Shown: positions 1-64,000 of the stretch, piece by piece | Layout of the letters: every line of letters starts with the position of its first letter | Numbering within the stretch: the stretch's first letter is position 1 | From: Lichina pygmaea | Lineage: Eukaryota; Ascomycota; Lichinomycetes; Lichinales; Lichinaceae | Direction: 5' to 3' | Length of the DNA stretch: 64,000 nucleotides | Assembly (NCBI GenBank): GCA_963422465.1 | Contig: OY730175.1 | Span: forward strand, 1,178,001-1,242,000 | Notes under the pieces: model-generated | Databases searched by the model: none | What the model was told of the DNA's origin: nothing | What the model saw: the letters and a program-made list of their open reading frames with translations, nothing else | Translations under genes and position numbers: made by a program

Positions 1-1
1 C

Positions 2-514
2 GGCGGGGCCTTACCCCCAGGCCTCGGCGCCCCGTCGTTCCCGAAGCCGACGAGCAGTTTCCTGCTGCCGGCGACGAACTTCGTTCCCAACGCGCAGGCG
101 AGCTTCGAGGAGGTGGGCGCCATGGCGGACCGGCTGCTGCCGGGCAGCCATCCGATCCGGCTCAGCGTCAAGCTCGAGTACGCCGCCTTCGCGTACGACT
201 GCCTCAAGGACGCCGACGCGTCGCGCAGGATCGCCAAGCACGCCATCACCGACGTCTACAACGCGCAGGAGGAGATGGACGACGACTCGTTCGAGGACGC
301 GGCCGAGCTCGTGCGCACCCTGGCTCGCATGGTCAAGAGGGGTCCCAGCAGCACGCCGGGCTCGACCCCCGGCGGCGGCTCTTCCTCGACGCCAGGGTCG
401 CGCACCACGCCGAATCCACATCCACCTGGCGGCGGTGGTGGTGCCGTCGATGCCGCCCCCGTCTCGACCCTGCTTATTCATCAAACACCACATTCCCCGA
501 TGCCGTTCATCTAG
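2..514 (+). CDS. 14-3-3-like protein, C-terminal part (gene enters from the left edge)
   Basis: The reading frame is open from base 2 to the stop at 512-514; the start lies outside the window. A segment reading LLPGSHPIRLSVKLEYAAFA, then an Asp/Glu-rich helix (NAQEEMDDDSFEDAAELVRT), matches the last helices of 14-3-3 proteins, where [20 protein letters not shown] and a later ELDTLNEDSYKDS segment are usual. 14-3-3 proteins are cytosolic dimers that bind phosphoserine/phosphothreonine peptides. The copy is divergent: the family NFSVFYYEI core reads EYAAFAYDC. The tail after the last helix is a Gly/Ser/Thr/Pro-rich extension of about 60 residues ending SPMPFI, unlike the short acidic tail of canonical fungal 14-3-3. 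It is probably a second, non-canonical family member. Family assignment is fairly secure; function is inferred. Confidence 0.72.
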   Translation, partial: GGALPPGLGAPSFPKPTSSFLLPATNFVPNAQASFEEVGAMADRLLPGSHPIRLSVKLEYAAFAYDCLKDADASRRIAKHAITDVYNAQEEMDDDSFEDAAELVRTLARMVKRGPSSTPGSTPGGGSSSTPGSRTTPNPHPPGGGGGAVDAAPVSTLLIHQTPHSPMPFI

Positions 515-1825
515 CTTTTCTCCTCTCACGTGTCGTTTCGTCCTCAGTGACTCGCATCCTCTTATTCTCCCCTCCCCGCTCCACCTTTTCCACCATCAAG
601 ACCTCGATACCTGGACACGACTCTAATGGTGTCTCTCCCATCTCCTTTCCCATCTCCACCGCGACCAACAGAACCCGACAACCTACCTTCACAGGAGCCC
701 AGCATCATCCTCATCCCCATCATCCTCGTCCTCATCTCATCGTCTCGTCTGCTCTCCAGCCAACTGACTGCACTCTATCATCTCTCCCGTGATCAGGAAA
801 CCCCATTCCTGCACAGAAGCCTAGCATAATCTCTAGTTTTCTTTTTCTCTTCCCGGCCAGAGTATGTTGCTACTATCGACAGGGCCTTCGTGTCTGCGTC
901 GCATCTCGGAAGTGTTGCTCTCTTGCGTTCTTTCACTTCTGTCATACCACCATCGTCAACACCTCAACGCTTGTGTCGGAGCCTACCGTCCGCGTTTGGG
1001 GGGGTTTTTTTTGGAGTTTTTGTATGCTGTCGTTGCGGCCGTGTAGTTCTGCGTCTGGTCATCCATCCGGTTACCCATCTGGTCATTCGTCAATCTATCA
1101 ATTCGCCCATCAATCCATCAATTCATCATCCACCATCCGTCAATCCACCAACCCGTCAATCCATCAATCCGTTAATCAATCCATCCTTCTACACTTCTCT
1201 GCTTCTGTGCATTCATCTAAACAACAATTACCTACCCCTTCGTTCAGTCGTAACATGGTCTGTCCATCCGGCCGTCCATCTACGCAAATACTCCTCTGAT
1301 CTAATCCACTCATGCGGACGGCTATCCATCATCCATCCACCCAACCCTCCGCTCTACTTTTGCATCTCTTCATCCACGTTCCCCACCATCTACCAACAAT
1401 CATCGTCCAGCATCGTGCGTCATCCACGTATCTATCAAGTCGCCTCTCTGTCCCTCTCCATCCCTCTCTCTCGACCTCTTCGTCTCACCTAAGCATCCAT
1501 CCACCCCATCCACTTCCCGATCCATCCAACAACCCGTCCATTCACCTCCCGAATCACCGTTGACACCTTCGTCCACCCATGTAGATACATCTCTTTTAAT
1601 ATGCTTCAACCATGGCTTACAACCTGATGATTGTGTCTGATAGTTCCTAGAGGACTAGCATCCATCTGATATTCTCTCCGCCACTGATCATCCCATTCCT
1701 CAAGATGGTTCTGGTACCGATATTTCTACAGCATGCCGGCATGTCCGTGTGCCTGCGCGCCTGCCAGTACGTGTCGATGCGTCCACATATCCGTATATTC
1801 ATACACCCATATATGAGTCTATGGC
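515..1825. other. intergenic, pyrimidine-rich
   Basis: Strongly C/T-biased on the + strand. Open frames here encode only Ser/Pro/His-rich low-complexity peptides and none resembles a protein family. It probably holds the 3' UTR of the 14-3-3-like gene plus a degenerate simple repeat, and runs into a LINE fragment at 1826. Confidence 0.6.
1060..1192 (+). repeat. degenerate tandem repeat, unit near TCAATCCA
   Basis: Between about 1060 and 1192 the motifs TCAATCCA, ATCAATTC and CCATCAAT recur at a spacing of 8-12 bases. The array is imperfect, and similar CATCCATC runs continue more loosely to about 1560. It codes for nothing recognisable. Confidence 0.6.
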
Positions 1826-2528
1826 TCCCTTCCGCGATCAGTTTGGCAGGCGTACCAGCTGGCAGAACAATGATGCTAGGAGCGCTGGCACCAACTGCAT
1901 AGAGGCCCCCCCCGCCAACAACACAGATGCTGGGCCCGGACCCCGGAGGCGGAGACAACTGGAAGCCCAGCAAGATGCCGTACCGGTCGGCTCTCCGGTT
2001 ACACGCCGGCCTCTCGAAGGCGCAGAGCAGTATTCTGACGCAGGTCCGCACAGGCAAGATTGGACTGGCGGCATTCCTCTGCAAACGACGAGTACCCAGC
2101 TTCCCCACACCGGCGTGCAGCTGTGGAGCGCCGTGGGAGACAGCCAAACACGTGGTTCTAGACTGCCCACGCCTTCTCCGGGTGCGGCGAAGCCTGCATT
2201 TAGCAGCTGCCACCACTGACTACCAGGCTTTGACATCCCGACCACGGCCCACCGCCGCCCTTACAGCGTGGATCCTCCGACGAGGCATTCTCCCCCAGTT
2301 CTCCTGGGCTCAGGAGCAGCTGGAAGCTGGCTGCTAGCCAGCCACCCCCCATGTTCGACAGCATCTCGACAGGATAGTGCTGGCCAGGCACTGCAGAAGG
2401 AGGTTTTTCACCCTAGCAGGCCTAGGGTTTTCCTTGCTTAATTTTCATAGCTGACCCAGCATAGTCTAGATAACTAGCACTAGAATGGAGTAGGAATACC
2501 AATCCCAATACCAATATGGGTCTATGGC
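1811..2528 (+). mobile_element. 5'-truncated Tad1-like LINE (copy 1) with target-site duplication
   Basis: The fragment 1826-2513 is flanked by a 15-bp direct repeat with one mismatch: ATATGAGTCTATGGC (1811-1825) and ATATGGGTCTATGGC (2514-2528), as expected for target-primed insertion. The frame from about 1845 (VWQAYQLAEQ) and then 1927-2337 encodes the C-terminal end of a Tad/I-clade reverse transcriptase polyprotein: LSKAQSSILTQVRTGKIGLA, then a Cys/His knuckle of the form CSCG...ETAKHVVLDC. Everything upstream (AP endonuclease, RT core) is missing. The 3' UTR (2338-2513) ends in a short tandem tail built on AATACC. The same end occurs at 8850-9520 (minus) and 28351-28618 (plus). Confidence 0.88.
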
Positions 2529-3951
2529 AGGACAGTCATTCTTCCTGACAAATCACGTTGAAGGGCCGCATTGTACGTCGGTACCCCTCCAGTGCGTTTG
2601 TATCGTGAACACCCTGGATACTGTGTTGTACTCTCATTCAGTACCGTACGCACACCACTGTACTGTACAGTTCAATACCGTGGCCCTACCGGTGCTAGTA
2701 AATCACAGACAAGAGTGATGATACAGACAAAGAGCTACGATGCAGACCAGAGCGATGGTATACCGGTAGATGGTAATTTCTTACCATATATCTCCACGGC
2801 ACAGGCAAGCTTCCTACCATCTACATGTTCCCCCATGGGCACTTGACACTTGACACTCTCTGTTCATATTCAACGACGATACTGTAGCATATGTACAGGA
2901 GTTTACATTCCTAGTCACTTGTCTGCAGCAGATGCCTACCGGTAGATGCCTAGACACCTAGATGCCGAGATGCCTAGACACCTAGACACCTAGATGGTCA
3001 GATGGTTTAGACGGCGAGATAGGCTAGCCGACCAAGTCACCTCCACTCCGTACAGAGAAGCTACTATACAGTACGTCGATAATTCCACAGAGCTACCTAC
3101 GGCTACGGAGCTACCGGTACAGGTAGAAACCCCCCCCCACAAAGATCCAGTGAAACAGAACATGAGCCACTCCCGATACCTTCTGGGCCAATATCAGTAC
3201 CGACTGAACGGCCTCGTACCAACACCCAACGGATGATCAGTCCAGACGCAAAGAACTTTTGATGCCGAAAGAACTTTCACAGCGTAGACGAACGTGACCG
3301 TAACAGGCGGGCCCAACATGTTGTGCAGAGCAGGTACAGTGCAGCGGGTGTAACTGATCACGGCAATGACGTACCGTACAGTACAGGCGTTTGATTTACT
3401 CTGGTTGTGGTACAAGCATGCTTGCGCACGTAATGTGTAGAGGTCGCAATGCTGCACCTTCCAACATCTCTTTTTCTTTTCAATCTTTGTCTTTCCATCT
3501 TTTTACGAAAGTTTGGTCTGTGGTGCTCTGCTCCCTAGCAAATAGCTTCTTGGAGTACGTACGTAGAATTTGCATCAGCTGCTGACGAGGGCTAGAGGCA
3601 TGTTCGCGACTGCTGCCACTGGCTACACCGCCTGTTAGTACTCCTGAGCACAACCGATGTTGATGACTGTTGGAAGACGGCGGACAGGTCTGCGCACGGG
3701 GAGGAGATGAAAAGGATAGTCTAGCGTGAGCTATCGTGAGATATCGCTCGTCTCGTGGCTGATACATCTTCACCCGTGGTCTCCTCGAAGCTGTTACCTG
3801 TGCTGACGCCTCGAGCCCGCAACTGCTGCGGATAGAAATGACGGGTATCTCAGGAGAAAAGGACTCGATTTTCCAACGCTATTTCTTAGTCTCCCCCGAG
3901 ACGCTACTGAGATGTTTGCCGAATGCATCACTAATTAGTAGCCTTCACTGG
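2529..3951. other. intergenic, no gene recognised
   Basis: Short open frames here show no family resemblance. The sequence has many GTAC and ACCGGT palindromes and one small minisatellite (about 2935-3000). Nothing else can be supported. Confidence 0.55.
2935..3000 (+). repeat. minisatellite based on GCCTAGACACCTAGAT
   Basis: The words CCTAGACACCTAGA and CCTAGATGCC recur four to five times, partly overlapping, with internal CTAG palindromes. The array is short and lies in non-coding sequence between the LINE copy and the SANT-like gene. Confidence 0.6.
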
Positions 3952-5298
3952 TTAGCCTCCTAATGTCGACGCTCGAGCTGGGTGGCGATTGCTACTCACG
4001 CTATCCTCAGCATCCTCCACCGTGCTCCACACGTTGCGGCGCAGCTCGAACTGATCATCTTCCAATCCGGTTGCTCTCGACGGCCTTTTGGCAGCGCCGC
4101 CGTGCGTCGGTTTCCTTCTGTCGCGACGATCTGGGGTACGAGCCGCATCGGCCGCTCTGCTGGCGTTCCTTGGAGCCCTCGGCGGGTCGGTGCGAGGCTC
4201 GTTACCGATCCGCACGTTGCGAACCATCTCTCTCAGATCCCTGGGGATGAACCGTTCGAGGAGGCCAAACATCTCGTCCCATCGGCATCCGTGAGCGCTA
4301 TAGAGCTCCTGAAGCCGTCGGTTGTCATCGCTGGTCCAGACGCAGTCGACCACAAAAGCCCTGATGTCGCTCGATCCGGCATCGTCTCTGGAGGTCACGT
4401 CGTCTGGCCGGGGATAATTTGCAGGAAAACTCCGCGCCGAGCTGGCACTGCCGTTGCCGCCGCCCCGGATGTTGGTCTTCTCTCCGCCCCAAGTATTATG
4501 GTTGCCTCCGCCCGAAGCGTCAGCATTGCCTCGGCCCCGTGCATTGTCGCTTCCAACGCCCCGGGCATCGTCGTTCCCGCCGGCCGAGGCATCGCCGTTC
4601 CGACCCACCGAGGCATCTTCGCCCCCTCCGCCCCAGGCGTTTCTCTTCCCTCCGCCCCACGTGTTACCGTTGCCTCCACCTTGTGTATAGCCGTTCCCAC
4701 CGCTCCAGGCACTGTTGTTCCCTCCACCCCAGGCATTAGCGTTGCCTCGGCCCCGTGCATTGTCGCTTTCACCACCCCAGCCATAGATCATCCCACAGTC
4801 CCAGGCATCGTCGTTCCCTCCACCCCAGGCATTGCTCTCCCCTCCGCCCCAGGCATCAGCGTTGCCTCCGCCAGGGGCATCGACATTCCCGCCGCCCCAA
4901 GCACCGTCGTTATCTCCACCCCCGGCGTTGCTCTTCCCTCCGCCCCGTGCATGGTCGTTCGCACCGCCCCAGGCATTGTTCGCGCCGGGCGAGGCGTCGT
5001 CATTGCTTCCAGCTTTGGCTGCCCTAGTTTTTTCCCCGACTCCATTCCAACCCCAGTCGTCGTACTTGGTAATCGGTGTCTCCTTCACCTTATCACTCTT
5101 TGATCTAGTGGCAGAACCACGAGGCGTCTTCCAAACGACTTCCTTGACGGGTGGAAGCCGTTGCCACTTGCCGGTCTTTGCCGACTTTCTCTTCCTCAAG
5201 TAATACTGCTCATGGACGCGCGTTAGTGCTGCATTTAAGGGTAGGAACATGAGTGGGTCCTGATCGAAGGCCTGCCTTCCGAGGTGTCGGACGCTCAT
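3952..5298 (-). CDS. Gly/Asn/Trp octapeptide-repeat protein with SANT/Myb-like domain
   Basis: A 448-residue frame with three parts. Residues 1-100 are basic and non-repetitive (RKRKSAKTGKWQRLPPVKEV). Residues about 105-300 form a degenerate octapeptide array of the type WGGGNxxA (for example NADAWGGG, ESNAWGGG). Residues about 318-365 (VWTSDDNRRLQELYSAHGC, then RWDEMFGLLE) follow the W-x(n)-W spacing of a SANT/Myb three-helix domain, followed by a basic, disordered tail. This suggests a nuclear chromatin- or DNA-associated protein, but no function is established. A good 3' splice site (TGCCTAG) directly abuts the ATG on the coding strand, so an upstream exon or 5'-UTR intron is possible: a GTACGG donor about 84 nt upstream would fit. 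The antisense strand also carries a long frame, a by-product of the repeat. Confidence 0.6.
   Translation of the reverse strand: MSVRHLGRQAFDQDPLMFLPLNAALTRVHEQYYLRKRKSAKTGKWQRLPPVKEVVWKTPRGSATRSKSDKVKETPITKYDDWGWNGVGEKTRAAKAGSNDDASPGANNAWGGANDHARGGGKSNAGGGDNDGAWGGGNVDAPGGGNADAWGGGESNAWGGGNDDAWDCGMIYGWGGESDNARGRGNANAWGGGNNSAWSGGNGYTQGGGNGNTWGGGKRNAWGGGGEDASVGRNGDASAGGNDDARGVGSDNARGRGNADASGGGNHNTWGGEKTNIRGGGNGSASSARSFPANYPRPDDVTSRDDAGSSDIRAFVVDCVWTSDDNRRLQELYSAHGCRWDEMFGLLERFIPRDLREMVRNVRIGNEPRTDPPRAPRNASRAADAARTPDRRDRRKPTHGGAAKRPSRATGLEDDQFELRRNVWSTVEDAEDSVSSNRHPARASTLGG
4400..4990 (-). repeat. 24-bp coding minisatellite (octapeptide WGGGNxxA array)
   Basis: Inside the gene at 3952-5298 about 24 units of 24 bp encode Gly-Gly-Gly-Asn-x-x-Ala-Trp variants. 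Trp, Pro, Arg or Ser occupies the variable aromatic position. Units are diverged from each other, so the array is not newly expanded. Reading frame is kept throughout, which argues for selection on the peptide. Confidence 0.75.
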
Positions 5299-6316
5299 CT
5301 AGGCAGACACAGCAGAGTAAAAACTCACAACCGTCTTAGGACGCTCCGGCACCTCCGGAGGGTTCAAGAACGCCCGTACACGATTTCCCAGAGTCATGGT
5401 CCACACTCGGGTTGAGACCCGGAGGCTGGACGAGTTGGCACCGTGGTGATCTTGAAACGACACCTGAGCTGGGAATGAAATCGGATGAATGAAATTTATC
5501 ACGGGGGAATGAACAATGCGAACAAAACCTGAGGGCAGAGATGCTTCTCTCATAACACTCTGCAGTGAGGGCTTGACAAACCCTGGCACGTTCCGTGCGC
5601 GCCAGCGACCTCGGCACTGGAGACTGACAGACCCTAGTGCATTCTACCGCAGCTGGGTCCCTTCCATCGGGTCACTCTACCAGGGCACCAGTAGGCACTT
5701 GCACCGGTTGGCCAGCAGAGACCGTATAGGCTTGTAATCAAGCGGTGATTACACGACGGCGTAGAGATCTCCAGCTGTCAGACGAAAGATAATAATCTGC
5801 ATCCTAGCAGCAAGGATGCAGAGACTACCAGGCAGTCTTCATTGAACTTCAATGAAGATCACAAGAAACGAAGTAAGAATCGCAGGCGAGGGTCGCTGGT
5901 GAGTGACCGTGGGACATCAACCATATTCCTTTGCTTTGGACGAGGCCCCGGCAATCATGATGAGGCCGTATGGACGTTCCATGGCGACTACAGCGTCCGT
6001 TGAGGACAAAGACGGGGGTCTAGGATCCTCTCCCGCAAAGCAGGGCGTGAAAAGCGCAGAGAGAAACGACCTTGTTGTTTGTTCTAGGACGGTTCATTTA
6101 CGTAGCGCTCGTGCAGCTAAAGAGGGCACGAGGGATCACCGGAATTACGTAAGCATGAAGGTCAACCGGGTAGGGCTGAGAGCGCACAAAACCACTTGGT
6201 GGCAATTGTTTGAATTGGAAACCCATCTTTCGACTCCTTCAGCGTCCGAGGCATCACCCCGACAAGCGTAATCCGTACCAACAGGACTCGGTATCTGCTG
6301 GGAGACTGTCGCAACC
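5299..6316. other. intergenic between the SANT-like gene and RPL10A
   Basis: The two genes are divergent, so this stretch should contain both promoters. Several frames are open but none shows a recognisable domain. No clear TATA box or repeat was seen. Confidence 0.5.
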
Positions 6317-7180
6317 ATGTCCAAGATCACAGTCGGTGAGCGGCGGTCATCCTTCCAGAGTTGTCCGAAGCCGAACGGTGACTGACATCTCTCCAGCTGG
6401 AGTGCGCTCGAACGTCAAGGAGCTGCTCGATTACTCTCAGAATGAAAAGAAGCGGAACTTTCTGGAGACGGTCGAGCTTCAGATTGGCCTGAAAAACTAC
6501 GACGCGAGGCGCGACAAGCGTTTCTCCGGCACGATTAGGCTGCCTCAGACTCCGCGGCCTGGAATGAGCGTCTGGTAAGCGATCTTGGACGTCGGAAGCA
6601 AGCATAGATACGCACCGAGCCTGATTTCGTGCTACTGTATTTCGTGGTTGATCTCTCCTTCAACAGCGTTCTCGGTGACCAGCATGACATCGACCGAGCC
6701 AAACATCACGGAGTCGATGCCATGTCCGCCGACGACCTCAAGAAGCTCAACAAGAACAAGAAGCTCATCAAGAAGCTAGCCCGCAAGTACGACGCCTTCG
6801 TGGCCTCGGACTCTCTCATCAAGCAGATCCCTCGTCTCTTGGGGCCAGGTCTCTCCAAAGGTACGTCGCCGACGGACTCTTGTCTGCTGGTTGGACAACT
6901 GGCTGATGTGATTTCAGCTGGAAAATTCCCGACGCCCATCTCTCACAACGAAGACCTCTCAACAAAGATCACCGAGGTCAAGTCTACTATCAAGTTCCAG
7001 CTCAAGAAGGTGCTTTGCCTCGGTGTGGCAGTGGGGAACGTGGGCATGACCGAGGACCACCTGATCGGCAACATCATGCTGGCCATCAATTACCTGGTCT
7101 CGCTGCTGAAGAAGGGATGGCAGAACGTTGGCAGCTTGACCATCAAAGCTTCCATGTCGCCTCCCAAACGGCTCTACTAG
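6317..7180 (+). CDS. RPL10A: 60S ribosomal protein L10a (uL1)
   Basis: Exons 6317-6335, 6397-6574, 6667-6860 and 6918-7180 join in phase to 217 residues, the usual length of eukaryotic L10a. The product starts [20 protein letters not shown] and contains the uL1 landmarks [28 protein letters not shown], the lysine run [34 protein letters not shown] and the C-terminal [14 protein letters not shown]. uL1 forms the mobile L1 stalk that handles deacylated tRNA at the E site of the large subunit. Donors are GTGAGC, GTAAGC and GTACGT; acceptors are CCAG, ACAG and TCAG. A first exon that ends a few codons after the ATG is common in fungal ribosomal protein genes. Confidence 0.97.
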
Positions 7181-7932
7181 TTCGATCCACGGCGTAGACT
7201 AGCAATCTGAAGCGATCAACAGCTCGATATCAAGCAAGTTTGTCTCTGGCCAGATAGCACACGAGCGTCGAGATGCTGTAGGCCTACCTAGAGCCTATGG
7301 GCAACGACCCCACCCAGCGTAGTGCTCGAGGCTCCTTGTACGATAGTCCTGAACCTTCCCGAGAGCCATTTCAAGACCGAAGTCCCGCCCGACGCACCCT
7401 AAAGGCTGAGCTACACGGCCGTATCAAAACCAAGAATCGAACTGTGACACCCATCCCCACAACTCCGACCCAGCTGCACGTGCGTAGAACGCACACACAG
7501 GATCCGACGCAGTTGGAAAATAAACTCAAGGAAAGACGGAAGGTCTTGGAGGTTTGATCAAGGGAGCCGGGAACGGAACACGATCCATCTGACAGACCTC
7601 GATGAAGGATACAACATCGGCCCACGGATAGCGCTCAGCAAGCCGCCGAAGCGGAGCTCCCATCAATGGTCATGAAGAGAATCTTCTAACCACTACTGAT
7701 GATAGTCGAAGGAAAGAGAAAAGAGAAGAGGGAGAAAAACCCGCGGTGACAGTGGGGTTTGTGGGTAGCGAAAAGTGTGTTACGTAAGCGGATTGGTCAG
7801 CTTGCTTTTCTGCATTGATTACGTACGTACGTCATTATGCTCTGGAACTGCGAAGAGCGTACATACTGTACGTACCAGTACGTACTTCGTACGTATACGA
7901 GTACGGTAGGTATCGACTCTACGTATGTACTG
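7181..7932. other. intergenic, no gene recognised
   Basis: Contains the 3' flank of RPL10A and, from about 7820 to 7932, a dense block of GTAC/TACGTA palindromes that leads into the MITE at 7935. No coding signal is convincing. Confidence 0.5.
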
Positions 7933-7934
7933 TA

Positions 7935-8460
7935 CAGTACGGAAGCCCGCGACAAAAGTATTCGCAATCATTTGTATGTGGGCAACAAAAATTGTGAGAC
8001 GCTCCCGCATTTCTCCTCCCAATCTGAGTCCTTGTCACTATTGTCACTGTCCCCCTTCTCTACCACCAGAATTCTTGAGTCTTCATTGAGTCTTGTGACT
8101 AGTCATCTTCCCAATCTGCACTCTTGTCACTCTGCTACTCCTCTTCTTCTTCTGTTGGTGCCACTACATCCTTGGGTACTCATGAAGACTGCATTGGTGA
8201 CTGGATTGTAGCTGTACTTGTACATTGATGAACTTAGTAGATAGTGCTGGAAAAAGGACCTGTGAGGTTGATGATGTGATTCACAGAGACACACTCCTCA
8301 AGAAGAGCAAACACACATGCTTTCTGCGCAATGCTGATGGATTTTTTGCCCACGGTGTCAGTGATTTGGCTGGTGTCAGTAGGCAGGTTTGGGTGGTGAT
8401 CTACAGTCTCATCACTTTTTGGCGGGATTGCGAATATTTTTGTCGCGAGCTTCCGTACTG
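7935..8460. mobile_element. Tc1/mariner-type MITE (526 bp, TA target duplication)
   Basis: The left end begins CAGTACGGAAGCCCGCGACA and the right end, read on the other strand, begins CAGTACGGAAGCTCGCGACA. The first 35 bp match with two differences and weaker pairing continues inward. The element is bounded by TA on both sides (7933-7934 and 8461-8462), the signature of Tc1/mariner insertion, and begins with CAGT as many members do. The interior holds no transposase, so it is non-autonomous. A matching terminus is found at about 28990-29062 next to a transposase remnant, the likely source family. Confidence 0.85.
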
Positions 8461-8462
8461 TA

Positions 8463-8849
8463 CAAGAAGCTGAACTGACAAAGATACGGACTATTACTGC
8501 CGTACCCCCCACTATGCAGATTTCTTACTCCAGTACGGAACGTACCCCCCTATAACTTCGATGCCCCCTCGCATAAGTCGGTACATGTATTTTTCGCGAG
8601 CCCCTCCATATAAAGCTAGGCATCTCCTCAACCCACACAGCCCATGGCTGTCATAAGTCTTCAGGGTATCACACACCACCTAATATTCAGTCAAATTTTT
8701 TTCTCAGTCGCATCTGATGCTTAGCTCTACGCTCACCAAGTCAGAACTCATCTTTGAAGTCATAAGTGGTATTTTTGGGGGTGTGGGGACTTGTCAGTGG
8801 TGTAAGGTTACTCGGTCGGGTAGCTGATGCTTCAAAAGTTCAGGAGACT
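8463..8849. other. intergenic, no gene recognised
   Basis: Lies between the MITE and the second LINE fragment. It holds a repeated GTACCCCCC motif (8500-8560) and a CCATATAAA sequence near 8606, but no supported gene. Confidence 0.45.
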
Positions 8850-9520
8850 TGATTGATTGGTTGATTGAATTCCTACACCATTTTAGCACTATTGTAACTA
8901 GGCTATGCTGGGTCTTCTGTCAAAATCAGGCTAGGAAACTTTAAACAAGTAAAAAACCTCTCCCTGCAGCGCCTCACCAGCGCTATCCTATCGAGTCACT
9001 GTAAACTGGGGGGGGGGGGGGGGGGGGTGACTACCTAGTAGCCAGCTTCCAGCTGCTCCTGAGCCCAGGAGAACTGGGGAAGGACACCGTGGCGGAGGAT
9101 CCACGCTGTAAGGGCGGCAGCGGGCCGCGGTCGCGAAGTCATCACCTGGTAGTCAGTGGTGGCCGCTGCTGCATGTAGGCTGCGGCGAGCCCGCAAAAGG
9201 CGAGGGCAGGCAACAACTACATGTCTAGCTGTTTCCCACTGTGCTCCACAGCTGCAGGCCGGCGTCGGGAAGCCGGGGACCCGCCGCTTGCAGAGGAAGG
9301 CAGCCAGCCCGATCTTACCTGTGCGGACCTGTGTCAGGATGCTGCTCTGAGCCTTCGACAAGCCAGCCTGAAGCCGGAGAGATGCCAAGTACGGCATCTT
9401 GTCCGGCTTCCAGTTGTCCCCTCCTCCGGGGTCTGGGTCCAGCAGCTGAACTCTCGGTGGGGGGCCTCCGTCAGGAGTACTTAATATTACGACGGACTGC
9501 CACAAACTTATAAGTACCTT
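8850..9520 (-). mobile_element. 5'-truncated Tad1-like LINE (copy 2)
   Basis: On the minus strand, the frame ending at 9035 reads DPDPGGGDNW, LSKAQSSILTQVRTGKIGLA, CSCGAQWETARHVVVACPRL and FSWAQEQLEAGY*, closely matching copy 1 at 1826-2513. Similarity can be followed to about 9510 (SLWQ aligns with VWQ of copy 1); the exact 5' boundary and the target duplication were not found. The 3' UTR (9034 down to about 8871) shares the AGCATAG(T/C)CTAG block with the other copies and contains a run of 20 G (9008-9027 on +). The tail (8850-8870) is a short tandem of AATC/CAATCAAC, different from the tails of copies 1 and 3. Confidence 0.82.
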
Positions 9521-10785
9521 GCTAAGCGAGGGGGGCACTGAAGTAAGAGGGGGGCACCGGGCAGTAATTGTCCGACAAAGATATCGTTGAAAATGCTTCC
9601 CAGACACAATATCTACAGCCTCTCCATTCTTCATCTCGGACTTCATTGCAGCCATCTTGGACACAATAGCCATAGCAGGGCCGCCGGTGCCAGCACATTC
9701 TCGGATTCCTGGCCATTGAAGACTGACTCTATTCGGTCCTACAAGTATTACACGGAGTACGGTAGGCCCGCATCAGATGGTACAGCAGGCTGCGCTGTGT
9801 TCGCGGCCCTCTGATCCTAAACTCGAGGCTTGAACTCCAAGCTTCTCACTACACTCCCACGAAATCGAGTTCCTGTGGCGTAATATCATCTGCATGAGAG
9901 CTGTGCTTTTCTCGACACATCCCCGTCTGACGCTGCTCCGTTCAGTACCACCGTAATCTGTCGCGCGCTTGCTTTGGCACTTGGATGGTTGCACGTTGCT
10001 GTTACTCTGTTTCCCGGTGCATGTACCTCCGTACGTAACGTACGATATCGATCATCTACTACTGTAACCCTCGTACGGCAGAGGAGCCACGTACTGTAGC
10101 TCGATGTTGGCTGACAGAAGCTGAATGGCTGTTGTGGGACTGTCGCGGACCAACGTTTCACTTGGCGGGGCTAAGAGGCTACGAGGTGTCTAGCGGATAT
10201 ATTGTTAAGTACAGTAGATACAACCCAAAGTCGATCGTAGAGCCGCATCATCAAAACTCCTGAGACATGTAGATGCTTGCACTCGTACGTACTACGTATG
10301 GGTCTTTTGATTCTACTGCAGAATTTTCGGCTTACTAAGCGTATCTACTTAACATTATGTCCGCTAGACACCTCGTACTGTACATGGTGTACGTAAGTAC
10401 GTACCGATGCACGTGAGCAGCTTGTTGTGGCGCAGCACGGGCGTCCTGCCAGACTCGACAGGCCGCCGCACCGCTATACTGCAGCTGGACGCCGCTGATC
10501 TGCACATGCGCCACAGCTCGATTCAAGGAAAGCCCGGCCTCGCGTAACTTAGTTGGGGTGACGTCGTAACGGGGATTTGCCGTGTGAGCATCACACCTGG
10601 AACTCACTGACGCTCCCCCGGCTCAGAGTGTGGGCGCGCTGCGGTAGGTGGGTACCGTCTACCTTGGAACAGCCCTCTTTTATAACTACCCAGCATGTTC
10701 TTCTTCCTTTCCTGACCCCAGACCCTGTTGTCACCAGTCTCCCATCGTCGCCTCTATAAACAGCGAAACTTCAAACCCGTCAACA
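9521..10785. other. intergenic, no gene recognised
   Basis: Small open frames only, none with a recognisable domain. GTACGTAAC/GTACGT palindromes cluster near 10030, 10290 and 10380-10405. A TATA-like CTATAAA lies at 10753-10759, about 30 bases before the CFEM start codon. Confidence 0.5.
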
Positions 10786-11658
10786 ATGAGGTTATTCAGT
10801 TGCTCCGTCACTCACGCCACGCTGGGTTTCTTACAGCTTGCACTGCTCGCTCGCGTGGTGAGAAGCCAAGGTGTGCTCGACGCAATACCGCAGTGCTATC
10901 AGGATTGCATCAAACAATCCGGAGATTTCACCTGCAATGGCCTCGACATCAAATGTCAGTAAGACTAGGGCGACCATCGGGTATCCCCATACTTCGCCGG
11001 AGAGCTTACTGACCGTATTCGTCCGCCAGGTCTTTGTCGACTCTCGAACGGCAACTTCCTGATCAATGTCATCACCTGCATCAGAGCCGGCTGCGATAAC
11101 AAGCTCAACACCACGGTCTTGGTGCGACCGGTCGCCGAGACGTGCGAGGCGTATGGCGTGCCCATCGCTCCTGCTGCCATCGAAAACGCCAAAAGCATCG
11201 GGGCGTCGCTGGCGGCAACGACCACCGCGACCTTGACCCGGCCTACCACGCTCACGTCGACAATACGCAGCGCCGGAACGATGTATGTCATCGCCTACCC
11301 GCTCACTCCCACCTCTGGGCCATCGGGCGTACGGACGATATCGGCTACACCACGCACCGTCGTCATCGCCTCGATCAGCGGTGGCGACGGGCTGTCCATC
11401 ACATCGGCCGAGCCTACGGGGACCGCATCCGGCTCGGATTCAGACGACTCGGCGCCGTCGAACACGGCCGCAGCGACTTCGGAAGACCAGCCCTCCGAGG
11501 ATGAGGAGAGCGGCACCGAAGATGACTCCGACGAGGCTGGAGGGGGCAGCGGCAGCCCGTTCTCCAACTCCAACCGAGGGTCGAGCGTCCGGGACAGCGC
11601 CACGATGTGGCTGACGATAGGCACGGTCTGCATCGTCGGAGCTTTGTTGACTCGATAA
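10786..11658 (+). CDS. CFEM-domain GPI-anchored cell-surface protein
   Basis: Exons 10786-10954 and 11030-11658 give 265 residues. A signal peptide (about residues 1-26) precedes a CFEM domain with all eight cysteines: IPQCYQDC, FTC, the DIKCLC pair formed across the intron, ITC, AGC and AETC. An Asp sits before the CxC pair where heme-binding CFEM proteins carry the axial ligand. A Ser/Thr/Glu-rich spacer (SDSDDSAPSN..., EDEESGTEDDSDEAGGG) leads to a C-terminal hydrophobic segment (MWLTIGTVCIVGALLT), the pattern of a GPI signal. Fungal CFEM proteins serve heme/iron capture, adhesion or effector roles; which applies here cannot be told. The donor is GTCAGT, choosing the phase that restores the CxC motif. 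Confidence 0.9.
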
Positions 11659-12321
11659 AAGTGTGGTCATGGCCCTTCATGCTGTTTTGGGCCCGGCTCT
11701 AGCGTTTCTCGGGTTAGCGGTTCGGGCGTCCCGGTCTGGTTTGATCTGATTTGTCCATTTTGGCGGCGCGGGTAGAATGATGTCACGACACAACTGTTAT
11801 CCTCGGCAGCGTCTTGATGACGTGCGAGGAGTAGCATAAATACCATGGTGCTTTGCCAAGTCGGTATCGAGGATGGCCGGTCGAAATGAGCGTCTCCTTC
11901 ATCAATGCAAGATTCAGTGTCCGCGCTTCTATCAGTCGTGCTCCTGAGTCGTTGGATAGATTCGATGGTCACGTGACGCGCCTTGTTACGTCTTCGCTAC
12001 GTAGACACTGAGAAGCTAGCAGACGAAGGAACAAACCGCAAGACTCCGCCGATTCATATTTTCTGGTCCAGATATTGCATGGGAGCTATTTGAATGCAGC
12101 TCGCACGTCACTGCACACCGCAGGCACCTTGAGATCCAACCACTGCCAAGTGACGGTACTTGTGGCAAACGTGGTGATTAGTTGAACGACGTAGGGCATT
12201 CTGTACAGGGGGTACAGGGCCTTAAGCAACCTGCTGGATGACTAAAAACTCTGGTCACCGGTTTTCAGGGGAGTTATTGTGGAATATTTACTACAAGAAT
12301 GAGCAACTTAATTATTCCACA
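11659..12321. other. intergenic between CFEM gene and tRNA-Ser
   Basis: No gene recognised. It should hold the 3' flank of the CFEM gene and the upstream region of the tRNA gene. No TATA-like box for Pol III is obvious within 40 bases of the tRNA. Confidence 0.5.
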
Positions 12322-12489
12322 GGCGTTGTGGCAGAGTGGTTGTACGTTCCTCCTTTCCAGAGATGTGTCTTCGTCTTGACGACGTAATCACATGAAAACT
12401 GCCACGCTAACTTGCATTCTTCTTACAGAATGCGTGTGACTAGAAATCACATCCCTTCGGGGTCAGAGGTTCGAGTCCTCTCAACGTCG
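12322..12489 (+). tRNA. tRNA-Ser (anticodon AGA) split in the D-loop by an 87-nt intron
   Basis: Joining 12322-12341 to 12429-12489 gives an 81-nt type II tRNA. The acceptor stem GGCGTTG pairs with CAACGTC and is followed by discriminator G (12489), as in serine tRNAs. The D arm is GCA-GAGTGGTTAA-TGC, whose loop is the same as in yeast tRNA-Ser. The anticodon arm is TGTGA-CTAGAAA-TCACA with AGA at 12442-12444. A variable arm with a CCC/GGG stem follows, then T arm AGAGG-TTCGAGT-CCTCT. The A box (TGGCAGAGTGG, 12329-12339) and B box (GGTTCGAGTCC, 12468-12478) are both intact but about 128 nt apart instead of about 40. Without removal of 12342-12428 the D arm cannot form. No intron lies at the usual 37/38 position. 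Confidence 0.88.
12342..12428 (+). other. spliceosomal-type intron inside the tRNA-Ser D-loop
   Basis: The 87-nt insert starts GTACGT, ends CTTACAG, and carries CGCTAAC with the branch A at 12410, 18 nt before the 3' end. These are the signals of the protein-gene introns in this window, several of which also use GTACGT. Its removal exactly restores the loop GAGTGGTTAA and the GCA/TGC D-stem. Nuclear tRNA introns known in fungi sit one base 3' of the anticodon and are cut by the tRNA endonuclease from a bulge-helix-bulge; this one is in the D-loop and has mRNA-type ends. Confidence 0.8.
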
Positions 12490-12495
12490 GAATTA

Positions 12496-12501
12496 TTTTT
12501 T
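12496..12501 (+). terminator. Pol III terminator (T6)
   Basis: Six T residues start seven bases after the tRNA-Ser discriminator, the usual place for RNA polymerase III termination. A second T run follows at about 12506. Confidence 0.75.
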
Positions 12502-12791
12502 GAGATTTTTGGACTGGGAAAAGGCGTTTCTTTTTCGGCGTTAGTGGGCGTGGTGGCCCGAGTACAGTAGGCTGCAGTAGGGCTACCCCTCGTACCTACC
12601 AAGGGAGCCTCGTCACATGGCGGCGAATGAACTTCGTAGGCAGGCCCGCGTGGCACCGTAAGCAGGCGTCAGCAATGGACCCCCACGGAAGGAGCATTGT
12701 ATCGAGCTATTTGATAATTATCGGAGTTAGAAAGAGTGGCTTGAGGATTCATGTGTTTGAAGCGCCGGTTTGTTTTTGAACCACAGACGCC

Positions 12792-15161
12792 ATGTGGATT
12801 CCGCGGTGTACTGTGGTGCTATCTTTGCTGTCTTCGGTCAGTGGGTCTCCGGTCCAGGTACCGGTAGTGGATGATATCGATGTGTCTGCCGTAGCTGTGC
12901 CTCCAGCCTCGCGTAAGCACCTGCATGGGCCCCGCAAGCTCCAGGGCCGGTTCTTGCACATCACAGGTCTGTCTGATCCCATCTACCGCGCCACCACGAC
13001 ATCCCAAAACATGGCTTCTTGAAGAACCGTGCTCACGCGAGTCCAGACCTGCATCCGGATCCATTCTACAAAGTCCACTCGTCCACCGGAGAGGGTTCGG
13101 CGTGCCATCGCGGTTCTGGGCCGGCGGGCTATTACGGCGCCGAGACCACCGACTGCGACTCGCCCCTGACCCTGATCGACGAGACGTTCAGATGGATAGA
13201 GACGCACCTGCGTGGCTCGATCGACTTTGTCGTCTGGACCGGAGACTCGGCCAGACACAGCAATGACGACGAGATCCCCAGGACCGCGGAGCAGGTGCTC
13301 GATGAGAACACGTCCCTGGCGAACAAGTTCGTGGAGGTCTTCGGGGGCAGGACAGCGTCGGGCCTCGGTGGGCACGTCCCTGTCGTGCCGACCATCGGCA
13401 ACAACGACGTATGGCCGCACAACGAGCTCGCTCCCGGCCCTAATCGGTGGACCAAAGCCTACAGCCACATGTGGGACGATTTCATACCCGTCGAACAGAG
13501 GCGGGACTTTCGCCGCGGCGGCTGGTTCTACGTCGACGTCATCCCTGGTCGACTGGCGGTGTTCAGCCTCAATACCATGTGAGCGTCACACGAATCACTG
13601 TTGATGAAGTGTGTCGCTAACAGAAGCCCACAGGTACTTCTTCCAGTCGAACGCGCAAGTTGACGGCTGTGCGTCGTCTTCGGAACCGGGCCACGCCCAT
13701 CTCAAATGGCTTCGTCGACGATTGAAGGAGCTGCGTCAAAGAGGCATGAAGGCTATCTTCATAGGTCATGTGCCCCCCGCTCGGACTGAAGCCAAGATGA
13801 GCTGGTACGAATCGTGCTGGCACGAGTACATGTCCCTGGCGCGAGAATACCGCGACCTAATCGTAGGCTCGATGTTCGGACACATGAACATTGATCACTT
13901 TATGCTTCACGACTCGGACGACATTGATCGCTCGGCCGTCGAAGCAGGTTCTAGGGATGCCCGCGGTGTGCGTGAGAGCGATTCCGCCGGTGATGGTCTC
14001 GTCTCGATAGAATCAGCGGCCCAGTATCTGGTCGACCTGAGACAGGCCTGGGCGCAGCTGCCTCGCCCGTCGAAGGACTCGTGGGCCTTCAAGGACGACG
14101 GCCCGGTCGAGACTGCAAAGAAGAGAGAGAAGCATAGGCCAAAGAGCTACATCGACGAGATTGGAGGCGAATGGGCTGAACGCTACGCCGTCAGCCTTGT
14201 ATCGCCAAGCCTCATCCCCAACTACTTTCCGACCTTGCGGGTATTCGAATACAATCTCACCGGGCTGGACCTCCATTCGTCTGTCGACTCTCCCTCGGAG
14301 CAAGTCGGAAGAGCGGTCTCAGGAAAGCAGCAGGTGATGGGAGACGCGGACGCAAGGCCGTGGACCTCTTCGGCGGCCTCGAGACCTGCAGCTACCGCCG
14401 TCGATGGTGATCGAGGGAACACGTCGACGACCTCGGGCTCGACCGTCGGTTGTGATACGCTGTCGAGATCTCGGCATCCAGGCCCAGCCTACTCACCCCA
14501 GACGCTGACGTTGCTGAGCTATACGCAGTACTTTGCCAACCTCACCGATCTCAACAACGACTTTTTGAGCGCGTCCTCGCGGGGTAGGGCTGACGCCTCA
14601 CGATGGCACTCGGGAAAGCATCGCGGGAGACTGCCACCTCAGGGCGAAACTCAGCGACGACCCAAGAAGCTTGACTTCGAGGTCGAGTATCGCACGCAAG
14701 ACGACGACGTCTTTGGTCTTCGCGACCTGACCGTTTCGAGCTATCTTCAGCTGGCACGGCGCATCGGGAAGTACTGCCAGGATGACAACCACGGGTTCGG
14801 TCACCAAGAGGCATGCACACGAGCCGATCTCGAGGCAGAAGAAGAACCCGTTGAAGAGGGAGATGCCAAGCTAGACGACAGGCCGGAGGAGAAGGCGGAC
14901 GAGAACGGCACACGCCTCTCGGTCTCGAAGGGCAAGAAGAGAAAACACCAAAAGAAGAAGCACAAGAACAAGAAGCATAAGAACAAGAAGCACAAGTCGC
15001 ACAAGATCGGCCCCAAGGAAAAGGGAGTCAACGAAGCATGGTTCACGTTTTTGAAGAGAGCTTTTGTCGGCACGAAAGACGACGACGAGCTCCGCGACGA
15101 ATTCGGGATTCCGACTCTCGTCTCTCCTCGCCCATATTCGTCGTTGCAGGACCGGAAGTGA
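12792..15161 (+). CDS. ppn1: vacuolar endopolyphosphatase (Ppn1 type)
   Basis: Exons 12792-12966, 13047-13578 and 13634-15161 give 744 residues. The N-terminus (MWIPRCTVVLSLLSSVSGS) is a signal peptide or signal anchor. The metallophosphatase motifs are all present: DLHPDPFY (split by intron 1), WTGDSARHSND, IGNNDVWPHN, IGHVPP and FGHMNIDHF. These give the Asp/His/Asn ligands of a two-metal site. Ppn1 cleaves inorganic polyphosphate chains inside the vacuole. The C-terminal part has a Lys/His-rich stretch (KKRKHQKKKHKNKKHKNKK) followed by a conserved-looking AWFTFLKRAFVGTK; a basic stretch is common near the end of fungal orthologues. Length is within the family range (about 650-800). Introns use GTCTGT and GTGAGC donors. 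Confidence 0.93.
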
Positions 15162-16365
15162 GCGGTGTCCGACGACGGCGGGGGCGGGTGTAAGTGTGGC
15201 AAGAAATATGACCAGGACCAGGGCCATGGCGAGGGTAGCAGTGAGTTTTGGGCGTGGTTTACACTCACCATGCAAGCGATGACCGTCATCCTCGATATGT
15301 TCAGGAGATGAGGTAGCACCCTGTCCTGGGATCTGGACTCTTTTGGCTTCTCCTGGTCCTTCCAAGCAGCACTCATTCTACTCCTCTCCCGCTCATCGCT
15401 CATTCTCTTGTTCCTTGTCCTTTTACAATTCGGTCTTGCTGATGTAGACTCTCTCCTCTCTGTAAGGATTCACGAGGTCCAGTCACTACACTATACTACC
15501 CCTCTCCCGTTTCCATCCCAATCCCCTCGTCTTGATTTACTCGTCTCGAGCCTCTCCCTCCAAGCATCTTGCTTCAAGTACTATCGTCTACATGCATGCC
15601 TGCAGTTTATATCTCTCCACTTCTCTTCCTTTCGACACACTCCCTCGCTCCTCCCTATCGCCTCTCCCCTCCCACCTCCTTCCCACCTTCATATCGGCCT
15701 CCCATATCTAACTTCCTCCCACTCTCCCCTCCCAGTTCCCGTATCCCACCCCCCTCCCCCTTCTCCCCACCACACAACCATCAAGTTTTCTTTCTGTGTC
15801 AAGAAGGCAACCCAAAGAAAGAAGAACAGTAAGAATATCTATTTGTCAATAGAATGAGTGAGTGCAAGTGAGCCTTCACACTCACTCTCATTCTTGTACA
15901 TTGTGTGGAAGAAACAGCTGTGATGCGCTGTGTCATGTGGGATCAGTCTCTTGTGCCTGTACTCGTACTAAAGAAAAATGTGGTGTTCGGTGTTGGATGA
16001 GTGGAAGATTTATCCGAGTGATGGATCACTGAGTGGGCATGGGTACGTAAAGTCTTGCATGGATGAGAGAGTTTACCAAGTCCACCAAGCCCACCGAGGG
16101 CTATAGAGCTCTCCAAGCTCTCCGAGTTCTTAGAGATTCTGAAGATCCTGGAGATCACAGAGCCCACAAGTCGATCGAAAGACAAACCATCTTCTCGTAC
16201 GTGGATTTTGGACTGTCAAATAACTCAATGGCGAATCCAAATGCAAAGAACATGTCTCTGTTTCCAGGTACACCACCAAGAAACGGGAAGGAAGCTTGAG
16301 GGGAAAGAAAATCCCAGAAAGAGGGACGGGAGTCGATGGTAGGCGAGTTGGTAGTACACGGTGCG
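15162..16365. other. convergent intergenic region with long pyrimidine tract
   Basis: Lies between the 3' ends of ppn1 and emp24. From about 15480 to 15790 the + strand is very C/T-rich (CTCCCTC, CCCCCTCC blocks), and from 15800 it turns A-rich. No open frame resembles a protein. It may only be 3' UTR sequence of the two converging genes. Confidence 0.5.
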
Positions 16366-17453
16366 TTAGACGACTCGCTTGACCTAGATTTTGCCGCGAA
16401 AGAGAAACCAGACGGATAGATGTTAGTCTCTTGAGGGCTTTTTAAAAAGGGGTACGGGCGGGATGCAAGGATAGAGACCAGGACCAGGAGGAAGAGGGAT
16501 CTTAGGGGGAACTTTGAGTGGAGGACGAGAGAAAGACTCGACGAAGCGATTCAGGAGGAAGGCTGGGATGGGAGGATGGACAAGAGGCTGGCGACCGAGA
16601 ACAGATGACACTGACCTCGAAGAACCGCTTCAGCCACCATACTTGGAAGATGCCCTCGCCGATGAGCACGCCGAGCTGGAAGATACTCCACCACTTGACG
16701 CGGGCGTTGGTGCTCTCGGCCGTGTTCCGGTGGGTGCGCTCGCGCGCGACGATGTACGATTGCTCGTCCTTGACCTGCGACAAGAGCTCGGAGAGCTGGC
16801 GGACTGTTCGACGGTATATGCGCCGTCAGCGACTCGGTGAGATCGCACGAGGGGGCGAGAGAGAAGAAACATGACCCCGGAGGAGATTGGACACTGCGTC
16901 TCGAAACGAGATGCGGAAGGGATAGACGATGAGGTACCTTCTAGTTCGAGGGGATCGGAATGCGCTTCACTCTCGGCCACGTAAACGATGCCGTGCACGT
17001 TGAAGGACACCTCCTTGGTCGACGCCGACCAGTGCTCGTTGCTGAAGCAGTACGTGTATCGTCCGTTGGTCTTCGACTCGAAGGAATGATCGCCGTTGGC
17101 GACGGAGCGTCTATGCTCGATGTTGTTGCCTACGGGGTCTTGTATCTGTGTGTTGGGCGGAGAAAGGGAGCCAGCTCGACGTCAGCCACTTTGACTCGAG
17201 TCCCAAAGGCCTCATTCCTGCGCGCCAACGACAAAGACGGTGTTTGACCGACCCAGAAATCAATCTCCAGGCTCCCACTGCCTCCAAACTCTCGATCGCC
17301 GACCTGGTAGGTCACGGTCATCTTGTCGCCCTTCTTCAACGATTCGTGGAAACATTCTCGCGAGTGTGCGCCCAATTGGATGTTGTGGCCCCTAGACAGC
17401 TGGGAGAACAAGCCCAGGCCCAGGAGCATCAGGGGTGATGCATGGAAATACAT
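16366..17453 (-). CDS. emp24: p24-family cargo receptor Emp24 (p24 beta)
   Basis: Minus-strand exons 17253-17453, 16938-17145, 16616-16803 and 16366-16383 join to 204 residues. After a signal peptide comes the GOLD domain (HNIQLGAHSRECFHESLKKG ... GRYTYCFSNEHWSASTKEVS, FNVHGIVYV). Next come the coiled region VRQLSELLSQVKDEQSYIV and RERTHRNTAESTNARVKWWS, diagnostic of Emp24, and one membrane span (IFQLGVLIGEGIFQVWW). The cytosolic tail is LKRFFEVKRVV. The FF pair is the COPII signal and the basic residues serve COPI retrieval. Emp24 packages GPI proteins and other cargo at ER exit sites. The last exon is only 18 nt and encodes VKRVV plus stop; it is separated by a 232-nt intron with a perfect CTAAC branch site and supplies the basic retrieval residues. 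Confidence 0.95.
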
Positions 17454-18276
17454 CGTGTCTGCGTCGGCGCGACGACCAGGTGTCGTGTCGGGCTGACCAC
17501 GCCTGCTCGGTCAAATGATGGCTGATTTGAAGTTTGCTCAAAGTTTGCTCGTCATGCGCGCTGGAACATCTCCAGTGTGACAGACTCACTGAGCACTGAC
17601 GAGTTAGTGGTCCGCGTGCTGGTGGCCACTAACTTCTAGGGTATCCATGCCGAACAGTTTGGCGATATTGTTACACTACCCGTAGAGGTCTTGACTATTC
17701 TCAAAGGCTAGTCGACGCTGGGGCTCGCCAAGACTTATGATCACAGTGTACGCGATGACTAATCGCAGCCAATCGCCCAAGTTCAACGGGATACGTATCA
17801 CGCGGTTGACAAACAATGTCCGCCCCAAAAGTCATGCACAAAAACACCATACCAAGCCCCGTTGCTAACGTTGCAGGACTTTTATCACATTCCCACTGTT
17901 AGCTTAGCATTGTGGCGGTTTTTTGGTCACACCAAGGGGCACGGGGCCAAGCGACCCGTGGCTTCACCAGCCCGAGACCGACTCCCGGGCGCTACAGAAC
18001 GACAAAAGGCTGAGCAACGAGGCTTGTCAGGGTGTGTCAGCCGGCGCCACGCCACGGCAAGAACATCACCGGCGGTGCAGGTATAAATGTCCAAGGCTCC
18101 CGGATGACCTTGAGAGGATCAATGTGCCCGCATCACACGACACCAGCTGCCCTTAGGAGGCTCGCGAACCGACTCCAGCGACGTCGTCGGCTCTATAAGT
18201 GTCTGGATCACTGCATCAGATCCTTACAGTTACCGCCTCCTCCTGCGCCTACCGCGTTGCTGCCGACCCATCCGTC
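17454..18276. other. divergent intergenic region (emp24 / CorA-like gene)
   Basis: Should hold both promoters. A TATA-like GTATAAAT sits near 18080, about 195 bases before the CorA-like start codon. No other gene is supported. Confidence 0.5.
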
Positions 18277-20577
18277 ATGGCTGTTCCTCGGTCAGCGAGC
18301 CCCGCCGGGACTCAGATCCCCTGGGGCAACTTGGACGACAGTGATCAGTTCAGCGACGCGCTGGACCGGCTGAAGAGCCCCAGGACGAAGAACTTCGCCG
18401 TGCCCTTCAGCGCAAAGGAAGCGCGGGTCTCGTTCGACCTCGACGGCCCACAATGCGAGGAACTGCTCCAGGCCCATGTAGGACCCCCCCGTGCGATCTG
18501 TCGCCGATGACCGTGCCCATCCCATGCCGCCGTTGTGACTCTTCTGACCTTCGTCCGCAGAAGCATGCGCAACACGAACCGAAGTGGTTGTAAGCTACCT
18601 CCTTGTTGGCCGAGTAGGCGGCCGGAGTCGACGATGCTGACGGCTCGGCTCTCCAAGCAACTTCTTTGCCCCACACCGCCAACGTGATGCCATCAAGGTG
18701 GGTCCCTCGACGGCGTGACTCGCATACACGTGGCTGAATCGCATCCAGGCCATAGCAAGATACTACGGCTTCTCTCCTCGACTGGTCGCCCTGATGTCTG
18801 CCAGTCCGTACATACCGTTTGTGGCATCGGCCGGGGCGTCGGCGCGCTCCAGTCGGCTTGGAGGTTTTATTCGCAAAGGAGTGGATCACCAACCCGACAG
18901 CAGCCCCCGGACTTCGACCGTGGACGAGGAGAAGGCGACGTCGGCAGACTCGTCTGAGTCGGTTCACCCCACCCCTCAGGAGGATGTGTTGGACCTCAAC
19001 TACTACAAATTGGTGGATGACCTGTGGCATTATACGACGCTCGACCAAGGGAGAAAGTGTGAGTGAGAAGTCATGGACCGATTGTGGCTCCGGAGAGACA
19101 GCTCACGCGTGGCCCTGCAGACCTTTGCTTGGGGTTCAATACCCTTCACGGACCATTGCGAGCAGACATCGAGGCCTCGGAGTCGGAAAACGGTGCTCGG
19201 ATCATGCCACAGGGGAAGCGAGTATGGTCGTGGCTTGTCCTTTGCGATGATGGTGAGTGGAATCTGCGTCATGAATCGATACGTTGATGTTGATCCCTCT
19301 GGTTCGGTAGGGACGGTCGTCTCAATGTACGAGGATCCTTTTCCTGGCTCAAACAACCCGGTCTTGCCGCAGAAACAACAAGTCCTACTGGAGAAGATTC
19401 GCCGGAACATCATCAACGTCTTCCGGCAGCTCTCCAAGGCCGAGAGGGCCCGCGGCACACCCAACCCGCTCATGATATTGAATCTTCGGCAGAGCATCAA
19501 GTTCGGGGAGGACGGCTTGTCCGAACAGTCCGAGGAGTTCATCGCCGAGAACGGCGCCAGCCTGCTCTTCTACTACCTCTTCGACGACTGGTACTTGAGC
19601 TACGGTCTCGTGGCTCGCCAGGAGCATCAGTACGGCGCCATCATGAACGAACTGGTGCGGCACATTCTCACCCTGACTCCTCACTCCGCAGGGGCTTCAA
19701 GCTGACAGGGAAGTGGTAGCGGCAACAAATGCTCGAGAGAGCCGAGCTGGACTACGTCAAGAAACTCCATCGGCTCGGCCGCGAGCTGACGGTGCTGAAA
19801 CGCATGTACCAGAGTTACCACCAGGTCATCAACAACGTGCTCGAGCGACAGAAGGAGCGTGAGATGCTGGCCAACGGCGGCGGCGGCAACCACCTGCTCC
19901 TGGACGAGCACGGCCTTGCTATGTCTGGCCACGAGCCTCGGGGGCTGAGCGCGTCGCCCGAGGGCTCGGCCATCTTCCACCATCCGACCCCGAGCTACAT
20001 GGAGAGCAAGAAACGCAGTTTCGGGCCCAACCTCACGCCGGAAGCCATCTCGCGGTTCGAGCGGCTGCGGGGTAGGATCCAAAGCTACGCCCTGAACGAG
20101 ATTCAAGACTGTCTGGACGAGAAGGAGTCGATGGCGTTCATGGTGCGCCTTACTGTCTCTCAAAGCCGTTGCGTCCTTTGTTCGGCTGCGCTGCGTCTGA
20201 CCCTTGACTGACCAACGCGTGCGTCTGCACAGAACTTCAACCTGATCGCCATGAAGGAGTCTCGAGCGGTCGAGCATCTCACGCGGATCACGATCCTGTT
20301 GGGGAAGCTGACGATCATCTTCCTGCCCGTCAGCCTCCTGACCGAGTACTTCTCCACCGATTTCCCGGGCATGACCCGCACCCTGGGGGCGTACTGGACC
20401 AGCTTCGGCGTCATCATGAGCATCTCGATCCTCTTCATCGTCGTCTTTGGACTCCTGAGCGGAACGCTCGAGACCAAGATCATCTACCGCTCGCTCGGTA
20501 GACGGGCGGTCGACGCCATCGTCGGGCTGTGTCGGAGGGTGACCGGCAGGCGAAAGTCGGAGGAGAAGACAACATGA
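18277..20577 (+). CDS. CorA-like divalent-cation transporter
   Basis: Eight exons (18277-18477, 18561-18589, 18658-18697, 18749-19058, 19121-19252, 19311-19654, 19720-20142, 20233-20577) join in phase to 607 residues. The order is that of fungal CorA-like proteins: an N-terminal domain with KWFNFFAPHRQRDAIKAIAR and YYGFSPRLVALM, a long helical region (ELDYVKKLHRLGRELTVLKR), and two C-terminal membrane spans (ITILLGKLTIIFLPVSLLT and FGVIMSISILFIVVFGLL). The usual YGMN selectivity signature after the first span is not seen; LTEYFSTDFPGM stands there. Transport of Mg2+ or another cation is therefore only inferred. An apparent frame break near 18700 is removed by a 51-nt intron (18698-18748, GTGGGT donor). 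Two tiny exons (29 and 40 nt) make automatic prediction difficult. Confidence 0.85.
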
Positions 20578-22873
<2,296 letters not shown>

Positions 22874-24917
22874 ATGAAGGCATGGATGGGTGGGATTGAA
22901 TTGACGAAACGAGAAATTCAGAACTCTGCGTTGCGTCTTGGTGGGTTTTTTATTCGTCTTCTCTTCTGTTGTTCCCATCACTGTCGAACTCGATGGGAGG
23001 GGGGCAAGTAGAGACAGTCTGGGGGGAGGGGGAGGAAGAGTGATGGTCTGTCGATGACGAGCCAGCCAGGTCGTGCCTCTTACCCGCGAGGACCACACTG
23101 GCATGAATGGAATAGAGAATGAAGGTATGCTCAGTATCGCACTGTTTAGTACGATAGTACAGCACCTACCTACCGTGTTCTGCAGAGGATTCTCTGACAT
23201 TTCTGCCCATCCCGTCTTCACCACTCCTGGTCATGACTTGCCTTGCCGTATCTTGTCTTCTCTAGTCATGTCCTGTATTGCCACATCATGCCATGTCATG
23301 TCTTGTCCTGCCAAGTGTTGCCTGGCCTTGCCTGGCCTTGCCTTGTATGTCTTGATTTATTTTGCCTTGAGCCGTCTTAACCTGTCTTAGCCTCGTCTTC
23401 TCTTCTCTTCTCTTCTCTCCTCTCCTCTTCTCTCCTCTTGTCACTCATGATCCAGAGTCCAGCGCTCTCACCTCTTTGTCTCGTCGTAGAAAGAAGACAG
23501 TACCTCTGCACCACTTCGGTCGTTCTCTTCTCTGAGATCATATCGTGAACATACCATCGTGGTTGTCAGGTCCGGCTTGACATCTACATCTGGATGTACG
23601 TAGTTGGGCTTGTTTGGCCGGCACACCGTGATACGAACATACTTGGACGTACTTGGACGTACTTGGAAATACTGTGCTGTATCAGGGCCGTCCCATTCAA
23701 AGGGTCCCGTCCCTCCGTGCTGATATCTTTGCTTGGACAGCTTCAGATCAGTATCGAGTACGGTAGAATGACAGGCGGGACTGCAGATGGATTGAATATT
23801 GAGAGGGGGGGGGGGGGGAGCGAAGAAGGGGGGTGGGGCGCGAAGTAGAAGAGAGAAGGACAGAGAAGAGGGGAGAGAGTGAGAGGGAAGGAGAAGGAGA
23901 TGTAGGGGGGATTAACAAGACGGTGTGAGAGAGAGAGGAGAGGGTGGACGAGGGAAGGAGATGCAGAGCGTGCAGCGAGGCAGGCAGGCAGGCAGGCAGT
24001 TCGAGCCTGCCAGAGTACGTCACGTACAGTACTCGCAAAACTCGCTCAGGGTTGCAAGAACGTGCCTGTGAAATGTAGAGCTCACTGGGCTGTACATGCA
24101 CTTGGCTACGCCATGGAGAAATATATACAGGCTTACAGTGGCCACCTAGCAGGCTGGCAGGGAGTACTTTTGTACTTTACAATCTCGTTGGTAGAGCTGC
24201 AATACTAGCGAAGATTGTTTAGCAGTGGGTTTGATACTGGTTTGATGAGTGGTTTGATGAGTGGTGAAGGTAGTGTTAGAGGTAGAGGTAAGATGGAGAT
24301 GTAATGGGAATGGGAAGGATAGTAAGTGGCAAGGAGGATAGATGTGACGACGGACAAGACGCTGCAGATTGAAGGACCCAGTTGAGGTGGCATGTCAGTG
24401 ACCAAGCAATGACTCCAGACACACCCATGCCATGCCATCCTGGATCACCCAAGCAGAACACCTAGCAAGGCGACAAGTGGCAAGAAAATGCAAGTTGAGG
24501 CAGAGAGAGATGGCCGATCGACACGTACTCCAAACACCGAAAATGCTGACGAACAAACAAGTATTCAGGGCCAACAACGGCCCAAGCAAAGATAGTAGAT
24601 GCGCCGTGAGGCCATTGCTTCTCTTCGCTTCTGAGGATTCCGGTGGCATGTGGGTTGTGGTATGGCAGAGGAGGTCGATGTCAGTCCGGAGCGGAAGCTG
24701 GGATGTCTGATCGATGCCGGAAAAGGGGACGGGAAGGGCCGGTTCGACCATGTCGGTATTAGGAGGAGCCGGTGAAGTGGCGAGACGCCGACGTCATGAG
24801 TCTTGGGAAGGAGAAGAAATTTATGCAGAGAAGGGATCAACGATTATCATGAGTCAAGTGACGAGAAGGGAAGAGAAGAGAAGTGAAGAGAGAAAAGGAG
24901 AGTCGGTCCCCGAGGCC
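22874..24917. other. convergent intergenic region, simple repeats
   Basis: Lies between the 3' ends of arf1 and the SOD gene. It contains CATGTC/TTGCC(T/C) direct repeats (about 23270-23345), CT-rich runs (23395-23440), a 14-base G run (about 23805-23818), (GCAG)n at about 23980-24000 and TTTGATGAGTGG repeats (24240-24262). No coding gene is supported. Confidence 0.55.
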
Positions 24918-25815
24918 TCATGCTAAGAAGAACGCGGCAAAGAGACCGCCTGCGACGGCGGCGAAAGAGGTCAGGCGCATCGAAGATAGAGCGCTGGCGG
25001 CGCCGGTGAAGACAGGTACGCCCGGCTGCGTCGGCGAGGCGGATCCGGCCGGAGCGCTCGCGGTGGCGTTGGGGACGATCTTGACGTCACCGCCCTGCTC
25101 GCCCGTCGTGTCCAGGGTGAAGTTGGCGCAGTTGAGCCGCGTCGTGTTGAAGGCGTGCACGACGATGGACCGGTTGCCGAAGAAGGCGCCGATGCCGTCC
25201 TTGGTCGAGGCATAGAGGTCGTAGTACCTAAAGACGGCGTAAGCACATGGTAAAGCGGCAGACACGACACGAAGCGAGGGCCAAGGCTTACTGCGTAGAG
25301 TACGAGAGCTCGGTGATGTTGCCGTGCTTGCCCGACAGATCACCAACCTGGCAGGTCTGCGGCTGGGTCGGATCGCACAGAGGCTTCTCGCCCCGGATGT
25401 ACGGATCCTGGTGAGCCTTTGTCGCCGTACAGTTCCCATCCGAGGGCACGGGCTGGTCGTGGATGTGGTAGACTGGGACGACGAGGCGATGCCGTCAGCG
25501 ACACGCTCGTTGCGAGACATGTTCAACCTGACAGATGGACGTACTGTAGGGGAGAAGCTCTGTGGACGGGAAATTGTAGAACTCGACAGTGAAGATGACG
25601 CCAGTGCCGTTCGCAGCTGCCGAGCCCGAGATGTATCCTCGGACAGTCGTCGTGTCCTTGTCCAACAGCGTGGCGGTATAGGTCGCGCCGACGGGGTTGT
25701 CGTAGACGATCTTGGCATCACCGAGCGTGCCGGTCGCCCCGTCATCGACGATGGCTTGCGAGAACGCGAGGGCCAACAGGCCCGACAGGGACGCGGCGAT
25801 GGAGAATGCGCGCAT
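24918..25815 (-). CDS. cell-surface Cu-only superoxide dismutase, GPI-anchored
   Basis: Minus-strand exons 25545-25815, 25292-25472 and 24918-25227 give 253 residues. After a signal peptide (MRAFSIAASLSGLLALAFSQ), the SOD beta-barrel carries the copper ligands in YIYHIHDQPVP, KAHQDP, SGKHGN and SIVVHAFNTT. Cysteines (GNC, PLC, QTC, LNC) can form the structural disulfides. The zinc-site and electrostatic-loop region is reduced, as in the SOD5/SodC group of extracellular fungal enzymes that use copper alone. The Ser/Ala/Pro-rich C-terminus ends in a hydrophobic stretch (LTSFAAVAGGLFAAFFLA), a GPI signal. Such enzymes dismutate superoxide at the cell wall, often in defence against host oxidative burst. 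The reading rests on motif spacing. Confidence 0.85.
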
Positions 25816-28332
25816 GTTGGAGGATGGCCGGGCAGAGATTGAGCGGCGGAAGTGGAGTTGTTGGATCTCGGCGATCGTAGATGTATACAGGATCTGTTGG
25901 TTCGAGGGGGATTGTCAGCGGCTTGTTCGTGTTTGCGATGTATATGCCTGCCTGCGTGGCCGTAAAGGGGTAGGTGGGAGGGGGGGGGGGGGGCCGGACG
26001 AGGGGGGGAAGGTGAACATCATGCGCGCATCAAGTTCGCAACGACGACCATCTACGGACGCTAACACTCACCAGCGATTGATCAGACTACCAGTGCTGTC
26101 AAGTGAAGAACAACTCGATAATGGCCACCCGGCGATGTGTGTATGGAGGAAGGAAGGACTTATAGCGCCGCCGGAAACAGACGAGAAGACAAGATGGGAA
26201 GAAAGGACGAGGTTGGGCGTGTTCTCTCGTGGGTGGGCGATGCCGTGAGAACCTCGGCCGCAAACGAACATGGCTCATCTTTTTATCCTGAACATCCAAG
26301 GGAGCTCGTACGCCCTCATCCAGCGGCGCAGTGCAGAAGCGAAGGACGCTTATAGACCTTGGCGTCACCAGGATCACCCGCGCTTCCATCTCATGCTAAC
26401 TTAACCGTGGGCTTTAGAGGCCTCCGCAGGATGCCACACATCATTTCGCATGAGAGAAAGCATCGTCGTCTGTCATGCTCGGGGGCACACGCGTACTCCC
26501 GTACAGATGTACATACGCACTTTGCAACCAACAACACGCTAAGGGAAAACACTCCGGGTTCGCTTATGCGCCTGGTCGGGCTGTCGGGTGTTTGCGATCG
26601 CAATCAGTACAAGTTCAATGTTAGAAGCAAGCCTTTCCGAATCCAGTCGGCCCTCTGCTCCCTCCGCGGCTGCCGGAGTGGCACGGGCGGCACGGCCGAG
26701 GGAAACAACGTCCAACATACTCCGTCGTTCAGCAAAGGGTTTGCGCCCCGCATTATCTGCAAGCCCCAGCAGAAGTCATCGGGAGCGCGGAGAGAAGACG
26801 ATGACAGCTACGTAACGTACGCTTCGTACAGCACCGATCTCTCTCTCAAACCACCTGTGATGTGACGGAGCACCACTAGCCTAGCCTATGCCACTGCAGC
26901 ATGAACGGCATCGACACCAGAGAGCCGCAAGAGGGCTGGCCCGTGCTTTTCTTCCTTCTCGTCGTCTCCACCGTCCGTCGTTCGGTCCTCCAACCGATCC
27001 TTTGCGTCTTTGGTCCTGTCAGGCGGTGTGGAGCCACGGCAGTCGCGCCAAATGTGATCGAGGCTGTGGTTGTCCGGGAGACGCATGCAACAGACCGAAC
27101 GGAACAGGAGGTTGGTGGCGGCAGCCGGAACCAAAGATCTAGGATTGGCTTTGCATGCTGCTATATTTTCCCATTCGCGGACGAGGGCACTTTGGCAAGA
27201 GGGGCTGGGCGAGAAGATGGGCCCACGGCTCGCCTTCTTTTCCAGCCCCCTCCTTGCATCTTCGTCTTTCCACCGTTCTTTTCATTTTCGACTCTCTAGC
27301 CCTAAGTTCGTTGGTGCGAGCGCTTGTGCGCAGGGTACGTACAGTGTCGTACCAAGAAGATGCAAAAAGCAAAGGCAGTGACATGCATGACATGGCACCA
27401 TTGGTTTCATCTTGCTCATGAGGGTCGAGCTACGGTTTCGTGTTGGCATTGCAGCGGGAAACATTCCACGGTAGACGCTGAGACCGCGGCTTGGAGTACG
27501 GTACGAGGATGACGACAACGACCAGGTGGCCTGGGCGCGAAGCACACGCTACGGAATTTGCTGAAGCCAGCGAGACAAGTGCAGGACGAAGGAACATGAC
27601 GTGGTGCTCGTAATGGGCAGCAGCGACACTCGGCGATCCCGGATCTGTCATGCTTCCGTTGTCAGATCAGGTCTATTAGTCCGGAACCAAGGATGCGACT
27701 ACTAGATGAGGCTACAACTTCAAGACACTTCTGTCAGCCTGTCAAAGGAACAAGATTGGTTCACTCTCCATCGTCCACCTGATCGTCACTCAATCAAACA
27801 AATGTCTGCTTTTCAGACGAAAGCAATATATTCAGCATCGCTGTTCGGTGGAGACAGCTCGAGGGTGACCATATCTCATTGGTCTGGTTGTCAGACGGGC
27901 CGCTCCCACGACACCAAGACTTGTCCGTCTTTCTTCAGCACTCTAAACAAGACTTCCTACCACCCACCCATATCCTCTATTATTTCACGCCTATGGACAC
28001 ACACAGACACACAATGTATGCTGTACACACGTGCATACGTACAGTACGTACGTATGTTATCTGAAGAGTCGGGAGGATCAGATCGGCAATCTTGATTGAT
28101 TGGTCGCTATTTCAATAATCTGTGCCAAGAGGCTGCAGTACTCTGGGCTGTATGGCGCTGGGCTGGACCCATGGCCCTTTTCCAATGTCAAGAAAAGGGC
28201 AACTCCGAGCACCAGCCAAACCTGTCAGCAGAAAGAGGCCGACTAGTCACTTTTCAGCTACTTGTGACAGCGTGCGTGGTTGACTGTTTCATGTGCGTAT
28301 GTACAGAGTACCGGTAGACCACTGCCCAAACC
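25816..28332. other. intergenic, gene-poor
   Basis: Upstream region of the SOD gene followed by about 2 kb without a recognisable gene. It has a 14-base G run at about 25980-25993. Open frames at 26360-27300 lack family resemblance. GTACGTACGTA palindromes occur near 28035-28050. Confidence 0.5.
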
Positions 28333-28636
28333 ACCAACACCGACCCTGCCCCTCCTCTTCCTGAATAAGGAATCTCGAGGTTTCTGCTGCTACAGACCTC
28401 CTTTCTCGTTCAACCGTTATCCCAGCAGTTTACCCGTCGCTAGAGACGTGTGGGACAATAAGGTTTTTCGCCCTTTGGGCCCTGGAGCCTAGAGGTCTCT
28501 CTTGATCTTGCAGCTCTAGGGCCCAGAGGTTTTCCTTGTTACACAGCTACACAGTGTTCCCGGCATAGTCTAGCAGTAGCTAGTTCTGAAACGGAGTAGG
28601 AATACCATACCATACCATACCAACACCGACCCTGCC
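28333..28636 (+). mobile_element. LINE 3' fragment (copy 3) with 18-bp target duplication
   Basis: The insert 28351-28618 is bounded by an identical 18-bp direct repeat, ACCAACACCGACCCTGCC, at 28333-28350 and 28619-28636. Its last 150 bases match the 3' UTR of the Tad-like LINE copies: GGTTTTTCGCCC, GGCATAGTCTAG, then ACGGAGTAGGAATACC. It ends in a tandem tail of ATACC units. No reverse-transcriptase coding remains. The perfect duplication suggests a younger insertion than copy 1, whose duplication has a mismatch. Confidence 0.88.
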
Positions 28637-29062
28637 ATCAACACCGCCCAGACACACTTAAGCCATGCTGGCCTTTTCTAAAAGGTACAACAACAAAGCA
28701 TGGTACATCAGCGACGAGGGAAAATGTGATAAGAGCATAGCTAAAGGCTTGGAGAGAATTGGATCAGCCTTGGACTAAGCAGTCATGGATCAAGTGGATT
28801 CCTCACTATATTCAGCAGATTATTATGTTGGAAGATAGAATCAAGTACTGTAAGACTTGAGAACCTGGAGGAGATAGAGAAGAGCAAAGAAGAAAGTGAT
28901 TACAGCTCAGATTAGGGAGAGGAATGATTGTGAGATTTAGAAGTTGACAATGGTGACCACAGCTTTGTCGGGAGTGGAATATGGTGGTGTCTCACGACTT
29001 TTGTTGCACCAATACAAATGATTGCGAGTACTTCTGTCGCGGGCTTCGGTACGTACGTACTG
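28637..29062 (+). mobile_element. Tc1/mariner transposon remnant (transposase C-terminus plus right end)
   Basis: A frame near 28745-28860 reads LKAWRELDQPWTKQSWIKWI, then PHYIQQIIMLED, which resembles the end of the DDE domain of Tc1/mariner transposases (W...IP..IQ.II...E). In another frame, 28858-28914 reads ENLEEIEKSKEESDYSSD* as an acidic end. The right terminus (about 28990-29062), read inward on the minus strand, matches the left end of the MITE at 7935 for more than 60 bases, apart from an inserted GTACGTAC. It ends CAGTAC next to TA at 29063. The left part of the transposon is missing or was not recognised. Confidence 0.65.
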
Positions 29063-29064
29063 TA

Positions 29065-29910
29065 CGTAGAGCGTGATTGTGTCACCCCAAGAAGTCTACA
29101 AGTAGAAAATGCTATGGTACGCAAGACCTCGGCCATGTTTGAAGTTGATGCTGCTGCTGCCGCATAGTGCCACCGATGATCCTGCATGGTGCTGCGGACT
29201 CCTGCATGGATCCACCATGGATCCGCCTCATGCCTTCTAGAGCTTTCTGCCAGCTCTAAGGCAACCAACAGCTCTGGGTCTACATATACGTAAGTACCGG
29301 TAGTTGATTAGTGTTGACCTGGGGGGTGGGAGAGACCAGTCCTCGCTTGCTGCCAGAGCCGAGGTCACGTGAGATGAAGAGAACTTTCCTGTATATCAGA
29401 CTGTGAGAGGGCGGAGACCTGGCGGAGGTCTGTCGGAGCTCTCTCGTGGGTTTTAGCCTAGCAGTGTGACAAGCAGAGAGAGGAAGAGGTCCTTCAGGCC
29501 TTAGTAGTAGCTCTAGTAGGGACAGTGGGACCGAGTCGGGGCAGGGCCCTAGGGCGCCTGCAGGTAGATGTGTAGATTGATCGCTGAGGATCCTAATCCT
29601 CAGCGAGAGATCTGCTAAGTAGGAGCTGCTGAGCTAAGCAGCTGGCTAAGCGAGGTCAGGTGACGTGGGGTGGCTCGGTCGCTCGTGACACAGACTGTCA
29701 GACTGACGCGCTGGGATCCTCTTCCGTACGACGCTGACGCTGCACGCTGACCGGTCGCCTGGCCGCTCAATAATTAGCTAGTTCTCCCTAATCAATCAAT
29801 CAGTCGTGACACTCATCCTCCTCTTCCCGCTGCTCGCTGTAGCGTTCACAGTTGAACAGGCCACTGCTTCAGATTTACTCGCATACCAATTGATTTTAGC
29901 TTGTGATTGT
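29065..29910. other. unresolved repeat-like sequence running into the assembly gap
   Basis: GC-rich sequence with short inverted repeats (CTGAGGATCCTAATCCTCAG near 29585, GCTGCTGAGCTAAGCAGC near 29627). A segment of about 500 bp (29312-29811) starts with TG and ends with CA, as a solo LTR would, but no matching flanking duplication was seen. The neighbouring gap suggests that the assembler stopped in a repeat. Identity is open. Confidence 0.3.
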
Positions 29911-30110
29911 NNNNNNNNNNNNNNNNNNNNNNNNNNNNNNNNNNNNNNNNNNNNNNNNNNNNNNNNNNNNNNNNNNNNNNNNNNNNNNNNNNNNNNNNNN
30001 NNNNNNNNNNNNNNNNNNNNNNNNNNNNNNNNNNNNNNNNNNNNNNNNNNNNNNNNNNNNNNNNNNNNNNNNNNNNNNNNNNNNNNNNNNNNNNNNNNNN
30101 NNNNNNNNNN
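29911..30110. other. assembly gap (200 N)
   Basis: Exactly 200 ambiguous bases, a round number that usually marks a scaffold gap of unknown true size. Apparent frames spanning it have no meaning. Confidence 0.98.
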
Positions 30111-30532
30111 GACGACGTCCAACATCCAACATTGTGGCACAGCTGGACAAGGCTGTAACTCGGACCTTCCACCAACGCCCAGGACTAGAGCCCACGATTG
30201 GAGGTCTGTAGCGCCCTCTGCCACCAACCCAACTCCATACCCGATTTAGCATGAACAAGGCTGAGGAGTGGTCGGCCATATCAACAGCCTTCCGCCTTCT
30301 TCCAGTCGCAATCTCTTCTGTGGCCGGTCGTGAGATATGTTGTAATCAGCTCCCTTGATTGCCTTGCTTTGATCTAAGAGTTTTCTTCGATGCAAACAAA
30401 CACTCCAGTCATGGGAGTAGGATTCTCAGTCGGAAAGAAAGACCGTGAAGCTCGTGGCGTGTTCCTCCTCGAGAACGCCGCCATGTCAAGTGATTCCAGC
30501 CCTTACTCACCTTGAACATACTAGCCACGGAC

Positions 30533-33500
30533 ATGACTGAAACTCCCGGCATCATGGATGATGATCTGGACCACGGACGCCAAACAGCTTTCATCGATGT
30601 AAGTGATGTGTAACAACGTCCATTCGAAGTGTCAACAGTCCACTGCCGAATTCGAACGGGGGACATGGTCTAACGCCAGACACTCGCTACAGGGCATACC
30701 TGGCGCGAGCCAGAGCGCGAGCAGGGCACTTCCGGAGTGGATCCCGGCGACGCTTCGGAGATGGACGGTCATCATGGTTTCCTTGACCCTTCTTGGTCTC
30801 ATCGGCGTTCTGGAGCTGCTCAATCATACCAACCGTCGCCATGATGGCTTTTCGGCGGACCAAAACATTCTCGTCCTTGCAACACGGTACCTGCCGACCG
30901 CGATCGCGATCATCATAGGATTCATGTGGAAGAAGTTCGTCTGGGACATGAAGAAGATGACCCCCTGGGCGGTGATGACGGGGACGTGGGCGGTCGCCAA
31001 CGACAGTCTATTGGCCAATTACCTAGACGACCTGGAGCTGGTATCGCTGTGGAGGTCTCGTCGCCGCCGACATTGGGGTCTCACGCTAGCACTGTTCGGA
31101 GGACTCCTTGTCGGATCTGCCGTTATCTTCACCACGACGCTCTTCTACGTTGACCCGATCCACACTTCGAGATCTTCCGCGCAACTGCTGAGGACCTCAA
31201 CACTCGCGGTCAATGAGTCGCTGGTCGATCTGGACGATCTCCTGCGCGATCGAGTTTTTGCGGCGGTCTTGGCCGTCCAACGGTTCGACTCCCAATTCCC
31301 TCCATGGACATCGAATAAAGCTGCGTACGAGTCATTCAATGTCTCGAGCACCGTGCCCTCGAGCGATGCGACAATCTCAGCCGACGCTCTGGAGTTTCGT
31401 GCCCATCTTGAATGCCATCCGGTTGCATACACGGTCGAGATGATCAGCCCATGGGAGGTCCCGTATGCAATCGTTGGTGGCCAAAGTCGGAGCAATTATA
31501 CGAAGCTTCGTTTGGTCCCAGACGAGGTTGACCTTATCCGGAGTCGTTGTCCGGTTTCACAGCCAAACTTCCCGATGATGTACTTCCGGAAACCCACAAA
31601 TTCGTCGGAGAGAGATTTGGTCGGCCCTACGGCGTGGATGAACGTGACACGATGCGGTAACGGGGGGTCACGTGTGTCGCTGACGATGATCGAGTTACTA
31701 CGAGTAGACGATGGCGTTGCCGACGCAGCCAACAGTTTCCGAGCTACTGGAACACTCTGTCAACCGAGATACAGCGTTGGCGAGGTACGGCTGACCGTCA
31801 ACGCCAGCACCGGAGCGATCTTGGACGCTGGCGTGGACGCCGGCCAGCCTACTGACATTGACCTGGGCAATACCACCGAGACCCTTGTGGCAACCATTAA
31901 TCGGGGCGAGTCGAAGGGACTCTTCGTCGAGGGTGATTTGAGATTGCTGCGGTGGGATGCCGCCGTGGATGGTCTCTTACGTCCCTCCAACAATAGCCTT
32001 CTTAACCTTACCGAGACGACCATCGATCCTTGGTTCTACATGATGTCAAGCGGACAACTCGACACGATGCTGTCCTACTCGGGAGATACGGCCAAGCTGA
32101 TTGATGCCGCGACTGATCTCTTCGGCACGATCGTAGCCCAATGCGCCAACGTTGCTTCCCGAAACGAGCATCGGTCTCCCACGTCGGGTTGGGTCACCGT
32201 GCGCCAACCTCGAGTCCTGATGCGTCAAAGCTCCCTGAGGGTGTTGCAAGCCATCTTGGCCCTGATGGGCATCGCCATGGCACTCTGCAGCACTGCTTTA
32301 CGGCCGCGGACAGTATTGATCGAGGATCCAGCAACATTAGGTGCCGTCGCAGTTCTCCTCTCTCGAAGTGAATTGCTCGAGGCGAAGTTAGATCACTCGG
32401 GCCTTCTGGCAGAGAGCGACATCAAACAAAGGCTGAACGGGATGACGGTGAGGCTTACGCTGGGCTCTGGTGGGAAGCCTATGGTTCAAACGCGTCAGCC
32501 CACAGCTGCGGACGCTCGCGACGATGAACGTTCTCCCATGGTAGGATGCCATTTGCTCCGTGCAGGAGTAAGGCTGGCAGACTGACCTGGCCTAGGTTGA
32601 TACTCGAGATACCGACCTGCGCGAAGTGAAACCCCCCGGGTACCGACCAGTCGTGCTGCACGCTGCCGCTCGCATGTCTCTTCTGGCCGTGATGGTTGCG
32701 ATCGTCTTCGCTCTGGGACTTCTTCTCGCGATCAGTCGCAAGGGTGGAGGGCTTGCAGCATATAGCGAGAGGGATTACTACATGTGGTCATACCTTCCGG
32801 TGGTGACTCTCGTCCTCCTTGGCTACGCACTGCAGGGAGTCGATGCGGCCATTCAGTGCCTGCAACCTTACCTGGCTCTCCGACGTGGTTCGGTCGTCGC
32901 CAGGAAAGCGGTGCTCTTCAGCCCTGGAAACCACATGATATTCAGCTTGGCCTATCGGTCGTTGGTCGAGGCGGGTAGCTGGGCACTTTTTGCAAGTTCG
33001 ATGACCGTCCTGATCTATCCTGCGGTGAAGGTGGCCACCGCTGGCCTTTACATCCAGCGCCCTCACTTTCAGACTTCTCCTGTGCCTGTCGAGATTGACC
33101 GGACACTGATGGCCAATCTTGATACACTTGGCGCTCGCAGCGCTGGCGGATCCACCTTCAAAGAGACGTGGGTGTCCGCGAGCTACGAAGTCGCCAAATG
33201 GATCGGCATAAGGGATTTCAACTTTCCCCCTCCTCCAGGGACACTTGGGCCATTCATCTTCGGCACAGTCGCCGTCAACTCCTCAGAGGCGGCGAATGAG
33301 GCCCTGGCAAACGGGGCCACGGTGGCGGTCCGAATTTCCGCCATAGAGGTGGACGTTAGCTGTGCGCAATATGATCACAACGACTTTGAGATCACAGCGA
33401 AACCGTTAAACTCTGATTCCAAAAGAAATCAAGACGTGTTAGATGGATGGTTTGGTCTCTACGCTGACTGCTTGGTCGAGGACTGCAGTGAACAATTTTC

Positions 33501-34551
33501 TTCCATCTCGAGGCATTCTAATCGAAGTAGTCTCGTGCGCATCGAAAAATCGGACCATCGTTACTTTTCGTCTTGTCGTCCGAAGGAAGGCAAGAACAGT
33601 GATCTACTCAGCTGTCTCTTTGGTAAGATCGACCCGCCCGATAGAGACCGATCCAATTCGACCTGGCGTATCAACCCCGACGCAGTAGCAGCCGTGTCAT
33701 GCTCGGGGCGGTTCAAGAAGGTCGACGTCAATGTGACGCTCGCTCAACAGGCGAAACCAGACCATCGGAGAGTGTCGTTACTCCCGACGGCGGTGACAGT
33801 GTACGATCAGGCATCGGCCGCCGAGGTGCTGGACCAGGCACCGTACGACTCCTATTTGATTGATTGGATCAAGCCCGGAGTGTTCTTTGGATCCAGCCCA
33901 TTATTCCCTCAGGAACTCCGATGGTCTGGATCCGCCTTGCCGCCGCACTTCGAGGCACGGCAGCAGTGGTCGTTTGACAACTTCTGGAAAGTTCTCGTGA
34001 CCCGCGAGCGAGCCAATGGGGGTGATATCGAGACGCTACTGGATCCTGGTCATCTTGCCGAAGCGACTCGTGATCTATACACCATCTTCTGCACCCAGTT
34101 AATCAATCAACTTCGGTCCGAGGCGCGGGCGCTAGGGTCGAACACGGTTCAGCGAAGTGGCGCCGTCACCCAGCAAGCTGTGCGAGTGTACCAAGATGTC
34201 GTCACGACCATCTTTCTGCAAGTGACGCTTGTCGTCATCGGAGTCTGCGTAAGCGTGGCGTTCTGGCGTACTCCTACGAAGGCCATCATTCCAAAAGCCC
34301 CGAATTCGATCGCCGCTCAGGTTTCCATGCTGGCGGAGAGCCAGCTCGTGCGGAAACTACGCGAGGAAGAGGTGATGTCGGTCGAAGCGACCAACATCTG
34401 GGACCAACTCCGATTCAGTATGAGATGGTGGTCGTCCCGCCGAGACTATCTGCCATTGTCATTGTCGTCGTTCTCACTCACCGACGAAGGCCGTTGGGGA
34501 ATCGACAGCGAACCGGTCGATCAAGAACTCGTGTCAATGAGGAAGCCTTGA
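30533..34551 (+). CDS. DUF3433-type fungal multi-span membrane protein
   Basis: Exons 30533-30598, 30693-32540 and 32596-34551 join to 1289 residues. The first exon (MTETPGIMDDDLDHGRQTAF) ends at a GTAAGT donor. The third begins VDTRDTDLREVKPPGYRPVV, a junction typical of the family. The protein has two related halves. Each opens with paired membrane spans (VIMVSLTLLGLIGVLELL and YLPTAIAIIIGFMWKKFVW; MSLLAVMVAIVFALGLLL and YLPVVTLVLLGYALQGVD). Each then has a large glycosylation-site-rich outer domain and a closing span (LRVLQAILALMGIAMAL; IFLQVTLVVIGVCVSVAFW). DUF3433 proteins are restricted to filamentous ascomycetes and have no known function; plasma membrane or vacuolar location is a guess. 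Confidence 0.85.
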
Positions 34552-35445
34552 GGAAAGGTCGTAAGCTGTGTTAGTTACGGCCTGGCTGGGTTCACTCATA
34601 AGAGAACTGGCACGTGGTGAAGTTCTAGAGCGGAGGCCTTGGGACAAGACACAAGGGGAACCGTGTTCAGCCTGGAGAGCTACATACTCCTCTCCACGAA
34701 TCCTGCATAACTAAATGCATGTTGGGACTCTACGGATTGCCGAGTTGACAGAACGACCAAGTGAGCGATACTGGCTATACCACGTGGTGACCCACACGTC
34801 TTGAGAGAGATGATTGATGATAGGTCGGAGACAAGTTACCCATTCCCTTTCCCCGTGTCCTCTTTGTGCAAGTTGCCTAGAGCCAGGACCGCTGCAGATG
34901 ATGATCACAGTGGACTGCGGCTGCACCTCTCACAGCCCGCAGTGACCACATTATGGTCACACACACAAAAGACAGCAATTAGAAGAGGTAAGCAGCCTCC
35001 AAGTTCGGAGAGATGAGCTGGACAGAGAAGGAAAGGAGGGCCAAGGGACTTGGACTACATAGATCTGTACTTCTGTAGTATGAGGACTGATAGTGAGGCT
35101 AGCGAACAATCTAACTACAAGTTCTTCTCACTGTTTCAACACACTGCTTGTAAGCCAATCAGTCCTCACAATTCAGTTCACTCCACCCTTCTTGAAAAGG
35201 AGCAGCACATCAAAATGACTTCATTCACCATCAACCCTCCAGACAATGCTATCAACAAAGCAACCGACAAGAGCGGAGATCTGGGAGGAACTGGACGAGC
35301 ATCGGCGCATGCACAGCTAAGCATGGACATGTACTCTGTACATGTACAAAGACATGGCCTTACGAAGATGACGCTGTCAACATGGTGAAAAAAGTTGTTT
35401 CTACGGGGGCTACTCCTTTTCAAAAAGGGTGGAACAAACAAAGAC

Positions 35446-35801
35446 TGTGAGTACTCATTAGCTTTACAAGCAGCGTGTCAAAACAGTGAGGGGGACTCGT
35501 AGTATCATTGTTTGCTGTTCTCTTGATTGGTGAGGCCGGCAGTGGGCTTATATAGTTAGAGTAGTCGAGACGTTCGACACCCTGGCTTCTAAACCCCCAA
35601 ACTCCTGTCCGGCAGCCTCTAACTTCTAAGAGGGCGGCCCCCTATATATCTGCAGGCTTCTTGCTGATGAACACCAGATCCTGCTCGTCGCTCGGCTCGG
35701 GCTGTCATAGCGACAGCCTAACACCGGCCCGGGCTCGCTTGCGGGGCTGACGAGGTCTTTGCGAGCCCTGTTGCGAGCCCAGCTTCGTAAGGGCTCTTAC
35801 A
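35446..35801. mobile_element. possible solo LTR
   Basis: About 356 bp that start TGTGAG and end CTCTTACA. There are GCGAGCCC/GGGCTCGC inverted motifs inside and a TATATAG box near 35570. The termini are of Ty1/copia type, but no matching target duplication was found and no internal retrotransposon region is present. Low-confidence fossil. Confidence 0.3.
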
Positions 35802-36598
35802 GGTACCCAGTGAGATTCTCTTGTCGACCAGGAAATTGATCGATCCATGATCGAACCTTGGTAGGTAGGTCTGGACCACGTATGGATACCTCTGGGGACT
35901 TGATCGCTACGTACCAACAAGTTGGTGATGTTGTAGCAATGTCCTTTTTTTTTTTTAAGTCGTACTCTTCTTGTAGACAATTGAGTGAGCCTCGTTTCAA
36001 AAATAAAATTTTTATTTTCCTTTCAAAGAGAACTTTGCCCAAGGGATTCTACGTTGATCCAAAAAAAAAAATGGTATGTACTTGCTTGGCTGGTTTAATC
36101 ATAGCTCTCCTCGACACGGCTGGGAAAATGAGCGATGGAAGCTGCTACTGTACCAGTCAGAGTTGTGGGATGGACCGCTCTGCCGAAGAGGAAGTGACCT
36201 ATCATGATGTACGGTAAGTGGGGTGGCCTCTTAAGAAGAGTGGCCCTACTGAGAGGAGTAGTCTGTTGAGAGCCTCCCAAGTTGTGATGGCTTGGAACTA
36301 GGCTAGGTAGCTGGACAACTGTACCCTTGGACATACACAGTATAGGGTGGGAGTCGTAGCGGCGACTGGTTACCCGAGGGGCCAAAGTATGATGTTGTGT
36401 GGTGGTTAGATGAATTTGTATCCTTGTGGGTATTCTTCAGTCAGCTCAGCTAGTCCCACAGAGAGTCTGTGTAGCATGGTGTGGTGCAGCGCAGTCTGGC
36501 CATACTGTATGCAGAATAGAGAGAAAAAAATTTTAGGAAGACAGAGAGAGTGCAATCGTAACGGGTATCCCCTTTTCGCCATTTCAATGATCCATACC

Positions 36599-36690
36599 GC
36601 TCGTACCACGAAGACCTGTACCAAGAATACCCGGTCCAAGAAGGACCATGCCGCAAAGACCCACACCGCGAAGACCTATACCGAGAACAG
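36599..36690 (+). repeat. 15-bp minisatellite near ACCGCGAAGACCTAT
   Basis: Six diverged units of the type (T)ACC(A/G)CGAAGACC repeat from about 36599 to 36690. In one frame it reads as a Thr-Ala-Lys-Thr pattern, but the frame is not part of a recognisable gene. Confidence 0.6.
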
Positions 36691-36716
36691 ACGTATAGAT
36701 CTCAGAGAAAAGAACA

Positions 36717-36739
36717 GTGGGAGGGAGGGAGGGAGGGAG
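36717..36739 (+). repeat. (GGGA)n microsatellite
   Basis: Five to six perfect GGGA units downstream of the DUF3405 stop codon, within its probable 3' flank. Confidence 0.85.
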
Positions 36740-36826
36740 GGGATGACCGAGGGTCTTGGAGTAGAGAGAAGGGCAGAAGAGGAAGATGAGAAAGGGAGAG
36801 GAAGAAGACGAGAAGAGACTCGACCG

Positions 36827-39385
36827 TCATGCCTCGACGCTCAATCCGACGTCTTTGATCGGGTGTAATAAGATGCCGGGCAAACACATTCTGCCCTCCA
36901 CTGGTCTTCTTCTTTCCCTCCTCCTTCTTCTACTTGCGTACGGCGAGTTGTGCGGCTGCGTTGAGGATGACGAAGACGAAGACGAAGACGCCGACGATGA
37001 CGAGGACGACCCCCCGACATTGTCGACTTGGTCAACCTCGTCGACGCCCTCATCCCCCGCCAAGCCATCAGGCCGAAGTCCGAGCCAGGCGCGATACAGA
37101 CGGCCCGCGAACTGGGCGTTGTAGTACCACGTCGACCCGCTGAAGCTGTGTTCGCGGGGCCCAAAGACGCTGGAGGGCGCGCCGCCCGAGGCGCCGTTGC
37201 GGCCGGCGTTGAAGGTCGCCGCGAGCCGGGCCAGCGGCCAGGCCCGGTCGACGTAGACGGCGTGCGGCACGGCGACGGCCTTGAGCCCGTGGTGCAGCGC
37301 CACCGAGGCCGCGAACATCTCGGTCGACAGGTGTCGTCGCTGGCGCACGTTGGCGTCGTGCATCGCGCGCAGCAGCCGCGCCGACAGGCGCGATACCGTG
37401 CCGATGCTGGCTCGTAGCGGCACCGCCCCGGGCCGAGTCGTGCTGCCGTTGTTGTTATTGCTGTATCCGTGCACGTCCTCGCGCAGAAGCCACTGCGTGT
37501 CGACCGGGTCGAACAGCGGGCTGAACGTGATGAGATCGGCTTCTTCGCCGACGCCCCATCGGTGGCGGTCCTCGTCGTACGAGGTCGGGGGGACGACGTC
37601 GAACGTCTCGTCGTCGATGTCGCCGACGGGCTTCTTGGGCCCCCAGACGGGCCTCTCGATCGGCTTCTTCCACCGCCATCTGGCGTCGGCGGCGCTCGTC
37701 GCGTCCGTCGACGACGACCGCTCCGTCTGGGCTTGCATCGTCCGGCTAAAGTCCTCCCAGGTCCCGTGCAGGCGCGGCATGTAGAAGCGCGCGTTGCGCT
37801 CCCAGAGACCCTTGCGCGGCTGTTGGCGCGCCCATCTGGTGACGCGATCGAGCAGGCCGTAGTAGTGCCCAGTGTACCGGCCGTCCATCTCCCAGTGCCA
37901 GAAGGAGGCGTACTCGGGGTGCTGCTGCGCGAACCACTGCAGCGGCATGAATTGCGCCCGGTACGCGCCGGTCACGGGTAGGCCGCGAAAGAACGTCTCC
38001 TCGAGCCCGCCGTAGATTAGCCCCATCTGGCGCTCGGTCCACAGCGTCGCCATGTCCCAGAACTCCTCGGGCAGAGACGCCCGCAGTGTCTGCTCGTACA
38101 CGTCCTCGTCGGCCCAGATCGGCACGTTGTCGTCCTTGACGTGCACGAGGAAGTGGACCGTGTACTCACCGCCCGAGAGCAGCGACAGCTCCGTGACGAG
38201 CGAGCGTAGGAAGAGCACCGCTTCGGTGGTGTACACGAAGCCGGTCCAGGTTCGGAGGATGAAGGCGGTTCGAGGAATGTGCTTCCTGCTCGAGGCTGTC
38301 GTACTGGAGTTCGTTGCCAGGCGTGAGCCTCGAACATCCGTGCCGCGAGCGTCTGCGGCTGTGCCGCTTCGTCCGTCCGGATTGCCGCCGGCCCCGTCGT
38401 CCCTGCAGCGCCCAGGGCTTCTGCAGGGCTTCGGACCCTCTGGAAGCCTCTCGAAGCGGTTCGCATTTGCATCCAGGCACCGCTGCTGCAGGTCCGCCCA
38501 CCGCACGTCCCTAAAATCCACTGGGCCGTGGTCCGCCCATATGGCGTCGACATCCTCGTGGTCTCCATGCAGGCTCGACCCCGTGCCGCCGTGACGCATC
38601 TCGTAGCCCAGCCCGTAAGGACCATATCGGCCGTACCGCTCGAAGCAGACATCGTCCTGTACGCCGACGACTTCATACGATCCAATGACGTTCTCCGGGA
38701 ATCCTCGAGTGACGCCGGCATAGGCGCGCACCGCCGGTATCTTGCTGCCAAGGGTTGAGTTCGACGCCATCGCCATACAATCCTCGACCGGGTAATGCTC
38801 GGACAGGTACTCGCGGGACGCGTAGTCGGGGTACGGATCGTAGGCCTGGCTCCTCATTGGCATGTCGCGTCCGCCGGATCCCGCGCTTTCAGACATGTTG
38901 TGTTCTGGCACGCCATTGACCGGGTATTCGGGCACATTTTCTGGGCGGGGCACCAGATTTCTGAGACCACCGTAGTATCTCTGAAGCAAGGGAAACTTGA
39001 GCCATGCTGGTGGCACCGACGGTCTTCGCGATGCGAGAAACTCCAGTCTGCGGTTGGAGCTGATGCTCATGCCGACCAGCGTCGCGAAGATGACGGCCAT
39101 GATGGCCAAGAAGGCGATGAAGATGCACCGACTCGTCCGTCTCAGTCGCCGGGATCGATGTCGAGAGACCAGCGGCAGTGACCGTGACCTGCGCTTGTAC
39201 AACATGGGCCGGGCGGAGAGGGACGTCGCCCTCGACGAGTTTGATGATTCTCCAGGGTGATCGTCCACGTCGTCCATATCATCCACGTCATCCATATCTC
39301 CCCGCCAAAGCTCGACATTTTCATATTCGTCGTCGCCCATCATGGCCTTCTCGTCGTCGGCAGTTGCTGGTCTGGAGGGGGACAT
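36827..39385 (-). CDS. DUF3405 family type II membrane protein, glycosyltransferase-like
   Basis: A single-exon frame of 852 residues from MSPSRPATADDEK at 39385; an in-frame upstream ATG at 39496 exists but the added 37 residues look like leader sequence. An acidic N-terminus with (MDDVDD)n and a basic stretch (YKRRSRSLPLVSRHRSRRLR) precede one membrane span (CIFIAFLAIMAVIFATLVGM, about residues 87-107). The luminal part carries the DUF3405 landmarks AFILRTWTGFVYTTEAVLFL, SFWHWEMDGRYTGHYY, LWERNARFYMPRLHGTWEDF and EADLITFSPLFDPVDTQWL. The family is fungal-specific, Golgi/ER-located by topology and thought to be glycosyltransferase-like; no activity is proven. Near the C-terminus is a run of about 20 Ser and an acidic EGVDEVDQVD segment, a likely site of length variation. 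Confidence 0.82.
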   Translation of the reverse strand: MSPSRPATADDEKAMMGDDEYENVELWRGDMDDVDDMDDVDDHPGESSNSSRATSLSARPMLYKRRSRSLPLVSRHRSRRLRRTSRCIFIAFLAIMAVIFATLVGMSISSNRRLEFLASRRPSVPPAWLKFPLLQRYYGGLRNLVPRPENVPEYPVNGVPEHNMSESAGSGGRDMPMRSQAYDPYPDYASREYLSEHYPVEDCMAMASNSTLGSKIPAVRAYAGVTRGFPENVIGSYEVVGVQDDVCFERYGRYGPYGLGYEMRHGGTGSSLHGDHEDVDAIWADHGPVDFRDVRWADLQQRCLDANANRFERLPEGPKPCRSPGRCRDDGAGGNPDGRSGTAADARGTDVRGSRLATNSSTTASSRKHIPRTAFILRTWTGFVYTTEAVLFLRSLVTELSLLSGGEYTVHFLVHVKDDNVPIWADEDVYEQTLRASLPEEFWDMATLWTERQMGLIYGGLEETFFRGLPVTGAYRAQFMPLQWFAQQHPEYASFWHWEMDGRYTGHYYGLLDRVTRWARQQPRKGLWERNARFYMPRLHGTWEDFSRTMQAQTERSSSTDATSAADARWRWKKPIERPVWGPKKPVGDIDDETFDVVPPTSYDEDRHRWGVGEEADLITFSPLFDPVDTQWLLREDVHGYSNNNNGSTTRPGAVPLRASIGTVSRLSARLLRAMHDANVRQRRHLSTEMFAASVALHHGLKAVAVPHAVYVDRAWPLARLAATFNAGRNGASGGAPSSVFGPREHSFSGSTWYYNAQFAGRLYRAWLGLRPDGLAGDEGVDEVDQVDNVGGSSSSSSASSSSSSSSSTQPHNSPYASRRRRRERRRPVEGRMCLPGILLHPIKDVGLSVEA

Positions 39386-39901
39386 TGCACTGGTCCGAAA
39401 AGGTATCTGATGATCTTTCGTCTGCAAGTCACAAGACAGGCAATTCGCAAATAGCTCAATGCCCTGACTTCTGAAGCTCTTCTGGACACCGATCACTGAA
39501 TGCTGCCGTCAGTATCTCCCGACTCACAACTCATGCCGTAGGTTATTTACAGTATGGGGAGGGGAGGGGGACCCACCGGCGCAAGCCTGTCCACGACCAT
39601 CCTCATCATCGACAATGGAACCCTATGGAAAGGAAAAAGACTTGTTCCCACAGCTCATTCAAAACCCTGAGCACCCAAGCGATATAATGGCCCCCAAGGT
39701 AATTATTCGTTGCGAATCAATTGCCAAAGCTTGTGGAACGGCACCGAAGAAAGATGCCCCGCGCTTGCGCTGTCCAGCGAAAATCTGACACATGGTAAAC
39801 AAACGTCGCCTCGACAACTAGTGGCCCGTCATCCCACGTGACTAGACTTGAGTTTAGTAAGCGTTTAAGGACGGTACTTCAGTTCCGTACGTACATACGT
39901 A
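39386..39901. other. upstream region of the DUF3405 gene
   Basis: No gene recognised. The TACGTACATACGTA palindromic stretch at 39887-39901 adjoins the MITE that starts at 39902. Confidence 0.45.
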
Positions 39902-40713
39902 CCCGTGCCCATGGGGGGGCAATACCCCCCTCCTCCCGCCCCTTCGGTACGTCCGGAACACCCTCTCAAGGAGAGGGTGTCTATCACCGGTACGATACTA
40001 TCACCAGTCCAATACATTTTCTGGGTAGAGTCAACCACAATGTATATAACTCCACACCACAGCCACTGAATAGAAATGTAAGTGGCTCATTTGATTCGCC
40101 TGCTTCTGCACTACAATCTCTGGAGTTGTAGGCCTTTTCTCAAGCCATGGTAGTGGAAGAACTATAAAACAAGAAGGAGTGATGAAAAGTGCACATATCT
40201 GAGAGAAGTGAAGCGAGCAACTCAAGTTTCTATGGTAGCACGGGTAGCTAAGGTAGCTACGGTAGCTACAGCAGCTACTCAACAACGCCAGCAAGATCAA
40301 GAAAGACTTGTAGCCTCAGGGATGATAGTAAAAGAGCAGGGGAATCAGATAGGCACATAAAAATTATGGGTTGTCTATCTGTTTGCGGAGTTATAAGTGT
40401 TATAAAATTGATGTTGCTGGGAATTTATTCTTGAGCGATCACGACTGTAACTTCTCAGTAATACCACAAAAATCTAGAGAAGCCTAAATCTTCACAGATT
40501 ATAGAAGAGATGTAGAGGAATAAAACTAGCTACTTACATTCCTGTTTAGTCGCTATGTTGTGGAGTTATGTGTATTGCAGTTGACTCTACCCAGAAAATG
40601 TATTGGACCAGTGATAGTATTGTACCGGTGATAGACACCCTCTCCTTAGAGAGGGTGTTCCGGACGTACCGAAGGGGCGGGAGGAGGGGGGTATGCCCCC
40701 CCATGGGCACGGG
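39902..40713. mobile_element. MITE with long terminal inverted repeats (812 bp, TA target duplication)
   Basis: The two ends are inverted copies for about 180 bp. Each begins CCCGTGCCCATGGGGGG, passes through a GGGGGGG...CCCCCC hairpin and a CACCCTCTC..GAGAGGGTG hairpin, and continues to TACATTTTCTGGGTAGAGT. TA flanks both sides (39900-39901 and 40714-40715). The interior (about 40080-40550) is A/T-richer and has no transposase. It is a non-autonomous DNA element of a family different from the one at 7935. A 37-bp relative sits at 57686-57722. Confidence 0.88.
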
Positions 40714-40715
40714 TA

Positions 40716-41682
40716 CCGAGATACGTACAAGTACGAATAATTACGTACCGGGTCCCCCAGTTCCCCACCTCGTTATCATCACCAGAAGCCATCCAAGCAC
40801 CACTCTGCAACTTGTCAGATGCCCACCAGAAGTACCCTTATACTGTACGTACTGTGAGTATATGAGCCGTGGCTACGGCCTAGGTCTGGGTCTAGATCTG
40901 GTCCTAGGTGTAGAGCATCTTCAACATTCTAACCATTCAAGCTGCGTCTCGTCGACTCCTGTCCGCGGCTAACTAAGCACCAGCATCCTGCTTCTGCGGA
41001 TGCTCGTCGTACGTACGAGTTAGAGCGTGGCCCTTTTCTTCTTCGGCTACTGTAGTTCAAGGTCTGTTGAAGAGGACGAGAGAGACAGCGATATGGAGAG
41101 TAGGAGAGAAAGAGAGGGAGAGAGAGGGAGAGAGACAGGGACAGAGGCGCAGAACTGCCGTCAATCCCCCCAGAGTGATGCAACGGCAACAAGGGGGAAA
41201 GAATGAACGTGTTGCAGAGACAGCAGAGACAGCCCTCGTCTGGTGAAACTGAAACAAGTTGGTTGTTGAAACCCACACCGCCGCCAGCCCTTCTACGAGT
41301 AGCGTTCCAACAACCACCAGCAATGGGTCTTCCCAAGCAGCGCCGTGATGCAGCCGCTGTGTATGCGATACCGTCTGCCAGTGGTCACTGTACTGTCCCA
41401 GCGCGGAATTATACCGGGGCGAAGATGGTCAAGAAATGGGCTTTGGGGTGGGGGGGAGGGGCGCACGTAAAGTCTCGAAAGTGACTGCGGCTCAGTTGTA
41501 GCAGGGAGAAGGAAAAAAAAAAAAAAGCTGGCAGGAACCGGTGGGAGGAGAGAGCAATGTCGACGACACTGACCTCCGACCAGACAGGGCTGATATGTCC
41601 TATCCATCTATACTCAACGATCAGGCATCTGGACGATGATGCTGCAACTCAGCCTCCGAGTCTGACGTATGGCCAACCGCTG
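40716..41682. other. intergenic, no gene recognised
   Basis: 3' flank of the ethanolamine kinase gene. It has a GAGA-rich run (41085-41145), a G-rich run near 41450 and an A13 run near 41512. No coding gene is supported. Confidence 0.5.
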
Positions 41683-43377
41683 TCAGTCTTGACGCGCCCA
41701 TCTCCGCTCTCGGAGCGGCTGTTCCTCTCCTCGTGCCGCTCTTGCGCCGCTCGACTCGGCCCGCCAGTCCCAGTACTCCCGCAGACGGAGCTCGGCGTAG
41801 GCTCGATAGTCAAAGTCGATCTGTGAGATCTTGGCTTGGACGAGCCCCCATACGCCCCTGCTCCCACCCGTTCGATATCAGCGCCCGGGCCTCGACACGT
41901 GAGGAGGCGCGGAGATCAACGGCCAACGCACCAGAAGAATCCCGGAACTCCTCGAAACCGATCCACTTCTCGGAAGAGCTGGTCCAGAAGGAGATCGTCG
42001 CCGACCTTGCCGTCACGTGCGCCCCGGTCTGCGACTGCGCTGCTGGCGTGCTGACGGTAAGCCCGGAGATATTCGCTTAGAAACGCGCGTCGCTGGGATC
42101 GGGACGGCATCGCCCTATAGTCGCAATCCAGGCCGGCCCATTCGGCGAAGTGATTGGAAATGTCGAAAGGCGCCGGCGACGGAGTTGCATACCTAGACGA
42201 GCGGGCGTTGTTGGCATGATGCTTTTCCCGCCCCCTGAAGGGGCTCTCGTGCGGTTGCGGTCTTACTCGTAGTCAATGAAATGGACAGTCGCGACGTCCT
42301 CGGCCGAGGCACCTCTTTCGGCCGGTTCGATGACAATGTTCCCCGCGAGAAGGTCGCAGTGGCCGAAAACGAGCTGCTGCGGTCAGCATGAAGCCCGCGT
42401 TCGACGGCTCTTGCGGCGGCGGACCTACGCCGTCGGTGCCGAAGCTCGAGAGGTCGGCCAGGTCGTCGACGAGCCGCCGAAACTCCGTCTGGAGGAGCGA
42501 CTTGCGTTTGGCCTCGGCCGCGGTGTCTTCCGGCAGGACCGAGATCCATCGCTGCATGACCGTCCAGAGAGTCACGGACGGCTTCGTGAGGCCGCCGGGG
42601 AAGCTGTGGACGCAAGGTCCATCACCGTTCGTCGTGGCCCCGTTCGGAGCGGCCAACGAGGTGTCCTCACCGCGTTCGCGTACGGCCGCGTGCCCATTCT
42701 TCCCCGCCACGGGCAGGACGGCGTGCCACTCCCCGAGACGTCGCGCCACGGCTCGCCAGACGGCATGCCGCGAGAGGTCAGACGCCATGCAGCCCCGCCC
42801 GCGGATGAATCGATAGAGCAGGCCGTTCTCGAAGCGACCTAAAAGCGGCGGGGCGAGCCTGTGTTGCGCGAGAAGAGTGTGGGACGTGAACTCCCCTGCG
42901 CAGATTCCTTACGATCAGCCTGTCGGCCCGGACGCCTCTGGGCAGAACAGAGACAGGTACGCACGTTCGCGGTCGATCAGGAGCTGCGTGCCGTTGCCGT
43001 AGGCTCGCAGCAGGATGACGTCGTCGTCATCCTCGTACTTGTCGCCGTCGTCGTCGTCAACCTTGTCTTTGGTCAATGCGGGCCTCGGTTTGACGCATTT
43101 CAATAGCTAGATTGTTCGGCACAGCCATCAGCCACGAGCTCATTGCATCGATGCGGCCATGCTGGGCGGCGGTCTCGTTCCGTGTGCCTACAGTGTTGGT
43201 GATGCCATCGGTGAACCTGGCGAACTTGACTTCTCCGTCTCCGATCTTCCATTCCGGGCGGACGCTCAGGACGAGCTGCAGGGCCGAGGCCGCTAGGTCG
43301 TCGTTGCGGTACGACAACGGAATGTAGGGAACGGACTTTCCGTGGCTCGTGTTGCGAACGTCGACCGATGGGGACAT
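41683..43377 (-). CDS. EKI1: ethanolamine kinase (choline/ethanolamine kinase family)
   Basis: Minus-strand exons 43192-43377, 42965-43061, 42429-42895, 42267-42373, 41932-42192 and 41683-41857 join in phase to 430 residues. N-terminal YIPLSYRNDDLAASALQLVL and FARFTDGITNT lead to ILLRAYGNGTQLLIDRERE and APPLLGRFENGLLYRFIRG. The catalytic block LVFGHCDLLAGNIVIEPAE corresponds to Brenner's motif. IDYEYATPSPAPFDISNHFA and EWAGLDCDYRAMPSRSQRRA are the choline/ethanolamine kinase signature. FFWGVWGLVQAKISQIDFDY and LREYW close the domain. The enzyme phosphorylates ethanolamine for the CDP-ethanolamine (Kennedy) pathway in the cytosol. Intron 1 (43062-43191) has an AAG acceptor chosen because it restores phase; that boundary is the least certain. 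A run of Asp (DDDDGDKYEDDDD) follows it. Confidence 0.9.
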
Positions 43378-45630
43378 GATGCGCACGACGATGGCGATAC
43401 TTGAGGCGCAGGAACGTACGTCCCGCGGGGCGAGCGATCAAGGTTCACCGGATGACCAGGAGCAGTTGAAAAACAGTGGGAACGTCGTCGAGCGTTTCGA
43501 GCTCTCAAGAGATCGATTCAACAAAGAGATATGGTTCTAGGATCCGGACTGGACGACGACCGATGCAGCCGGGCCTAGCAAGTACCGTACCCGCCGGAAG
43601 ACAACCAGATGTCAATCAAGAGCTGGATGCTGTTCGATTGGGGCAGCATGACAGGTCGAACGAAGTGAGACGACACTGTCACGTCTGGTCGCGTGCTCCT
43701 ACTCCTTCGTCTCCTTCTTGTCTCTCTATCTCTCTTGGTCTCCCTCTTGTCTCTTCCTCCTCCGCCTCCCCCGCCTCCATCTCGGCCGGTGACATCCCAT
43801 CCGTCGCGGCGGGAGATGCCGACGAAGATCCCCGATGCCGGCGGCGAAAAGTACGGATCAAAGAAAAGGTTACTACCTATCCAGGGTCCGTCTCCCATTG
43901 GGCGATGATGGCATCATGGCTGTGGGGTTTCGAAGTCTATTGGGAATCCCACAGAGCCGATGAGAGTGACGTTGTGAACGGGCCTCGACGTTCACGGCTG
44001 GTGTGTGGTTAGGGCTTTGTACATACGTACTGAGGTGCCGGTACGTACGTACGTATGTACTGAGTACCTCTCGGTGTGCGTAAGCTTCTTTCCAAAACTA
44101 GTACTTACGTACTGAGTTCATTGTGGCTGTCAGCCGGTCTACCTCGCAGACGTCGAGCCACGTGATGTTTGATGCTGAGTCATCAGTGGCTGAGCTAGCC
44201 TGGCTGCTATACGAGTACGGAGTACATACGTACTTCCGTACTCCCGTACGAAGGTATGTACAGTACTACCTCTCCACACACCGCACTGCGGTACTCGTCC
44301 GCCACATCAAGAAGGCTTGAGCTGTCTACTCGTACTTGACATTTGGCATGCCACAACACTATAGTCTAAGTATCTACATACATTACTGAGATTCGAGCAG
44401 TACGTACTGATATGGAGAGGCATGTACAATACGTGATGTATTGCTTCACCAGTACCTCCGTACGCAACCATATGCGTACCAGTACATACCCACATACTAT
44501 CGCTTGTACCCCCGTACATCTGGGGGCACGACATCTTACGTGCGTACGAAGTACGAGTACAGAAGGCCCCGTGCCCTCCACATCCAAAGCAAGCCGTACT
44601 GTACGGAACGTATACAGAGGTGAGTACGTAACGTAGTATGTCTCCTGAAGTGAGCGTACTGCAGGGCACAGCCACAGACGATGAGCACCCAGACACAGCC
44701 TCTTGGCACCTATACCACAGGCCCCCAAGCCTACAGCTCTGTAGTATCCTCACCTAAAGCCGTACTGTAAATCCCGGTATGCCAGCCCCACGAAGCCTGA
44801 CTCACAGCCCAGGCATGCTCAGACGCACAACACACAGCTGTCCGCCTTCACACTGAACCAGCAGAAGAGACTCATCTCGGGCGACCAGAAAGGACAACCG
44901 GAGAGGATGTCCATATGCACTCAACAGGCGAGCAGACCGCAAGTCGAACAACACAGCGAACCATCTTGTTCCGGCCAATGTCTACTCCCATCAACATCTT
45001 TCCTCGAGTAGCCTCCGCGATGAGCATTCTCCCCCTTGCAAGACTACAGCGCAGAATGCAAGAGCACAGCGCAAGTTGCGAGACCACGATACAAGTCGCA
45101 AGACCGGGACGGTGCTCAAGGCGATTGGCCAAGAAAAACACTTTTTTCCCGAAGGCATTGATTGGCCCGTAGCATGAACAGCAGCCCCAGTTCTAAACAT
45201 GTCTCCTCGGACCACACCTCTACCGTGTAGCGCTCCCCTGTATCAACCAAAAGTGGTTGTCGACGGAGAGCACTCACTGTGGTATGCATGCGTGCAGAAG
45301 CATCGTAAGAGAGAGAAGAAAAAAAAAGATAGAAAGCAGACACGCAAGCCCAAGGGGCGGCATCCTGTAGGAGAAAACGTCGAGGCCCCTCTGGATGATG
45401 TGAAAGCGGGAAATCTATGTCGATGCGAAACTTTTTTTTTTCTTGGGTCGAAGAGAAAGTCTGTCTATATGCCTTTCCGACGGACACCCTACAGCAGGAG
45501 AGAAAGAGAAAGAGAAAGAGAAGAAAAAAAAAGGGGGGGGGGGGGGGGGAGGAAGGGAAGAAATCTTGGCATTGGTGAGTGTCACAGACTGAAACAAGAA
45601 GGACGACGTCATCGTGGACAAACATATCTC
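43378..45630. other. intergenic, rich in GTAC palindromes
   Basis: Between the ethanolamine kinase start and the 3' end of the New1-like gene. It has a C/T-rich run (43700-43790) and dense GTACGTAC/GTACTGTAC palindromes from about 44025 to 44640. A 17-base G run (45533-45549) follows (GAAA)n and A9. Short open frames have no family resemblance. Confidence 0.5.
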
Positions 45631-46729
45631 TCACGTCTCGTCGTCGGTGTCCGGTGGCTTGGGCGTCCCCTTGGGGCTGTTCAGCCACTCGATGTGTCTC
45701 AGCTTCCGGCGGACGTCGCGCTCCTTGAGCTGGTTGCGCGTGAGCTTCTTCTTCTTCTTGGACTTGAAGTTCATCTCGCCGGGCCCGCCGCCGTCTTCGG
45801 CGCCCGAGTTGACGGCCGAGGCGGTGGCGGACGAGACGGCGCTGCTGCCGGGTCGGCTGTCGTCGAAGCGATCCGTCATGACGGCGAGGAGGCCCTTGTG
45901 CGTGAGCCGTCCGTCGCCGACGTGCCAGTGTTCCGGGCAGAGCGCGCCGACGAACTCCTCGTTGTGGGAGATCATGATGACGCCGCCCTTGAAGTCGCGG
46001 ATCGCGACCGCGAGGCCGCCGAGCGAGTCCCGGTCCAAGAAGTTGGTCGGCTCGTCGAGGACCAGCAGGTGCGGGTTGTTCCACATCGCGCCCGCCAGCA
46101 CCACCTTGACCTTCTGCCCGCCCGAGAGCCCGGAGATGGCCGTGTGGTTGGCGATGTCCGGGTCCAGCCCCAAATCCTCAAAGTGCTTCGAGATGACTTT
46201 GGGCGACAGCTCCCGGAAGCCGAGGCCCTCGCGCGACGCTTCGTGATCGTCAAACTCCTGCACGAGCTTCTGGAAGCCGAGCTCGAGCAGCGTCTCGCGG
46301 GAGATCTGCGAGTTGTGTCTCGGCAGCATCGCGACCCATTTCCTGCAGGGGTCGTGTGAGCAAAGGGAAAAGTCGTCCCCGTCTCGAATGCGCGGGTCGC
46401 CGTTGTACTTACACCTCGTATTGGAGACTCTTCTTGTACTTCGCCCTGCCGATGAGGTTCTCGATCCGTCTCGGTCCCTTGCCGTCGCCGAGATCCACCG
46501 GCTTGTCCATCTGAGCTTGGTCTTCGGCCGTCAAGATTCTCGTCTGCTTCATCAGCACCTCGCGGTCGTCCCCGTTGGCGTAGCGCCACTGCAGGTACTG
46601 GTTCGGAGTCTTCTCGAGATGCATCTCGACGTGCTCGAGGGCGTGTTGCTTGATGTATCCGATCCGTAAGTTTGGATGCTTCTCGACCTTGCCTTCTTGG
46701 GGGATCATCTCTCCCGTGAGGAGCTTCAC

Positions 46730-46762
<33 letters not shown>

Positions 46763-49146
46763 GATGGCAACCCGCGAAGACAGGGAGAGCGCACAGCTCG
46801 CGTTATAGAGCGATGGTTTGGACGACCCAGGATACGTGTACGTGACGTTCGTCATCCTCACGATAGCCCGAGTCATGGACTTGACTCCGGTTAGGATGCC
46901 CGGTGGCGGGAATTTGAACTGGGCGTTTGAAGCAGACAGGGTGTAGTAGCTCTTGGCTTCTGGCTTCAGCTTGACAAAACTGCAGCGCCACGTCAGCACT
47001 CTCTCCCGAAAAGAGACACAGGGGCAGAAAGAGGCTCACCTTGCCAGGTTGCCCGGGTAGACCGCCAGCTTCTTCCCCTCGTAATGGTATATGTCGGTCG
47101 TGACCTCGTCGAGGAAGCTCGAGTCGTGGCTCACGATGAGACTCGTGATCTCGGTGTGCTTCTTCAGGTAGTCTTGCAGCCACTTGACGTTGCCGACGTC
47201 CAAGTGGTTGGTCGGTTCGTCCAGCAGCAAGACGTCGGCGCGCATCAGCATCGCCCGAGCGAGCGCCAGCTTCATCTTCCACCCCCCAGAGAGCGACCCC
47301 ACCTTCTGCTGCTGCCGGCCGTTGGGTCCGGCGGTAAATCCAAACTCGCTCAGAACTTCCGAGATGCGCTCCTTGCCCGTGGCGGCTAGCTCCGGATCCT
47401 TCGCCATGAAGTCGAGGATGCTGAGATCGGCATCCTCGCCCTGGTTGTGTTCCACGAAGCACGTCCTGAGTTCATCCTTGCTGGGGAACCCTTCCAACTT
47501 GCCGTCGGCGATGCTTCGCATCAGCGTCGACTTTCCGGCACCGTTCCGACCACAGAGACCGTAGCGATGGCCCTTGAGCAGGCGAAGTTTGGTATGGGAC
47601 AGCAGCAGCATGCCGCCGTACCCGAGCGAGAATTCTGCGTTGACAATCTCGACCTCGGACGAATCCTCCTTGACTGGCTCGCCGAAGCGGCGGCGGTCTT
47701 CCGCAACGAAATGCTCTTGCACCTTCCCAGCCACGGTCTTCGCCAACGCTGCATCTTCCGCCAGGGAGCGCAGATACGGCTCAACGCAATCCAAGATTCG
47801 AGCGTGCTCTCTCAAGAGAACGTCCTCTTGGACCATGCCACAGACGTAGGGTTTCAGCGAAGCAAGCAGTTTTTGACCGTCGGACTGCAGCAGCGACGCA
47901 GCATGAGACCGCAACGCTTTCTGCAAAACTTCCTCGACGTCGTGAGCGGTCACAGAAAACACAGCCCTGCTCTTGTCGTGGTCGTCGCCCATTGCCTTTT
48001 CGATGACCGCGGTGGCCCGCATAGCCAATTCCCGAACTTCCGGCTGAGATGCCCGCTCGTGTACGGACTTGACACCGGGCCTCAGTTTCGGCAGGAATGC
48101 TCGCGCTTCAACCGGATCGTGGACGAGCTTCGTGAGGTTCTCGATGACCACCACCGTCTGGCGTAAAACCTCCTGCGAAGTGCTGGGGGTGTTCAGCGAG
48201 CGTTCGAGCAGTGGCGTCACCAGCGCCAGTACCGGCGAGGTGACGATGGCGACAAAGGTGGTCTGCGACAGGTCATGTATCGCCTTCTGAAGGGTAGTCG
48301 ACGAAGGGTTCCGCATGGTCTCGATGATGATGGGTATCCTAGGACCGATGTCGTCGTTTGAGATTAACGTGGTCAGAGACACCAGCGTCTTGTTCGCTGC
48401 TTTGGAGACCTGAGGAGCCCAGATCAGCGTCTCTTCCACCCAGGGCCACAAAGAGCTCGATGAAAGGAGCATGGCCAGCACGCTCTTACCTCGGCCTTCA
48501 AATGGTGCATGCCACTCTCGACGACCGGTATCAGCCGGGCGAGTTTCCGGCCCATCGACTCCCGCAGAACTTCCTTCTCTTTCTCTGCTTCCTTGCTTCC
48601 GGTACCGATTTGTGCCTTCTCGGCCATCTTTCCCAGTGAGCGCAACGCCACGACGGTGCCCTGCCATTTGGCGGCCTTGTGCTCCAAGTAGTCCAGCAGA
48701 ACGGGCAACAGACCCGCCACCAGCGCCTCAGCCTTGAGGTTTTCGAAAAGAGCGTCGAGCGCATATTGCGCCGACTCCCTCACGACCCCGCCCTTGTCGG
48801 CCAGGGCATCGAGCGCCAGAGCCACGTAGCCGGCTGGCTGCAGGAAGATAACCTCGACGATTGGCAGTGGCCGAGGGAGTCTCTCGAACAGTGCTCCGAG
48901 AAGGATCATCGCGCTCTCCCGACGAGCGCCGTTCTTCTTGTCCGTCGCCGCTTTCTTGATCTCGGCCAGGATCCCATGTTCGTTCAGCGCTCGCCATCCG
49001 AGACTCTGCGATATTGCGTCCGTGAGGGCATAGGAGGCGTCAAGGGATCCTTGCGACGTTTCCGCCGCGAATGCCCTCTGCATGATAGCTGCTACATCTT
49101 CTGAAGTGGGCCGGCCATCGGCCGCGGAGGCGGACTTGACCGTCAT
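45631..49146 (-). CDS. eEF3-family ABC-F ATPase, New1/Elf1 type
   Basis: Minus-strand exons 48490-49146, 47040-48409, 46413-46979 and 45631-46342 give 1101 residues from MTVKSASAADG; an in-frame ATG at 49182 would add 12. Order: HEAT repeats (about 1-430), then ABC1 with GRNGAGKST, LSGGWKMKLALARAM and LLLDEPTNHLD. ABC2 has GENGAGKST, LSGGQKVKVVLAGAM and LVLDEPTNFLD. A chromodomain-like insert (YEVKWVAMLPRHNSQISRET) sits between the ABC2 motifs. The C-terminus KSKKKKKLTRNQLKERDVRR ... IEWLNSPKGTPKP differs from the polybasic end of true eEF3 and points to the New1 (budding yeast) / Elf1 (fission yeast) branch. These ribosome-bound ATPases help translation termination and recycling. The yeast New1 prion-type N-terminus is absent. 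Confidence 0.88.
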
Positions 49147-49790
49147 TATGGGTAAAAGCTGGGGCGAGACTTGATGTGGCATTCTGAGCGTCGTCGACCA
49201 GTGTGCAGGCGGTGAGGAAACGACCTCCAAAGGTCGACGAAGCAGCCGCAGTCGACTCTTTAATAAAGACCCACGGTCATGTTAGGGCTGATGCAAGCGT
49301 GGCGGAGACTTTTGTGCGCTGCCGTAAGCAATCGACGTGGCGCAACTGAAATTCGAGCTGACTGGAAAATGTGCTTGCAGGCCTCGCTTTCACATGATCA
49401 AAGACATCCTCTTTTGGTCTAGCGAGGCGACGTCGGAATAATGATGATCCGCAGTACATACTGGTATATATATCACGTGACAGAGTCCTCGACCAGAATC
49501 TTTGACAGGACCATCGACCTGCAGATGTACGGAGTACCCACAGAAGGTTTGATACGATGTGACCGCTCTACGAGTACGTGACGTACTGGATTGAGGAATC
49601 GTACTCCCCATGCTATGCCCCTTTGCGGAGTGTTTGCTGGTCAATGTACTTCCCACTACTTCCGTACTCCGTACGAAGATAGAGCCACCATGAGATCAGG
49701 AATCGTCTCAACTGCCCCACAACCTCACCTCAGAAGCCTAATGAAAGCCGCAGTCAACTATAGCCCTCTTTCCAACATGCGTGCTGGGGT
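49147..49790. other. promoter region of the New1-like gene
   Basis: Also the 3' flank of mclA. TATATATA occurs near 49467. No gene recognised. Confidence 0.5.
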
Positions 49791-51851
49791 TCACGTTGGG
49801 GCACAAGCTAAAAACTCACCAGTCTCCGTGTTCCCTTTGCCCATGCTCCTACTCCCGCTATTGCCGCTTTGGATGGCACTTAAAATGCCGTCCAGATAGG
49901 CTGCACCACTCCATCTCTGGTGCTTCAACACGTCCACATCCAGCTCCTTTTCACGTCGTTGGACGAGATCGACGTAGGCAAGCATGCCGTCCTTTTGGAA
50001 TCTTCTTGACAGCTCAGCAGTGATGGTGGCTGTCGAGTGCACGCCCGCCAAGGAGATGAGTTGCAAGACAAACCTACCCACGCCATCAGTTGAGTGCAAC
50101 GTTGGTCGAGCTGGGATGCTGCTCGGATAGTAGACCTACCCGTGTTTGGCCAGATCCCAGATGAAGGACCTTAGCGACGCTTGCGTAAATCCCTGGGCCG
50201 CCCAGTTGAACGACGGGCTCAAGTTATACACCAACATCTTCGACGGGAATCGGTATCGGATCTTGTCGGCAAAGCCAGCTGCTGTTTCAACGCTGGGAAG
50301 CGCCGTCTCTAGCCAGAGCAGGTCGGCATACGGCGCAAACTCCATGGCCCGCTTTGTCGCAGCCGGAACTCCTGCCCGGTAATGGTAGTAGCCCTCTCTT
50401 GTTCGGGGAATATCCCAGGAAAAGAAGACCGGCGAGCTTGCAAAGGAGGATGCCAATTTCCGCCGGGCCGAAAGGGAGAGGCTAGATTCTGAATTGACTA
50501 TGGATACGTATTCATAGATCCTCGTCGCGGCCGCGTTTTCCCTCCGCAATTGCTTGATCACAGCTGACCAGCGGGAACTGTCAGCTGGCGGAACGGCGCC
50601 ACTTCCAGGCCCGATGAGGGACGTTACCTTCATCGAATGTCAGCAGCTCGTGCTTCTTGACCCAGTCAGATTCAAAGTGGTCAATCTCTTGAGCACTGGC
50701 GCCTGAAGATTCCATCCTCTGTAATTCCTCGGCAAGCAGCTCCCCATCGTGGTCGACGCCAAGAATGAACTCGTGATCCCGAACGTCAATGGCACTACTG
50801 ATCAGTCTTCCACTCTCGGCGTCCGTCCGTGCGATCAGCAGGTTCTCGCAACCCATCAGATCCCATTGAAACCTCGCGGCCACGAGGCGATTGACGTGCT
50901 CGCTGATAGGAACCAACACCTTGCCGGCAAGATGGCCGCATTTCTTGCCGCCGTGGAGCTGGTCTTCGAAATGCACTGCCGATGCTCCCATCTCGGCAAA
51001 GAGCTTGGCAAGCTTCAGAACGGTAGAAAGTCCTCCGTGGCTGCATTCCAGATTAGCATGCTTGAAGCCTGCGTGATGATATCCCTTGTCCGACGGACCC
51101 TGTGTCGCCATCTGCCACGATGGGTCGTAGATAGTCGATGTAAGGTATCCGTGACCGCTCTTCCACCGTCATTTTTCTTCTCTCGTCCCAGTGCTTCCGG
51201 TCGTGTAGTTGCTGGGCCTTGAACAACCTTTGGACTTGGTTCGGTACGGTATTGTACGGGTAGTCGCCGAAGTCGGGCGACACCTCGTTCGTCGTTGTCA
51301 GCGTCGCTGAGCATGCCCAGCCAGACACATAGAGCACTTCTTGCTTGGAAGTTTGTTGAGTCATCTGTACCGGATCAATGGCGCCAACTTCATGAAGCAC
51401 CAAAGATCAGTTTCGATGCTGCTTCTTGGCTCTAGGCGTATGACGCACGGGTGTGGACCGGCTGGCCATCAGCCTCCCTCTGCTTCAATAGGTAGAACAG
51501 TTTCCGTGCCATGCTTGAGCTTGGATAGCTCTGCTCAAGGGCGCCTCTCTTGCTGACAACATCCTCTGCCGAGTAGGGTCTCTTGATGCCATGGAACCGT
51601 GGAGAGCGCCACCAGTCATGTACATCTTGAACTTGTGTATCGAATAGATCATCCTCAGCTGCGCCTGCTTTATGTGGCTCCGGGAGGGCTTGGAATGCGG
51701 CCGACGACGTAGCAGCTGAGTAGGCTCTGGTCTGTTGACGATGACATCCTGAGAAGGACCCATTCGAATTGATTGACCCAGCAAATGCTACAGACGACCA
51801 CGTCCACTCGCGACCACCTTGCATCAGGCGACGTCGTAGCAGGTGCAGCAT
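49791..51851 (-). CDS. mclA: 2-methylisocitrate lyase, mitochondrial
   Basis: Minus-strand exons 51449-51851, 51099-51387, 50628-51040, 50140-50563 and 49791-50073 give 603 residues. The N-terminus ([13 protein letters not shown] ... [10 protein letters not shown]) is a mitochondrial presequence; an upstream in-frame ATG at 51884 is possible. The core has [89 protein letters not shown] (active-site Cys near residue 265) and [12 protein letters not shown]. This is the isocitrate lyase superfamily. The mitochondrial signal and the partner gene mcsA favour 2-methylisocitrate cleavage to pyruvate and succinate. A GTGAGT at 49819 and an acceptor before 49737 allow an alternative end with an 8-nt last exon. 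Confidence 0.88.
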
Positions 51852-52114
51852 GCTGATGGAGTCTCCGCGGCTGTAGTTAGGCAAGACTCGGATCCGCCAT
51901 GCTTACATATGTACGAGTCGGCTCATCCGTGGAACGGCCGGCGGTCAAAGCACGCCAGATCGCGAGGGCCAAAACTTATGAGCCTGGTTGGACCGAGGCT
52001 ACACTAAAGCCGTCAATAGCCGAGCGGGTCGTCGACGAGCAGCCGTTGACAGCATATCAACGGCCCCTTCCCGAGCGACGTAGATTGACATCCAGAAGCT
52101 GGAACACTAGAGCC
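51852..52114. promoter_or_regulatory. shared divergent promoter of mclA and mcsA
   Basis: Only about 263 bp separate the two start codons, which point away from each other. The two enzymes act in the same mitochondrial pathway, so joint regulation by propionate or carbon source is likely. No specific operator could be named by eye. Confidence 0.6.
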
Positions 52115-54003
52115 ATGGCCAAGGCGTCCAGTCTCGCGGTACAGACTGCAAGAGTATGTTTCTTGCCGGGCTCAGTGGTCAGCGCTGACACTTCCGGGTT
52201 TGGGCAATGGAATGCCCAATGGCTACGATCACTGCGTACACGGTGCTACTCTTCCGGCTCAGAACCAGACCTGAAGACGGCCTTGAGGCAAGCGATTCCG
52301 GCCAAACGAGAGCTGCTCAAGAAGATCAAGACGCAGCATGCAGATCGGACAATTGGTGAAGTGAAGGCAGCCAACGTGATTGGAGGCATGAGGTACCATA
52401 GACCAGCCAGCACCGAACGCGTATCGTCCTGAGGTCTGTCGACTTATCTCGGCGACGAAAATGCAGGGGACTCAAGTCCATGATCTGGGAGGGCTCCGTG
52501 CTGGACGCGAACGAAGGGATTCGCTTCCACGGCCGTACGATCAAGGACTGCCAACGGGACCTCCCCAAGGGCAAGACGGGCGTGGAAATGCTCCCGGAAG
52601 CGATGTTCTGGCTGCTCTTGACGGGCGACGTACCCTCGACATCTCAGGTACGCCGGCTGTCTCGCCAACTTGCGGAAGAATCCAGACTACCAGGCTTCGT
52701 CGAGGACATGCTCGATCGGTTGCCAAAGGATCTGCATCCAATGACGCAGCTCGCAATTGCGGTGTCCGCCCTGAGCCACACCTCTATCTTTGCGAAGGCC
52801 TACGCGGAAGGCTATGATAAAGCACGATACTGGGAACCCATGTTCGACGACTGCATCTCTCTACTTGCGAAGCTGCCACGAATCGCGGCTAAGATCTACG
52901 TTAACTCGTACCACGGTGGTGGAGCTTTGCCCGCCGACGTCGACGTCGACCAGGACTGGGCGTACAACTTCGCGGCGATGCTGGGAAAAGGCGGAGAGGA
53001 AAACGAAAGCTTCCAGGACTTGCTTAGGCTGTATCTGGCTCTTCATGGCGACCACGAGGGAGGCAACGTCTCGGCCCACGCAACACATCTCGTTGGAAGC
53101 GCCCTCGGCGATCCGTTCCTGAGCTATAGCGCTGGGTTGCAAGGTCTCGCCGGACCGCTACACGGGTGTGTCCCTCCAGGTCCGCGTCCTTGATTCGTGA
53201 CCCTAACTTCCACGGTTCTACGGCGCCTCCCTAAATCCCTCTAAGAATTCTATCCCCATCTAATGCTACCTAACAATCAACCCTCCGCAAAATAGTCTCG
53301 CCGCCCAAGAAGTCCTCCGCTTCACGCTGCGGATGAAACAGAAGATCGGATCATCGCCGACCAGCGACGACGTGCGCTCGTTTCTGTGGTCCACACTGCG
53401 ATCGGGCCAGGTCATCCCGGGATTCGGCCACGCCGTGCTGCGCAAGCCGGATCCGCGCTTCGAGGCCCTCATGACCTTCGCGGCGGCCCGTCCGGACATC
53501 CAGCGTGATCCTACCTTTCAGCTGGTCAAGCAGATGGCAGAAATTGCGCCAGTCGTACTGACCGAGCACGGCAAGGTACCGTCTGCTCCTGTTCCTCTCT
53601 TCTTGGAACAGTATTCCTTTTCATTGTTTTCATGGTCATGTTCACTGGGCTCTTCTAGCGTACCTTCATGTCTCTCCTCTCCAATCTATCATCCCTTTTA
53701 CACCACCTTTCTCGCTTTCTTGAATTATTGATCTACTATCTCCGACACCCAAGCCAAGCTAATAACCCCACCCCCATCCCTCCCAACCAGACCGCGAACC
53801 CACACCCCAACGTCGACACGTCGTCGGGCGTCTTATTCCATCACTACGGCTTCACCGAGACGCTGTACTACACCGTCACGTTCGGCGTCAGTCGCGGCCT
53901 CGGCCCGCTCGCGCAGCTGATCTGGGATCGCGCCCTCGGCTTGCCCATCGAGCGGCCCAAGAGTGTCGATCTGAAGAGTTTGCTGCGCACGCTTGAGGCG
54001 TGA
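52115..54003 (+). CDS. mcsA: 2-methylcitrate synthase, mitochondrial (citrate synthase family)
   Basis: Exons 52115-52392, 52467-53165, 53296-53575 and 53791-54003 give 489 residues. The presequence ends near LRTRCYSS. Citrate-synthase landmarks are [59 protein letters not shown] (catalytic His), [15 protein letters not shown] (second His) and [14 protein letters not shown] (catalytic Asp). The [10 protein letters not shown] and [17 protein letters not shown] regions resemble fungal McsA more than the housekeeping citrate synthase. The divergent mclA neighbour supports condensation of propionyl-CoA with oxaloacetate. Without a tree, a second citrate synthase is the alternative. Introns carry CTAAC/CTAAT branch sites; the third is 215 nt. 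Confidence 0.85.
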
Positions 54004-54458
54004 TCGACGGAAGTGTGATTGCTGGAACCGTATCATTGTGCCTTGGGAGCGTCAAGATGGGAGTGCCAGGAGATTGAACTCGAAGGGGCATGGATGAGGG
54101 TGAATGAGGGCGATGAAGGTAGGTCAGGATAGGTCACGCTAGGTCACGGTGAATGAGAGGTAGGCTATGGTGGACGTAACGATGAGGCGCCTATGATAGT
54201 TGGAATTTGTATATAGCTATATAGTAACTCGTATCAATCTCTCAGAATAGAAAAGGGGGCTCCTCCCGGCCACTCATGATGAACATGTCCCTAGATCAAG
54301 ATACACGTCATACGTTGTAGATGCCCAACAGATGGAGTCACAGGGTGCTCGGTATGGTAAGATGTTCAGCTTCCCCCCCCCCCTGGCGTGCGGTGCAGAG
54401 GGCAAAACATGCGACTTCAGAATCGGGTCCAGGCCCAAGCATAAGCCTAAGCCAAAGC
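54004..54458. other. convergent intergenic region (mcsA / GH16)
   Basis: 3' flanks of both genes. Short direct repeats AGGTCA(C/G)G occur near 54120-54150, and AAGCCTAAGC repeats at about 54437-54462. No gene. Confidence 0.5.
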
Positions 54459-55931
54459 CTAAGTGTTGTTGCTGTTGCTGTTGACCTGCTGCCACATCTT
54501 GACGCTGTCGACGACCATCTGGCCGTTGTTCTGCCAGGTCGGGTACCACTGAGCCCGAGCGTTCCAGAAGTCCTTGGGAGCGCTCGGGCTGGCGTCGACC
54601 CAGGGCTTCCCGCTGGCGCCGTCCTCGAACCATCCGTTGGTGCTCCCGACGGCGACGTTGAGGATGAGGAAGAAGTCCTGGTCGAACGGCGTCTGCAGTC
54701 GGCCCGTCTGGCTCCACGGATCGACGAGGCGCGTGCCGTTGGAGTCCGACAGCGGGAAGTCGCCCCGCTTCCACAACGGCTCGTCGAACTTCGTGTACAG
54801 CACCTGCAGCAGCCGTGTGTCGACGTAGGTGAACAGGTACTTCTCGCTCCACTCGAGGCCGAAGACATGGAAGCCATTGGCGTAGGTCGTGTGCAGCGCT
54901 TTGCGTTTCACGTTCGTCTGCCACCAGGCGTCGCTGGCCGAGTTCGGACCCCAGTGGAGAGCACTGCTGACGATGTTGTTGCCGCCCTGCTCGTACGTGT
55001 AGTTGTTCCCGCGCGATTCGACAATGTCGATCTCCCCCGAGAGTGGCCACGGTCCATAGATTTCGTCCACGGGCATCATCCAAATGGCCGGCCAAAGCCA
55101 ATCACCCTCAGGGAGCTTCGCTCGAACCTCGACCCGGCCGTACGTGATTGCGGCCCCCTTCCTGGTGTTCAGACGGCCTGACTTGACCGGATTGATGATA
55201 GTACCGTTGGTGGTGTTGGTCGAAGCCACGCAACGAGAGAGCGAGTCGGACGTGCAGATTCCTTGTGACGTCAGGTTCAGCACTTGGTCGTTGTTGATGA
55301 GACTCTCGTCTTGCAGCGTCGGCCGGATGATCAGCTGACCGTCGCTGACGAAGACATTCTCGTCTGTGTCGGTCGTCTGTTCGAATTGGCCGTTGCTGGA
55401 GTGTGGCGTCAGTGCTGCTGAATCAATACATGTCCGGGTCATGACCCACCCGAACCCGCCCACTTCGACCTCTCTGGTCCATACCTTCTCGTCCAGTCCC
55501 CGGCTGAAGTTTTCGTCGAGCACTAATCGGTACTCGTTAATTACCACCCTCTGCACTCCGTCCCACACCAAAAATCCAGCGACGCCTAGACCGATCAAGA
55601 GACCAATGATGGGGATGATGGTCACCCATTTCTCCTTGGGGTCTTTCTTCTGCAGCCATGGGCGTTGCACTTGGCCCTTGCGGACCCGCCGTGAGCGGAA
55701 GTAAGTCTGCCTCGTCTGTTGTTGTGAGAGGCTAGACGACCCGCCCATCGTGGACTGCGGTCTCGAGTAGTTGTGACCATGCAGATACTTGATGGGCGGC
55801 GTGGGCGAGAGGTGGTCGTCCGAGAATATTGCGTCTTCGTGGTTTGGCGAGCCCGCCCGCTGTGGCGTGGGCGCTGCCGTGGTCGTGGCAGTAGGCGTGC
55901 CCCCGTGGCGGGGGTGAGCTTGTCCTTCCAT
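54459..55931 (-). CDS. GH16 family type II membrane protein (beta-glucan-acting)
   Basis: Minus-strand exons 55450-55931 and 54459-55395 give 472 residues. A disordered cytosolic N-terminus (about 100 residues) precedes one membrane span (TIIPIIGLLIGLGVAGFLVW, about 104-123) and an outside GH16 domain. The catalytic signature SGEIDIVES supplies nucleophile Glu282, Asp284 and acid/base Glu287. RVEVRAKLPEGDWLWPAIWM and FHVFGLEWSEKYLFTYVD are further landmarks. GH16 enzymes cleave or transfer beta-1,3(1,4)-glucans; membrane-anchored ones act in cell-wall assembly. The 54-nt intron (55396-55449) is in frame and stop-free, so retention would insert 18 residues; the spliced form restores VEVGGFGNGQFEQTTDTDEN, a conserved GH16 join. 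The product ends in an Asn/Ser stretch. Confidence 0.88.
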   Translation of the reverse strand: MEGQAHPRHGGTPTATTTAAPTPQRAGSPNHEDAIFSDDHLSPTPPIKYLHGHNYSRPQSTMGGSSSLSQQQTRQTYFRSRRVRKGQVQRPWLQKKDPKEKWVTIIPIIGLLIGLGVAGFLVWDGVQRVVINEYRLVLDENFSRGLDEKVWTREVEVGGFGWVMTRTCIDSAALTPHSSNGQFEQTTDTDENVFVSDGQLIIRPTLQDESLINNDQVLNLTSQGICTSDSLSRCVASTNTTNGTIINPVKSGRLNTRKGAAITYGRVEVRAKLPEGDWLWPAIWMMPVDEIYGPWPLSGEIDIVESRGNNYTYEQGGNNIVSSALHWGPNSASDAWWQTNVKRKALHTTYANGFHVFGLEWSEKYLFTYVDTRLLQVLYTKFDEPLWKRGDFPLSDSNGTRLVDPWSQTGRLQTPFDQDFFLILNVAVGSTNGWFEDGASGKPWVDASPSAPKDFWNARAQWYPTWQNNGQMVVDSVKMWQQVNSNSNNT

Positions 55932-58273
55932 TCAGCAAGCGTATCAGCGAGAGGTGGAACCTCAGCGATACAGCCAAAGACGTAGTGGAATACGGTGGCA
56001 GTGATCTCTACCAGCAAGCCTCTGGTACAGCAAATACCTAGAGATGTGGCACCCACAGGAGAAAGGCACAGAGAGGATGAAGATGATCGACTCGTCAATA
56101 GAGTATGGAAGCTTCTCTGCTTTGAATGCACTCGTGCAGGCATCTGATCTGGACTTGGACAGCCCTTTGGGAAATCACACAAGTCGACATCTCAAGCCCT
56201 TACTCTAGGCTAGTTGTACCTCAACTGAGGAGCATGACGCATGAGCCGCATCAGACCATCTGCGGCCGACTCTTTTTCGTTCGAGGCCGCCGCTCCCGGT
56301 GTCATCCAGACATTGACATGTCTGCAAGTTCGATGCCATGCTTGACGCAAAGGCGCATGGCAATCCAATCATGTGGTTCTTCGCGATAAGTCTCGGGTGT
56401 AGAAGCTTTGTTCGCTGACGGTCCAGCGCTGCTGGGAAAGGTTCGGCCGGGATCTTGAGACCAGGTACATGCACTTTGGTGCTTTCATCTGGAACGACTC
56501 TCAAAGCCGTACGAGACGTGCTCAGGTCAATTTTTCCTCATCAAGAAGCCGCTGAGACGCGGATCGAGTGACCGTGACCTCAAATCAACAAATCGGTGCC
56601 GTCGGGATGCTTATATCCCTGTGCCATGGCTGCACCACTTGATCCTTCTCTATCCATCTGACTCAAGCTGCCGCTGCAGCCTTTGTTCTGGTAACAGGCT
56701 CCCGGAAATGCATGTCTCACCATAGCAGAGCGGTGTCATCGACTTCCTGTTCAGCTGTGAAGCACCGTCTCAAGATTCGGGACTGATACCGGGCGGTATT
56801 GATTGTGAACTTCTGAAATCAGGCAATGCTGATGTACTCCCTTGCCCACGGTGATGTTATTCCGCAGATGACAGAATACATGTGCCTCATTCACTTTCCA
56901 AAAGGCGCGAACAGTGATAGCCATAGTAGAAGGACGTGATGCATCCTTTGCAGATTGTCGAGATGTAGTAGCTTCTGGGTGGACGATACCTGGTGCCCCG
57001 CTGACACCGGACAACGTGGTATCGGCAGTGCGTTTGTACTGCTCGATGAACAAACAGTAGTGTAGCTGCTATGGTATCTCGGGCACGGATGTGATGGCAG
57101 TTGTCTAGCCAGATACCCTTGTCCTGGTCCCAAGAATCCCAATGGACTTATTGTACTCCGTAATCTCCACCGACAATGTAGAACCAGCGGAGCCTTCCCA
57201 CTTGGAGTCAGATACATCGGCGTCTCTGCACCTCGCCCCTTGAATAGCAGGGCGAACAAGTGACTAAGAAACTCATTCTTGTTCGGGTGAGTCCAAGTCT
57301 CAACTACGTGGATCCAGTATGCAAGACTGAGAGGTAGGACTTCATCTCCCGGATACAATAAAGGAGTAGGTAGCTGGAATCGGGTCCATGATATCTCAAT
57401 CGTACGTTTCGTACCTCGTACGACGAAGGTCAGTCGTTGCTTGGTCACCCATAACTTAGGGAAGCACGCCCGGGGCACGGGGGGCCCTGACAGATACCGC
57501 CCCATGAATGGGTTAGCATCAGTATTAATGACTGCAACTAAAGTATGGAGACGAATCAGCACGTGTCTATCCAGATATCTCACAGATTATTTTTGCCCTA
57601 AGCTGGAGCCATTGCTCTTATCCGAATCAGCTTACTTATCATCCGTCATGGAACTTACCATCAGTAGAAGTTTGTTTACGAGGTACCCGTGCCAGGGGGG
57701 GTATAACCCCCCATGGCACGGGTACATACAGTACGTACTGTATGTACTGTACGCACAGAGGTTTGCTACCACGACTGCATCCTGGTATTGAATGCAATGA
57801 GCTATGCTCCTATTGCATCCTCTTGGACAGAAAATGCGGCGCGCATGTTGCTGAGTACCGGTACAGTAAAACCCAAAGGGCTCTCTGAAAAGGGATTGTC
57901 TCTTCAACCCTTGGGAGCAAATGGTGAGTGTTGCATGCAGTACCGGTATCACGCAACGTGTATTCGATGATCCTCGAATGAATGTATATTGCCAATTATG
58001 TATCCTGCGTACACGTCACTGGTCGTGTCTGATGTGGGTGAAACCTGATTTTGATCCCTGAGAACCCAGATAGGACTCCCTAGACGATAGACTATGGGCG
58101 GAGATCCTGAGTTGGAACCAGAGAAGGCATCGAATTGGACTCAGCAATTTATCAGCCTGGTGTCGAGCCCGTCATTGTGGCATTGTCCTGGCCCGTTGTC
58201 GTCAGTCTGCAAAGGCCAATCCATCCCAGTTGTAATTATGTACTGATGCCTTTATAGTTGACGGATCCTCAAC
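55932..58273. other. divergent intergenic region (GH16 / GH3)
   Basis: No recognisable gene in about 2.3 kb. It includes a 37-bp palindromic element (57686-57722) flanked by TACATACAGTACGTACTGTATGTACTG-like palindromes, broken into shorter words. Other open frames show no domain. Confidence 0.5.
57686..57722. mobile_element. 37-bp palindromic minimal MITE (ends only)
   Basis: The sequence begins CCCGTGCCAGGGGGGG, turns at TATAA and ends CCCCCCATGGCACGGG, and is bounded by TA on both sides (57684-57685, 57723-57724). Read on the minus strand it matches the first 29 bases of the 812-bp MITE terminus, including the GGGGGG..TA..CCCCCC hairpin, then runs directly into the opposite terminus. It looks like the same element with the whole interior removed. 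Confidence 0.7.
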
Positions 58274-61200
58274 ATGCAGCCCGCTGTGTCTATGGATGAG
58301 AGTCGACTAGCATTGATGGATGCCGAATTTGCAGAGGAGCGAAATCGCGGTGGCGATAGTCAAAGTAGTCCTCTACTGTCCGAGATTTCTCCATGGACTG
58401 AGCGGCATTCAAAAGAGTGCGCAGAAGACGAAATCCAGAAGCTCGCTGCGAAGAATCGCCCCACTTGGGCTAGCTTCAGGAAGTGGTTGCTCACAGCATC
58501 AATATTGCTCGGAGGCTTGCTGGTGATCGTAAGCGGAGGGGGATTGTGGATATACAATACCACCCCGCCAGTTGGTCAATCTCCGCCGTGGTACCCAACT
58601 CGTGAGTGCCGTCGCATATTAGTCTGCGGGTCGTGTTGCGGTCACTGAAGCGTGGTCGATCAGCCCGAGGCGGCACTGCGGGCGACTGGGAAGATGCATA
58701 CCACAAAGCTTCTGAATTGGTCAGCCGGATGACGTTGGTGGAGAAAGTCAACATCACGACGTAAGGCCGAGCAACAAGACTTCGTTGTACAATGGCTAAC
58801 AAAGATGTATCGTTAGTGGTACGGGCTGGATGATGGGCATGTGTGTGGGAAATACCGGTAAGCAAGCCGTCGCGCTGTCACAATCTATTTACCTGGGTAG
58901 AGCAGGACCTGATCAGATCTAGGTCCGGTTCATAGCGTTGGTTTCCCCTCGCTATGTCTTCAAGACGGGCCTCTAGGTATTCGACTTGCGGACCACATCA
59001 CCGCTTTCCCAGCCGGAATCACCACAGGTGCCACCTGGAACAGACGGCTCATGTATCAGAGGGGTCGAGCACATGGAACGGAGGCCCGTCTCAAGGGCGT
59101 CAACATCCTGCTCGGCCCTGCAATGGGTCCGTTGGGGAGGCACCCCGCCGGCGGTAGAAATTGGGAAGGTAGGCATAGGCCCCATCGCCCGATGTCCTGA
59201 TGTTGCTGACCTCAGGTAGGTTTCGGGGCCGACCCTGTGCTGCAAGCGATCGGCGCATCCGAGACCATCAGGGGTATTCAAGACGCTGGTGTCATTGCCA
59301 CCGGTGAGCGCGGTCTTTGCTCGAGTCCCGAAGCTCGTGCGGCTGAATGTGCGATAGCGAAACATTATATAGGAAATGAACAGGAACACTTCAGGCGGGC
59401 CCTCGAGTGGGGCCTGCCCAATGCGATGTCCTCCAATATCGACGACAGGACGCTGCACGAGCTGTACCTTTGGCCGTTTGCCGAGAGCATCCGACAACAT
59501 GTGGGCGCGGTCATGTGCTCCTATCAGATGGTGAACAATTCGTGAGCTACAGCCTGGTTGCGACTCCAAAGTACCGATGGCTGACCCGGCTTCAGCTACG
59601 CATGCGGGAATAGCAAGCTCCTGAATGGAATTCTGAAAGATGAACTGGGGTTTCAGGGCTTCGTGGTCAGCGATTGGCTCGCTGTCCGTGGCGGCGTGTC
59701 GCACGCTCTGGCCGGGCTGTAAGTCGCGAGGCCTCAATGGCTCGCAACGGAGCTGATCCCCACTAGAGACTTGAATATGCCAGGCGACGGGTTGCGTTGG
59801 ATGAACGGAGAATCTCTATGGGGCTCCCAGCTGACTCGAGCAGTGCTAAATGGCTCCGTACCTCTGCCACGCGTTGACGATATGGTTACCCGTATCGTGG
59901 CCGCCTGGTACAAAGTTGGTCAAGATGATACCAGTCGACGGCCGCCACCAGCTCCAGACGGAGACGGTGGTCCCAATTTCTCCTCGTTTACCGACGAAGA
60001 AGTGGGGCTTCTGTACCCTGGGAGTGACGACAACGAGACCGCGGTCGTCAACAGATTCATCGACGTACGGGGTATAGCAAACGCCTCTCATGCTCTGCTG
60101 GCCAGGAAGATCGCTACCGAAGGCACGGTGGTCGTCGAGAACAAGGGTGGCGTCCTTCCTCTATCTTCCTCGGTTTTACAAGGCGAGCATGGAGATGGAG
60201 CAAGGTCGCAGGCCAGGATCGCTGTCGTCGGGGAAGACGCTGGCTCCAGCGGCAACCCCAATGCATGTCCGGATCGCGGATGCAACAAGGGCACGTACGT
60301 ATCCCCCACCATCAGAAGCACAACTCGGAACCTTGTACTGACTCGCCGAAAGGCTAGCCAGCGGCTGGGGAAGTGGGGCGGTAGAGTTCTCATACTTGCT
60401 TGCGCCGTGGGATGCCATCCGAAGTGCCATTGATCCAGCGAAGGCAGCCCTAACTCCTCTGTTGACGAACAATTTGCGTCAATCGGATCAAAAGCTGCTT
60501 GATGACCAAGATATCTGCCTGGCGTTTGTCAACGCTGATGGGGGCGAAGGCTACCTCGCCGACAACGGCATCCGAGGCGATCGAAATGACTTGTACCTGC
60601 AGAAAGGGGGAGACAAGCTTGTTCAGACCGTCGCTAAGAGATGTGGTGGCGGCAACGGCACAACCATCGTGGTCGTGCATGCCATCGGGCCAGTTGTCGT
60701 TGAAAACTGGATCGACATAAATGGGGTCAAGGGAGTCATCTTGGCCAACCTGCCGGGCCAGGAGAGCGGAAACGCCATCGTAAGAGCTGCCCATCTCTCC
60801 TCTTCATGACTGAAGACTCATCTTCTCAGGTCGACATTCTGTTCGGGCGTGTAAACCCGAGCGGAAAACTGCCCTACACGGTAGGCAAGAGAATTGAAGA
60901 TTACGGACCTGGTGCGCAGATCCTTTACTATCCAAACGGACCGATACCGCAGCAGAACTTCACAGAGGGACTCTACGTCGATTATAGATATTTTGACAAG
61001 GTCAGACCCTCCCATGCCAGGAGGCTGCCTTACTTGCACTGACATGCGTAGTATGGTATCGAGCCCAGGTACGAGTTTGGCTATGGGCTATCGTACACGA
61101 CCTTTGAGCTCGCCCGTGTTTCTGCAGCGCTCGTCAAACCAAAGTCGACCTTCCCAACGCCGCGCCCCAGCGGTCACAAACCGCCAACGTACAGCGACCA

Positions 61201-61735
61201 CGTTCCGCCCGTCGAGGATACCACGTTTCCGAAAGGGTTCAGAAGGCTTCACAATTACATCTACCCCTATCTGGAGCCAAACGCGGCCAAGAAGCTCAAG
61301 CCTCGAGAGAGCCATCGCTCGCACGAAAGCGAGCCAGCGCACCCACCGTCGCCAGCTGGAGGGGACGAAGGAGGAAACCCCAGTCTATGGGACACCCACG
61401 CCGAAGTGAACGTGACAGTCGCCAACACTGGCCCCCGTACCGGTCAGGCAGTCGTGCAGCTCTACGTCTCTTTTCCCGAGGGAGTACCGCTTACCCCAGG
61501 CAGCGACGCTGTCGACCTTTCCTCGACCGTCCATTTTCCGGAAAGGGTCCTACGAGCGTTTGAAAAGGTCGAGCTACGGCCGGCGGAGAGTAAGATCATC
61601 ACCTTCCACCTCACCCGCAAGGATCTTAGTTATTGGAGCACCATCCATCAGAACTGGGTCATGCCGACCACGGGACGATTCAAGATCCACGTAGGCCACA
61701 GTTCGAGAAACTTGCCGCTGGTCGCCGAAGTCTGA
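58274..61735 (+). CDS. membrane-anchored GH3 beta-glucosidase
   Basis: Eleven exons (58274-58601, 58664-58760, 58817-58857, 58923-59168, 59220-59303, 59358-59541, 59596-59718, 59767-60294, 60353-60779, 60830-61000, 61052-61735) join to 970 residues. A cytosolic N-terminus and one span ([20 protein letters not shown], about 71-93) make it a type II membrane protein. The GH3 barrel follows: [71 protein letters not shown] and [13 protein letters not shown] with the nucleophile Asp353. The second domain ([38 protein letters not shown]) and a fibronectin-III-like C-terminus ([20 protein letters not shown]) complete the order. It hydrolyses terminal beta-glucosyl residues. Many small exons are typical of this subgroup. 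Confidence 0.92.
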
Positions 61736-62341
61736 ATGTCGTTCGTGACCGAAGAGTCCGCGACGGTTTTGAATTGGTTTCCGTTGTCGAGCTTTCTAAG
61801 GATACGTTCGGAGGATGGATTGGAATGGCGGCGTACGTAAGATGGGAGTCCTTGAGGTGCTGCTAGAAAATGGGCGGTGGATAGATAGTGCATTCTACAG
61901 GTAGATGCCTTCAATCTGGACGGTATCTTCGCACGATATAATGCCGTGGCTCTTCTATCTGCTGATGTACCTGCTTCCACGATACAACAGCCATTCCCTG
62001 TCTCTTGAAAACGTCTTCATCTCGTCACTGTCGTGGTCAAGCCCACCACCTATGGCACGCCCGTCGCTCCTCATGGTGGCCCAGTATCCCTTGTTCATTT
62101 CTTCAACAAGATCCACAAGTTCAGTTTGCCAGCAGGCGCCGAACTCCAAGCGCAGAGAAAGTTGTCCATCGCACAAGCCCCCAGTGCATCCCCGGGCCTA
62201 TCTGATCCAACCTACCGCGATCCGCTCTCCGAGAACACCGAGTCCGTCGACGCCCTCTTACCCCGTGAGCCAGCCGGCCAGCAGTCTCCGAGAGCGGCTA
62301 CCGCCACGTTCGCTTCCGTGCCACGATAACATACCAAGACC
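61736..62341. other. intergenic between GH3 and esterase genes
   Basis: About 600 bp with no clearly supported gene. A frame at 62033-62329 is open but lacks a recognisable domain, and it does not join the next gene in phase. Confidence 0.45.
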
Positions 62342-64000
62342 ATGACGGGTCGATGCGCACCCTCAGTGCGGAGGCTCTCGACGAGCAAGATTTTATGGGC
62401 TACGCTCGTCGTCGTCGGACTGCTCTACCTGAGTGCGCAGTCCGGCTGGTACGGCTTCGACGCGACGGCTCTCGGATCGACGAGGGTGGCCCAGACCATG
62501 CTCGGCCCTGACGGCACCGGGAACCTGCAGCTCTATCCTGCCAGCCATCCCGCCATACATGTGGGTTTCCGTTCGATACCCAGACGAGCGCGTGAGCGGG
62601 TATGTCGCGACGTCGGACTGAAAGGAAAGTTGCAGTACGTGGGCCGATGGACAGCAACGCCCAATCGATTAGGCAAGGATGGCACGTTCCCGGGTCTGTC
62701 TTGTCCCATGTCTCTTCATACCATAGACGGCAGGGGGACTGACACGGTTGGACTCAACTAGGGGTTTATTTTGACATCAAGGTCAACGGGACCAGGTCCC
62801 TCCTTCTTTCTCTGCGGAACAGGCGGGAGCGGCCAGCTCTCTCTGAGACGGTCACCTCGGCGATATCGCCGGCTGAGCTCGCGGCGGAGCCGGCTCGTCT
62901 GTCTTACCACATACCGTCTTTGTCCGGCAGCCGAGCCCCGCCGGTGTCTCTTATTGCACGAGTGGACCATGAAGAGTACGTCCTGCTGCCGAACGCAACA
63001 TTGTTGATCTCAATCAGGTCTGAAGACCTTGACCCGAACGTGCCGCATCACGTTCGTGTCACCGCGCCGATGCTCGATGATGGCGGAAGCGGCGTCGTCC
63101 AGCTCGACGGCGTATGGGTCGACAAGGGCGGCGAACTGCTTGGCGTTGACGGCTCACCACTCGCAGAAGGCGCGGGGAGTCAAAAGGGCGGAATGGAGAC
63201 GCAGAACGAAGTGGGAAGCACACACGGCCACGGTTGGCGGGGATCCCTGGCCGGGGCGTTGCGAAGCCACGCGAGCTCGATGCTGCACGAACCCGATGTT
63301 GGGAGCATGTGGGACGCCAGGGTGGGCCGTGACGGGAGGAAGCACACACTCCTCGTCGTCACCGATGCTCATGGCTCAGGCATCGCTGGTCCTGCGAGTC
63401 TTGACAACGCCACTGACGACGCGCACAACCTGCTGAGTGGGGTCATGGGATGGGCGTCTTTCGTCGGAGAGATGTTCGGAGCCGACCACAGCGTATTGGG
63501 GCTGGACGGTATGTGTCTCGTGCAACACTGCATAGGCGGCGCGGGAGAGCCCGCTGGCATCGGCAACCTTTTCTTCCGCACGTAGGACACCTTAACCTCT
63601 GACAAGGCACAGACGCATTTTCTCACGGCTGATCTGGCTTTGTAGCGGCCCTCCAGGAACAATTCACTATGAGCATCCGTGGACGTTCCGAGAGCGTGCT
63701 CCTAGCGTAACGGTGCGTCCATTTGTCTCAGCCCTGCCTAGTACGTCGGCTAATCGCCCAGCTAGATCCTCAGCCTGGGCGCTGCGGACTTCCGATCCGT
63801 CCAGATCCACGCAGCGGATTACAATCAGACGGCATGGGGGCTCTTTGAACGCTTTGAGGACGCCTACGTCGAGTTTGTCAAAGCCATCCGACGGCTGGGG
63901 ACCCTGAGCGGCCGGGACCGTGCTAGCAGGGCGGGCCTTGCTTCAGAGCCTGCTTCACACGGCCGTGGATATGGACACATGCCCATCTTCCTCATGAGAC
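62342..64000 (+). CDS. SGNH/CE2-like esterase with signal anchor, 5' part (runs off the right edge)
   Basis: Exons 62342-62693, 62762-63581, 63646-63712 and 63766-64000+ stay in phase and open to the window end (about 491 residues so far). After a short basic N-terminus there is one span (ILWATLVVVGLLYLSAQSGW). KLQYVGRWTATPNRLGKDGT and FPGVYFDIKVNGTRSLLLSL, joined across intron 1, resemble the N-terminal jelly-roll of carbohydrate-esterase family 2-like proteins. The later part (GPPGTIHYEHPWTFRERAPS, VTILSLGAADFRS, NQTAWGLFERFEDAYVEFVK) resembles the SGNH hydrolase half of the same fungal proteins. The expected nucleophile Ser block is not obvious around LLVVTDAHGSGIAG, and the C-terminal catalytic Asp-x-x-His would lie outside the window. 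Substrate unknown. Confidence 0.6.

Follow-up and report, generated by a model that had tools for sequence, protein, structure and literature searches.

The stretch of DNA analysed here (the window) is the 64,000-nucleotide segment C7:1178001-1242000 of the Lichina pygmaea assembly, which comprises 32.47 Mb in 8 contigs. Positions 12322-12489 of its forward strand form a tRNA-Ser(AGA) gene whose D-loop is interrupted by an insert of 87 nt. In a local search this interval scored 41.5 bits against the Rfam tRNA model, the gathering score of which is 29, and the Rfam alignment assigns an 89-nt insert to the D-loop. Over the window as a whole, no tRNA was reported either by ARAGORN run without introns or by Rfam at gathering thresholds. 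When introns were allowed, ARAGORN assigned 12322-12489 (locus L045) to Thr(CGT), with an intron of 78 nt, a call that leaves the CTAGAAA anticodon arm unused.

The Rfam alignment and the cut gene define two exons. Exon 1 (12322-12341, forward strand) contains the 5′ strand of the acceptor, the 5′ strand of the D-stem and the D-loop as far as GTGGTT; exon 2 (12429-12489, forward strand) contains the 3′ strand of the D-stem, the anticodon arm (AGA at 12442-12444), the variable arm, the T arm, the acceptor and G73. The original prediction held that cutting out 12342-12428 leaves an 81-nt serine tRNA with all arms paired, and this is what we found: ARAGORN calls the remaining 81 nt tRNA-Ser(AGA), a complete class II cloverleaf with anticodon AGA, 7 acceptor pairs, 3 pairs in the D-stem, at least 5 in the anticodon stem, 5 in the T-stem, a long variable arm and G73. 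Our parser scores it at 29.2, exactly as it does Ser(GCT), Leu(TAG), Leu(CAG) and Leu(AAG), class II genes from the same genome, and its D-loop is, we assume, that of the yeast tRNA. Fold prediction gives the full cloverleaf as the minimum-energy structure of the spliced form; the D-arm is absent from the predicted fold of the unspliced form.

As placed by the Rfam alignment, the cut and the shuffles described below, the insert (12342-12428, forward strand) lies between about positions 20a and 21, i.e. in the D-loop rather than one nucleotide 3′ of the anticodon, and is therefore not a 37/38 intron. Direct reading of the sequence gives GTACGT at the 5′ splice site (12342-12347), CTAAC at the branch site (12407-12411, with the A at 12410, 18 nt from the 3′ end) and TTACAG at the 3′ splice site (12423-12428), each exactly where the original prediction had put it. 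An A box (TGGCAGAGTGG, 12329-12339) and a B box (GGTTCGAGTCC, 12468-12478, C7:1190468; located by a pattern search) are both intact on the same strand, and TTTTTT at 12496-12501 forms a Pol III-type terminator.

The window also holds an EF3/New1-like ABC-F ATPase gene (45600-49300, reverse strand) with at least three introns. The three that we delimited by eye start with GTAAGA, GTGAGC and GTAAGT and end with TCAG, GCAG and GCAG, and have CTGAT, CTGAC and, in the third, CTCAC at the branch site, the last of which is not CTRAY. A window-wide intron prediction by open frames gave 42 calls on the two real strands versus 27 on two control strands and was abandoned as too noisy. Finally, a GH16 protein encoded in the window is 70-73% identical to proteins of Piccolia ochrophora, Peltula, Caeruleum, Phylliscum, Thelocarpon and Sclerophora; a 61% match labelled Quercus suber is presumably a contaminant. 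We take Piccolia and Thelocarpon to be near Lichinomycetes, and the lineages of the nearest window protein matches presumably include lichen-forming ones. NCBI lists both Piccolia and Thelocarpon as leotiomyceta incertae sedis. Taken together, the GH16 matches place the genome within the Pezizomycotina (Ascomycota), close to lineages that form lichens.

A genome search with RF00005, in which 62 of 631 candidates were scored, gave at least 37 matches, and the window gene is not among the matches listed. We parsed 47 tRNA-like genes (37 from RF00005 and 10 others): 39 are ordinary, four have ectopic GT-AG inserts, three are tRNA-like repeats (L033, L041 and L042) and one is false. Outside this census stand 19 sites with a B box and a T-run, plus about two dozen more, which mostly resemble the two repeat families described next. 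Among the ordinary genes (L009-L043, L079-L122) four are intronless and 35 have a 37/38 intron, the lengths ranging from 10 to 88 nt. A high share of 37/38-type introns is found elsewhere too, e.g. in 132 of 143 genes in Cryptococcus neoformans, as cited in PMC4090602.

Several tRNA-like repeats were encountered along the way. One Pol III-like element, GGACGATTGGCCTAGGGG..(about 150 nt)..ATCGTCTA, is present in multiple copies (L049, L050, L055, L058 and further sites). It has an upstream TATA-like box, A and B boxes, a T-run and tRNA-like ends, lacks a clear anticodon arm, and may be a SINE or an unusual tRNA. A second multi-copy element, GAACGATTAGCTTAGTGG..ATCGTTCA (L033, L041, L048, L057, L076 and L125), is often paired, with copies about 250 nt apart, and is devoid of a standard anticodon loop; its L057 copy scores 44 bits against the Rfam tRNA model and has a long anticodon-arm insert with TTGATCC hairpins. 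An ARAGORN call of Ser(CGA) in L076 yielded no tRNA on parsing. L047 (C2:239501-243000) is a tandem array of ~100-nt units with the B-box-like core CAGGGTTCGAATCCCTAGCTCTCGAGA, and L015, L024 and L042 (C1 and C4:2098.6-2101.1 kb) are related tRNA-like genes of the form GCYGGTGTGGTCTAGTGG.. that differ in their anticodons, L042 having no normal anticodon loop.

Apart from the window locus, three genes in the genome carry mRNA-type inserts: those for initiator tRNA-Met, tRNA-Glu(TTC) and tRNA-Leu(TAA). The 90-nt insert of the initiator gene on contig C5 (L046, 401-562) is located in the T-loop (CTCCGATCGA/GTGAGT...GGCTGACGG...AATTAG/AACGGAG, branch site CTGAC). Once it is cut out, the T-stem, the loop AUCGAAA, which we take to be of the initiator type, and the acceptor are all regained, and ARAGORN then calls Met(CAT). 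The tRNA-Glu(TTC) gene, also on C5 (L128), has a 59-nt insert in the D-stem (TGGTG/GTGAGT...GACTAAC...CTCCAG/TATCGG) plus a 16-nt 37/38 intron, and is recognised as Glu(TTC) by ARAGORN with introns allowed once the ectopic insert is cut out. The tRNA-Leu(TAA) gene on C3 (L039) has a 62-nt insert in the anticodon loop (CTT/GTAAGA...ACTAATA...TTGTAG/AAG) plus a 24-nt 37/38 intron. Of the four readings, that of Leu(TAA), picked after inspection, is the least secure: the cut gene is Leu(TAA) according to our own parser and still Thr(TGT) according to ARAGORN. ARAGORN with introns allowed likewise makes Thr(TGT) of the uncut gene, which is implausible for this class II gene with A73, and it finds nothing at the uncut initiator and Glu genes.

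The four inserts (Ser 87, iMet 90, Glu 59 and Leu 62 nt) occupy four different tRNA positions and all combine GTRNG, CTRAY and YAG. Their 5′ sites read GTACGT, GTGAGT, GTGAGT and GTAAGA, and the branch A is 18, 18, 11 and 11 nt from the intron end (Ser, iMet, Glu and Leu, respectively). Their ends match those of the three EF3-like introns, in a comparison made by eye with one gene in which two of the three branch sites are CTRAY.

How often such signals arise by chance was estimated by keeping the exons fixed and shuffling each insert 20,000 times with dinucleotides preserved, a full signal being GTRNG..CTRAY..YAG at a structurally allowed cut. It appeared in 17 (Ser), 4 (iMet), 108 (Glu) and 23 (Leu) of the 20,000 shuffles, figures that cover the choice among equal cuts, which were picked by eye, and not the choice of genes. 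The structurally allowed cuts number 57 for Ser, 3 for iMet, 4 for Glu and 1 for Leu, and exactly one per gene has the full signal. GT-AG alone turned up in 5.5-21.7% of shuffles across the four genes; for Ser (15.6%) it is weak by itself since 57 cuts yield an equally good tRNA, and the weight lies on the full signal. None of the 35 ordinary 37/38 introns has GT-AG ends. Allowing a slack of ±8 nt in the 22 of these introns that are at least 25 nt long (the other 13 are shorter), we found some GT..AG in 13 and the full signal in one, and GT-AG on its own therefore means little.

On this evidence from sequence, we consider it highly probable that what interrupts the Ser gene is a spliceosomal intron of the U2 type, that the gene is a functional nuclear tRNA-Ser(AGA) gene transcribed by Pol III, that the intron is removed by the spliceosome, and that the same holds for the other three genes. 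The spliceosomal-type character proposed in the original prediction is thereby strengthened by three more genes with the same signals and by the lack of GT-AG ends among the 37/38 introns.

A different enzyme could in principle be responsible: the Sen complex might cut the D-loop, D-stem and T-loop inserts through bulge-helix-bulge (BHB) structures, as in Cyanidioschyzon merolae. That 35 of the 39 ordinary genes have 37/38 introns implies an active endonuclease, and ectopic introns in D- and T-loops are known from a red-algal nucleus and from nucleomorphs (PMC3978253 and PMC4090602). However, endonuclease cleavage does not predict that all four genes should combine GTRNG, YAG and a branch site at a cut that the structure allows, and the 35 ordinary 37/38 introns, on which this enzyme acts, do not have GT-AG ends. 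The canonical 37/38 introns share with the ectopic inserts their residence in tRNA genes and differ from them in position, signals and enzyme. The strict BHB central helix, which has four pairs when complete, does not separate the two groups: 0, 1, 3 and 1 of them form at the Ser, iMet, Glu and Leu junctions and likewise 0 to 3 at ordinary 37/38 introns; for Ser, the 0 of 4 becomes 3 of 4 when the junction is shifted by −3 and −4. We grant removal by the endonuclease only a very slim chance. The introns folded alone are no more stable than their shuffles (z from −0.26 to 0.14), and the lack of unusual structure is evidence against ribozymes and self-splicing.

The natural precedents do nevertheless weigh against the spliceosome, as the available parts of PMC4090602 and PMC3978253 do not describe D- and T-arm introns as spliceosomal. 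Both C. merolae and the Guillardia theta nucleomorph resemble the present case in having introns in tRNA D and T arms, and G. theta nucleomorph tRNA genes sometimes have two or three introns each. The ectopic introns of C. merolae are of the BHB, endonuclease type, in contrast to the spliceosomal-type signals seen here, and the one mention of spliceosomal introns in the available part of PMC3978253 concerns protein genes. Those of G. theta are 3-24 nt long, and in PMC4090602 their removal is called unexplained and is not described as spliceosomal.

Another possibility is that the inserts sit in dead, split gene copies, and that the tRNAs are made from intact ones. Where one of many synonymous eukaryotic tRNA genes has an insertion in its D or T arm, it is usually regarded as a pseudogene, nucleomorphs and C. 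merolae being the exceptions (PMC4090602). The Ser(AGA) pattern CTAGAAATN{21,50}GTTCRANYC has one match in the genome, the window locus (control, 0), and the joined Ser tRNA, used as a DNA query, returned exon 2 of the window locus alone; the window gene is the one Ser(AGA) copy that these searches found. The anticodon-arm pattern of the initiator, GGGCTCATAACCC, has two matches (C5:2089043 and C7:2656681), and the pattern A box..CTCATAACC..ATCGA finds the same two loci, the second initiator gene being placed by pattern at C7:2656664. The uninterrupted initiator T-loop pattern ..ATCGAAAC has no match in the genome, and both loci match ..ATCGAGTRNG. Both initiator loci thus seem to have a sequence resembling a splice site at one and the same point of the T-loop, the C7 locus being judged from its pattern match alone. 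The pattern GGTTCRASYCC followed by a T-run has 38 genome matches with one GGTTCGACTCCCCG site, that of L128 (Glu), and would miss a gene with a different B box.

Several normal Ser(AGA) genes elsewhere would, according to the original prediction, have marked the window gene as a dead copy. One match, the window gene itself, speaks against this, but the point is only partly settled: the Ser and initiator patterns need an anticodon loop that no 37/38 intron interrupts, a condition that 35 of the 39 ordinary genes would fail, and further Ser(AGA) or initiator copies with such an intron, or a diverged Ser(AGA) copy, could escape. The census of 47 genes leaves the same room for intact copies. Against pseudogenes stand the single Ser(AGA) match, the state of both initiator loci, the exons of the interrupted genes, which keep all stems, and the use of TCT and TCC codons, of which there are 63 in four window ORFs. 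Overall, we regard dead copies as very unlikely.

As regards the polymerase, the original prediction stated that both internal promoter boxes are left intact, which is correct for the Ser gene but does not extend to the Glu gene, where the insert splits the A box, or to the iMet gene, where it splits the B box. The split boxes would hamper a normal Pol III promoter and count against our preferred explanation; transcription of these two genes may therefore lean on upstream TATA-like stretches, which are visible there. Each of the four genes is followed directly by a run of T5 to T9, and within the genes themselves no run of T exceeds three. The presence of both boxes and a terminator and the absence of an inner T4 fit a spliced Pol III transcript of the Ser gene.

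Alternatively, Pol II might produce an mRNA-like precursor from which the tRNA is spliced and released. Spliceosomal introns are normally tied to Pol II, and an internal Pol III box is split in two of the four genes. The downstream T-runs of all four genes, the absence of inner T4 and the two whole boxes of the window gene argue otherwise, the T4 argument being modest given that T4 occurs in only 4 of the 42 noisy window intron candidates, though TTTT is present in two of the three EF3-like introns. Pol II transcription shares the spliceosomal step with the explanation that we prefer, so that the odds of the two overlap; as a separate account we think it has little chance of being right.

Under Pol III transcription with spliceosomal removal, the polymerase would use the intact A and B boxes to make a 168-nt Ser precursor as far as the T6 terminator. 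The 87-nt intron would be taken out by the spliceosome, the D-arm would fold after that, and ordinary end trimming and modification would come last. The spliceosomal step would probably be first because end-trimming enzymes need a folded tRNA. The same route would apply to initiator tRNA-Met (T-loop), Glu(TTC) (D-stem) and Leu(TAA) (anticodon loop), with Glu(TTC) and Leu(TAA) also requiring the tRNA endonuclease for their 37/38 intron. One structural feature counts against this route: the 3′ splice site sits in a hairpin loop in the predicted fold of the Ser precursor.

Spliceosomal introns outside Pol II genes have parallels. U6 snRNA is a Pol III gene, and mRNA-type introns are known in fungal U6. 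Like the inserts described here, fungal U6 and U2 introns are mRNA-type introns in small non-coding RNA genes, in the case of U6 transcribed by Pol III; their host is an snRNA gene and not a tRNA gene. Spliceosomal introns in the rDNA of lichen ascomycetes were reportedly described by Bhattacharya in 2000; these too reside in a non-Pol II gene class, with a Pol I rRNA host as opposed to a Pol III tRNA. An engineered yeast tRNA precursor carrying a pre-mRNA intron, said to have been published in the EMBO J in 1990, would show that the spliceosome can process a tRNA precursor, albeit an artificial one, whereas the gene described here is natural. Titles cited in PMC2586383 refer to rDNA introns and to an mRNA-type intron in a Rhodotorula U2 gene, and PMC8527467 reports that ectopic spliceosomal introns of lichen rDNA are correctly removed in yeast. 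For natural spliceosomal introns in tRNA genes we found no report among the matches listed from an open-licence library, which lacks most subscription papers.

As to the origin of the introns, an introner element was considered and rejected: the four introns have only words of 7-13 nt in common with each other or with the other genome sequence compared. These short shared words and the ordinary structure of the introns suggest separate gains of the four. In a search for homologous loci, the iMet pattern had no viral-contig and two genome-contig matches and the Ser pattern 15 viral ones; none of the 17 was in a tRNA context.

The interrupted serine gene and the three other tRNA genes suggest that the spliceosome is needed for essential tRNAs. 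It is likely, if less firmly so than the reading of the Ser insert itself, that in this fungal lineage spliceosomal introns have been gained several times over, at unrelated positions, by nuclear tRNA genes transcribed by Pol III, that with both initiator genes found interrupted the decoding of the start codon, as well as of UCU and UCC, depends on the spliceosome, and that some tRNAs need the spliceosome and the endonuclease in order. Such genes mislead annotation tools (with introns allowed, ARAGORN missed or miscalled all four), so others may be overlooked. If essential tRNAs do need the spliceosome, the normal division of labour, with Pol II transcripts handled by the spliceosome and tRNAs by the tRNA endonuclease, would be broken. 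Pol III tRNA genes would then be able to gain spliceosomal introns, these genes would make it possible to test directly if the spliceosome requires a cap or coupling to Pol II, and tRNA supply and translation initiation would be tied to splicing capacity.
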